Both the position numbers and the translations under genes were made by a program. DNA of 38,181 bases from an uncultured Eggerthellaceae bacterium (GTDB lineage: Bacteria; Actinomycetota; Coriobacteriia; Coriobacteriales; Eggerthellaceae), in NCBI GenBank assembly GCA_905234785.1, contig CAJOIP010000022.1, forward strand, positions 1 to 38,181, given 5' to 3'. Numbering within the stretch: position 1 is the stretch's first letter; each line of letters starts with the position of its first letter. Under the pieces are notes generated by a model. That model was not told where the DNA came from. It ran no database searches and saw only the letters and a list, made by a program, of their open reading frames with translations. This document shows positions 1 through 38,181 of this stretch, piece by piece.

Positions 1-117
1 AACGCTGCGCGCATGGCACGAAGGCCAATGCGCTTGCGTTTCGAGCCAATCTCGGGCACCACAGAGCCGCTCGCTTCATGTACTGACCAGAAGCGCTTTT
101 AATATAAAGGAGCCATT
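1..117. other. Left-edge sequence upstream of dat, no gene assigned
   Basis: All three plus frames run open from the window edge to stops between about 82 and 120, but none gives a recognisable protein end, so a truncated upstream gene cannot be assigned. The right end carries the Shine-Dalgarno sequence AAAGGAG (106-112) for the next gene. No convincing promoter is visible. Confidence 0.3.
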
Positions 118-975
118 ATGAAGAGCATCGCGTATTACAACGGGCAGACGGGGGCGCCGGAAGAGCTGACGGTGCCGTTCAACGACCGGTCGCACTTCTT
201 CGGCGATGGCGTGTACGACGCCGCCATGGGCGCCAACGGGAAGATCTTCCTGCTGGAAGAGCACCTCGACCGCTTCTACTCGTCAGCTGCGGCCTTCCGC
301 ATCGAAGTGCCCGTGGGCCGCGACGAGCTGGCCGAGCTGCTGCTCGACTTGCTTTCCCAAGTCGAAGGCGCTTCGCAGTTCGTGTACTGGCAGGTCACGC
401 GCGGCATTTCAGGCGAACGCGCGCACGCGTTCGACGCGCAGCAGCCCGGCATCCTCTGGGTTCTCATCAACCAGGAGGACATGGCCGACCCGCAGAAGAA
501 GCTGAAGCTCATCACGCGCCCCGACACGCGTTTCGAGCATTGCAACGTGAAGACGCTGAACCTGCTTCCCGCCGTCATGAACACGCAAGCCGCCCTCGAA
601 GCGGGCGCCGACGAAGCCGTGCTGCACCGCAACGGCATCGTGACCGAATGCGCGCATTCCAACGTGCTCATCTTGAAGGACGGAACGCTGTACTCGCACC
701 CCAACGACGAGTTCATCCTGCGCGGCATCGCGAAGACGCACCTCATTCAGGCGGCGTACCGCGCAGCCGTGCCGGTCATCGAGCGCCCGTTCACGCTTGA
801 CGAGCTGTTCGACGCCGACGAGGTCATCGTCACGGCGTCTTCGCACCTCTGCTGCATCGCGAGTGAAATCGACGGCGAACCCGTCGGCGGCAACGACCCC
901 GCCACCATCCGGGCGTTGCTCGACATCGTCTACCGCGAGTACTTCAACTACTGCGACCTGCAGAAGCTGAATTAG
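118..975 (+). CDS. dat: D-amino-acid (D-alanine) aminotransferase, PLP fold type IV
   Basis: This is a 285-aa class IV aminotransferase of usual length for D-alanine aminotransferase (EC 2.6.1.21), which moves the amino group between D-alanine and 2-oxoglutarate and can supply D-glutamate for peptidoglycan; it is a cytosolic PLP enzyme. The sequence shows FGDGVY with Tyr33, the substrate-carboxylate trap as RAH (Arg101, His103), the PLP lysine in NVKTLNLL (Lys145) and Glu177 in the IVTE motif. The Arg-x-His trap favours D-amino-acid aminotransferase over branched-chain aminotransferase or aminodeoxychorismate lyase, but substrate cannot be proved from sequence. AAAGGAG lies 5 bases before ATG, fixing the start. 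The gene converges on gltA and the two stop codons overlap. Confidence 0.85.
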   Translation: MKSIAYYNGQTGAPEELTVPFNDRSHFFGDGVYDAAMGANGKIFLLEEHLDRFYSSAAAFRIEVPVGRDELAELLLDLLSQVEGASQFVYWQVTRGISGERAHAFDAQQPGILWVLINQEDMADPQKKLKLITRPDTRFEHCNVKTLNLLPAVMNTQAALEAGADEAVLHRNGIVTECAHSNVLILKDGTLYSHPNDEFILRGIAKTHLIQAAYRAAVPVIERPFTLDELFDADEVIVTASSHLCCIASEIDGEPVGGNDPATIRALLDIVYREYFNYCDLQKLN

Positions 976-2324
976 CGCTGATCGATCGGCAGGTATTCGC
1001 GCGAACCGCGGAACGTGGCTTTGTAGGCGGGGCGGATGATGCGCTTGCCGGCGACGATCTCCTCGAAGCGATGCGCGGCCCAACCCGCCATGCGCGCGCA
1101 GGCGAACAGCGGCGTGAACAGGTCCTCGGGAATGCCCAGCATCGAATACACCAGGCCGGAGTACATGTCGACGTTCGCGCAGACGTCCTTGTTCGTGCCC
1201 TTCACGTCGCGCAGCACCACCGGCGACAGGCGCTCGATGCTTTCCAGAAGGCGGAACTCGCGCTCGTATTCCGAGCCTTCGGCCAGCTCGCGCGCGAACT
1301 GCTTGCAGATGACCGCGCGCGGGTCGGACTTCGTGTACACCGCATGGCCCATGCCGTAGATGAGGCCCGTGTGGTCGAAGGCCTCTTTCTTCACGATGCG
1401 CGTCAGGTAGGCGGCGACCTCGTCGTCGTTGTCCCAGTCGTCGATTTCGAACTTGGCCTCGGCCTGCATGGCGCGGATCTTGTGGTTCGCGCCGCCGTGG
1501 CGACTGCCCTTCAGCGAGCCGATGGCCGCCGCGTACGTGGCGTACGGATCGGTGTCGGACGACGTCAGCACGCGCGTGGTGAACGTGGAGTTGTTGCCGC
1601 CGCCGTGCTCGGCGTGGATGCACAGCATGATGTCGAGCATGCGCGCTTCCGCCTCGGTGAACTGGCGGTCGGGGCGCAGCATCGACAGGATGGTCTCGGC
1701 CGTGGACTGGCCGGGGATGAACGGATGCATGATCATGCTGCCATGGTTGAAACGCGCTTCCTTGGCGTAGTACGAGAACACCATGATGCGCGGAAGGCGC
1801 GAGATCAGCGATACCGCCGTCTGGATCTCGTGTTCGATGCTGCGGCTTTCGGCCTCGGGGTCGTGCGCGTACAGCGAGATGATCGTGCGCGCGAGCGTGT
1901 TCATGATGTTGTCGGGCGTGTCGCGCAAGATCATCGACGCGGTGAAGCCCTCGGGCAGCTCGCGCTGCGCGTCGATGACTGAAATGAACCGCTCGAGCTG
2001 GTCGCGCGTGGGCAGCTCGCCCATCAGCAGCAGGTACGCCAGCTCCTCGTAGCGGAAACGGCGATCGTCTTGCGGCGTGCCCAGCAGGTCGTACAGCTCG
2101 TAGCCGCGCAGGCGCAGCGAGCCCTCGTCGGGCACCTTCACGCCGTCGGAGATGACGTAGCCGTGCACGTTCGAGATGTTCGTCACGCCGGCCAGCACGC
2201 CCGTGCCGTCCTGGTTGCGCAGGCCGCGCTTCACGTCGAAGCGCTCGTAGAAGCTGGGATCGACGGCGTTCACCGTCGCGAAGCTGTCGTACAGCTCGAA
2301 CAGCTCGTCCTTCTTTTCCGCCAT
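972..2324 (-). CDS. gltA: Citrate synthase
   Basis: This 450-aa protein is citrate synthase, condensing acetyl-CoA and oxaloacetate to citrate at the entry of the (possibly incomplete) TCA branch that feeds 2-oxoglutarate synthesis. The three catalytic residues are visible: His240 in HAEHGGGN, His276 in GSRHGGAN and Asp386 in NVDMYSG. Length is near the usual 370-450 aa. AGGAGG stands 7-8 bases before ATG. Upstream on the same strand are tRNA-Arg and a terminator-like hairpin only about 10 bases before the Shine-Dalgarno, leaving no room for a separate promoter, so expression may depend on read-through. A methylcitrate synthase role cannot be excluded, but no prp genes are nearby. Confidence 0.93.
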   Translation of the reverse strand: MAEKKDELFELYDSFATVNAVDPSFYERFDVKRGLRNQDGTGVLAGVTNISNVHGYVISDGVKVPDEGSLRLRGYELYDLLGTPQDDRRFRYEELAYLLLMGELPTRDQLERFISVIDAQRELPEGFTASMILRDTPDNIMNTLARTIISLYAHDPEAESRSIEHEIQTAVSLISRLPRIMVFSYYAKEARFNHGSMIMHPFIPGQSTAETILSMLRPDRQFTEAEARMLDIMLCIHAEHGGGNNSTFTTRVLTSSDTDPYATYAAAIGSLKGSRHGGANHKIRAMQAEAKFEIDDWDNDDEVAAYLTRIVKKEAFDHTGLIYGMGHAVYTKSDPRAVICKQFARELAEGSEYEREFRLLESIERLSPVVLRDVKGTNKDVCANVDMYSGLVYSMLGIPEDLFTPLFACARMAGWAAHRFEEIVAGKRIIRPAYKATFRGSREYLPIDQR

Positions 2325-2341
2325 GATTGGCCTCCTATAAT

Positions 2342-2369
2342 GAAAAAGCCGTTCGTAGAACGGCTTTAA
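2342..2369 (-). terminator. Intrinsic terminator (or attenuator) between tRNA-Arg and gltA
   Basis: On the minus strand a 10-bp stem (AAAGCCGTTC / GAACGGCTTT) with a 3-4 base loop is followed by a run of T. It lies just after tRNA-Arg and directly before the gltA ribosome-binding site. Confidence 0.75.
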
Positions 2370-2375
2370 GATGCG

Positions 2376-2452
2376 TGGCGCGCCCTGTAGGATTCGAACC
2401 TACGACGCCCTGATTCGTAGTCAGGTCCTCTATCCAGCTGAGGTAAGGGCGC
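2376..2452 (-). tRNA. tRNA-Arg (ACG)
   Basis: The minus strand folds as a full cloverleaf: acceptor GCGCCCT/AGGGCGC, D arm with AGCTGGATA, anticodon loop CTACGAA giving anticodon ACG, and T arm GTAGG-TTCGAAT-CCTAC. Discriminator G and CCA are encoded. ACG is normally edited to ICG and reads CGU, CGC and CGA. Confidence 0.95.
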
Positions 2453-2469
2453 GTTCAAACAGCTTGCAT

Positions 2470-2498
2470 ATTGAAACACTCCACATCGCGCCTGTCAA
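2470..2498 (-). promoter_or_regulatory. Sigma-70-type promoter of tRNA-Arg
   Basis: Minus-strand TTGACA (2493-2498), a 17-base spacer and TTCAAT (2470-2475) lie 17 bases upstream of the mature tRNA end. The -35 matches consensus exactly. It may also drive gltA by read-through. Confidence 0.6.
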
Positions 2499-2579
2499 CG
2501 CATAACGCACTCGCGCTCACGGAATGTCCATTCTAATGATGCGCAGGAGGGGAGCTGCTGCGCGTCATCGGCCTTTCGG

Positions 2580-3056
2580 CTACTTCGTCCCAGCTAGCAG
2601 GCGCTTCGCTTCGGCTTCGAGCGCACGCCCGATGATGACCTCGGTGGATTCTCCGTCCTGCAGCGCGTCGAGCAAGTCCTGCACCGAAATGGAAGCGAGG
2701 AACATGTCGAGGCTGTCGGTGACCATGCTGTGCATGGCACGCACGGCGGCAGCGGAATCGCTTACCTTGCGGCCCTTCTTCATGGGCTGGCGCACGTGCT
2801 TCAAATCGCTGTCGAACGCATCGAGGATCTGGCCCACCGTGATGTCGGCAGGGTCCTTGGCCAAAACGTACCCGCCGTTCTTGCCCGGACGCGCCTTGAT
2901 GAGACCCGCGTTGCGCAGGCGAAGGGCCAGTTGGATGAGGTAATCGCGCGGAACCGACATCTCTTCGGAAATCTCGCGCGACGAACAGGTGGTGCCCTTC
3001 ACCGCCAAGTACATGATCGCGCGGACGCCGTAATCGACTGATGCCTTCAACTTCAT
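2580..3056 (-). CDS. Rrf2 family transcriptional regulator
   Basis: This 158-aa protein has the Rrf2 signature: MKLKASVDYGVRAIMYLA at the N-terminus, a winged helix with SSREISEEMSVPRDYLIQLALRL as recognition region (residues about 25-47), and the wing motif GKNGGYVLAKDP. IscR/NsrR-type proteins ligate an Fe-S cluster with three cysteines in the central loop; here only one cysteine (Cys24, at the start of the recognition region) is present, so a classical cluster is unlikely and the signal is unknown. Start chosen at ATG 3056 because GGGAGGT precedes it; an in-frame ORF runs on to 3191 but lacks Rrf2 homology. It is divergent from the NhaC-type gene, a likely target. Confidence 0.85.
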   Translation of the reverse strand: MKLKASVDYGVRAIMYLAVKGTTCSSREISEEMSVPRDYLIQLALRLRNAGLIKARPGKNGGYVLAKDPADITVGQILDAFDSDLKHVRQPMKKGRKVSDSAAAVRAMHSMVTDSLDMFLASISVQDLLDALQDGESTEVIIGRALEAEAKRLLAGTK

Positions 3057-3119
3057 AACATTGACCTCCCCAACAAGCCTTTTCAAAACAGGCGGCACGA
3101 GCCCGCCGATGCACCAAAA

Positions 3120-3166
3120 CGTGACATTGTTCGTGACACAATTGGCAATTACTATAATCAATATTG
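3120..3166. promoter_or_regulatory. Candidate operator region between rrf2-like gene and nhaC-like gene
   Basis: Two 12-bp direct repeats sharing CGTGACA (3120-3131 and 3132-3143) are followed by AT-rich sequence containing TATAAT (plus, 3153-3158) and the perfect palindrome CAATATTG (3159-3166). It is much more AT-rich than its surroundings. Repressor identity is not shown; the adjacent Rrf2 protein is the natural candidate. Confidence 0.4.
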
Positions 3167-3277
3167 TCCACTTATCTGGGCAAAGTTTCAAGCCCCCAAC
3201 TTAACTCGGCACCGCCCGCGCAAACGGCGATGGCACTCCAGCGTGCTACATTCACCGAACTCGGAGCCTGTTTTACG

Positions 3278-3305
3278 TTGCGAATTATGAGCTTCCTTAT
3301 ATAAT
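3278..3305 (+). promoter_or_regulatory. Promoter of the NhaC-type antiporter gene
   Basis: TTGCGA (3278-3283), a 16-base spacer and a perfect TATAAT (3300-3305) precede the ribosome-binding site AGGAGG and ATG 3333. The -10 box lies directly before an alternative in-frame ATG at 3306, which would then be upstream of the transcript start. Confidence 0.6.
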
Positions 3306-3332
3306 ATGTGCGCATTTTCGACAGGAGGGCAT

Positions 3333-4925
3333 ATGGAATTCGTAGGTACGTTCTGGGCGCTCGTCCCGCCCATCGTCGCCATCGTGTTGGCGCTCATCAC
3401 CAAGGAGACGTTCAGCTCGCTGTTCATCGGCATTTTGGTGGGCGCGCTTTTGCTGGCGCTGCAATCGGGCGATGTAGCCAACATCATCAACTACATGATC
3501 CTGGGCGAAATCGGCGAAGGGGACGACGCCATGGGCGTCGGCTTCATCACCGCCATTTCCGACCCGTGGAACGCCGGCATCTTCATATTCCTGGTCATGC
3601 TCGGCATCATGGTCGCCATGGTGAACGTGGCCGGCGGCTCTGCGGCGTTCGGCCGCTGGGCTGCGACGCACATCAAGTCGCGCGTGGGCGCCATGCTCGC
3701 CACGTTCGTGCTGGGCATCCTCATCTTCATCGACGACTACTTCAACTGCCTGACGGTCGGCGCAGTCATGCGCCCCGTCACCGACGCCGAGAAGATCTCT
3801 CGCGCCAAGCTGTCCTACATCATCGACGCCACGGCCGCGCCCATCTGCATGATCGCGCCCATCTCGTCGTGGGCCGCCGCCGTGTCCGCCACCGCAAGCG
3901 ACCTCGACACGGGCGTCACGGGCATCCAGCTGTTCATCCAGGCCATCCCGTTCAACTTCTACTCGCTGCTGACCATCGTGTTCATCATCGGCATCTGCAT
4001 CATGGGCTTCGATTACGGCCCCATGGCGAAGGCCGAGTTCGAGGCGTATCGCAACGGCAACACGGGCTCACTCGGCAACGACGAGGCAATCGAGAAGTCG
4101 AACGCGTCGCTCGTCGACCTGCTGCTGCCGATCATCGCGCTGATCATCTGCTGCATCATCGGCATGCTGTACGTCGGCGGCTTCTGGGACCCCGAGGCTG
4201 ACGGCTTCGGCGACGTCATGATCGCGTTCGGCGACACCGACGCTTCCGTCGGCCTGCCGTGGGGCTCGCTCATCGCCGTGGTCATCACGTTCATCTACCT
4301 GCTCATCCGCCGCGTCGTGAACTTCAAGGAAGCGACCGGCTGCTTCGTCGAGGGCTTCAAGGCCATGGTTCCGGCCATGCTCATCCTCACCTTCGCCCTG
4401 ACGCTGAAGCTCGCGACCTCCGCGCTCGGCGCCGACGTGTTCGTGCACGACGCGCTGGCCGGTTCGGCCGAGGGCCTGTACATGATGCTGCCGGCCATCA
4501 TCTTCCTGGTGGCGCTGTTCCTCGCATTCTCGACGGGCACCAGCTGGGGCACGTTCGGCATCCTGATCCCCATCGTCGTGGCCGTGTTCGACCCGACGTC
4601 CACGCTGCTGACCATCGGCATCTCCGCCTGCCTGGCTGGTGCGGTGTGCGGCGACCACATCTCCCCCATTTCGGACACGACGATCATGGCATCGGCAGGC
4701 GCCAACGTGAACCACATCGAGCATGTGAACACGCAGGCGCCGTACGCGCTGACCGTCGCCGCCGTGGCGTTCGTGTGCTTCATCATCGCGGGCTTCACGC
4801 AGAACGCGATTCTCTGCCTGGCCATCGGCATCGTGCTGACGATTGGCGTGCTGCTCGTGCTGCGCAACACCGTCGGCAAGAAGTCGATCGAAGACCGCCG
4901 CGCCTTCGAAGCCGCCGCCAAGTAG
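3333..4925 (+). CDS. Na+/H+ antiporter NhaC family protein
   Basis: This 530-aa polytopic membrane protein belongs to the NhaC family (COG1757), whose members exchange Na+ or an organic/amino-acid solute for H+. About a dozen hydrophobic segments run through the sequence; family motifs include the N-terminal PPIVAIVLALITKE, FIDDYFNCLTVGAVMRP (about 130-146), the helix-breaking FSTGTSWGTFGI, and CGDHISPISDTTIMAS near the C-terminus. Start at 3333 follows AGGAGGGCAT; the longer ORF from 3306 begins inside the promoter. The divergent Rrf2 regulator may control it. Substrate is not determined: true Na+/H+ exchange or solute antiport are both possible. Confidence 0.88.
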   Translation: MEFVGTFWALVPPIVAIVLALITKETFSSLFIGILVGALLLALQSGDVANIINYMILGEIGEGDDAMGVGFITAISDPWNAGIFIFLVMLGIMVAMVNVAGGSAAFGRWAATHIKSRVGAMLATFVLGILIFIDDYFNCLTVGAVMRPVTDAEKISRAKLSYIIDATAAPICMIAPISSWAAAVSATASDLDTGVTGIQLFIQAIPFNFYSLLTIVFIIGICIMGFDYGPMAKAEFEAYRNGNTGSLGNDEAIEKSNASLVDLLLPIIALIICCIIGMLYVGGFWDPEADGFGDVMIAFGDTDASVGLPWGSLIAVVITFIYLLIRRVVNFKEATGCFVEGFKAMVPAMLILTFALTLKLATSALGADVFVHDALAGSAEGLYMMLPAIIFLVALFLAFSTGTSWGTFGILIPIVVAVFDPTSTLLTIGISACLAGAVCGDHISPISDTTIMASAGANVNHIEHVNTQAPYALTVAAVAFVCFIIAGFTQNAILCLAIGIVLTIGVLLVLRNTVGKKSIEDRRAFEAAAK

Positions 4926-4949
4926 CGGGCGCTCAAACATCACCTGACA

Positions 4950-4980
4950 AGAGAAGCTCCCGATTGGGAGCTTCTCTTTC
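4950..4980 (+). terminator. Intrinsic terminator after the NhaC-type gene
   Basis: A 12-bp stem (AGAGAAGCTCCC / GGGAGCTTCTCT) with loop GATT is followed by TTTC. Confidence 0.85.
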
Positions 4981-5098
4981 ATGGAATTAGCGACGACCCT
5001 TGCGCGCAATCGAGGCGCATGGAATCGTTGGCTTTCGAGCACCTACCCTACTGCATGCCGAGAGCATATGGAACATAACCCCCGAATCCTTGCCATGA

Positions 5099-5405
5099 CG
5101 GGTGCAGAACCCGCAATCTCGAACGCCCCGGGTGCACAACTCAGGATGCCGCCACACATCTCGGGTGCAAGAGTCGCAATCTCGAACATCTCGGGTGCAA
5201 GAGTCGCAATCTCGAACATCAGATGTTGCAGATTGCGACTCTTGCACCCGAAACAGGCCTCTTGGACTATTGCATGCCGGCGTTTTCCCTGGTCACAACT
5301 TTCCATCTAAATTGAAGCGGGTGCAAAACCCTGAATCTCGAACAAATGATGTTCCAAATTGAGAGTCTTGCACCCGGATTGGCGCAAATCGCGAGTTTTG
5401 CACCT
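5099..5405. repeat. Repeat locus 1: 59-bp palindromic element family (convergent gap)
   Basis: The gap between the convergent NhaC-type and SSS genes holds no supported gene. It contains diverged half-units at 5099-5160, a tandem 30-bp pair beginning CGGGTGCAAGAGTCGCAATC (5162-5191 and 5192-5221, 29/30 identical), a near-perfect 59-bp palindrome at 5192-5250 (21-bp perfect arms 5192-5212 and 5230-5250), a second 59-bp copy at 5318-5376, and a trailing inverted half-unit to about 5404. The same element recurs near 19.7-19.97 kb and 27.8-27.97 kb. Confidence 0.85.
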
Positions 5406-5474
5406 TCAGCATGAAGCAAACCATGCCGAGCGAATGCGAAGCTCGCCACACCTAGCGCACGAAGCTCGCTGTGC

Positions 5475-7139
5475 CTAACGTTGTCCCCGTTTGGAATCGG
5501 GGATGCCGGCGATCTCGTCGGCAGCGGCGCCTTCGATTCCGCGCCCGCCCGTTTCGGCCGAGATCTCCTGGCCGGCTGTGGCGGCCTCGAACGCCAGGTC
5601 GCCTACGCCCTTGGCGGACGGCGGGTTGATCTCGAACGGCACGCTGGGCGTGAACAGGCTCACGACCGGCACCACGATGATGGAAAGCACCATCGCCAGT
5701 GCGCCCATGTTAATGGGGTTCGCGCACGCCGGGCCGAAAATCGCGGCGGCCATGGCGTTGTTCGTGACCATGTTGCCCACGGTCAGCACGAGCGCCAGGA
5801 TGAAGCTCACCCACACCGATGCCTTCGAAACCTTGCCGGAGTACAAACCCCACAGGAACGGGCCCAAGAACGCGCCGGCCAGCGCGCCCCAGGAAATGCC
5901 CATGAGCTGCGCGATGAACGGCAGCGAGCCCTGCACCTGGATGATGCCGATGCCCGCGGACACGGCGATGAACACGACGAGCAGCACGCGCATCCAGAGC
6001 ACCTGCTTGCGCTCGTCCATGTCCTTCACGACATTGCCTTTGATGAGGTCGAGCGTCAGCGTCGACGACGACGTCAGCACGAGCGACGACAGCGTGGACA
6101 TCGAAGCCGAAAGCACCATGACCACCAGCACGCCCAGCAGGATATCGGGAATGTTCGACACGAGCGCGGGCATGATGGAGTCGTACACGATGGCGCCGCT
6201 GGCGGAGTACTCGATGTACGTCGCCGCAGCGCTGGTGCCGGCCAGGCGCCCGAAGCCGCCGAGGAAGTACGAGCCGCCGGCGATGATGAACGCGAACACG
6301 GTGGAGATGATGGCGCCCTGCTTGATGGCCGGACCGCTCTTGATGGCGTAGAACTTCTGCACCATCTGCGGCAGGCCCCATGTGCCGAGCGACGTCAGTA
6401 CGATGACGCCGATGAGATTGGCCAGGTCGGGCCCGAAGAAGCTGGTGTAGGCGCCTTGCATCTCGGTGCCATCGGCCTGGATCTGCGACAGCGTGATAAC
6501 CGCGTCGGAAAAGCCGCCGTAACCGTTGAGCACGGCCCAGATAACGGCCAGGATGCCCACGATCATAACGCAGCCCTGGATGAAATCGTTCATGACGGTG
6601 GCCATGTAGCCGCCGAGCACCACGTAAATCGCCGTTACCACGGCCATGAACACGATGCAGTACTCATAGGGAATGTTGATGCCGAACGCGATGACGATCA
6701 GGCGCGACAGGCCGTTGTACACGCTGGCAGTGTAAGGAATCAGGAAGACGAAGATGATGGCCGCAGCCGCGATGCGCAGGGCCTTCGACGCGTAGCGCTT
6801 GCCGAAGAACTCGGGCATCGTGGTAGCCTGCAAGCGATGCGTCATCTCGCGGGCGCGCGGGCCGAGCACCCACCAGGCCAGAAGCGAGCCCAGAATGGCA
6901 TTGCCGATGCCCGCCCAGGTGGCGGAAAGGCCGAAGCGCCAGCCGAACTGGCCAGCGTAGCCGACGAAGATGACGGCGCTGAAGTAGCTCGTGCCGTACG
7001 CGAACGCCGAGAGCCACGGCCCCACGTTGCGGCCGCCGAGCACGAAGCCGTCGACGCTGCCGGACGAGCGGCGCGAGTAGACGCCAACGCCGACGGCGAT
7101 GGCGACGAAGATGACGAGTACGATTATTTTCCAAACCAT
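5475..7139 (-). CDS. Sodium:solute symporter (SSS family)
   Basis: This 554-aa protein is a sodium/solute symporter of the SSS family (PutP/PanF/acetate-permease-like LeuT fold) in the cytoplasmic membrane. Visible marks are the N-terminal SSGSVDGFVLGGRNVGPWLSA, the family segment GGYMATVMNDFIQGCVMIVG, and a serine-rich stretch SASMSTLSSLVLTSSSTLTLDL in the position of the Na+-site helix. About 13 hydrophobic segments are seen and a soluble tail of some 50 residues follows. Start at 7139 is set by AAGGAT about 7 bases before ATG; the ORF extends 47 codons further upstream with no membrane or family character. The solute cannot be named. Confidence 0.87.
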   Translation of the reverse strand: MVWKIIVLVIFVAIAVGVGVYSRRSSGSVDGFVLGGRNVGPWLSAFAYGTSYFSAVIFVGYAGQFGWRFGLSATWAGIGNAILGSLLAWWVLGPRAREMTHRLQATTMPEFFGKRYASKALRIAAAAIIFVFLIPYTASVYNGLSRLIVIAFGINIPYEYCIVFMAVVTAIYVVLGGYMATVMNDFIQGCVMIVGILAVIWAVLNGYGGFSDAVITLSQIQADGTEMQGAYTSFFGPDLANLIGVIVLTSLGTWGLPQMVQKFYAIKSGPAIKQGAIISTVFAFIIAGGSYFLGGFGRLAGTSAAATYIEYSASGAIVYDSIMPALVSNIPDILLGVLVVMVLSASMSTLSSLVLTSSSTLTLDLIKGNVVKDMDERKQVLWMRVLLVVFIAVSAGIGIIQVQGSLPFIAQLMGISWGALAGAFLGPFLWGLYSGKVSKASVWVSFILALVLTVGNMVTNNAMAAAIFGPACANPINMGALAMVLSIIVVPVVSLFTPSVPFEINPPSAKGVGDLAFEAATAGQEISAETGGRGIEGAAADEIAGIPDSKRGQR

Positions 7140-7299
7140 GGTGCTTATCCTTACTGGTTGTGCGTGCCAAACTGGCCAGGCTGCTTTGACACATGTTGAC
7201 TCAAGCCGAACGGGAACGCCCGAGTGCGGCCGCGCGCAGGCGAACGCCGGCGCGACGAAGGGCGAAGTGGGGTTGCACACGACTTTCCCGCCGGCACTA

Positions 7300-7331
7300 A
7301 AAAAAGCACCCGGCGAAAAATCCGTGTGCTA
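7300..7331 (-). terminator. Intrinsic terminator after the 53-aa ORF
   Basis: On the minus strand AGCAC...GGTGCT pair around CGG/CCG and are followed by TTTTTTT. The stem begins inside the stop codon of the small ORF at 7329-7490, and lies 160 bases before the SSS gene start, so it ends a separate short transcript or attenuates read-through into the symporter. Confidence 0.7.
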
Positions 7332-7490
7332 GCAGTATCGAAAATAGTAGATTGCGGTGTACGCGTCGTTACGACGGGACATGGGGTTTTGCGCCAGCGC
7401 GGCGTTCATACACTGCATGGCGAAGACCTCGCTCATGACGGCGCGCTCGTGCGCCCCCGTGTATCCGATATGTCCCTGCGCGAATTGCAT
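7329..7490 (-). CDS. Small hypothetical protein, 53 aa
   Basis: A short ORF on the minus strand encodes a 53-residue protein beginning MQFAQGHIGYTGAHERAV and ending TAIYYFRYC. I do not recognise the family. Support for it being real: codon third positions are strongly G/C-biased like neighbouring genes, its stop codon is fused to a strong intrinsic terminator, and an AT-rich zone with a 22-bp palindrome lies just upstream. There is no clear Shine-Dalgarno; an in-frame GTG three codons upstream and a TAATAT-like -10 close by would fit a leaderless or nearly leaderless mRNA. No signal peptide or membrane segment is seen. It is divergent from the HAD gene and upstream of the SSS gene. Confidence 0.55.
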   Translation of the reverse strand: MQFAQGHIGYTGAHERAVMSEVFAMQCMNAALAQNPMSRRNDAYTAIYYFRYC

Positions 7491-7495
7491 GTGCG

Positions 7496-7517
7496 ACACT
7501 TTACCATATTAAAGTGT
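7496..7517. promoter_or_regulatory. 22-bp palindromic operator candidate
   Basis: ACACTTTA-N6-TAAAGTGT is a perfect 8-bp inverted repeat in an AT-rich island between the 53-aa ORF (-) and the HAD gene (+), overlapping the candidate -10 region of the small ORF. Such symmetry suggests binding by a dimeric regulator; which one is unknown. Confidence 0.5.
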
Positions 7518-7596
7518 ATTGACAAGACCATAATTCAAGACGGGAAACGCCCTGCCGGGAACCAGCTCCACCGCAAAGGCGTTTTATACTATGCCC

Positions 7597-8160
7597 ATGG
7601 ATGTTTACGATTTCGACGGCACGCTGTACAAGGGCGACTCGACGCGCGACTTCATTCTGTGGTGCGCGCGGCGCCACCCCCGCGCTGCGCTGACGCTACC
7701 GCGTGCGGGCGTGGCCACGGTCGCGTGCTTCGGCCTGCACCTCATCGACAAGACGGCGTTCAAAACCGCGCTGTACCGGTTCCTGCAGTTCGTGCCCCAC
7801 ATCGAGCGGGAACTCGAGCTGTTCTGGCAAGCCCACGAGAAGAACATCACGGGCCCCTGCCGTGCGAAGCCGGGCGACTTGGTCATCTCCGCGGGCGCCG
7901 AATTCCTGCTGGGCGACGTATGCGAAAAGCGAGGCCTTGCGCTCATCGGGTCGCTCGTCGACATGCACACGGGCGAAATCCTCGGGCCCAACTGCTCGAA
8001 CGAGGAGAAGGTGCGCCGCTTCCGCGAGCAGTACCCCGACGCCGTGGTCGACCGGTTCTATTCGGATTCGCGCAACGACGACCCCATGGCGGCGATTGCG
8101 CGCAAGGCCTTCATGGTGAACATCCCCCGCAACGAGCTGCTGCCCTGGCCGCGGAAGTAG
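7597..8160 (+). CDS. HAD superfamily phosphatase (subfamily IB)
   Basis: This 187-aa protein is a haloacid-dehalogenase-type phosphohydrolase. The nucleophile motif VYDFDGTL is at the extreme N-terminus (first Asp is nucleophile, second is acid/base), and motif III/IV appears as FYSDSRNDDP near residue 165. The helical cap between them fits subfamily IB (phosphoserine-phosphatase/SerB-like). Two starts are possible: ATG 7591 and ATG 7597. TATACT at 7585-7590 abuts the first, so a transcript would begin near 7597 and be leaderless, and family members commonly start directly at this motif; I prefer 7597. Substrate unknown; the ligase gene follows 87 bases downstream on the same strand. Confidence 0.82.
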   Translation: MDVYDFDGTLYKGDSTRDFILWCARRHPRAALTLPRAGVATVACFGLHLIDKTAFKTALYRFLQFVPHIERELELFWQAHEKNITGPCRAKPGDLVISAGAEFLLGDVCEKRGLALIGSLVDMHTGEILGPNCSNEEKVRRFREQYPDAVVDRFYSDSRNDDPMAAIARKAFMVNIPRNELLPWPRK

Positions 8161-8247
8161 CGCTGCCCATCGCCTGCGCCAGACGTGCGCGAATCATTAT
8201 CAAACAGTGCTACAATGCTCGACATTGCCACGAGAAAGAAGACCATC

Positions 8248-9483
8248 ATGCAAATGCAACCGGCTCAGCTTGAAGCCATCACCAAGCAGTTCGCGACGCT
8301 GAAGGACCACAGCCCGTTTTATGCGAGGAAGTTCGACGGCATCGAGCTGGGCGACGTGAAGACCCAGGCCGACTTCGAGAAGCTGCCCTTCACCGACAAG
8401 GCCGACCTGCGCGAAGCGTACCCGCTGGGACTTGCGGCCGTGCCGCAGGAGAAAATCGTGCGCATCCACAGCTCGTCGGGCACGACGGGCACGCCGGTCA
8501 TCATCCCCTACACCAAGAAGGACGTCGAGGACTGGGCCATCCAGTTCGCGCGCTGCTACGAGTACGCGGGCGTCACGCCGTCCGACCGCGTGCAGATTAC
8601 GCCGGGCTACGGCTTGTGGACGGCCGGCATCGGGTTCCAAGCCGGCTGCGAGCGCTTGGGGGCCATGGCCATCCCCATGGGGCCGGGCAACACCGAAAAG
8701 CAGCTGCAGTTCATGGTCGACATGGAATCCACCGTCCTCACCGCCACTGCCAGCTATGCGCTGCTGCTGGCCGAGGAAATCGAGAAGCGCGGCATCAAGG
8801 ACCAGATCAAGCTGAAGAAGCTGGTCACGGGCTCCGAGCGTTCGGGCGAGAAGATCCGCCAGCGCATCATCGACGGGCTGGGCGTCGAGTTCTACGACAT
8901 CTACGGCCTCACCGAGGTGTACGGCCCCGGTATCGGCATCAACTGCCAGTACGGTCACGGCATGCATGTTTGGAGCGACTACGTGTACGTCGAGATCATC
9001 GACCCGCAAACGGGCGAAGTGCTGCCCGATGGCGCTTGGGGCGAAATCGTGCTGACCACGCTGCAGAAGGAAGGCGCGCCGCTCATCCGCTTCCGCACGC
9101 ACGACCTGTCGCGCATCATCCCCGGCTCGTGCGCGTGCGGCCACGACGAGCATCCGCGCCTCGACACCCTGACGGGCCGTTCCGACGACATGATGAAGAT
9201 TCACGGCGTGAACGTGTTCCCTGCGCAGATCGAGGAGATCCTGAGCGAGTTCCCCGACCTCTCGAGCGAGTACCAGATCCGCATCTCGCATTTGGAGGGC
9301 CGCGACACCATGCGCATCTACATCGAGGCGCCGGGCTCCATCGACTGGGCCGAAACCTCCAAGGCGGTCGCCGCCCGCGCGAAGAGCAAGATCGGCTTCA
9401 CGCCACTCATCAAGATCGTCGAGCTGGGCTTCCTGCCCCGCAGCGAGAAGAAAACCAAGCGCGTGTACGACGAGCGGTACTAA
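8248..9483 (+). CDS. Phenylacetate-CoA ligase family protein (arylacetate-CoA ligase)
   Basis: This 411-aa protein is a PaaK-type adenylate-forming enzyme: an arylacetate plus ATP and CoA gives arylacetyl-CoA, AMP and PPi. It shows the phosphate-binding loop SSSGTTGTP (residues 75-83), YGYGLWTAG-like substrate region, YDIYGLTEVYGPG for adenylate binding, and the C-terminal GRSDDMMKIHGVNVFPAQIE plus SEKKTKRV lysine segment. Length fits the family (about 430). Start is placed at ATG 8248 after GAGAAAGAAG; ATG 8215 and 8185 are upstream alternatives, but TACAAT at 8211-8216 looks like the -10 box. It is convergent with iorBA, whose product is an arylacetyl-CoA, so the two likely share aromatic amino-acid fermentation. 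Confidence 0.88.
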   Translation: MQMQPAQLEAITKQFATLKDHSPFYARKFDGIELGDVKTQADFEKLPFTDKADLREAYPLGLAAVPQEKIVRIHSSSGTTGTPVIIPYTKKDVEDWAIQFARCYEYAGVTPSDRVQITPGYGLWTAGIGFQAGCERLGAMAIPMGPGNTEKQLQFMVDMESTVLTATASYALLLAEEIEKRGIKDQIKLKKLVTGSERSGEKIRQRIIDGLGVEFYDIYGLTEVYGPGIGINCQYGHGMHVWSDYVYVEIIDPQTGEVLPDGAWGEIVLTTLQKEGAPLIRFRTHDLSRIIPGSCACGHDEHPRLDTLTGRSDDMMKIHGVNVFPAQIEEILSEFPDLSSEYQIRISHLEGRDTMRIYIEAPGSIDWAETSKAVAARAKSKIGFTPLIKIVELGFLPRSEKKTKRVYDERY

Positions 9484-9503
9484 GGCGCGAACAAGGCAAT
9501 CGC

Positions 9504-9533
9504 AAACGCCCGCCGAAAACGGCGGGCGTTTTT
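9504..9533 (+). terminator. Intrinsic terminator between convergent paaK-like gene and iorB
   Basis: A 12-bp GC-rich stem (AAACGCCCGCCG / CGGCGGGCGTTT) with loop AAAA is followed by TTTTT. The A-run on the left side may let it work weakly on the minus strand too. Confidence 0.9.
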
Positions 9534-9569
9534 CGTAGGGGCGCGACAGAGGCCAATCTCTGCGAGCCG

Positions 9570-10163
9570 CTACAGAATTGCGGCGTCGATGGCGTTCAGG
9601 TTCATATCGACGAACTGGGGCTTCACGCATACGCGAACCGCCTCGCGCACATCGTCGACGGAAAGCGGCAGGCGCCCTGTCGCGACGGCGCACGCGAGCA
9701 ACACGGTGTTCAGCACCTTCCGGCTGCCCGCGCGCTTCAGCAACGCGTTGTCGGGAACGACGACCAGGCGATCGGGAGCGCCGTCGAACGCCCCGACCAG
9801 CTGCTCGATGATGCGCGCGCCGCGGTACGGGTCGGCGCTGAGCGCTGCGGTGACGGGCTGAATCGCCGTCGTGGCGGTAACCAGAGTGCCGTTGCTCGAA
9901 AGGCACGGAAGCACGCGCGCGCCCTCCGCAGGCTCGAACGAGATGATGAGGTCGGCTTCGCCCTTGGCGATGAGCGGCGAGTACACCTCTTCCCCGTCGT
10001 TGCCCATGCGGACATGCGACACGACCGAGCCGCCGCGCTGCGCCATGCCGATGGTTTCGGCCGTGCGCACGTGCCAGCCCTTTTCCTGGGCGGCCTGGGC
10101 GAGCACCTTTGCGGCAAGGACGGTCCCCTGACCGCCGACGCCGGTGAGCATGACGTTAAGCAT
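9570..10163 (-). CDS. iorB: Indolepyruvate ferredoxin oxidoreductase, beta subunit
   Basis: This 197-aa protein is the small gamma-type subunit of indolepyruvate:ferredoxin oxidoreductase, which with IorA decarboxylates arylpyruvates to arylacetyl-CoA and reduces ferredoxin. The family marks GVGGQGT near the N-terminus and AQRGGSVVSHVRMG (about 41-54) are present. The ATG lies inside the last codons of iorA (8-base overlap), so the two are translationally coupled and made in equal amounts. Start set by AAGGGGG upstream; the ORF is open to 10271 but those residues are the iorA tail in another frame. Confidence 0.92.
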   Translation of the reverse strand: MLNVMLTGVGGQGTVLAAKVLAQAAQEKGWHVRTAETIGMAQRGGSVVSHVRMGNDGEEVYSPLIAKGEADLIISFEPAEGARVLPCLSSNGTLVTATTAIQPVTAALSADPYRGARIIEQLVGAFDGAPDRLVVVPDNALLKRAGSRKVLNTVLLACAVATGRLPLSVDDVREAVRVCVKPQFVDMNLNAIDAAIL

Positions 10164-12219
10164 CCTGGCCCCCTTCCGCCGGCGCGGCTGACTCGTCGGG
10201 CTGTTCGGCAGCAGTCTGGGAAGCCTGACTGGCCTGCGCCTCTTCCGGAACTTCCACGCGAGGGAAGGCAACCGTGTCGCTTGCCGACAGCGTGACGATG
10301 GCCTTGAACGGGCACACCTGCAAGCACAGGCCGCAGCCGTTGCACAGCGCCGGGTCGACGAACGCCTGCCCGCGGTCGCCGCTGCGCGCTCCGGGCGCGT
10401 TCGGATCGAACCCGATGGCCGGGCAGCCGATTTCGGTGATGCACTTCTTGCAGCCCGTGCATACGTCCGGATTCACCAAAACGGGGGCGCCGGGCTTGAT
10501 CAGCTGGATGCAGGGCGATTCGAAGATGACCGCCGAAGGCCCCTCGTATTCGACCGCCGCCTTCACGGCCACGATCGAAGCGTCCTTGTCGAGGGGGTCG
10601 GCATGGTACACATGCTTGAAATTGCACGCGTTCAGGATCGCTTCGATGCCGAGCGGCTCGCGGCGCGGCCCCATGAGCGAAACTCCCGTGCCCGGATGCG
10701 GCTGGCTTCCAGTCATGGCGGTCGTGGCGTTGTCGAGCACCATGACGGTGATGTCGTGGCCGTTGTACGCCGCATTGGCCAGGCCGGTCATCCCACTTGC
10801 GAAGAACGTGGAATCGCCCACGTAGGCAATGGCCTTCTTGCCGGGGTCGGCCACGGCCAGGCCCTGCGCCATCGTGATGCCCGCACCCATGCACAGGCAC
10901 GTGTCGACGGCGTCGAGCGGCTTTGCGTTGCCCAGTGTGTAGCAGCCGATGTCGCCGCACATGACGGCGGGAGTGCCGCGCAGCGCCTGCTTCACAGCGT
11001 AGAACGCGCCGCGATGCGGGCATCCGGGGCAGAGCACCGGCGGGCGAACAGGCAGCTCGTCCGCGCTGATGGCAGGTTGGATTTCCTCGAGCGCATCGTC
11101 GGCGCGTCGGCGCAAGCGCAGCCTGCCCGACAGCCCGAGGAAGCGCTCAATGCGCGACGCGATGTCGTCGACATCGTTTTCACCGCGGTCGCGTGCTTCG
11201 CCCGTCAGCTTGCCGTGCACGGAAAGCGAGGCATGTGTGCGGCCCGCCCACATGGCAAGCGCATCTTCGAGCACGTGGTCGAGCTCTTCGATGACCAAAA
11301 CGTCGCCAAGGCCGTTCGCGAACGAGGCAACTGCCTGCTCGGGGAACGGGTACGGCGTTCCGACCTGCATGAACCGGCACGGCGGCATGTCTATGCCCGC
11401 TGCGGCGGCGCGCTGCGCCACGATGCGCAACGCCTCGCGCACATACGCCGCGCTGATGCCCCCGGCCATGATGCCGAACGTGGCGGGCTCGCCCGCGCGG
11501 CCGACCCCCGTGCGCTCGTTGAACGCCGCGAAAGGCTCTTCCGTCGCGAACGCGGTTGCGATGTGCGGTAGGCGCTCGTTAATCTCGCCGTGCGCCTCGT
11601 ACGCGCGGCGCGGAAAGATGACCCACTTCGACACATCGCGCTGGAAGCCCTCGTCGGGAACGGGGCGAGCGAACGTTTCGTCTTCCACGTCGAAGAACGC
11701 CGACGCGTGGTCGACGCGCGTAGTCGGCCGCACGATGACGGGCGTATGGAACCGCTCGGACAGCTCGAACGCAGCTTTCACCATGGCATACGCCTGCTCG
11801 GGCGTGGCCGGGTCGAGCACCGGCACCTTCGCGAACGCCGCGAACCGGCGCGTATCCTGCTCGGTTTGCGACGAGATGGGACCGGGGTCGTCCGCCACGA
11901 CCAACACCAGGCCGCCGCGCACGCTGACGTAGTTCAGCGACATCAGCGCGTCGCTGGCCACGTTCAAGCCCATTTGCTTGCACGTGAACAGCCCGCGCGC
12001 ACCAGCGAGCGACGCGCCGAAGAGCACCTCGAGGGCGGCCTTCTCGTTCGTGGACCATTCCACGTGCACGTCATGCGCCGAACCTGCCGCATGCAGCTTC
12101 GCCACGGTCTCGACGATTTCCGACGACGGCGTGCCGGGATACCCAGCAACCACGCGCACGCCCGCCTCGAGCGCCGCATGGGCCATCGCCTCGTTCCCCA
12201 TCAGCAGTTTCTTCGTCAT
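10156..12219 (-). CDS. iorA: Indolepyruvate ferredoxin oxidoreductase, alpha subunit
   Basis: This 687-aa catalytic subunit is TPP- and Fe-S-dependent. The N-terminal pyrimidine-binding domain has GYPGTPSSE (26-34); the TPP pyrophosphate domain shows CPGCPHRGAF, GDIGCYTLG and GDSTFFASGMTGLANA with an NAT metal motif; the C-terminus holds two ferredoxin-like clusters, CTGCKKCITEIGCP and CNGCGLCLQVCPF. Reaction: indolepyruvate (or phenyl-/hydroxyphenylpyruvate) + CoA + oxidised ferredoxin to arylacetyl-CoA + CO2. The C-terminal ~40 residues are a low-complexity Glu/Ala/Pro tail. ATG 12219 follows AGAGGG; an ATG 8 codons upstream has poorer spacing. It forms an operon with iorB. Confidence 0.94.
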   Translation of the reverse strand: MTKKLLMGNEAMAHAALEAGVRVVAGYPGTPSSEIVETVAKLHAAGSAHDVHVEWSTNEKAALEVLFGASLAGARGLFTCKQMGLNVASDALMSLNYVSVRGGLVLVVADDPGPISSQTEQDTRRFAAFAKVPVLDPATPEQAYAMVKAAFELSERFHTPVIVRPTTRVDHASAFFDVEDETFARPVPDEGFQRDVSKWVIFPRRAYEAHGEINERLPHIATAFATEEPFAAFNERTGVGRAGEPATFGIMAGGISAAYVREALRIVAQRAAAAGIDMPPCRFMQVGTPYPFPEQAVASFANGLGDVLVIEELDHVLEDALAMWAGRTHASLSVHGKLTGEARDRGENDVDDIASRIERFLGLSGRLRLRRRADDALEEIQPAISADELPVRPPVLCPGCPHRGAFYAVKQALRGTPAVMCGDIGCYTLGNAKPLDAVDTCLCMGAGITMAQGLAVADPGKKAIAYVGDSTFFASGMTGLANAAYNGHDITVMVLDNATTAMTGSQPHPGTGVSLMGPRREPLGIEAILNACNFKHVYHADPLDKDASIVAVKAAVEYEGPSAVIFESPCIQLIKPGAPVLVNPDVCTGCKKCITEIGCPAIGFDPNAPGARSGDRGQAFVDPALCNGCGLCLQVCPFKAIVTLSASDTVAFPRVEVPEEAQASQASQTAAEQPDESAAPAEGGQDA

Positions 12220-12277
12220 AATCCCTCTCTCTAGTACGCGCATCGGGGCATACCCAAGCCAACAAGCCCCATGTGAA

Positions 12278-12343
12278 CCGTAGGGGCGCTCTCCGAGCGC
12301 CCGTCAGCCACAGTAGGCGGGCGCTCGGAGAGCGCCCCTACGG
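12278..12343. repeat. 26-bp perfect inverted repeat of the GTAGGGGCG family
   Basis: Arms at 12278-12303 and 12318-12343 are exact reverse complements of 26 bases (start CCGTAGGGGCGCTC) around a 14-base spacer, between purE and iorA. No T-run follows on either strand, so it is a repeat hairpin rather than a standard terminator. Related copies occur at 20.86, 23.5, 31.45, 36.84-36.92 and 37.62 kb. Confidence 0.85.
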
Positions 12344-12373
12344 CTGACCTGCGACATTCCGCCGCTTCCGACG

Positions 12374-12838
12374 TTACGCTTCGGCCATGGCCTGCTTGAA
12401 GTCGATGATTTGCTGACGCGCGGCCTCGTCGCCCGTGCCGAGCATCTGAACGGCCAGGATGGCCGCGTTCTTCGCGCCGTTTATGGCCACGCACGCCACG
12501 GGCACGCCGCTGGGCATCTGCACCATGGAAAGCAGCGAGTCGAGCCCGCCCAGGTCGCTCGTCTTCATGGGCACGCAGATGACCGGGCAGGGCGTGAACG
12601 CCGCCACCACGCCGCCCAAGTGCGCCGCCTTGCCCGCTGCCGCGATGATGACCTTGATGCCGCGCTCGTGCGCCGACGTGGCCCAATCGTGTACTTCGTT
12701 CGGCTTGCGGTGGGCGCTCGCCACCTTCACCTCGTAGGGAATGCCGAACTCGTCGAGCTGCGCCATGCACGCTTCCATCGTCGGCATATCGGAGGTCGAA
12801 CCCATGATGATGCCCACGACGGGCGTCTTCTCTGCCAT
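12374..12838 (-). CDS. purE: 5-(carboxyamino)imidazole ribonucleotide mutase (PurE)
   Basis: This 154-aa protein is class I PurE (EC 5.4.99.18), converting N5-CAIR to CAIR in purine synthesis; it acts as a cytosolic octamer. GSTSDMP near residue 12 and the catalytic-histidine motif SAHRKPNEV (about 39-47) are seen, plus the PCPVICVPMKTSDLGGLDSLLSMVQMPSGVPV-like active-site segment, here recognised by its GGLDSL and MPxGVPV pieces. No purK is adjacent. AAGGAGTGCAGC precedes ATG 12838, and a TATAAT -10 (minus, 12872-12877) lies 34 bases upstream, giving a short leader. Upstream in-frame codons to 12928 are not part of the family. Confidence 0.94.
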   Translation of the reverse strand: MAEKTPVVGIIMGSTSDMPTMEACMAQLDEFGIPYEVKVASAHRKPNEVHDWATSAHERGIKVIIAAAGKAAHLGGVVAAFTPCPVICVPMKTSDLGGLDSLLSMVQMPSGVPVACVAINGAKNAAILAVQMLGTGDEAARQQIIDFKQAMAEA

Positions 12839-12871
12839 GCTGCACTCCTTAATCGTTGGAAGGAACACCCA

Positions 12872-12904
12872 CATTATAGAAGAGCCGCCTAACCAGGCGG
12901 CTCT
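12872..12904 (-). promoter_or_regulatory. purE -10 region preceded by a 10-bp hairpin
   Basis: Minus-strand TATAAT (12872-12877) lies just downstream of a perfect stem AGAGCCGCCT / AGGCGGCTCT (12881-12890 and 12895-12904, loop AACC). The hairpin lacks a T-run on either strand; it could insulate the promoter or be the remains of a terminator. No good -35 is visible. Confidence 0.4.
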
Positions 12905-13020
12905 AAATGTGGTAGTTGAACATCCCAATAGTAGGTGATGTTAGCCCACTTCCGACATGAGCACGGGTTTCTCGAAAGGCGCTACCTGTCTTTGAAAGGC
13001 TGCGGGCATGATAGAGGTGT

Positions 13021-13220
13021 TCAATCAGTGATTTCGGGAGTTTCAGCCAAGAATCGGCGTTAATTGGTTAGTCGGGGGCGCGTTCAAGGTGGCAAACCAC
13101 GCGAAGCGATTGCATAAGGCCCGGTGGGCGCTTTCCAGCTTTCGCTCTTTGGTGTTCACGCACGGATGAGCTAACCAATTAAGGCGATTTTTTGCCGAAA
13201 CTCCAGAAATCACTGATTGA
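13021..13220. mobile_element. MITE-like element with ~50-bp terminal inverted repeats
   Basis: A 200-bp block is bounded by imperfect inverted repeats of about 50 bp (13021-13071 and 13171-13220), outer ends TCAATCAGTGATTTC and inner ends TTAATTGGTTAG, about 43 of 50 positions matching with one indel. The ~100-bp middle has no supported gene. Similar direct sequences GGGCATGATAGAGGTG and GGGCATATGTCAGAGGTG flank it on the two sides (near 13004 and 13262), outside the arms. No transposase is present, hence a non-autonomous element or a large structured RNA. Confidence 0.6.
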
Positions 13221-13318
13221 GCTGACAGCTCGGGGCCAAGCGAGCCCTGAGTTTCTTGGGTGGGCATATGTCAGAGGTGAACTAGCATGTCCCAATTGTG
13301 GAACGGCCAGCCTGCTTT

Positions 13319-13861
13319 TTACGCAACGGCAGAGCCCGCTGCCTTAACGAGCGTCTGCAACAGCTCGTCGCGGTTGGCGAACGGAAGCGGATCGTCGTCG
13401 GGACGTTCGGGCAGCGAGACCTCGCCTTCCCATTCGAGCTCTTCGGGCGTGCCGTTCGTCTCGTCGGCTTCCCGCGTGACCTTGAACTTCTTCGAGCGCA
13501 CGACGAAATTGAACTTCGGGTCTTTCGGCATGTCCTTCACGTCGAACGTGTACTCGAGCTCCTTGATCACATCGTGCATGCGCTGCACGGCTTCCTCGGG
13601 CCCCTCGGCAGACGAGCTGCCGGCTTCCGCGTTATATATGTAGTTGTCAGCGACATAGCACGTCCGCGCGCGCTCCTGGCGCTTCTTCTCAACGCGGTAG
13701 ATGACGTAGCAGGCAACCGCCACGATGACCCACCAGATAATGCTGAGCACCAAATCGAGCGGGTAATCGATATGGTTGAAGCCCAAATAGAACCACAGCC
13801 ACAGCAGAAACGCCGAAATGATGATGGCGATGATGAACGCGATCCAATTGCTCTTCTTCAT
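13319..13861 (-). CDS. Hypothetical two-helix membrane protein
   Basis: This 180-aa protein has two N-terminal membrane helices (about 5-27 and 39-62) joined by a short loop, then a soluble, mostly cytoplasmic domain of about 115 residues rich in charged residues (IKELEYTFDVKDMPKDPKFNF, EELEWEGEV). I do not recognise a named family and assign no function. GAGGAG precedes ATG 13861. It lies 87 bases after the surface-protein gene on the same strand, but a strong terminator separates them, so it may have its own promoter. The membrane topology suggests a partner or processing role for the surface protein only by position. Confidence 0.75.
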   Translation of the reverse strand: MKKSNWIAFIIAIIISAFLLWLWFYLGFNHIDYPLDLVLSIIWWVIVAVACYVIYRVEKKRQERARTCYVADNYIYNAEAGSSSAEGPEEAVQRMHDVIKELEYTFDVKDMPKDPKFNFVVRSKKFKVTREADETNGTPEELEWEGEVSLPERPDDDPLPFANRDELLQTLVKAAGSAVA

Positions 13862-13885
13862 GCGTTGACTCCTCGTAAGGCCGGT

Positions 13886-13921
13886 ATAAAACGAGTCGGA
13901 GGATTGCACCCCCGACTCGTT
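13886..13921 (-). terminator. Intrinsic terminator after the surface-protein gene
   Basis: Minus strand: stem AACGAGTCGG / CCGACTCGTT (10 bp) with a 12-base loop followed by TTTAT. Confidence 0.8.
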
Positions 13922-13948
13922 CGCAGTTTCGCTATCGGCTGCCCCCGG

Positions 13949-16516
13949 CTACTGCTCCGACGAGCTCATAGCCGGTTGCGTGCCCAGGTTGGCGGACGGG
14001 GCGGGCGTCGTTGCATCCTCGCCCAGCGTGCCGTTCATGACATCCTTGTCCTGGCCCTTCAGCTTCGAGCTGTGGCGCTTGCGGCGGCCGATGACGACCG
14101 AGCTGTACACCGTAGTCAGCAGCATGCCCAGCAGGATCCACCAGTGGACCCAGCAGTCCTCGCCGTGACCGTCGCCATCGAATGCCGCAAGCGGGTTCTC
14201 GTCGTCAGCGATGGCCTCGACGGCTGCGGCAGCCAGCGGCACGCCGTCGTCTGCGATGGCCTCGACAGCGGGGGCGGCAACAGGCGCAGCCAGCGGGGTT
14301 CCGCCGTCAGCAACCGGCGTGACCGCAGGCGCGGGCGTCGGCGTCGTGGCGGCGGGCGTCGGATCGGGCGTCGGCGCAGGTTCGGGCGTGGGCGTCGGGT
14401 CCGATGTGGGAACCGGCGTCGGGTCCGGCTGAGGCGTCGGCGTGGGATCGGGATTCGGCGTGGGCGTCGGCGTGGGGTCGGGGTCGGGCACGACAGGCTC
14501 GGGTTCGGGAATAGTGACAGGGGCGTTCGGGCGAATGGCCACGGCGTCGAAATGCGTCACTCCGTTTACCGTGAAGCCCGCGTCGTAGGTACCGAACGCG
14601 TAGTGCACGGTAACTTCGTCGCTATTGTTATATGTGTAATACACGTACGTGTAGTCCGCATAGCTACCCTGCTCAGCTTCGGAACCATATACCGTGGCGG
14701 CGGTTCCCGTCTTGCTACCATCGGTCACGGCAGAATAGCCTTCGTCAGCCAAGAAGCTGAACAGGGCATCTTCCGGACCTTCCACGAACACAATGTACGT
14801 ACCGGTCGGCAACGTAACTGCCAGGCTGGTGTAACCCGACGGCACAGCCACATGCGTCTCGGCGCCAGTCGCCGTGTTGCGGAACACGAGCGTGCCTCCA
14901 TCGACGCCGAAGAAGCCCATGCCGTCAACCCCTTCGCCGTAGAAGTCGTCGTCGAGCAGGCGCAGAACCATAACGGAAGTAGAACCAGCAGAGTCGGCTT
15001 CGCGGGCAAGTGCCCACTTGCTGCCAAGCACGCCCTTGTTGTCGGTGCGGCCATCCTGCACCGCTTCATAACCGTAACCGAACGCGTTCACCGTCGCGCC
15101 GTCTTCGATAACGACTGCAGCATCGACATCCGAGAATATGCCGCTGCCGTCAGCGCCGGAACCGATAGCGCACGGAACCTTGGAACCGCCCGATTCCTTG
15201 GCGCCAGCGAATGCCGTAACCGCGGCGCCAGAGCCAATGGTGATGTCAGGCGAAACGCCCTTGTATCCGCCGCCAATACCGGCAGCCAGCGTACCGCCCG
15301 TAGCCATGACGACGGAATTGCCCAAGATGGAGATGCTGACGGAAGCTTGCGAACCGCCATACCGCGAACCCTCGGGACGAGACGGGTCGCCAACGCAAAG
15401 GTCCTGGTAGCCGCTGCCAATGCCAGCTCCTTGGTTTCCGCCCGTGGCTACAACGTTCGAGTTGTTGATGACGACGCTCGTGGCGAACACGGGGTCGCTG
15501 AAATCGTCGTGGTTGCGACCGGCGTTACGCGACGAGCCGATGGCGGCGGCGGTGTTCCCGCCTTGGGCAATGACGCTGCCGACATTGTTGATGACGACAT
15601 CGGCGCCAGCCCAGAAACCTGCGCCGATGGCGGCAGCCTTCGAAGCGCCCGTGGCGACGACGTTGCCCACGTCGCTGATAGTGACCTTGCCCTGCGTGAC
15701 ATCATGAGTACGACCGCCGCCGATGGCGACCCCGCCCTCATCGGAGCCAGAGCCCGTCGCCGTGATGGACGCCAAATCGTGAATGGTGATATTGCCCGCA
15801 TCGGTGCCGGTCTTGTCGTAATACCCGATGCCGCAGCCCCAACTCGACGCCAACGCCTGTGCCGTAAGGCTATCCGTGCCGTCCTTGCCCGTGGCGCCCG
15901 AGACGTCGAGCGTCGCACCGGCGGGGACGCTGATGCCGTTTTTGCCCGTGAGAGAACAATCGCCTTCCACGATGATGCTGACCTCGGCGCCGTCTTCAAT
16001 GCTAATCGCCGCACGCTCGATGCCGGAGTTGATGTTTGCATTCACCAGACGAAGCGCAACCTGGATGCGCCCGACGACGGAAACGCTCGTATCGCCTTCG
16101 CCCGAAAGCACGTAGCTGCCGCTTTCAGAGATGGTGTACACGTTGTTGGCGTCCGCGCTGATTTCGACCTGCGCGCCATCGTCGGCAACCTGAACGAGCG
16201 CCTCGGCCGTGGTTTCAGCAGCAGCTGTTTGGATGTCCACCTCTTCAGTCGATTCAGCTGTTTCGACTGCTTCGGCCGTTTCGGTTGCTTCGACCGTCGC
16301 ATCCTCGGTGGTCGCTGCCGGCGTTTCGACCGATTTGGCTTGCTGGACATCAGCCGCTGCGGCAGTGGCCACGGCGGGCTGGTTATCCGTCGAGGTGCCG
16401 TCGGCCGTTTCGTCGGCGTATGCCGGCGCCGTGGATATCATGAGCGCGGCTATGCTTGCCAGGAACATGGAGATGATGGCCTGGCGAATCTTGATGAGCC
16501 ATTTCACACGTTGCAT
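13949..16516 (-). CDS. Secreted beta-helix surface protein with Pro-rich stalk and C-terminal membrane anchor
   Basis: This 855-aa exported protein starts with a signal peptide (hydrophobic 11-30, likely cut after AYA34). A Ala/Thr/Glu-rich spacer follows (35-100), then many short repeats with INN, GAAIGSG and GGGYKG turns (about 105-480) typical of a right-handed beta-helix, then a domain with NTATGAETHVAVPSG and VTVHYAFGTYDAGF (about 520-665), a Pro/Thr/Asp stalk made of TPxP/PDPTPTP repeats, three tandem Asp-x-x-x-Pro-Leu-Ala motifs (ADGGTPLAA, ADDGVPLAA, ADDENPLAA), a single helix CWVHWWILLGMLLTTVYSS (788-806), basic stop-transfer RRKR and a 41-residue cytoplasmic tail. No LPXTG is present. 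Role: probably adhesion or surface display; ligand unknown. GTAGGAACAG precedes ATG. Confidence 0.82.
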   Translation of the reverse strand: MQRVKWLIKIRQAIISMFLASIAALMISTAPAYADETADGTSTDNQPAVATAAAADVQQAKSVETPAATTEDATVEATETAEAVETAESTEEVDIQTAAAETTAEALVQVADDGAQVEISADANNVYTISESGSYVLSGEGDTSVSVVGRIQVALRLVNANINSGIERAAISIEDGAEVSIIVEGDCSLTGKNGISVPAGATLDVSGATGKDGTDSLTAQALASSWGCGIGYYDKTGTDAGNITIHDLASITATGSGSDEGGVAIGGGRTHDVTQGKVTISDVGNVVATGASKAAAIGAGFWAGADVVINNVGSVIAQGGNTAAAIGSSRNAGRNHDDFSDPVFATSVVINNSNVVATGGNQGAGIGSGYQDLCVGDPSRPEGSRYGGSQASVSISILGNSVVMATGGTLAAGIGGGYKGVSPDITIGSGAAVTAFAGAKESGGSKVPCAIGSGADGSGIFSDVDAAVVIEDGATVNAFGYGYEAVQDGRTDNKGVLGSKWALAREADSAGSTSVMVLRLLDDDFYGEGVDGMGFFGVDGGTLVFRNTATGAETHVAVPSGYTSLAVTLPTGTYIVFVEGPEDALFSFLADEGYSAVTDGSKTGTAATVYGSEAEQGSYADYTYVYYTYNNSDEVTVHYAFGTYDAGFTVNGVTHFDAVAIRPNAPVTIPEPEPVVPDPDPTPTPTPNPDPTPTPQPDPTPVPTSDPTPTPEPAPTPDPTPAATTPTPAPAVTPVADGGTPLAAPVAAPAVEAIADDGVPLAAAAVEAIADDENPLAAFDGDGHGEDCWVHWWILLGMLLTTVYSSVVIGRRKRHSSKLKGQDKDVMNGTLGEDATTPAPSANLGTQPAMSSSEQ

Positions 16517-16801
16517 CTGTTCCTACTTTCCCTCAGCGCCGCTATCGTCTGCGCTGTTTCATTCGCCTTTTCGCCTGCGCCTTTGCCGTTTGCCCACAAC
16601 ATACTGAGGGCAGCTGCGCAGACTTACCCAATTTGGGATGTATTATACCACGTTTTCCCTGTTCAGGGCCGCTATGCTGCGCCTGAAACCGCCTCGTTAC
16701 CATTGTGCGGCGCCACCCTGTAACGCACCTGAAAGCGGGCGAGATGAATCACGCCTTGCGAAGGCTCGCCGGCGCTTGAACGCAATTCCGCCACCGGGCC
16801 G
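16517..16801 (-). promoter_or_regulatory. Gap upstream of the surface-protein gene, with candidate promoter
   Basis: No gene is supported in these 285 bases. On the minus strand TATAAT (16642-16647) is followed by the palindrome CCCAAATTGGG (plus 16627-16637), a possible operator just downstream of the start site. No matching -35 was found. No clear terminator for the upstream EAL-protein gene was seen. Confidence 0.35.
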
Positions 16802-19480
16802 TTAAGCCGCGTGGGACCGTTCCATCGTCGACAGGTACAGGCTGTGGTCGTCGAGGGTGTACAGCAGAAACACGCGCATCTCGAACTCGTCGCCCGCGCC
16901 GTCGTTGCCGCCACCGAAGCGGACCGCTCCCTCGCTTCCGCCGAGCAGGTGCTCGCCGGCTTGCTCGAACAAGTCGAGCAGCTTCGCGAACTCGTCGGGA
17001 TGCATGAACTGCGCGAGGCGGATCGACTCGGCTTCGACCGCGCTGATGCCGACCATCTGCGCGTATTCGTCGTTAAGCTGCACGATGGAAACGTCGTCCC
17101 CTTCCACCTTGTATATCGCCGCCGCGCGCAGGATGCTCTCGAGCAGCGTGTCCGAGACGAGGCCTTCCTTTATCATGTCCCTAAACCGCAGGTTGCCCAA
17201 CGACTTCTCGAATCGGCCGCCATAGCCGTCGGTCACGTTTTCAGGGTCTTCGATGAGCTTCTCGAATTCCTCGGGCGGCATCGGCCGGTGGAACAGGAAC
17301 CCCTGGGCGAAGCTGTCGCCGAGGGCTATCAAGTTTTCCTTCTGCTCTTCGGTCTCGACGCCCTCGGTCACCACGCTCATGCCGATGAGGTGCGCCATCG
17401 AGACGACCGATTCCACGATGCTGATCGCGCGCTTGTCGCGGGTGTCTTTCGACATGAACCGCACGTCGGTCTTCAGCACGTCCAGGCTCATCTCGTGCAG
17501 CATGCTCAGCGAGCTCGAGCCGCTGCCGAAGTCATCCATCAGGATGTAGAACCCCGCCTCGTGAAGCCGGCTGACCGCCTCGGCGATCGTGTCCATGTTG
17601 TCCGTGAACGCGCTTTCGGTTATCTCGACGCCGATCAGCTTCGGCTCGAGGTCGTACCGTTCGACCAGGTCGATGAAGTGCTGGGCGATGTCGTCGAAGT
17701 AGAAATCGACCTTCGAGACGTTCACCGAGATGGGCACCGGCGTTATGCCGCGGTCGATCAGGCTGCGCTGCCACTTCGCCACCGATTCCCACACATGCGA
17801 GTCGACCGTGTACACGTACCCCGTCTTCTCGAGCATCGGGATGAAGTTGCCCGGCGGAATCAGCTGGCCGTCGTGCAGCCAGCGCACAAGCGCCTCGCCG
17901 CCGATGATGAGCCCCGACTGCTCGTGCACCTGGGGCTGGACGTAGAAGACGAACTCGCCGTTCGACAAGCCCTCCTTCACGTTCATGAGCAGCATCTTGT
18001 CCTCGCGCTGGTGCTGGTGCTTCTCGGCGCTGTAGAAGCGGATGTGCTCGATGTAGTCGCCTTTGATCTCGGAAAGGGCGTTCAGCGCGCGGTCGTACAG
18101 CGTGATGACCGTTTCGCGGCGGTCTTCGGAAAGATAGGCGCCCATGGCCGGCGAGAACCCCTCCGGGAACTCGATCATCGCGTAGATTTCCTCGATGGCC
18201 GCCTCGATTTCGGCGTTGCTGCGGTTGCGGGCCGGCGCGATGAGGCAGAAGTTGTCGCCGCCGATATAGCCGCAGATTCCCCCGAAACGCTGCGCCGCAT
18301 CCGACACGATGCGCGCGATGTTCTCGAGGAAGGCGTTTCCCGCATGGCGGCCGAAGATGTCGTTGTACAGCTTGAAGTAGTTGATGTCGGTGACGATTGC
18401 GACGACCGACCCTTCGAACAGGTTGGCCAGGAAAACATCGGCGATGCGGAAGAACTCGTCGCCTTTGGGAATGGAGATGCTCGCCTCGTCCTCGTCTTTG
18501 GTGCGCACGGCCTGGTGAGGCTTGGTTCGATGGGCCGCTATCAGCCGCTTTTCCTCTTCGCATCGCACGTGCACGTCGTGGATGAGCTCGTCGACCGCGC
18601 CCGGATGGGGGTCGAGCCGGCCGCGCCATTCCCCGGCAACGGACGCCAGCAGGTTGTGCTCGCGGAAAAGCCCCTTCACGTTCAGCACGAGCAAATCGAA
18701 GCTCGCTTCGTCGGGGTCGTTTGCGATGATGATGAACTCGCCGGTGGTCACGCGGAACACGTGCTCGTCGTCGAACAGGTTCACCAGTATCTCGCCCGCA
18801 CGGAGCAGGGTTTGCTCCCGCTCGAGGTGAAGGGCCTTCCCCTCGGCGTTATCCCACCCGATGAGGTCGACGGAGATCACGCCGATGGGGTCGTCGTAGT
18901 CGATGGCTTCGATGCGCTCGCGGAGCAAGACGCGGTTGCCCGCACCGGTCAGCGAGTCGATGTAGCCGAGTCGCCGCAGGCGCGAGACCAAGTTGCGGCT
19001 GTAAATGAGCGACGAGAGGATGTAGCGGATGCCGGGCATGACAAGGTCTTTGTCGCGCATGACGGTGTCGCTCGGGTCTTCGAGGATGCAGAAGCCGAAA
19101 TTGACGCCGTGGAAGGCGAGCAGCGTGACGATGGCGGAATGGATGTCTTCCGCGATGAACATGTTGTAGACGTCCGGGTCGCTGTCTTTGATTTCCTCGG
19201 GCGAGCAGATGACGATTGTCTCGTGGTTGGCGAGCCGGTCGTGCCATGAGTCGAACTTCGCGATTGCGACGTGTTGCAAAACGAGCTGCTCGCGGACGAC
19301 GTCGGGGCGGCACCATTCGTACGTATTGTCGCAGTAGCCGTCCTCGTTTTCCTCGAAGATGCTTATGCGCTCGCATCCGAGCTCTTCGCCCATGCAAGAC
19401 AGCAGCTCCGAGATGCTGTCGTCGTTTTCGCTATGCAGAAACGCTTTCTCGAAGGCACGGTTCAGGGCGTCCATATGCAT
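16802..19480 (-). CDS. Cyclic-di-GMP phosphodiesterase with tandem degenerate GGDEF domains
   Basis: This 892-aa soluble signalling protein has an N-terminal GAF-like sensor (about 10-165), a first GGDEF domain starting SLTGAGNRVLL (176-186) whose signature is VTTGEF (244-249), a second GGDEF-like domain with signature GGDNF (407-411), an EAL domain (about 495-745) and a C-terminal PAS-like domain (about 775-890). EAL catalytic residues are all present: E529-A-L, Asn587, Glu619/Glu622, Asp649-Asp650, Lys670, Glu706 and Gln726, so c-di-GMP hydrolysis is predicted, while both GGDEF signatures are altered and likely regulatory or inactive. No membrane helix. Start at ATG 19480 follows AAGGAG; ATG 19474 is an alternative. 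An extended -10 lies upstream. Confidence 0.88.
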   Translation of the reverse strand: MHMDALNRAFEKAFLHSENDDSISELLSCMGEELGCERISIFEENEDGYCDNTYEWCRPDVVREQLVLQHVAIAKFDSWHDRLANHETIVICSPEEIKDSDPDVYNMFIAEDIHSAIVTLLAFHGVNFGFCILEDPSDTVMRDKDLVMPGIRYILSSLIYSRNLVSRLRRLGYIDSLTGAGNRVLLRERIEAIDYDDPIGVISVDLIGWDNAEGKALHLEREQTLLRAGEILVNLFDDEHVFRVTTGEFIIIANDPDEASFDLLVLNVKGLFREHNLLASVAGEWRGRLDPHPGAVDELIHDVHVRCEEEKRLIAAHRTKPHQAVRTKDEDEASISIPKGDEFFRIADVFLANLFEGSVVAIVTDINYFKLYNDIFGRHAGNAFLENIARIVSDAAQRFGGICGYIGGDNFCLIAPARNRSNAEIEAAIEEIYAMIEFPEGFSPAMGAYLSEDRRETVITLYDRALNALSEIKGDYIEHIRFYSAEKHQHQREDKMLLMNVKEGLSNGEFVFYVQPQVHEQSGLIIGGEALVRWLHDGQLIPPGNFIPMLEKTGYVYTVDSHVWESVAKWQRSLIDRGITPVPISVNVSKVDFYFDDIAQHFIDLVERYDLEPKLIGVEITESAFTDNMDTIAEAVSRLHEAGFYILMDDFGSGSSSLSMLHEMSLDVLKTDVRFMSKDTRDKRAISIVESVVSMAHLIGMSVVTEGVETEEQKENLIALGDSFAQGFLFHRPMPPEEFEKLIEDPENVTDGYGGRFEKSLGNLRFRDMIKEGLVSDTLLESILRAAAIYKVEGDDVSIVQLNDEYAQMVGISAVEAESIRLAQFMHPDEFAKLLDLFEQAGEHLLGGSEGAVRFGGGNDGAGDEFEMRVFLLYTLDDHSLYLSTMERSHAA

Positions 19481-19531
19481 CGTTGCTCCTTGTAATCGCG
19501 CTTGCTTTACAGCTCTCATCAGTTCTTTCGC

Positions 19532-19540
19532 ATAATAGCA
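19532..19540 (-). promoter_or_regulatory. Extended -10 promoter of the EAL-protein gene
   Basis: Minus-strand TGCTATTAT fits an extended -10 box and would give a leader of about 45 bases ahead of AAGGAG and ATG 19480. No -35 is visible, as expected for extended -10 promoters. Confidence 0.45.
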
Positions 19541-19718
19541 TGAGCCGCCGACCAAGCCCGGAAGCGCGGCATCGGGGGCTGCGTCCTCATGTTCTGCGAT
19601 TGAGGCGTTTGAAGCTTCCTAATGCCCAGAGGTTTCTTGGCAAAGAGCCCGCGATGGAACGCATTCGAAGGCTTCACCGCGCTCTGGCGAAGGCCCGCCG
19701 ACGCTCGTTGGGTGCGAA

Positions 19719-19966
19719 CGGGTGCAAAAGTCCGATTCTCGAACATGCGATGTTCCAAATTGCGACTCTTGCACCCGGAAAGCCGCTCTTGGGCGGCTTC
19801 CGGCCACTGTTTCCCCAGGTCGCAAAATTCGACTGTGAACATTGCGGGTGCAAGAGTCGCAATTCGGAACATTCGCTGCACGAGATTCGAGGTTCTGCAC
19901 CCACACGCAGTCAAAACGCGTGCTTTTGCACCCCAACGTGATCGAGATTGCGACTTCTGCACCCTG
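19719..19966. repeat. Repeat locus 2: 59-bp palindromic element family
   Basis: Two full 59-bp copies (19719-19777 and 19845-19903), each opening with CGGGTGCAA and closing with a reverse-complement TTGCACCC or CTGCACCC, are followed by two inverted half-units ending CTTTTGCACCCC (near 19932) and ACTTCTGCACCC (near 19965). The surrounding gap from 19541 to 19718 shows no supported gene. Confidence 0.85.
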
Positions 19967-19980
19967 GCATGGCCCGGATT

Positions 19981-20068
19981 GCGGGGTTCAAGTCCGTGGA
20001 ATGTCCCCGGAAAAGCAAAACGCCCCGGGCGGGGGCGTTGGGTGTTCATGGTGGTCAGGGAGGGACTT
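19981..20068. repeat. 88-bp duplicate of the tRNA-Phe 3' end and its terminator (copy A)
   Basis: These 88 bases are identical to 20154-20241. Each copy contains GGGGTTCAAGTCC, a terminator-like AACGCCCC...GGGGCGTT stem, and the complement of the tRNA-Phe 3' end (CCA, acceptor and part of the T arm). In this copy the tRNA is cut off after 24 bases or so and is replaced by unrelated palindrome-rich sequence, so it is a tRNA fragment, as left by duplication or by integration at a tRNA 3' end. Confidence 0.85.
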
Positions 20069-20153
20069 GGGCGCTTGCTACGCAAGCGCAGGCCTCGCGC
20101 GGCCGCTATCGCTGCGCTCGGCCACGGACAGCCCACTGGGCTGTCCGGCTCTC

Positions 20154-20241
20154 GCGGGGTTCAAGTCCGTGGAATGTCCCCGGAAAAGCAAAACGCCCCG
20201 GGCGGGGGCGTTGGGTGTTCATGGTGGTCAGGGAGGGACTT
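20154..20241. repeat. 88-bp repeat, copy B (overlaps intact tRNA-Phe)
   Basis: Identical to 19981-20068. It covers the 3' end of tRNA-Phe (20222-20241) and the hairpin downstream of it. Period between copies is 173 bases. Confidence 0.85.
20188..20212 (-). terminator. Terminator downstream of tRNA-Phe
   Basis: Minus strand: AACGCCCC / GGGGCGTT stem with a five-base loop followed by TTGC. The T-run is short. It is duplicated exactly in the upstream 88-bp copy. Confidence 0.55.
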
Positions 20242-20297
20242 GAACCCCCGGCACGGGGATTTTCAGTCCCCTGCTCTACCAACTGAGCTACCTGACC
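20222..20297 (-). tRNA. tRNA-Phe (GAA)
   Basis: The minus strand gives a 76-base cloverleaf: acceptor GGTCAGG/CCTGACC, D loop AGTTGGTA, anticodon loop CTGAAAA (anticodon GAA), T loop TTCAAGT, discriminator A and encoded CCA. A good promoter is 22 bases upstream. Confidence 0.96.
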
Positions 20298-20318
20298 GGT
20301 TGTGTGACGCGAAACGTT

Positions 20319-20347
20319 ATTCTAGCGGTACCGTTTTCGCGGGTCAA
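20319..20347 (-). promoter_or_regulatory. Sigma-70-type promoter of tRNA-Phe
   Basis: Minus-strand TTGACC (20342-20347), 17-base spacer, TAGAAT (20319-20324). Spacing is ideal and it points at the tRNA 22 bases downstream. Confidence 0.7.
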
Positions 20348-20361
20348 GCTGTATTCACGAT

Positions 20362-21819
20362 TTATCCGAACAGCAATTCGCGTTCTTCGCCGGGCAGGGC
20401 GGCGCGGGCCTGGTCGCGCAGGTTGTTCACGCCGATGAAGAACTGGCGCATCATGGCGACCACCAGGTAGCGGCCCTTCGGCGTGAGCGTCAGCTCCTCG
20501 GGCGTGTCGGTGGCGAACGCGCCGGCCAGTTTCATGAAGGCCATCTCGGCGGGCAGGCCGTTTTCCACCGTCATGCCGAAATCGCGCTCCCACTGCAGCT
20601 TGTCCAGACGCAAGCCGAACAGCTGCATGAGGAAGCGGTAGCGCATGCGGTCGTGGATGTTGAAGTCGGTGCGGCCCATGAGCGACATGCGGCCGGCCTC
20701 GATGGCCTCGCCGTATTCGCGCAGGCTGAAGGTGTTCACGTACAGGCTGCTGCCGAGGTACGTGATGCCGCCCGACCCGATGGCCGGGTATTCCTCGTAT
20801 TGCACGACGTACTCGTCGATCATGTTGGAGGTCGGTTTGGACGCAGCCCTGTTCGGCTTTGGCGGGCGCACGGAGTGCGCCCCTACGGGGAGGGGGGACG
20901 ATTCGTCGGCAGGGTCGGCAGGGCGAGGAGCATCGCCTTGATCGACGGGCGAGCTCGCGCGGCCCTCATCAGTAGCGCTCAGCACGTCACCTTCGTAGTC
21001 GAAGCGATTGTACGTCCAAGCGCTGCTGTGGGTGAACAGCGGCTTGTCGCCGCCGGCCAGCAGCTCGTCGATGATTTGGTAGAAGCGCTGTTCGCGGTCG
21101 TAGTCGACCTTGCCCACCGTGCGAGCCAGCGAGCGTTCGACCGATGGCGACGCCATGAGCGGGTAGAACGTCGTCTGCGTGCAACCCGACTCAACAATGC
21201 GCTCGACGTCGTGGATGAGCATGTCCTCGGTCTGCGCGGGGAAGTTGAAGATCATGTCGGCGTTCATGCTGGTGAAGTACGGCGTGGCCAGCTGAATGCG
21301 CTCGACGATCTCGTCGGCGCAGCCGTACTTGTCGTAGCGGTCCATCTGCTTCAGCAGGCCGTCGTCGAAGCTCTGCACGCCGACGGAGAGGCGCTGCACG
21401 CGGCCTTCCAACTTCTCCAAAATCTCCGGCACCAGATGGTTCGGGTTGGTCTCGCTGGAAACCTCCTTCACGCTGAACAGGTCGCGCGCCTGATCGATCG
21501 TGGCGCACAGCTCGTCGATCATGACCGTGGGCGTGCCGCCGCCGACATACACGCTGTCGAAGTCGTAGCCGAGGTCGGCCAGCATGCGCATCTCCTTGCG
21601 CATCGATTCGAAGTACGGCACGGCGCGCTTCTCCGAAAACGGGAAGCGGTTGAACGAGCAGTACGGGCACAGCTTCGTGCAGAACGGCACGTGCATGTAC
21701 AGCATGTACTTCTGCCCCGGCTTGGGGCCGGGCACATGCGTGTCGGTCGTGGGGTTGATCTTCAGGTAGTTTTTCGACGTCTCGCGCACGGCGAGGCTGA
21801 TTAAACGTTCGGATAACAT
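20362..21819 (-). CDS. HemN/HemW-like radical SAM protein (coproporphyrinogen III oxidase family)
   Basis: This 485-aa cytosolic enzyme has the radical-SAM cluster motif CTKLCPYC (Cys47, Cys51, Cys54), the SAM-binding VYVGGGTPTV (90-98), SSETNPNHL, RLSVGVQSFDDGLL (143-156) and FNFPAQTEDM, which together are HemN/HemW-type. It is longer than HemW (about 380), partly through an insertion at about 282-333 that is Pro/Ser/Asp-rich and contains PVGAHSVRPP, encoded by a palindromic genomic repeat (20861-20888). It could be an oxygen-independent coproporphyrinogen oxidase, a heme chaperone or another family member; no heme genes are adjacent. GAGGAATCTC precedes ATG. Confidence 0.8.
   Translation of the reverse strand: MLSERLISLAVRETSKNYLKINPTTDTHVPGPKPGQKYMLYMHVPFCTKLCPYCSFNRFPFSEKRAVPYFESMRKEMRMLADLGYDFDSVYVGGGTPTVMIDELCATIDQARDLFSVKEVSSETNPNHLVPEILEKLEGRVQRLSVGVQSFDDGLLKQMDRYDKYGCADEIVERIQLATPYFTSMNADMIFNFPAQTEDMLIHDVERIVESGCTQTTFYPLMASPSVERSLARTVGKVDYDREQRFYQIIDELLAGGDKPLFTHSSAWTYNRFDYEGDVLSATDEGRASSPVDQGDAPRPADPADESSPLPVGAHSVRPPKPNRAASKPTSNMIDEYVVQYEEYPAIGSGGITYLGSSLYVNTFSLREYGEAIEAGRMSLMGRTDFNIHDRMRYRFLMQLFGLRLDKLQWERDFGMTVENGLPAEMAFMKLAGAFATDTPEELTLTPKGRYLVVAMMRQFFIGVNNLRDQARAALPGEERELLFG
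20861..20888. repeat. GTAGGGGCG-family palindrome inside a coding region
   Basis: GGCGGGCGCACGGAG and the closing TGCGCCCCTACGG form a stem. It sits in frame in the HemN-like gene and encodes VGAHSVRPP on the minus strand. Confidence 0.7.
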
Positions 21820-21842
21820 GAGATTCCTCGGTCGTTTCCCTA

Positions 21843-21851
21843 TGCTATAAT
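21843..21851 (+). promoter_or_regulatory. Extended -10 promoter of the candidate antisense RNA
   Basis: TGCTATAAT is a perfect extended -10. It lies upstream (in antisense direction) of the HemN-like gene and points into the small-RNA region; no protein gene on the plus strand follows. Confidence 0.6.
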
Positions 21852-21857
21852 TCGCCG

Positions 21858-21937
21858 TGAAGGCGCCCCGAGCATCCGGGTAGCGTTTTCGGTTTGGTTA
21901 AGCCGGGTCGTCCTCTAAACTGGCTCGGCTTTTTCTT
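21858..21937 (+). ncRNA. Candidate small RNA, possible type I antitoxin
   Basis: Between an extended -10 promoter and an intrinsic terminator (stem 21900-21909 with 21922-21931, then TTTTTCTTT) lies an ~80-base transcript with no ORF or Shine-Dalgarno. Its leader shares AAGGCGC and GCATCCGGGTAGC with the leader of the opposing small-peptide transcript. The terminator stem uses two G-U pairs that become C-A mismatches on the other strand, so it works in this direction. It would be fully complementary to any read-through 3' end of the peptide mRNA. I do not match it to a known riboswitch family. Confidence 0.5.
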
Positions 21938-21957
21938 TCTTCAAACACCATTCGCCG

Positions 21958-22044
21958 TCACTCCCTTCTCACCAGCATCAAGCCGATAATCCCTATCACC
22001 ACGAGCAACAAGTCACAAATTGCAGAGACTGTCTGTGGGTCCAT
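21958..22044 (-). CDS. 28-aa hydrophobic peptide, possible type I toxin
   Basis: A 28-codon ORF encodes a peptide beginning MDPQTVSAICDLLL and ending GLMLVRRE: one predicted membrane helix of about 18 residues, then a basic end. This is the build of type I toxins such as Fst/TxpA/BsrG and the short holin-like toxins, though no sequence match is claimed. GGGGG stands 6 bases upstream as a possible Shine-Dalgarno; a candidate -10 TACAAT (minus, 22096-22101) is about 50 bases before ATG. The gene converges on the small RNA at 21858-21937. Very short ORFs arise by chance, so confidence rests on context. Confidence 0.45.
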   Translation of the reverse strand: MDPQTVSAICDLLLVVIGIIGLMLVRRE

Positions 22045-22064
22045 TGGCAACCCCCATTCGGTAG

Positions 22065-22121
22065 GCTACCCGGATGCAGCGAAGCGCCTTTGCCGATTGT
22101 AGTATTCAGCCAAGGCGCTTC
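22065..22121 (-). promoter_or_regulatory. Promoter/leader of the 28-aa peptide gene with duplicated leader sequence
   Basis: Minus-strand TACAAT (22096-22101) lies within the loop of a 10-bp inverted repeat (GAAGCGCCTT 22081-22090, AAGGCGCTTC 22112-22121). The leader then reads AAGGCGC and GCATCCGGGTAGC (22065-22077), matching the opposing small RNA's leader. No -35 consensus is seen. Confidence 0.4.
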
Positions 22122-22142
22122 ACGTTACAGTTCGCTTTCACT

Positions 22143-22172
22143 AGCCCAATGGGAAGCCTTCCCCTTTGGGCT
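22143..22172 (-). terminator. Hairpin at the purD stop codon
   Basis: Minus strand AGCCCAA...TTGGGCT with an inner GGGAAG/CTTCCC stem overlaps the purD stop. The T-run is missing, so efficiency is doubtful. Confidence 0.4.
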
Positions 22173-23457
22173 ATTCCCAGGAGCTGCGGCCGTTGATGGC
22201 GCGCAGGCCGATGTCGGTGCGGTTTTGCTTGCCCTCGTAGCTGATGAGGTCGCATGCCTTGTACGCCAGCTCGCGCGCGGCTTGGAAGGTGTCACCCATG
22301 GCGGTGACGTTCAGCACGCGGCCGCCCGCGGTGACGAGCTCGCCGTCGCGCATGGCGGTGCCGGCGTGGTACACCTTCACGTTGTCGAGCGCGTCGGCTG
22401 CGTCGATACCCGTGATGACCTTGCCCTTCTCGTATGCCTTGGGGTAGCCTTCGCTGGCCAGCACCACGGTGACGGCCCACTTGTCGGCCCACTTCAGCTG
22501 GATGTCGTCGGGGCGGCCCTCCGCCACGGCCAGCATGACGTCCGCGAGGTCCGATTCCAAGCGCGGCAGCACGACCTGCGTTTCCGGGTCGCCGAAGCGC
22601 GCGTTGTATTCCAGCAGCTTGGGGCCTTGCGGAGTCAGCATGAAGCCGCCGTACAGCACGCCGCGGTAGTCGTGATCAAACTCGCCCGCCGTTGCGGCCG
22701 CAGCCTGCGCCATGACCTCTTCCATGCGGGCGAGCTCGTCGTCGGTGACAATGGGCACCGGCGAGTACGCGCCCATGCCGCCCGTGTTGGGGCCTTCGTC
22801 GCCATCGTAGGCGCGCTTGTGGTCCTGGCTGGGGGCCATGCAGTACGCCTTGCCCGCGCTGACGAACGCGAGCATGCTGCACTCGGGGCCGGTCAGGCAC
22901 TCCTCGATGACCACCGTGTTGCCGGCCGCGCCGAACGCGCCCTGGAAGCACTCGGTCACGGCGGCGTGCGCCTCTTCGGCCGTGGCCGCCACGACCACGC
23001 CCTTGCCCGCAGCCAGGCCGTCGGCCTTCACCACGATGGGCGCGCCCTTCTCGTCGATGTAGGCATGCGCGGCCGCTTCGTCATCGGTCGAAAGGTATTC
23101 GGCCGTGGGAAGGTTGTTGCGCATCATGAATTCCTTGCAGAAGGTCTTGCTGCCTTCCAGCTGGGCGCCCTGCGCATCGGGGCCGAACACGGAAATGCCC
23201 GCGCCGCGCAGCACGTCGGCCACGCCCGCCACGAGCGGCGCCTCGGGGCCGATGACGACCAGTTCGACGTCGTGCGCCTGCGCGAACTGCAACACCGCAG
23301 CACCATCCTCGGCGTTCAGGCCGGCGACGTTTTCCGCGAAGCCCGCCGTGCCGCCGTTGCCCGGCGCCACGTACAGCTTCTCGCATTTCGGAGATTTGCT
23401 CAGCGCCCACGCGATGGCGTGCTCGCGCCCGCCGCTACCGAGTACCAGGATGTTCAT
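22171..23457 (-). CDS. purD: Phosphoribosylamine-glycine ligase (GARS)
   Basis: This 428-aa ATP-grasp enzyme (EC 6.3.4.13) joins glycine to phosphoribosylamine, the second step of purine synthesis. It shows the N-terminal [13 protein letters not shown], the ATP-grasp loop [26 protein letters not shown], and the metal-binding [17 protein letters not shown]. Length is standard (about 425). Start MNILVLG at 23457 follows AAGGAACGAAC; the upstream open frame to 23691 is translated repeat sequence and is not part of the protein. It lies 178 bases after purA on the same strand, separated by repeats. Confidence 0.96.
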
Positions 23458-23500
23458 GTTCGTTCCTTTCCTTGTCGTTGCGCTTCGCGCAAGGGCCTTC

Positions 23501-23610
23501 GGCCCGGGCGCAGAGGTCTGCGCCCCTACGGGTTCCACCTGTGCGGCCAGCACCCCAGCGGGCGGGCTCGGCCTGCGCGGCCAGCACCCCAGCGGGCGGG
23601 CTCGGCCTGT
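23501..23610. repeat. GTAGGGGCG-family palindrome plus 34-bp tandem repeat between purA and purD
   Basis: 23501-23531 holds a palindromic copy (GGGCGCAGAGG / TCTGCGCCCCTACGG). It is followed by two exact 34-bp units starting GCGGCCAGCACCCCAG (23543-23576 and 23577-23610). No gene is supported. Confidence 0.8.
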
Positions 23611-23635
23611 GCGTCTGCTGCAAGGGCCAGTATCG

Positions 23636-24958
23636 CTATGCTTCGTCACGATACCAATCGCGGACGATGGTCTGATCGCGGTCGGGGCCAACCGACACGA
23701 AGCTGATGCGGGCGTCGGTGATCTCTTCCAGGTGCTTCACGTAAGCCTGCGCGTTGGCGGGCAGCTCTTCGAACGTGCGGCATTCCGAGATGTCCTCGCC
23801 CTTCCAACCGGGAAGTTCCTCGTAAATCGGCTTCGCGTGGAACAGGACCGACTGCTGCATCGGGAAGTAGTCGTAGCGCTTGCCGTCGCACTCGTAGGCG
23901 ACGCACACCTTAATGGTGTCGAATTCGGAGAGCACGTCGAGCTTCGTCAGCGCGATGTCGGTGAGGCCGTTCACTTCCACGGCATAGCGACCAATGACGG
24001 CGTCGAACCAGCCGCAGCGGCGCTTGCGGCCGGTGGTCACGCCGAACTCGTGGCCGACGGCGCACAGCTTCTCGCCGATCTCGGCTTCCTCGCCCGTGCC
24101 GCCGTCTTCGGGGAAGCGCTGCTCGGTCGGGAAGGGGCCGGCGCCGACGCGCGTGACGTAGGCCTTCTGAATGCCCAGCACGCGGTCGATGGCCTTCGGA
24201 CCCACGCCCGTGCCGGTGGCCGCGCCGCCCGCGCAGCACGGCGACGAGGTGACGAACGGGTAGGTGCCGTGGTCGATGTCGAGCAGCGTGCCCTGCGCGC
24301 CCTCGAACAGGATGGACTTGCCGGCCCGCAGCGCCTCGTTCAGAAGCTGCGTAGTCTCGGCCATGTAAGGTTTCAGAATCTTCGCGTACGGCAGGTATTC
24401 CTCGCAGATTTCCTCGACCGAGTACGTGTGCAGGCCGTACACGCGCTCCAGAATGAGGTTCTTCTGCGCGAGCGCCGTCTTCAGCTTCAGGCGGAAGATG
24501 CGCTCGTCCATGAGGTCCTGCACGCGAATGCCCTTGCGGCCGGCTTTGTCCTGGTAGCAGGGACCGATGCCGCGCTTGGTCGTGCCGATCTGGTTCTCGC
24601 CGAGGCGCTTCTCGTCGGCGCCGTCGAGGTCTTTGTGGTACGGCATGATGATGTGGGCGTCGCAGCTGATCTTCAGGTTCTGGCAGTTAATGCCCTCGGC
24701 CTGCAGCATGGCCATTTCCTTCACGAGCACACCCGGGTCGATGACGACGCCGTTGCCGATGACCGGCGTAACGTCGGGGTACATGACACCCGACGGCATG
24801 AGGTGCAACGCCAGTTTCGTGTCGCCGTGAATGACCGTGTGACCGGCATTGTTACCGCCCTGATAGCGCACGACGAAATCGTAGTCGTGGCCGATGAGGT
24901 CGGTGACCTTGCCCTTGCCTTCGTCGCCCCATTGGGCGCCGACCAGCACCGTGTTCAT
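23636..24958 (-). CDS. purA: Adenylosuccinate synthetase
   Basis: This 440-aa enzyme (EC 6.3.4.4) uses GTP to join IMP and aspartate, the first committed step to AMP. The P-loop-like GDEGKGK (11-17, Asp12 catalytic), the second catalytic residue His40 in NNAGHTV, the IMP-binding [18 protein letters not shown] and the late GTP-binding [11 protein letters not shown] are seen. Length is typical. AAGGAGGCAGCGT precedes ATG, and a TATAAT -10 (minus, 24992-24997) lies about 35 bases upstream. purD follows in the same direction. Confidence 0.97.
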
Positions 24959-25042
24959 ACGCTGCCTCCTTGGGAATTGGTTGCAGGGATGATTATATAA
25001 GAGCGAAGACCCCAGCCCGGCAGAGGCTGCCAGTTTGGTCGA

Positions 25043-27655
25043 TTATTCGTCTTGTAAGAGCCGCTGGGCCAGCAGCAGCACGAGGTAGTTGTGCTTGGCG
25101 ATGCGCAGGCGGGCGCGGATTTGGTGGTAGTCGAGCTTCACGCTGTCGAAGGTTCGGTCGCCTTTCGCTTGCTCGAGCTTGCGGGAAAGCTCTGCCAGGC
25201 GCGTGTCGGCGCCTTCGAGTTCGGATTCGAGCTCGTCGTGCTCAGCCGCCTTGGCGCGCAACGTCGCCTCGAGCGTGCGGATGGGCGCATCGGGTTCGAG
25301 GCCGGCCGCTTCCTCGATGGAGCGGCGGCGGGCTTCCAGCTCCGACAATGCCTGGTTGGCGGACGATTTGCGCATCTCGTTGGCCATGGCGCGCTGGCGC
25401 TGCTCTGCCATGCGGGCACGCACGTCCTTTGCATCGTCGAGCAGCAGGAGCGCCTGGCGCACCGACCCGTCGGCAGCGCCGAGTCCCATGCGGTCGAGCA
25501 AGCCGCGCAATTCGGCATCGAGCTTGTCGCGTTCGGCCGTGCGCGCGTCGAGCAGCTTCTTGTCCTGCAGCATGACCCAATGCGCGTCCGAACGGCGGTT
25601 GTCGAGCGCATCGGCGTCCCTGTTCGGGCGGAACAGCACCACGAGGGCCGCTGCCGCCAGGAAGAACGCCAGCACCGCCAAGCCGATGCTGAACACGGTG
25701 AACGACAGGCTGCCGATTTGGCGGCCATGCACGAACAGCGGAACCGCCGCGCAGATGAAGATGACCGGCAACAGCACCGACACGACCGCCTGCACGGTGC
25801 GCGTGCGCCGACGTGCGCCATGCGCTTCGTCCTCGTCGATTTCGAGCAGCGCCTCGTATGCCGCGCTCGACGAAGCGCTGCGCTCCTTCGCCTCGTCGAC
25901 GGCGTGCGCGAGCTTTTCGCGTTCGGCCGCATATTCTTCCAGCTTGTCGCGGAGCGCGCGGTCGTCCTGCGTCGTCAGGGCCAGAAGGCGCGGGTCAGTC
26001 ACCGCTTCGTTTTCGATGAGCACGGTCAGCCCGTCGGCTGAATCGCGCAACCGTTCGAGCTCGCCTTGCCGCTTGGCGATGCCCGCATCGACCTCTTCCA
26101 GCTGGTCGCGCCAGGCGGCGAGGTCTTCGACCTCGTCGCTCAGGGCGGCCACACGCTCGACCATGCCCTTCTTGCCCGATGACAGCTCGTTGAACTCGCG
26201 GTCGCTTTGCCTGATCGAAGCCGTCGCCTCTGTCGCGCGACGCACTTCGAGGTACTTCCCTTCCAACTGCTCGCCCAGCACGTACATCGACTGGTCCGAC
26301 GCCCCCGTGCGGTCGGTGAACATATCGATGCGACGCGCCACCTCTGCGCGCGCATCCTCGGCGCTCAGGCCATCGCCCCGCTCGTCGACCAAGTCGAGCA
26401 CCAGCGTCTTCGCCGCCTTGCGGAAATCGCCGAAGCGCCTGGAAAGGGCATCGGGCACGGGAACGCCGCGCTGCACGAGCGTGCTTTGCAGGTAGTCGAC
26501 GAATTCGGTTTCGTGGGCCGCCTGGTAATCGGCTCGCCGCGCCACGGCGTTGGCCAGCTGCGATGCAGGTTTTGCCTCGGATTCGCCGTATTCGGGAAAG
26601 CGGGTTCCGTCGACGAGCGCGTCGCAGAAAAACCCCGGGCAGCTGTCGTTGATGTGCTTGCGCATGTTCGCGACGACATCGGGCTGGCGCAGATAGCCAT
26701 GCAAGTCCGTCGCGCCGACCAGGTTCACGTGCGCGACCATCTCGCTGCAGAAGTCGTGGCTGTTCTCGCGGAACAGCTCGACCTTCACGACGCGCTCGAC
26801 GTCGGGCAGCGTGCGGCAGTTCGACACGTCGACGTCGAGCGAATGGAACGCCACGCTTGCCGTCGGCACGAACTCGAGCCGCGGCGACACGCCCTCTTCC
26901 AGTTCCACCAGATAGCAGCCGCGCTCGCCCGATTCCTTGATGTCGCGCCCCTGCACGCAACCGGGGAACACGATGCGCGGGTCATCGACGATCGGCCGCA
27001 CGAAATGGCGATGCAGGTGCCCGCACGCCCAGTAGTCGATGTCTTGCGCCAGGAGCACGTTCTCGTCGGTGGCGGCCTTGCTCGCATCAAGGTTGAGACC
27101 CGTGTGGATGATGCCTATGGAAAACGGCGCATCGGCCACATCCGGATGGGCTTCCTTCAACGCGCCGATGGCGTTCGCGCGCGTGATGCCGTCGGCAATG
27201 CCCTCGTCAGCCGGCCAAGCCTGAGCGTAGTAGCTGCGCCCGCCTATCAGGCACAGCGGCTCGCCGTCGCGTTCGAACAGCTCGAACGTCGGCACGCCCA
27301 CGCCCAGCATGTGCGCGGATTCGGGAAGGCGCGGCATGTTGCGCGCCCACGAGGTGTACGGGTCGTGGTTTCCCGTGACCATGTACGTCGGAATGCCGGC
27401 CTCGTGCAGCTTTTCGAGCCCATCGAAAAAGCCCAGGTAGTCGCAGTACGACGAGTACGAAGCATCGAACATGTCGCCCGCCAATATGACGAAATCGACC
27501 TCACGGGCGATGGCCGTCTCGATGACGCGGTCGTACGCTTCGGGAATGGCGGTCTGCAGCCGCGTCGCCCATTCGTCGGACAACGCGCCCAGCCCGCGCG
27601 TCGGCGCCCCCAAATGGAGGTCGGCCGCATGTATGAATCGGACTTTCCTGGTCAT
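25043..27655 (-). CDS. SbcD/YhaO-like metallophosphoesterase fused to membrane-hairpin coiled coil
   Basis: This 870-aa protein starts with a Mre11/SbcD/YhaO-type calcineurin-like phosphoesterase (about 1-300) with all metal motifs: DLH (Asp12, His14), GD (Asp61), GNHD (96-98), His184 and GHLH (213, 215). A capping region follows, then a long charged coiled coil (about 480-610), two adjacent membrane helices (about 621-643 and 650-675) and a second coiled coil to the end. The second half resembles the middle of YhaN-type SMC-like ATPases, which also carry a membrane hairpin within coiled coils, but no Walker A or signature motif exists here. Likely nuclease or DNA-end processing at the membrane (inference). 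No Shine-Dalgarno: a TTGTCC-16-TATACT promoter ends 7 bases before ATG, so the mRNA is probably leaderless. Confidence 0.8.
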   Translation of the reverse strand: MTRKVRFIHAADLHLGAPTRGLGALSDEWATRLQTAIPEAYDRVIETAIAREVDFVILAGDMFDASYSSYCDYLGFFDGLEKLHEAGIPTYMVTGNHDPYTSWARNMPRLPESAHMLGVGVPTFELFERDGEPLCLIGGRSYYAQAWPADEGIADGITRANAIGALKEAHPDVADAPFSIGIIHTGLNLDASKAATDENVLLAQDIDYWACGHLHRHFVRPIVDDPRIVFPGCVQGRDIKESGERGCYLVELEEGVSPRLEFVPTASVAFHSLDVDVSNCRTLPDVERVVKVELFRENSHDFCSEMVAHVNLVGATDLHGYLRQPDVVANMRKHINDSCPGFFCDALVDGTRFPEYGESEAKPASQLANAVARRADYQAAHETEFVDYLQSTLVQRGVPVPDALSRRFGDFRKAAKTLVLDLVDERGDGLSAEDARAEVARRIDMFTDRTGASDQSMYVLGEQLEGKYLEVRRATEATASIRQSDREFNELSSGKKGMVERVAALSDEVEDLAAWRDQLEEVDAGIAKRQGELERLRDSADGLTVLIENEAVTDPRLLALTTQDDRALRDKLEEYAAEREKLAHAVDEAKERSASSSAAYEALLEIDEDEAHGARRRTRTVQAVVSVLLPVIFICAAVPLFVHGRQIGSLSFTVFSIGLAVLAFFLAAAALVVLFRPNRDADALDNRRSDAHWVMLQDKKLLDARTAERDKLDAELRGLLDRMGLGAADGSVRQALLLLDDAKDVRARMAEQRQRAMANEMRKSSANQALSELEARRRSIEEAAGLEPDAPIRTLEATLRAKAAEHDELESELEGADTRLAELSRKLEQAKGDRTFDSVKLDYHQIRARLRIAKHNYLVLLLAQRLLQDE

Positions 27656-27662
27656 GATGATA

Positions 27663-27690
27663 AGTATATAGCAGGTCAGGTAACGGACAA
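27663..27690 (-). promoter_or_regulatory. Promoter of the phosphoesterase gene, leaderless transcript predicted
   Basis: Minus-strand TTGTCC (27685-27690), 16-base spacer, TATACT (27663-27668). The start codon begins at 27655, where transcription itself should begin. Confidence 0.6.
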
Positions 27691-27802
27691 GCCACCGACC
27701 CCCGCCCTGCAAAAGCAGGCGTCTAAGCGGAAGAGCGCAGCCTGGCTGGCGAGAGGGGGTAACGCGTGCAAGCGCCGTTTGAGCGCCTGGCGGAATGCGG
27801 GC

Positions 27803-27965
27803 CGGGTGCAGAACCCCGAATCTCATGCACGCGATGTTTCAGATTGCGACTCTTGCACCCCGTTTTGTCGCAAATTGCGGGTTGTGCACCCAAATTCAAT
27901 GCGTTTCGGGTGCAAAAGTCGAAATCCGATGCATCGAGTGCACCAGATTGCGGGTTATGCACCTT
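27803..27965. repeat. Repeat locus 3: 59-bp palindromic element family
   Basis: Full copies at 27803-27861 and 27907-27965 flank an inverted half-unit (about 27870-27891). The second copy ends on the dnaB stop codon (27965-27967). The gap from the phosphoesterase gene to dnaB is otherwise without a gene. Confidence 0.85.
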
Positions 27966-29329
27966 TACATGCGGGAATCGTCGGCGTAATCCATGAAGCG
28001 GGTGTATTCGGGGACGAAGGCGAGCGTGATGTCGCGCGTGGGGCCGTTGCGGTGCTTGGCCACGATGAGCTCAGCGGTGTTCAGCGGCGGGCGGCCGTCC
28101 TGCTCGGCTTCCATTTCGTCCATGGAACGGTCGATGAACATGACGATGTCGGCGTCTTGCTCGATCGAGCCCGATTCGCGCAGGTCGGAAAGCTGCGGGC
28201 GCTTCTTGCCGCGCATCTCGACCGCGCGCGAAAGCTGCGACAGCGCGATGACCGGCATGTCCATTTCCTTGGCGAGAATCTTCAGGCCGCGCGAGATCTC
28301 GCCGACCTCGACGGCGCGGTTGCCGTCGCGGCGGGCGGTTTGCGGCTGCATAAGCTGCAGGTAGTCGACGATGATGAGCCCGCGCCCCTTCTCGACTGCG
28401 CGCAGCTCGCGGCGGGCCTTCGCGCGGGCTTCCAAGATGGAAAGGCCCGGCGTGTCGTCGATGAACAGCTCAAGCTTGGCCAGGCGGTTCGACGCGTCGG
28501 CGATGGCGCCCCAGTCGCCTTCCGAGATGAAGCCGCCGCGGATCTTCGACAAGCTGACGCGCGCATCGGCGCACAGGATACGTTGCACGAGCTGGCCGGC
28601 GCTCATTTCCAACGAGAAGAATGCCACCGACGTGCCCGCCTTCGCGGCGTTCACGGCCAGGTTCAACGCGAACGACGTCTTGCCCACGCCGGGACGGGCG
28701 GCCAAGATGACCAGGTCGCCGCCGCGCAAGCCGTGGAACAAGTCGTCGACATCCTTGAACCCGGTGGGGACACCGGCCATATGCGACTTCTGCTCGGCGA
28801 GCTTCGTGATTTCCTCGAACGCATCGTTGATGAGCGTGTCCATCTTCACGAACGACGACGACACGCGCTTCTCGGTGACGTCGAACAGCGTGCGCTCGGC
28901 GTCTTCCACCACTTCGTCGAGGTCGTCGGGTGCGTTGTAAGCCAGCGCGCTGATCTGCGTGGATGCGTAGATGAGGTCGCGCAGGATGCTCGTGCGCTTC
29001 ACGATGTCGGCATGGTTCGACCAGTTCGTGAGCGCGAACGTGTTGTCCGCAAGCTCGATGATGTACGAGCGCCCGCCCACGGCGTCAAGTTGGCCGGATG
29101 CGTTCAGGTTGTCCGCCAGCGAGATCTGGTCGACGGGGATGCGGCGCGAATGCAGGTCGGAAACGGCCTCGAAGATGATGCGGTGCGATTGGCGGTAGAA
29201 GTTTTCAGGACGCAGCTTCACCATGATCTCTTCCAAGATGTCGGCATTGAGCATGCATGCCGCGAGCACCGACTTCTCGGCTTCGATGTTGTTGGGAATG
29301 GGTTTGTTGTTCGCTGCGCTTTCCGGCAT
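27965..29329 (-). CDS. dnaB: Replicative DNA helicase DnaB
   Basis: This 454-aa protein is the hexameric replicative helicase. The N-terminal helical domain (PNNIEAEKSVLAACM, 12-26) binds primase; the RecA-like domain holds Walker A ARPGVGKTS (211-219), LIIVDYLQLM as Walker B, ALSQLSRAVEMR and the arginine-finger region DLRESGSIEQDAD. Length is standard with no intein. Start at 29329 is preferred because GGGGGAACC precedes it; ATG 29347 has no ribosome-binding site. It follows the rpsF-ssb-rpsR-rplI operon, behind a terminator. Confidence 0.97.
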   Translation of the reverse strand: MPESAANNKPIPNNIEAEKSVLAACMLNADILEEIMVKLRPENFYRQSHRIIFEAVSDLHSRRIPVDQISLADNLNASGQLDAVGGRSYIIELADNTFALTNWSNHADIVKRTSILRDLIYASTQISALAYNAPDDLDEVVEDAERTLFDVTEKRVSSSFVKMDTLINDAFEEITKLAEQKSHMAGVPTGFKDVDDLFHGLRGGDLVILAARPGVGKTSFALNLAVNAAKAGTSVAFFSLEMSAGQLVQRILCADARVSLSKIRGGFISEGDWGAIADASNRLAKLELFIDDTPGLSILEARAKARRELRAVEKGRGLIIVDYLQLMQPQTARRDGNRAVEVGEISRGLKILAKEMDMPVIALSQLSRAVEMRGKKRPQLSDLRESGSIEQDADIVMFIDRSMDEMEAEQDGRPPLNTAELIVAKHRNGPTRDITLAFVPEYTRFMDYADDSRM

Positions 29330-29443
29330 GGTTCCCCCATCGTGCATGGTAGTTTGTATGCATGGTAGCGCAAACGTTTACGCTGGTCTTGGACTATTTT
29401 CCGTCGATTTGCAGACCGATCATCACTCCACTCGCTTATGTGG

Positions 29444-29481
29444 AAAACCCCTCTGTCCTCGTAAGGAGCAGAGGGGTTTTT
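29444..29481 (-). terminator. Intrinsic terminator after rplI
   Basis: A 12-bp stem (AAAACCCCTCTG / CAGAGGGGTTTT) has A- and T-runs on both sides. It ends the rpsF-ssb-rpsR-rplI operon on the minus strand. Confidence 0.85.
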
Positions 29482-29534
29482 CCACTTTTTCCACCATTTT
29501 CCACGGTGGAGAAACTTTTGTAGGAATCGTAAAC

Positions 29535-30122
29535 CTACTCGGCAGCCTCTTCGGCTTCGACGGCCTCTTCGACGGCTTCGGCGGCTTCCTCGACCGCTTC
29601 GGCAGCTTCTTCGACGGCCTCTTCGACGGCCTCGGCGGCTTCCTCGGCGGCAGCTTCGGCCTCGGCGGCAACGGCGTTGCCTTCCTCGTCGACGACGTTC
29701 ACCTTCACGGCGGCCTTGATGTCGCGGTACAGCGACACGCTCACCGTGTGCTCGCCCACGACCTTGATGGCCTGGCCGACCTCGACGCGACGACGGTCGA
29801 TTTCGATGCCCGCCTCGGCGAGCGCGTCGACGATCATCTGAGCGGTGACGGAACCGAACAGGATGCCCTCGTCGCCCACCTTCGCCTTGATGGTGAGCTC
29901 GGCGGCCTCGAGCTTGGCCTTCAGCTCCTCGGCGTTGGCGATGCGCACTTCCTCGCGCTTGGCGATGTTCTTGCGGCGCTGCTCGAGCTGCTTCAGGTTG
30001 CCCTTGGTCGCCTCGATGGCGATGCCCTCGATCATCAGGTAGTTCGCAAAGCCGCGGGGCACATCGATGATGTCGCCCTCGCCGCCCCTGTTTTGGAGCT
30101 CCTTCTGGAGAATGACCTTCAT
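29535..30122 (-). CDS. rplI: Ribosomal protein bL9 with acidic C-terminal extension
   Basis: This is large-subunit protein bL9, which binds 23S rRNA at the L1 stalk base. The N-terminal domain (MKVILQKELQNRGGEGDIIDVPRGFANYLM) and the connecting helix to the C-terminal domain are intact to about residue 148, the usual full length. It then adds a 47-residue tail of Ala, Glu and Val (EEAAEAVEEAV repeats, 149-195), very acidic and helix-prone. AGGGGG precedes ATG. Last gene of the operon rpsF-ssb-rpsR-rplI. Confidence 0.96.
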   Translation of the reverse strand: MKVILQKELQNRGGEGDIIDVPRGFANYLMIEGIAIEATKGNLKQLEQRRKNIAKREEVRIANAEELKAKLEAAELTIKAKVGDEGILFGSVTAQMIVDALAEAGIEIDRRRVEVGQAIKVVGEHTVSVSLYRDIKAAVKVNVVDEEGNAVAAEAEAAAEEAAEAVEEAVEEAAEAVEEAAEAVEEAVEAEEAAE

Positions 30123-30133
30123 GTGCGCACCCC

Positions 30134-30400
30134 CTAATCGCGGTTGCGGCGACGGTCGCCGCGGCCGCTGACGGCGGGAACCGTATACGGCATGAGGGAC
30201 ATGGTACGTGCGCGCTTCACGGCGTTCGCGATGTCGCGCTGATGCTGCACGCAGGCGCCCGTCACGCGGCGCGGCTTGATCTTGCCGCGGTCGGTGACGT
30301 ATTTGCGCAGCAGCTGCGTGTCTTTGTAGTCGACGTAGTCTACCTGGTCCTTGCAGAACTGGCAGTACTTACGACGAGGCTGCTTGGAGTAATCAGCCAT
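30134..30400 (-). CDS. rpsR: Ribosomal protein bS18
   Basis: This 88-aa small-subunit protein pairs with bS6 on 16S rRNA. It carries the signature [26 protein letters not shown]. Cys13 and Cys16 in YCQFC, with Cys50, mark the zinc-binding (C+) version, although a fourth ligand is not obvious. It lies 14 bases after ssb and 11 before rplI. Confidence 0.97.
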
Positions 30401-30414
30401 GCGTAACCTCTTTC

Positions 30415-30879
30415 TTAGAATGGAATGTCGTCATCATATACGGAAGACGAGGAATCAATGACCGGCGCGGACGCTGCCTGCTGTTGCTGGTAGCCGCCCT
30501 GCTGGCCGCCCTGGTAGCCACCGCCCTGGTAGCCGCCCTGACCGCCGTTGCGCGAGGACATGAACTCGAGCTCGTCGACGATGACCTCGATCTTGTTGCG
30601 CTTCTGGCCTTCCTTGGTTTCCCACTGGGACCAGCGCAGCTTGCCCTCGATGGCCACCTTCATGCCCTTCGTCAGGATGTTGGACAGGCTTTCGGCGCGG
30701 TTGCCGAACATGGTGCAATCGATGTAGTTGGCGTAATCTTCCCACTCGCCCGTCTGGTTGTTGCGGCGACGGTCGTTGACCGCCACGCCGAACCCCATGA
30801 TGGCCATGCCCGACTGCGTGCGGCGCAGTTCGGGGTCGCGGGTCAGGTTACCGCTGATAACGACACGATTGATGCTCAT
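30415..30879 (-). CDS. ssb: Single-stranded DNA-binding protein
   Basis: This 154-aa SSB protects ssDNA and recruits repair proteins. The OB fold spans about 1-108 ([28 protein letters not shown]), followed by a Gly/Gln/Tyr-rich linker ([20 protein letters not shown]) and the interaction tip DDDIPF at the very C-terminus. Start MSINRVV at 30879 follows AGAGGTGGAACA. Placed between rpsF and rpsR as in most bacteria. Confidence 0.97.
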
Positions 30880-30959
30880 TGTTCCACCTCTTCTTCCTTT
30901 GCGCCCCTCGGTTCGTGCCGCCCTTGCCAATCCAAACGAAGCCGGAGCTTCCGAACGGA

Positions 30960-30990
30960 AATCCCTCGCCTGCGGCTCAGGATGACAAGG
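30960..30990. repeat. GCTCAGGATGACA-family repeat between rpsF and ssb
   Basis: ATCCCTCGCCTGCGGCTCAG followed by GATGACAAGG matches the repeat type found at 32.28, 35.66-35.86, 37.77-37.86 and 38.01 kb. It sits within the ribosomal operon. Confidence 0.7.
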
Positions 30991-31016
30991 AGGGTGCCCG
31001 AGCGGGCATTTCCCGA

Positions 31017-31310
31017 TTAGTCGCGATCGGTGCGGCGCACGATCATGTGGCGCTCGACGTTGTCGTTGATGCGCAGGATGCGATCAAGCTCGGCGATGTG
31101 GTCGGGACCGGCGTGGAAGTCGACGAGAATGTAGTCGCCTTCGGCAAGGCCGTTGATCTCGTACGCGAGTTTGCGCTTGCCCCAGGATTCGACGTTGTCG
31201 ACCGTGCCCTCACCTGCGGTGATGACACCCTCGATACGGCTCTGCACGTTTGCGCGAGCCTCCTCCTCGAGAGTCGGGGCGACGAAATACAGCAATTCGT
31301 AAGCCTTCAT
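31017..31310 (-). CDS. rpsF: Ribosomal protein bS6
   Basis: This 97-aa small-subunit protein binds bS18. It has the usual start MKAYELLYFVAPTLEEE, GKRKLAYEINGLAEGDYILVDFHA and the end RINDNVERHMIVRR. AAGGAGGTGAGCTG gives a near-perfect ribosome-binding site. First gene of the operon; a hairpin leader precedes it. Confidence 0.97.
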   Translation of the reverse strand: MKAYELLYFVAPTLEEEARANVQSRIEGVITAGEGTVDNVESWGKRKLAYEINGLAEGDYILVDFHAGPDHIAELDRILRINDNVERHMIVRRTDRD

Positions 31311-31329
31311 CAGCTCACCTCCTTTGGAC

Positions 31330-31382
31330 TAAACGGCCCCGGCCGGTGAACCGGAGCAGGTAAAAATAGCCTGTCCATTCTA
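31330..31382 (-). promoter_or_regulatory. rpsF leader hairpin and candidate promoter
   Basis: On the minus strand TAGAAT (31377-31382) is a possible -10, followed by a leader with hairpin CCGG-TTCA-CCGG (31343-31354) within a longer GC-rich stem. rpsF leaders in many bacteria bind the S6:S18 dimer through a CCG-containing stem; this one could do so, but I cannot verify the consensus by eye. Confidence 0.35.
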
Positions 31383-31450
31383 GCAAAGCGCGCCGTTCGA
31401 AGCGACGCTTCACAAGAACTACCCAGTTCGCAGCCGTAACCCAGCACCAA

Positions 31451-31515
31451 CCGCAGGAGCGCCTCCGAGCGCTCGGCAACCGTGGCATGCGGGCGCTCGG
31501 AGGGCGCCTCTACGG
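31451..31515. repeat. GTAGGGGCG-family inverted repeat pair
   Basis: CGCCTCCGAGCGCTCGG and CGGGCGCTCGGAGGGCGCC with TCTACGG form a ~25-bp imperfect stem, the same design as 12278-12343. The gap 31383-31630 shows no gene. Confidence 0.7.
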
Positions 31516-31630
31516 CGATGCTGCAACATGCCGGCCAATCACAAGGGAAACACTAACAAGGCGAGGGCGCACGTTTACCCGCAACCTGCCAGCGGAAACC
31601 TCCGCGTTTAACGGCGGCCATGCGGCGGAA

Positions 31631-31668
31631 AGAAAACGGGCGCCGACGATTGCGTCGTGCGCCCGTTA
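31631..31668 (-). terminator. Intrinsic terminator after the 162-aa gene
   Basis: Minus strand: AACGGGCGC and an inner CGACG pair with CGTCG and GCGCCCGTT, then TTTCTTT. Confidence 0.85.
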
Positions 31669-31700
31669 CGTGGGTTCGACTGAAATCCGACAGGGATGCT

Positions 31701-32189
31701 CTATTCTTCCGACGCGGTTTCGCCTTCGGCCTCGTCCTCGTCGTCATCGTCGGGATCGGGAACGGCGTGCAGCATGTAGTTCAGCGCCTTGCTGACGTAG
31801 ATGGGCTCGGCTTGGAACACCGGCTTGCCCTCGGCGTCGAAGGTGTACGGAATGCCGATGGCATGGCCGTACTCGGCGCCGGGAACGCCGCCCTCGGCGA
31901 TGAGGCAGTCGCTCTTGCCCTGGTCGGTGTCGATGTAGCCGTCGTAGCAGAAGCCGTACGCGTCGGCGCCCTTCGCGTTTTGCACCGTTTTGCGCGCGCT
32001 ATGGAAGCATTCCGCCACGTCGTCGCCCGGATGTTCTTCGAAGAACAGCGTCTCCTTCACGGCCAGCGCCGAAAACGGGATGATCTGCTCGCCCTTTTCC
32101 ATGCGCTCCTGCGCGTCCTTCAGGCAATACCGCAGCACGCTTTCCAGCACGCCCGGGATGATGATTCTCTCTTCTTTCGTTGCCACCAC
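31701..32189 (-). CDS. Hypothetical protein, 162 aa
   Basis: I do not recognise this protein. It is soluble, without signal peptide or membrane helix, and has a mixed alpha/beta core (RIIIPGVLESVLRYCLKDAQ; DAYGFCYDGYIDTDQGKSD; YGHAIGIPYTFDAEGKPVF) and a highly acidic C-terminal tail (DPDDDDEDEAEGE). The start is GTG at 32189 or the next codon, also GTG, at 32186; GGGGG lies 6-9 bases upstream. A strong terminator follows it. The GYIDT and AIGIPY motifs with conserved-looking Asp/Tyr residues suggest a compact enzyme or stress protein only weakly; no function is assigned. Confidence 0.7.
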   Translation of the reverse strand: MVATKEERIIIPGVLESVLRYCLKDAQERMEKGEQIIPFSALAVKETLFFEEHPGDDVAECFHSARKTVQNAKGADAYGFCYDGYIDTDQGKSDCLIAEGGVPGAEYGHAIGIPYTFDAEGKPVFQAEPIYVSKALNYMLHAVPDPDDDDEDEAEGETASEE

Positions 32190-32269
32190 GGTGGGCCCCC
32201 TATCGTTCGTTGTTAAGCCGAACCATTATACCTAAACCAGCTATCTGTCGAAACACGTTCACTTGACTT

Positions 32270-32508
32270 GGCTGGCGGGCAAAGCCCGAGATCCCTCGCT
32301 TACGCTCGGGATGACAGAGTGAGGCACTCGGGATGGCGGGTTGAGGCTTTCAAGATGGCAAATTGGTTGAGGCGTTCGGGATGGCGGGTTGAGGCTTTCA
32401 AGATGACAAATTGGGCGAAGCATTCGGGACAGCGGGTTGAGGCGTTCGGGATGGCGGGTTGAGGCTTTCAAGATGACAGGTTGGTTTAGGCGCTCGGGAT
32501 GACAAATG
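32270..32508. repeat. Degenerate 23-25-bp tandem array downstream of clpB
   Basis: A GCTCGGGATGACAG repeat end (32303-32318) runs into about eight units built on GGATGGCGGGTTGAGGC and TTTCAAGATGACAAATTGG. The segment GGATGGCGGGTTGAGGCTTT occurs three times exactly. The whole gap 32190-32586 holds no supported gene. Confidence 0.75.
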
Positions 32509-32586
32509 GGAAGGTGGGCGCCCCAGACAGGCGGGGGCGCCCACGTACGGGCGAGCATTGGGGGCAAAGCCCCGTTGCTCGTTTTG

Positions 32587-35208
<2,622 letters not shown>

Positions 35209-35241
35209 GTTGTCTCCTTATTGCTCTGTCGTTACGAGCTT

Positions 35242-35625
35242 CTACCTTTTCCTAATCGCCAGCGAAGTGGTGGAGGCGACCAAGCTGGTTACGCTGGCGT
35301 GTGTTTCCAGCTCGTGTACGCGATCGGCGAGACGGCGCACGCGGCGGTGCAGGTCGTCGAGTTCCTGGTCGCGTTCGGCCAGGCGGCCCTGCAGGTCGAG
35401 TATGCGGATGACGCCCGCAAGGTTGATGCCCTCGTCGGTGAGCTCGTTGATGAGCTCGAGGCGCTCGATGTCGGCCTGCGAGTACATGCGCGTGTTGCCG
35501 CTTGTGCGCTGCGGCGTGACCAGGCCCTTCTGCTCGTAGCTGCGCAGGGTCTGCGGATGCATGCCCGCCAGCTCGGCCGCCACGCCGATCATGTACAACG
35601 GTCTGTTTCTATCTTGGTTCGCCAT
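35242..35625 (-). CDS. hspR: Heat-shock repressor HspR (MerR family)
   Basis: This 127-aa MerR-type regulator shows PLYMIGVAAELAGMHPQTLR, YEQKGLVTPQRTSGNTRMYS and a leucine-rich coiled coil at 60-105. HspR is the actinobacterial repressor of dnaK and clpB operons, acting with DnaK as co-repressor at inverted repeats called HAIR. No HAIR site was seen in the window; the dnaK promoter lies beyond the right edge. AAAGAGGAAACA precedes ATG. It lies between dnaJ and clpB, the standard place. Confidence 0.93.
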   Translation of the reverse strand: MANQDRNRPLYMIGVAAELAGMHPQTLRSYEQKGLVTPQRTSGNTRMYSQADIERLELINELTDEGINLAGVIRILDLQGRLAERDQELDDLHRRVRRLADRVHELETHASVTSLVASTTSLAIRKR

Positions 35626-35649
35626 TGTTTCCTCTTTACAGTAGTGCCA

Positions 35650-35865
35650 CCGCTTCGCGGAGATCCTTCGACTCCGCGCTTCGCGCTCCGCTCAGGATGA
35701 CAAGGGGGCGCGTTTTGCGCTCCGCTCAGGATGACAACCTGGGGGCGCGTTTTGCGCTCCGCTCAGGATGACAACCTGGGGGCGTTTCTGCTTCACTGAG
35801 CTCCCGTTTTGTCATCCCGAGGGCGCAGCCCGAGGGATCTCGGGCTCTGCCCGCCCTACTCAGGG
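35650..35865. repeat. GCTCAGGATGACA-family tandem repeats between dnaJ and hspR
   Basis: CGCTCCGCTCAGGATGACAA occurs three times, the last two with a 37-bp period (from about 35717 and 35754), followed by an inverse copy TCATCCCGAGGG...GGGATCTCGGG (35812-35848). No gene supported in 35626-35879. Confidence 0.85.
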
Positions 35866-35879
35866 CAACGCCAAAACCG

Positions 35880-36779
35880 CTACGCATTCCTGAAGTCTTC
35901 CAGGGCTTTGCGCTGGACGTCGTTCAGGTTCGTGGGAACCGGGATGTCCAGCGTGATCATGAGGTTGCCGTTGCCGCTGCCCTTCACGCGCGGGGCGCCC
36001 TTGCCCTTCACGGACAGCACGGTGCCGGGCTGCGTGCCGGCGGGAACCTTCACGCGCACCTTCGTGCCGTCGGGCGCGGGCACCACGATGCTCGTGCCGA
36101 GCGCCGCATCGGCCATGCTGACCTGGGCAGTCGTCAGCACGTCGGCTCCCTTGCGGGAGAACCGGCCGTTCGGGGCCACGCGCATGGTGATGATGAGGTC
36201 GCCCGCCGCGCCGCCGTTCGTTCCGGGGACGCCCTGTCCGCGGAAGCGCTGGCGGTCGCCGTCGTTGGCGCCAGCCGGCACCTTCACGTCGAGCGTGATG
36301 GAATCGTCGCGGCCCGGGATGCGCAGCGTCACGCGCTTCGTCGTGCCGTTGAATGCCTCGTCGAACGTCAGCTGCAGATCGGCCGTCGTGTCCTTGCCCT
36401 TGCGCGGTTGCGGCGTGCCGCCGAAGTCGAAGTTGAAGCCGTTGCCCATGACCCCTTCGCCGCGCAGCACCTGGTCGAGGATGTCCTGCCAGCTGCCGAA
36501 GTCGCTGAAGTTGACCGTCGTGCCGCCACCGCCGCCGAAACCGCCCCAGTTGAAGGGAACCTGGTTTTGATCGGCCGTGCCGTACTGGTCGTACAACTGG
36601 CGCTTCTTGTCGTCGGAGAGGACCTCGTATGCCTCGTTGATGTCTTTGAATCTCTCCTCGTCGCCGCCTGCGTCGGGATGGTTCTCGCGCGCAGCCTTGC
36701 GATAGGCTTTCTTTATCTCGTCGGCAGTTGCGGTCTTCGACACGCCGAGCGTCTTGTAGTAATCCGGTTTGTTCGCCAT
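35880..36779 (-). CDS. dnaJ: DnaJ-type co-chaperone without zinc finger (CbpA-like)
   Basis: This 299-aa Hsp40 stimulates DnaK ATPase and delivers substrates. The J domain (5-70) has the essential HPD at 34-36, followed by a Gly/Phe-rich segment (WGGFGGGGG) and two C-terminal beta-barrel substrate domains ([33 protein letters not shown]). The CxxCxGxG zinc-finger repeats of classical DnaJ are absent, so it is type II, closer to CbpA. GGAAGGTGG precedes ATG 36779. In the operon it follows grpE after 222 bases containing a terminator and repeats. Confidence 0.93.
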
Positions 36780-36840
36780 GCCGCACCACCTTCCTTTACA
36801 TGTGTTAAGCGCTTCGCGCTTCCGATTATTCCGCCTTCGG

Positions 36841-36916
36841 CGGCGGACGCGATGAATCGCGCCCCTACGAACGCGTCGCGGGTTGGTCCCGTAGGGGCGC
36901 ACACTGTGCGCCCGCC
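36841..36916. repeat. Two opposed GTAGGGGCG-family palindromes between grpE and dnaJ
   Basis: One copy (36841-36869) ends CGCGCCCCTACG, the other (36889-36916) starts CGTAGGGGCGCACAC, in opposite orientations and separated by about 20 bases. No gene supported. Confidence 0.8.
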
Positions 36917-36965
36917 GGCGTTAGCCGGCATTCTTCGGGCACCCGCGAAGCGGGTTTGCGCTTTT

Positions 36966-36995
36966 CAAAAAAGGGCGAGCCACACGCCCGCCCTT
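36966..36995 (-). terminator. Intrinsic terminator after grpE
   Basis: Minus strand AAGGGCG...CGCCCTT stem followed by TTTT, directly after the grpE stop. It would separate dnaK-grpE from dnaJ-hspR-clpB or tune the ratio. Confidence 0.75.
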
Positions 36996-37001
36996 CAACG
37001 C

Positions 37002-37739
37002 TTACTCTTCAGACTCTTCGTCTTTCGGACGTTTCGGGCCACCCGTGGTGACTGTGACCATTGCGGCCCTCAGCACCTTCTTGCCCATCTTGTAGCCTTT
37101 CTGGAACACGTCTTTCACCGTTTCCTCGAAAGCTTCCTCGTCGGGAACCATCTGCACCGCCTGCGCTTCGAGCGCGTCGTACGGCTCGCCAGCCGGGTCG
37201 ATGACCTGCAGGCCGCCCTTCGTCAGGACGTCGATCAGCTTCGACTGCACGGCCTTCACGCCGTCGAGCAGGCCCGTTTCGCCGTTTTCGGCGGCGTAGG
37301 CCACCGTGCGCTCGAAGTCGTCGAGCACGGGAAGCAGGTTTTCCATCAGCTTCTCGGTGGCGCGGGCCTTTTCCTCGGCGCGCTGGTCCTGCGTGCGGCG
37401 ACGGTACGTGTCCCACTCGGCATGCAGGCGCATGTAGCGGTCCTGCCATTCCTTCGCCTTGGCGTGGGCGGCCTCCAGCTGCTCTTCGGCAGACAGCCCT
37501 TCGGCAGCTTCCTCGACGACCGCTTCGGCCTCGGCGATGATCTCCTCGTCGTCGAGCTCGGGGATATCGTCGTCGGTTTCGTCAGCCTCGTCGGCAGTCG
37601 CCTCGTCAGAGCCGCCTTCGGCGGCGGGCGCAGAGGTCTGCGCCCCTACGGGGTCCTCCTGAGGCGTCTCTTCACTCGCGTCCTCGATGGGAATCTGGAA
37701 GCCCTCGTTGGCGACGTCTTCTTCGTTGCGTTTCGCCAT
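37002..37739 (-). CDS. grpE: Nucleotide exchange factor GrpE
   Basis: This 245-aa protein releases ADP from DnaK. The family part (about 85-230) has the dimer-forming coiled coil (KEWQDRYMRLHAEWDTYRRR) and the beta-domain end (GLQVIDPAGEPYD, VFQKGYKMGKKVLRAAMV). It is longer than the usual 190-200 aa owing to an acidic, disordered N-terminus (1-80) that contains [13 protein letters not shown], encoded by a GTAGGGGCG palindrome (37622-37651). CGGAGT precedes ATG. Confidence 0.94.
   Translation of the reverse strand: MAKRNEEDVANEGFQIPIEDASEETPQEDPVGAQTSAPAAEGGSDEATADEADETDDDIPELDDEEIIAEAEAVVEEAAEGLSAEEQLEAAHAKAKEWQDRYMRLHAEWDTYRRRTQDQRAEEKARATEKLMENLLPVLDDFERTVAYAAENGETGLLDGVKAVQSKLIDVLTKGGLQVIDPAGEPYDALEAQAVQMVPDEEAFEETVKDVFQKGYKMGKKVLRAAMVTVTTGGPKRPKDEESEE
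37622..37651. repeat. GTAGGGGCG-family palindrome inside grpE
   Basis: CGGCGGGCGCAGAGG pairs with CTGCGCCCCTACGGG. It is in frame within the acidic N-terminal tail, and nearly identical to the intergenic copy at 23501-23531. Confidence 0.75.
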
Positions 37740-37769
37740 GATGTTACTCCGTTCTATCTAATCTTTCGT

Positions 37770-38030
37770 TTGTCATCCCGAGCGTTAGCGAGGGATCTCG
37801 GGCTTTGCCCGCCGCTTCGCGGAGATCCTTCGACTCCGCGCTTCGCGCTCCGCTCAGGATGACAGGGGGAAAGCGATTCGCGCGCCGTCCTGGACAACTG
37901 AGGGTGCGATTCGCGCGCCGTCCTGGACATCTGAGGGTGCGATTCGCGCGCCGTCCTGGACAACTGAGGGTGCGATTCGCGCTCTGTCCTGGTCGACCGG
38001 GGGTGCGCTGCGCTCCGCTCAGGATGACAG
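37770..38030. repeat. Repeat block between dnaK and grpE, with 33-bp minisatellite
   Basis: TCATCCCGAGCG...GGGATCTCGGG (37772-37803) and an opposed copy ending CGCTCCGCTCAGGATGACAG (37842-37864) precede four 33-bp units starting GCGATTCGCGC (37873, 37906, 37939, 37972; the first three differ by one or two bases, the fourth more), then another CGCTCCGCTCAGGATGACAG (38010-38030). No real gene in it. Confidence 0.88.
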
Positions 38031-38049
38031 GAACGTTAGGCTTCCTTGC

Positions 38050-38181
38050 TTACTTGTCCTCGTCGGGGTCGACGACCTCGTAGTCGGCTTCGATGGTGCC
38101 GTCATCGGCCGGAGCGGCGCCCTGCTGGGCAGCGGCGGCTGCAGCGGCAGCGGCCATCGGGTCGAAGCCCTCGGCGCCCGG
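38050..38181 (-). CDS. dnaK: Chaperone DnaK, C-terminal 43 residues (cut by window edge)
   Basis: The last 43 codons of a gene running in from the right edge encode GFDPM, an Ala-rich stretch, QQGAAPADDGTIEADYEVVD and PDEDK. An Ala/Gln-rich lid tail ending in an acidic DYEVVD-like motif is typical of DnaK, and position directly upstream of grpE confirms it. The ATPase and substrate domains lie outside the window. Confidence 0.93.
   Translation of the reverse strand, partial: PGAEGFDPMAAAAAAAAAQQGAAPADDGTIEADYEVVDPDEDK

What the first reader, a model, noticed from the sequence alone, without database searches (positions are those of the whole stretch)
21840..22125. Compact convergent peptide/small-RNA locus resembling an undescribed type I toxin-antitoxin module
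Seen: a minus-strand 28-codon ORF for a one-helix peptide with basic end (21958-22044), facing a plus-strand ~80-base RNA with its own extended -10 (TGCTATAAT) and intrinsic terminator. The two opposed leaders share AAGGCGC and a perfect 13-base GCATCCGGGTAGC (21872-21884 and complement at 22065-22077). A full-length peptide mRNA would therefore carry 5' and 3' ends able to pair for 13 bp, the long-range closure known to silence hok- and fst-type toxin mRNAs, while the opposing RNA would be antisense to its 3' end. The terminator stem has G-U pairs that favour only the plus direction. Known: type I toxins are small hydrophobic peptides with overlapping antisense RNA. Inferred: function. To my knowledge no such module is described in Coriobacteriia.
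Basis: partly seen in the sequence, partly recalled or inferred. Interest (0 to 1): 0.75.

Follow-up and report, generated by a model that had tools for sequence, protein, structure and literature searches.

The report
New toxin–antisense RNA family in Eggerthellaceae
The spot holds a tiny membrane-peptide gene facing a 77-base RNA that probably keeps it switched off; the same pair recurs about 70 times across one family of gut bacteria, including on small plasmids of the human gut species Eggerthella lenta, and looks like an undescribed family of plasmid-addiction-type toxin/antitoxin genes.

Summary
The 28-aa peptide (22044-21961, minus strand) belongs to a peptide family with no Pfam, NCBIfam, PHROGs or PADLOC match above cut-off: consensus MDxQTVIAxCAxFxVVIGIxGL..RRK, 24-29 aa, in 47 of 138 genomes and 23 of 48 genera of Eggerthellaceae, up to 7 copies per genome, and nowhere else in the class or phylum samples. 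Of 73 copies, 71 face a conserved ~77-nt two-hairpin RNA with its own -10 and terminator. Intact copies sit on two E. lenta 3.8-kb plasmids and a prophage. Toxins decay while the RNA is kept. In every intact copy scored both RNAs begin with the same leader, so the mRNA's 5' end can pair with its own 3' end; this covaries within loci (40 two-sided changes against 5.9 expected, 0 of 500 shuffles). The same leader also pairs with the Shine-Dalgarno region, giving two exclusive folds. I read it as a new type I toxin-antitoxin family; papers held report such systems only from Proteobacteria, Firmicutes, Tenericutes and (2025) Cyanobacteria. A hok-type mode is unlikely, because the antisense covers only the mRNA's 3' UTR. 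Transcription, toxicity and the mRNA 3' end are untested.

The parts
22096..22101 (-). -10 of the toxin mRNA (TACAAT, read on minus)
   Evidence: sequence; a -10-like hexamer sits 11-15 nt before the leader in nearly all copies
22065..22089 (-). [quoted passage not shown]
   Evidence: shared with the opposing RNA in 65 copies scored; covaries with its 3' partner
22045..22073 (-). Shine-Dalgarno-sequestering hairpin: CCGGGTAGCC pairs with GGGGGTTGCC upstream of ATG
   Evidence: family-wide own-partner energy -14.4 against -13.0 kcal/mol with partners permuted between loci, 0/5000
21958..22044 (-). toxin-like peptide gene, 28 aa, one hydrophobic helix with a basic end
   Evidence: family of 73 matches in 47 genomes; pS/pN about 7.9; 17-residue Kyte-Doolittle maximum 2.9
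21861..21884 (-). X', 3' partner of the leader, present if the toxin transcript reads through
   Evidence: complement of the aRNA leader; 19-pair closure 96.6% paired, 8 pairs with two-sided change
21843..21851 (+). extended -10 (TGCTATAAT) of the antisense RNA
   Evidence: TGn-extended in 43 of 59 unique copies
21860..21936 (+). antisense RNA (aRNA), about 77 nt, 5' hairpin plus terminator hairpin
   Evidence: covariance model R1 64.2 bits (the window copy is among the model's sequences); hairpins covary
21861..21884 (+). aRNA copy of the leader X (AGGCGCCCCG AGCAT CCGGGTAGC)
21900..21945 (+). intrinsic terminator of the aRNA (stem 21900-21910/21921-21931, then T-rich tract)
   Evidence: fold, sequence

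Best explanation
A type I toxin-antitoxin module of a new family confined, as far as sampled, to Eggerthellaceae. The minus-strand gene makes a small membrane peptide that is harmful when overproduced (inferred). The plus-strand ~77-nt RNA is the antitoxin: it is fully complementary to the 3' untranslated part of the toxin mRNA and, by pairing there, lowers toxin output, probably by RNase III cleavage and by refolding of the mRNA (inferred). Shown in silico: the mRNA leader X can adopt two mutually exclusive folds, pairing either with the Shine-Dalgarno region or with X' at the mRNA's own 3' end, and both pairings are kept by compensatory change. Inferred: because the antitoxin carries a copy of X, it competes with the leader for X'; antitoxin bound means the leader falls back on the Shine-Dalgarno hairpin (translation off), while loss of the antitoxin lets X close on X' and frees the ribosome site. 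Presence on small plasmids and a prophage points to a maintenance (addiction) role. The confidence given is for the type I toxin-antitoxin reading; for the leader-switch detail it is about 0.4.
For: Peptide family in 47/138 genomes and 23/48 genera, multicopy and patchy. 71/73 peptides have the aRNA on the opposite strand 16-76 nt away; of the other two, one is cut by a contig end and the other (L063) has no recognisable mRNA promoter. Strong aRNA matches without the peptide: 17 of 88; toxins broken with the aRNA kept in L003, L077, L156, L159, L058. So loss is one-sided, as expected if the peptide is harmful without the RNA. Intact module on two E. lenta plasmids, the only matches among 72,556 plasmids, and in a prophage beside an integrase. 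Gain/loss at one site: 11 same-genus genomes have purD next to hemN without it. Closure pairing 96.6% paired, 40 two-sided cells against 5.9, 0/500. Closure energy own -41.7 against -37.5 permuted, 0/5000; SD hairpin -14.4 against -13.0, 0/5000. aRNA hairpins covary. Leader/aRNA differences favour G-U-compatible changes, 40 to 19 without the two fixed columns. The leader:SD pairing drops from 8.2 to 4.1 pairs on average when X' is present.
Against: No transcript, peptide or toxicity has been measured. No sense-strand terminator is evident after X', so it is not shown that the mRNA reaches X'. Predicted Shine-Dalgarno and AUG accessibility change little between folds, so the direction of the switch is weakly supported. 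Copies are related, so the shuffle counts overstate independence. Many genomes are draft or metagenome-assembled. Some orphan aRNAs (L150, L151, L154, L162) may belong to a related subtype with another peptide.
Confidence: 0.75

Rival explanations
1. A small, non-toxic membrane peptide (regulator or signal) whose expression is tuned by an antisense RNA.
For: Strong purifying selection on the peptide and invariant residues such as Cys10 would also fit a useful peptide; no toxicity data.
Against: Patchy, multicopy distribution, plasmid and prophage carriage, empty sites, one-sided loss of the peptide with the RNA kept.
Confidence: 0.13
2. hok/aapA-type control of the same module: the full-length mRNA is silenced by 5'-3' closure, 3' trimming activates it, and the antisense RNA guards the trimmed form.
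For: Closure pairing is strongly conserved, and the window mRNA folds better than shuffles (z -3.1). Closure plus a transient Shine-Dalgarno hairpin is known in aapA3 (PMC6733600).
Against: The antisense is complementary only to the 3' part that trimming would remove, so it could not guard the trimmed mRNA. The closure competes with, rather than adds to, Shine-Dalgarno sequestration.
Confidence: 0.2
3. The shared leader is a DNA operator bound by one regulator at both promoters, not an RNA-pairing element.
For: It sits just downstream of both -10 elements with inverted symmetry.
Against: Differences between the two copies favour G-U-compatible changes; the aRNA copy covaries with its own hairpin partner and the mRNA copy with the Shine-Dalgarno region; the elements vary between loci, co-changing within a locus.
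Confidence: 0.08
4. A miniature transposable element whose leaders are terminal inverted repeats.
For: Inverted repeats of ~24 nt about 200 bp apart; different genomic sites in different genera.
Against: Promoters lie outside the repeats and are kept; the interior codes for a conserved peptide; most genomes carry 1-3 divergent copies, not families of near-identical ones.
Confidence: 0.03

Closest known systems
bsrG/SR4 and txpA/RatA (Bacillus subtilis type I)
   Same: Small membrane toxin; antitoxin RNA pairs at the 3' ends; SR4 binding lengthens Shine-Dalgarno sequestration and the duplex is cut by RNase III (PMC6562991).
   Different: Unrelated peptide by profile search. A leader shared by toxin mRNA and antitoxin is not described in the passages read. 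Overlap here is confined to the 3' UTR.
par/Fst (pAD1, Fst/Ldr family)
   Same: Convergent promoters, ~30-aa one-helix toxin, 5' hairpin hiding the Shine-Dalgarno, plasmid/phage/chromosome carriage (PMC7472228).
   Different: Fst uses direct repeats, so the RNAs are complementary at their 5' repeats, and a shared bidirectional terminator. Here the repeats are inverted (identical leaders) and the terminator works one way. No Fst/Ldr match among 32 members.
hok/Sok and aapA/IsoA
   Same: Toxin mRNA able to pair its 5' and 3' ends, with competing local Shine-Dalgarno hairpins (PMC6733600).
   Different: The antisense here covers the 3' UTR only; no sign of a 3'-trimmed target.
msoT1/msoA1 (Microcystis, 2025)
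   Same: De novo candidate type I system outside the classical phyla; antisense reaching the toxin's 3' end (PMC12390103).
   Different: Different phylum; toxicity there was tested in E. coli, while here the case rests on comparative evidence. I did not compare the sequences.

Membership tests
type I toxin-antitoxin system (general) | small (<60 aa) hydrophobic peptide gene | tested here: met
   24-29 aa, one hydrophobic segment (mean 17-residue Kyte-Doolittle maximum 2.8), 52 unique peptides
type I toxin-antitoxin system (general) | small RNA gene on the opposite strand, complementary to the toxin mRNA | tested here: inconclusive
   gene, -10, terminator and conserved fold found; overlap needs the mRNA to run past the aRNA terminator, which was not measured
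type I toxin-antitoxin system (general) | peptide is toxic | not testable with these tools
   only indirect: one-sided decay of the peptide
type I toxin-antitoxin system (general) | RNA prevents toxin production | not testable with these tools
   needs expression experiments
Fst/Ldr family | toxin matches the family profile | tested here: not met
   no Fst or Ldr family among Pfam or NCBIfam matches of 32 members
Fst/Ldr family | direct repeats and bidirectional terminator | tested here: not met
   repeats are inverted; minus-strand stem is weaker and lacks a U tract
hok/Sok family | Hok-type toxin | tested here: not met
   no Pfam or NCBIfam match to it
hok/Sok and aapA/IsoA mode of control | mRNA 5' and 3' ends pair | tested here: met
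   comparative only: 19-pair closure, 8 pairs with two-sided change; physical pairing not tested
hok/Sok and aapA/IsoA mode of control | antisense complementary to the part of the mRNA left after 3' trimming | tested here: not met
   aRNA complementary only to the mRNA 3' UTR, its 3' end stopping before the ORF
B. subtilis TxpA/BsrG-type (holin-like) toxins | toxin profile match | tested here: not met
   none among Pfam, NCBIfam or PHROGs matches

The most novel reading that the evidence does not exclude
A first type I toxin-antitoxin family of Actinomycetota with a control logic I could not find described: the antitoxin RNA begins with a copy of the toxin mRNA's own leader and works as a leader mimic, competing for the mRNA's 3' partner and so throwing the leader between a 5'-3' closure and a Shine-Dalgarno hairpin.
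Probability: 0.4. Interest if true: 0.82.

Novelty: new variant of a known kind. Interest (0 to 1): 0.72.

Why it matters
Type I systems are described as known only from three phyla plus one cyanobacterial case (PMC12390103); this would extend them to Actinomycetota, in a family that includes the prevalent human gut species E. lenta. The module is unannotated even on completely sequenced cryptic plasmids, so it is missed by current pipelines and could account for maintenance of those plasmids. The set of ~65 natural variants with three competing pairings of one leader makes a directly testable RNA switch.

Tried and rejected
Peptide searches of Pfam, NCBIfam, PHROGs and PADLOC found only weak, scattered matches to small transmembrane families. 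Rfam at gathering score finds only two tRNAs in the window. The generic promoter/terminator scan missed both promoters and the real terminator. The viral contigs peptide scan found no relative; the aRNA pattern scan found two. The phages collection gave only chance hits. The phylum-wide aRNA scan outside the family gave only matches at E 2e-4 to 9e-4, taken as chance. Transposable-element and operator readings were considered and set aside (see rivals). An upstream in-frame TTG start was rejected because the family starts at ATG. The window intergenic region and the empty sites do not visibly align, so no insertion boundary or target-site duplication could be defined. Promoter strength does not differ clearly between the two RNAs (-10 matches 5.0 against 4.9).

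Full report
What is there. The locus lies between purD (22171-23600 region, minus) and a hemN-like gene (20362-21819, minus). On the minus strand a -10 (TACAAT, 22101-22096) is followed by a ~45-nt leader, a Shine-Dalgarno and the 28-codon ORF 22044-21961 (stop to 21958). On the plus strand TGCTATAAT (21843-21851) precedes a ~77-nt RNA (21860-21936) that folds into a 5' hairpin and a terminator hairpin followed by a T-rich tract. The 13-base inverted match is at the stated coordinates. Taken alone it would not be convincing: about one exact 13-mer inverted pair within 320 bp is expected in a 38-kb Markov control, and the window holds several others.

Relatives. A DNA search of 100 relatives gave three informative homologues, whose alignment showed the peptide and both leaders conserved across genera. 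A profile of three peptides, then of 32, found the peptide in 47 of 138 genomes of the family, 23 of 48 genera, with up to seven copies in one genome, three of them within 4 kb. In the class sample (398 genomes) every match is in the same family, and in the phylum sample the RNA model finds nothing above chance outside it. The named records are Adlercreutzia, Parvibacter, Eggerthellaceae metagenome bins and, for the plasmids, Eggerthella lenta. No member has a match above cut-off in Pfam, NCBIfam, PHROGs or PADLOC. Codon comparison over 547 pairs gives substitutions of 3351/1188/6485 at positions 1/2/3 and pS/pN near 7.9, so it is a real coding sequence. Cys10 is invariant in 52 of 52 unique peptides and Thr5 kept in 51.

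The RNA. Forty-six aRNAs share a two-hairpin fold with compensatory changes in both hairpins. A covariance model built from them recovers 88 strong hits in the family. Of 73 peptide matches 71 have an aRNA on the opposite strand 16-76 nt downstream; one exception is a contig end and the other, L063, has no recognisable mRNA -10. Seventeen strong aRNAs have no such peptide: some sit beside remnants (L146 keeps the mRNA promoter), others belong to a subtype with another ORF. Frameshifted, truncated or startless toxins with the RNA kept also occur (L003, L077, L058, L156, L159). One-sided loss is what a harmful peptide predicts; the frameshift in L003 comes from a fragmented draft genome and may be an assembly error.

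Mobility. Among 72,556 plasmids the only two matches are E. lenta plasmids of 3.8 kb, both with an intact peptide (MDAQTVIAVCELLLVVVALIDLVGRRDE) and a 76-bit aRNA, neither annotated; the two plasmids are close relatives, ~99% identical over most of their length. They were reported as cryptic plasmids at 5- to 33-fold chromosomal depth, without mention of this module in the passages read (PMC8778435). A viral contig carries an intact copy between tail genes and an integrase. At the window's own site, 11 same-genus genomes have purD next to hemN without the module, and no other same-genus genome than G001 has the peptide.

The shared leader. In all 65 copies with both leaders recognised, the toxin mRNA and the aRNA begin with the same two blocks, GGTGCyyCG and CCGGGCrGC, near the expected transcription start. 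Variants co-occur: GGCGC with GGCGC (window, L021, L068), GACGC with GACGC (L025, L029), GATGC with GATGC (L012, L033, L075, L080). Discordant cases are mostly decayed copies (L030, L031, L077). Counted as a 19-bp mRNA 5'-3' closure in 45 distinct sequences from copies without obvious decay, 96.6% of cells pair, eight pairs show two-sided change and 40 cells do, against 5.9 in shuffles, 0/500; slid registers fall to 35-57%. Own-partner closure energy is -41.7 against -37.5 kcal/mol for permuted partners (0/5000). Excluding two fixed columns, differences between the leaders are G-U-compatible 40 times and incompatible 19 times, which fits RNA pairing better than a DNA operator. Relatedness of copies inflates these counts, but the first-block variants arise in several genera.

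Competing folds. The second block also pairs with the Shine-Dalgarno region (own -14.4 against -13.0, 0/5000), and the first block plus spacer pairs with the sequence just after the stop codon (own -12.3 against -10.7, 0/5000). Folding 65 mRNAs with and without X' shows closure above 50% in 52, while leader:Shine-Dalgarno pairs fall from 8.2 to 4.1 on average. Predicted accessibility of the Shine-Dalgarno rises only from 0.25 to 0.34 and of the AUG is unchanged, so the in-silico data show two exclusive folds but do not settle which one is translated.

Mechanism. Shown here: conserved peptide, conserved opposing RNA, three covarying pairings, one-sided loss, plasmid and phage carriage. Following from known systems: 3'-pairing antitoxins act by RNase III and by lengthening Shine-Dalgarno sequestration (bsrG/SR4; PMC6562991). 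Inferred: the aRNA, carrying a copy of the leader, takes X' away from the mRNA leader, which then hides the Shine-Dalgarno. A hok/aapA order of events is less likely because the aRNA is complementary only to the 3' part that activation would remove. The weakest link is the mRNA 3' end: no sense terminator is evident after X', so trimming back to the closure or Rho-dependent termination must be assumed.

Novelty. No paper in the library links type I systems with Eggerthella or Coriobacteriia in a relevant way, and a 2025 paper states that type I systems were known only from Proteobacteria, Firmicutes and Tenericutes before its cyanobacterial case. Subscription papers and most preprints were not searchable. 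I file it as a new variant of a known kind: new toxin family, new antitoxin RNA family, new phylum, and a leader-sharing arrangement I could not find described; membership in type I in the strict sense awaits toxicity and repression tests.

Noticed in passing
L155 (G050:C181), L175-L177 (G050, G055, G141), L178 (G142): A sister locus with the same layout (leader GCGGyGyyyGC..CCGGGTGGTGC shared by both strands, aRNA-like terminator RNA) but a different ORF, MDVFECAALATIIQVATWLLLVAIKTLDRM-like, in two genera; its true end and frame are unclear.
   Followed up: partly
L164 (G101:C4): A further possible subtype, MEIILFAIRLLTALTGLATAIMKLCTQSTEQRSRFG, opposite an aRNA-like hit of weak score (E 3e-4).
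   Followed up: no
L139, L140, L141, L143, L145, L147-L149: Strong aRNA matches with no recognisable peptide: orphan antitoxins or unrecognised toxins.
   Followed up: partly
L168, L169 (NZ_CP089332.1, NZ_CP089339.1): Unannotated intact module on two E. lenta cryptic plasmids.
   Followed up: yes
L171 9340-9640: Module in a prophage contig between tail genes and an integrase.
   Followed up: partly
L110, L116, L117, L118 upstream of hemN: Several same-genus genomes carry other perfect or near-perfect inverted repeats in the same purD-hemN gap (e.g. GAAGGGTCATTTCTGCAGAAATGACCCTTC), so the gap is a variable spot.
   Followed up: no
window 19900-20290: Direct repeat of a ~100-base stretch next to tRNA-Phe, visible as repeated peptide strings in the ORF list.
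   Followed up: no
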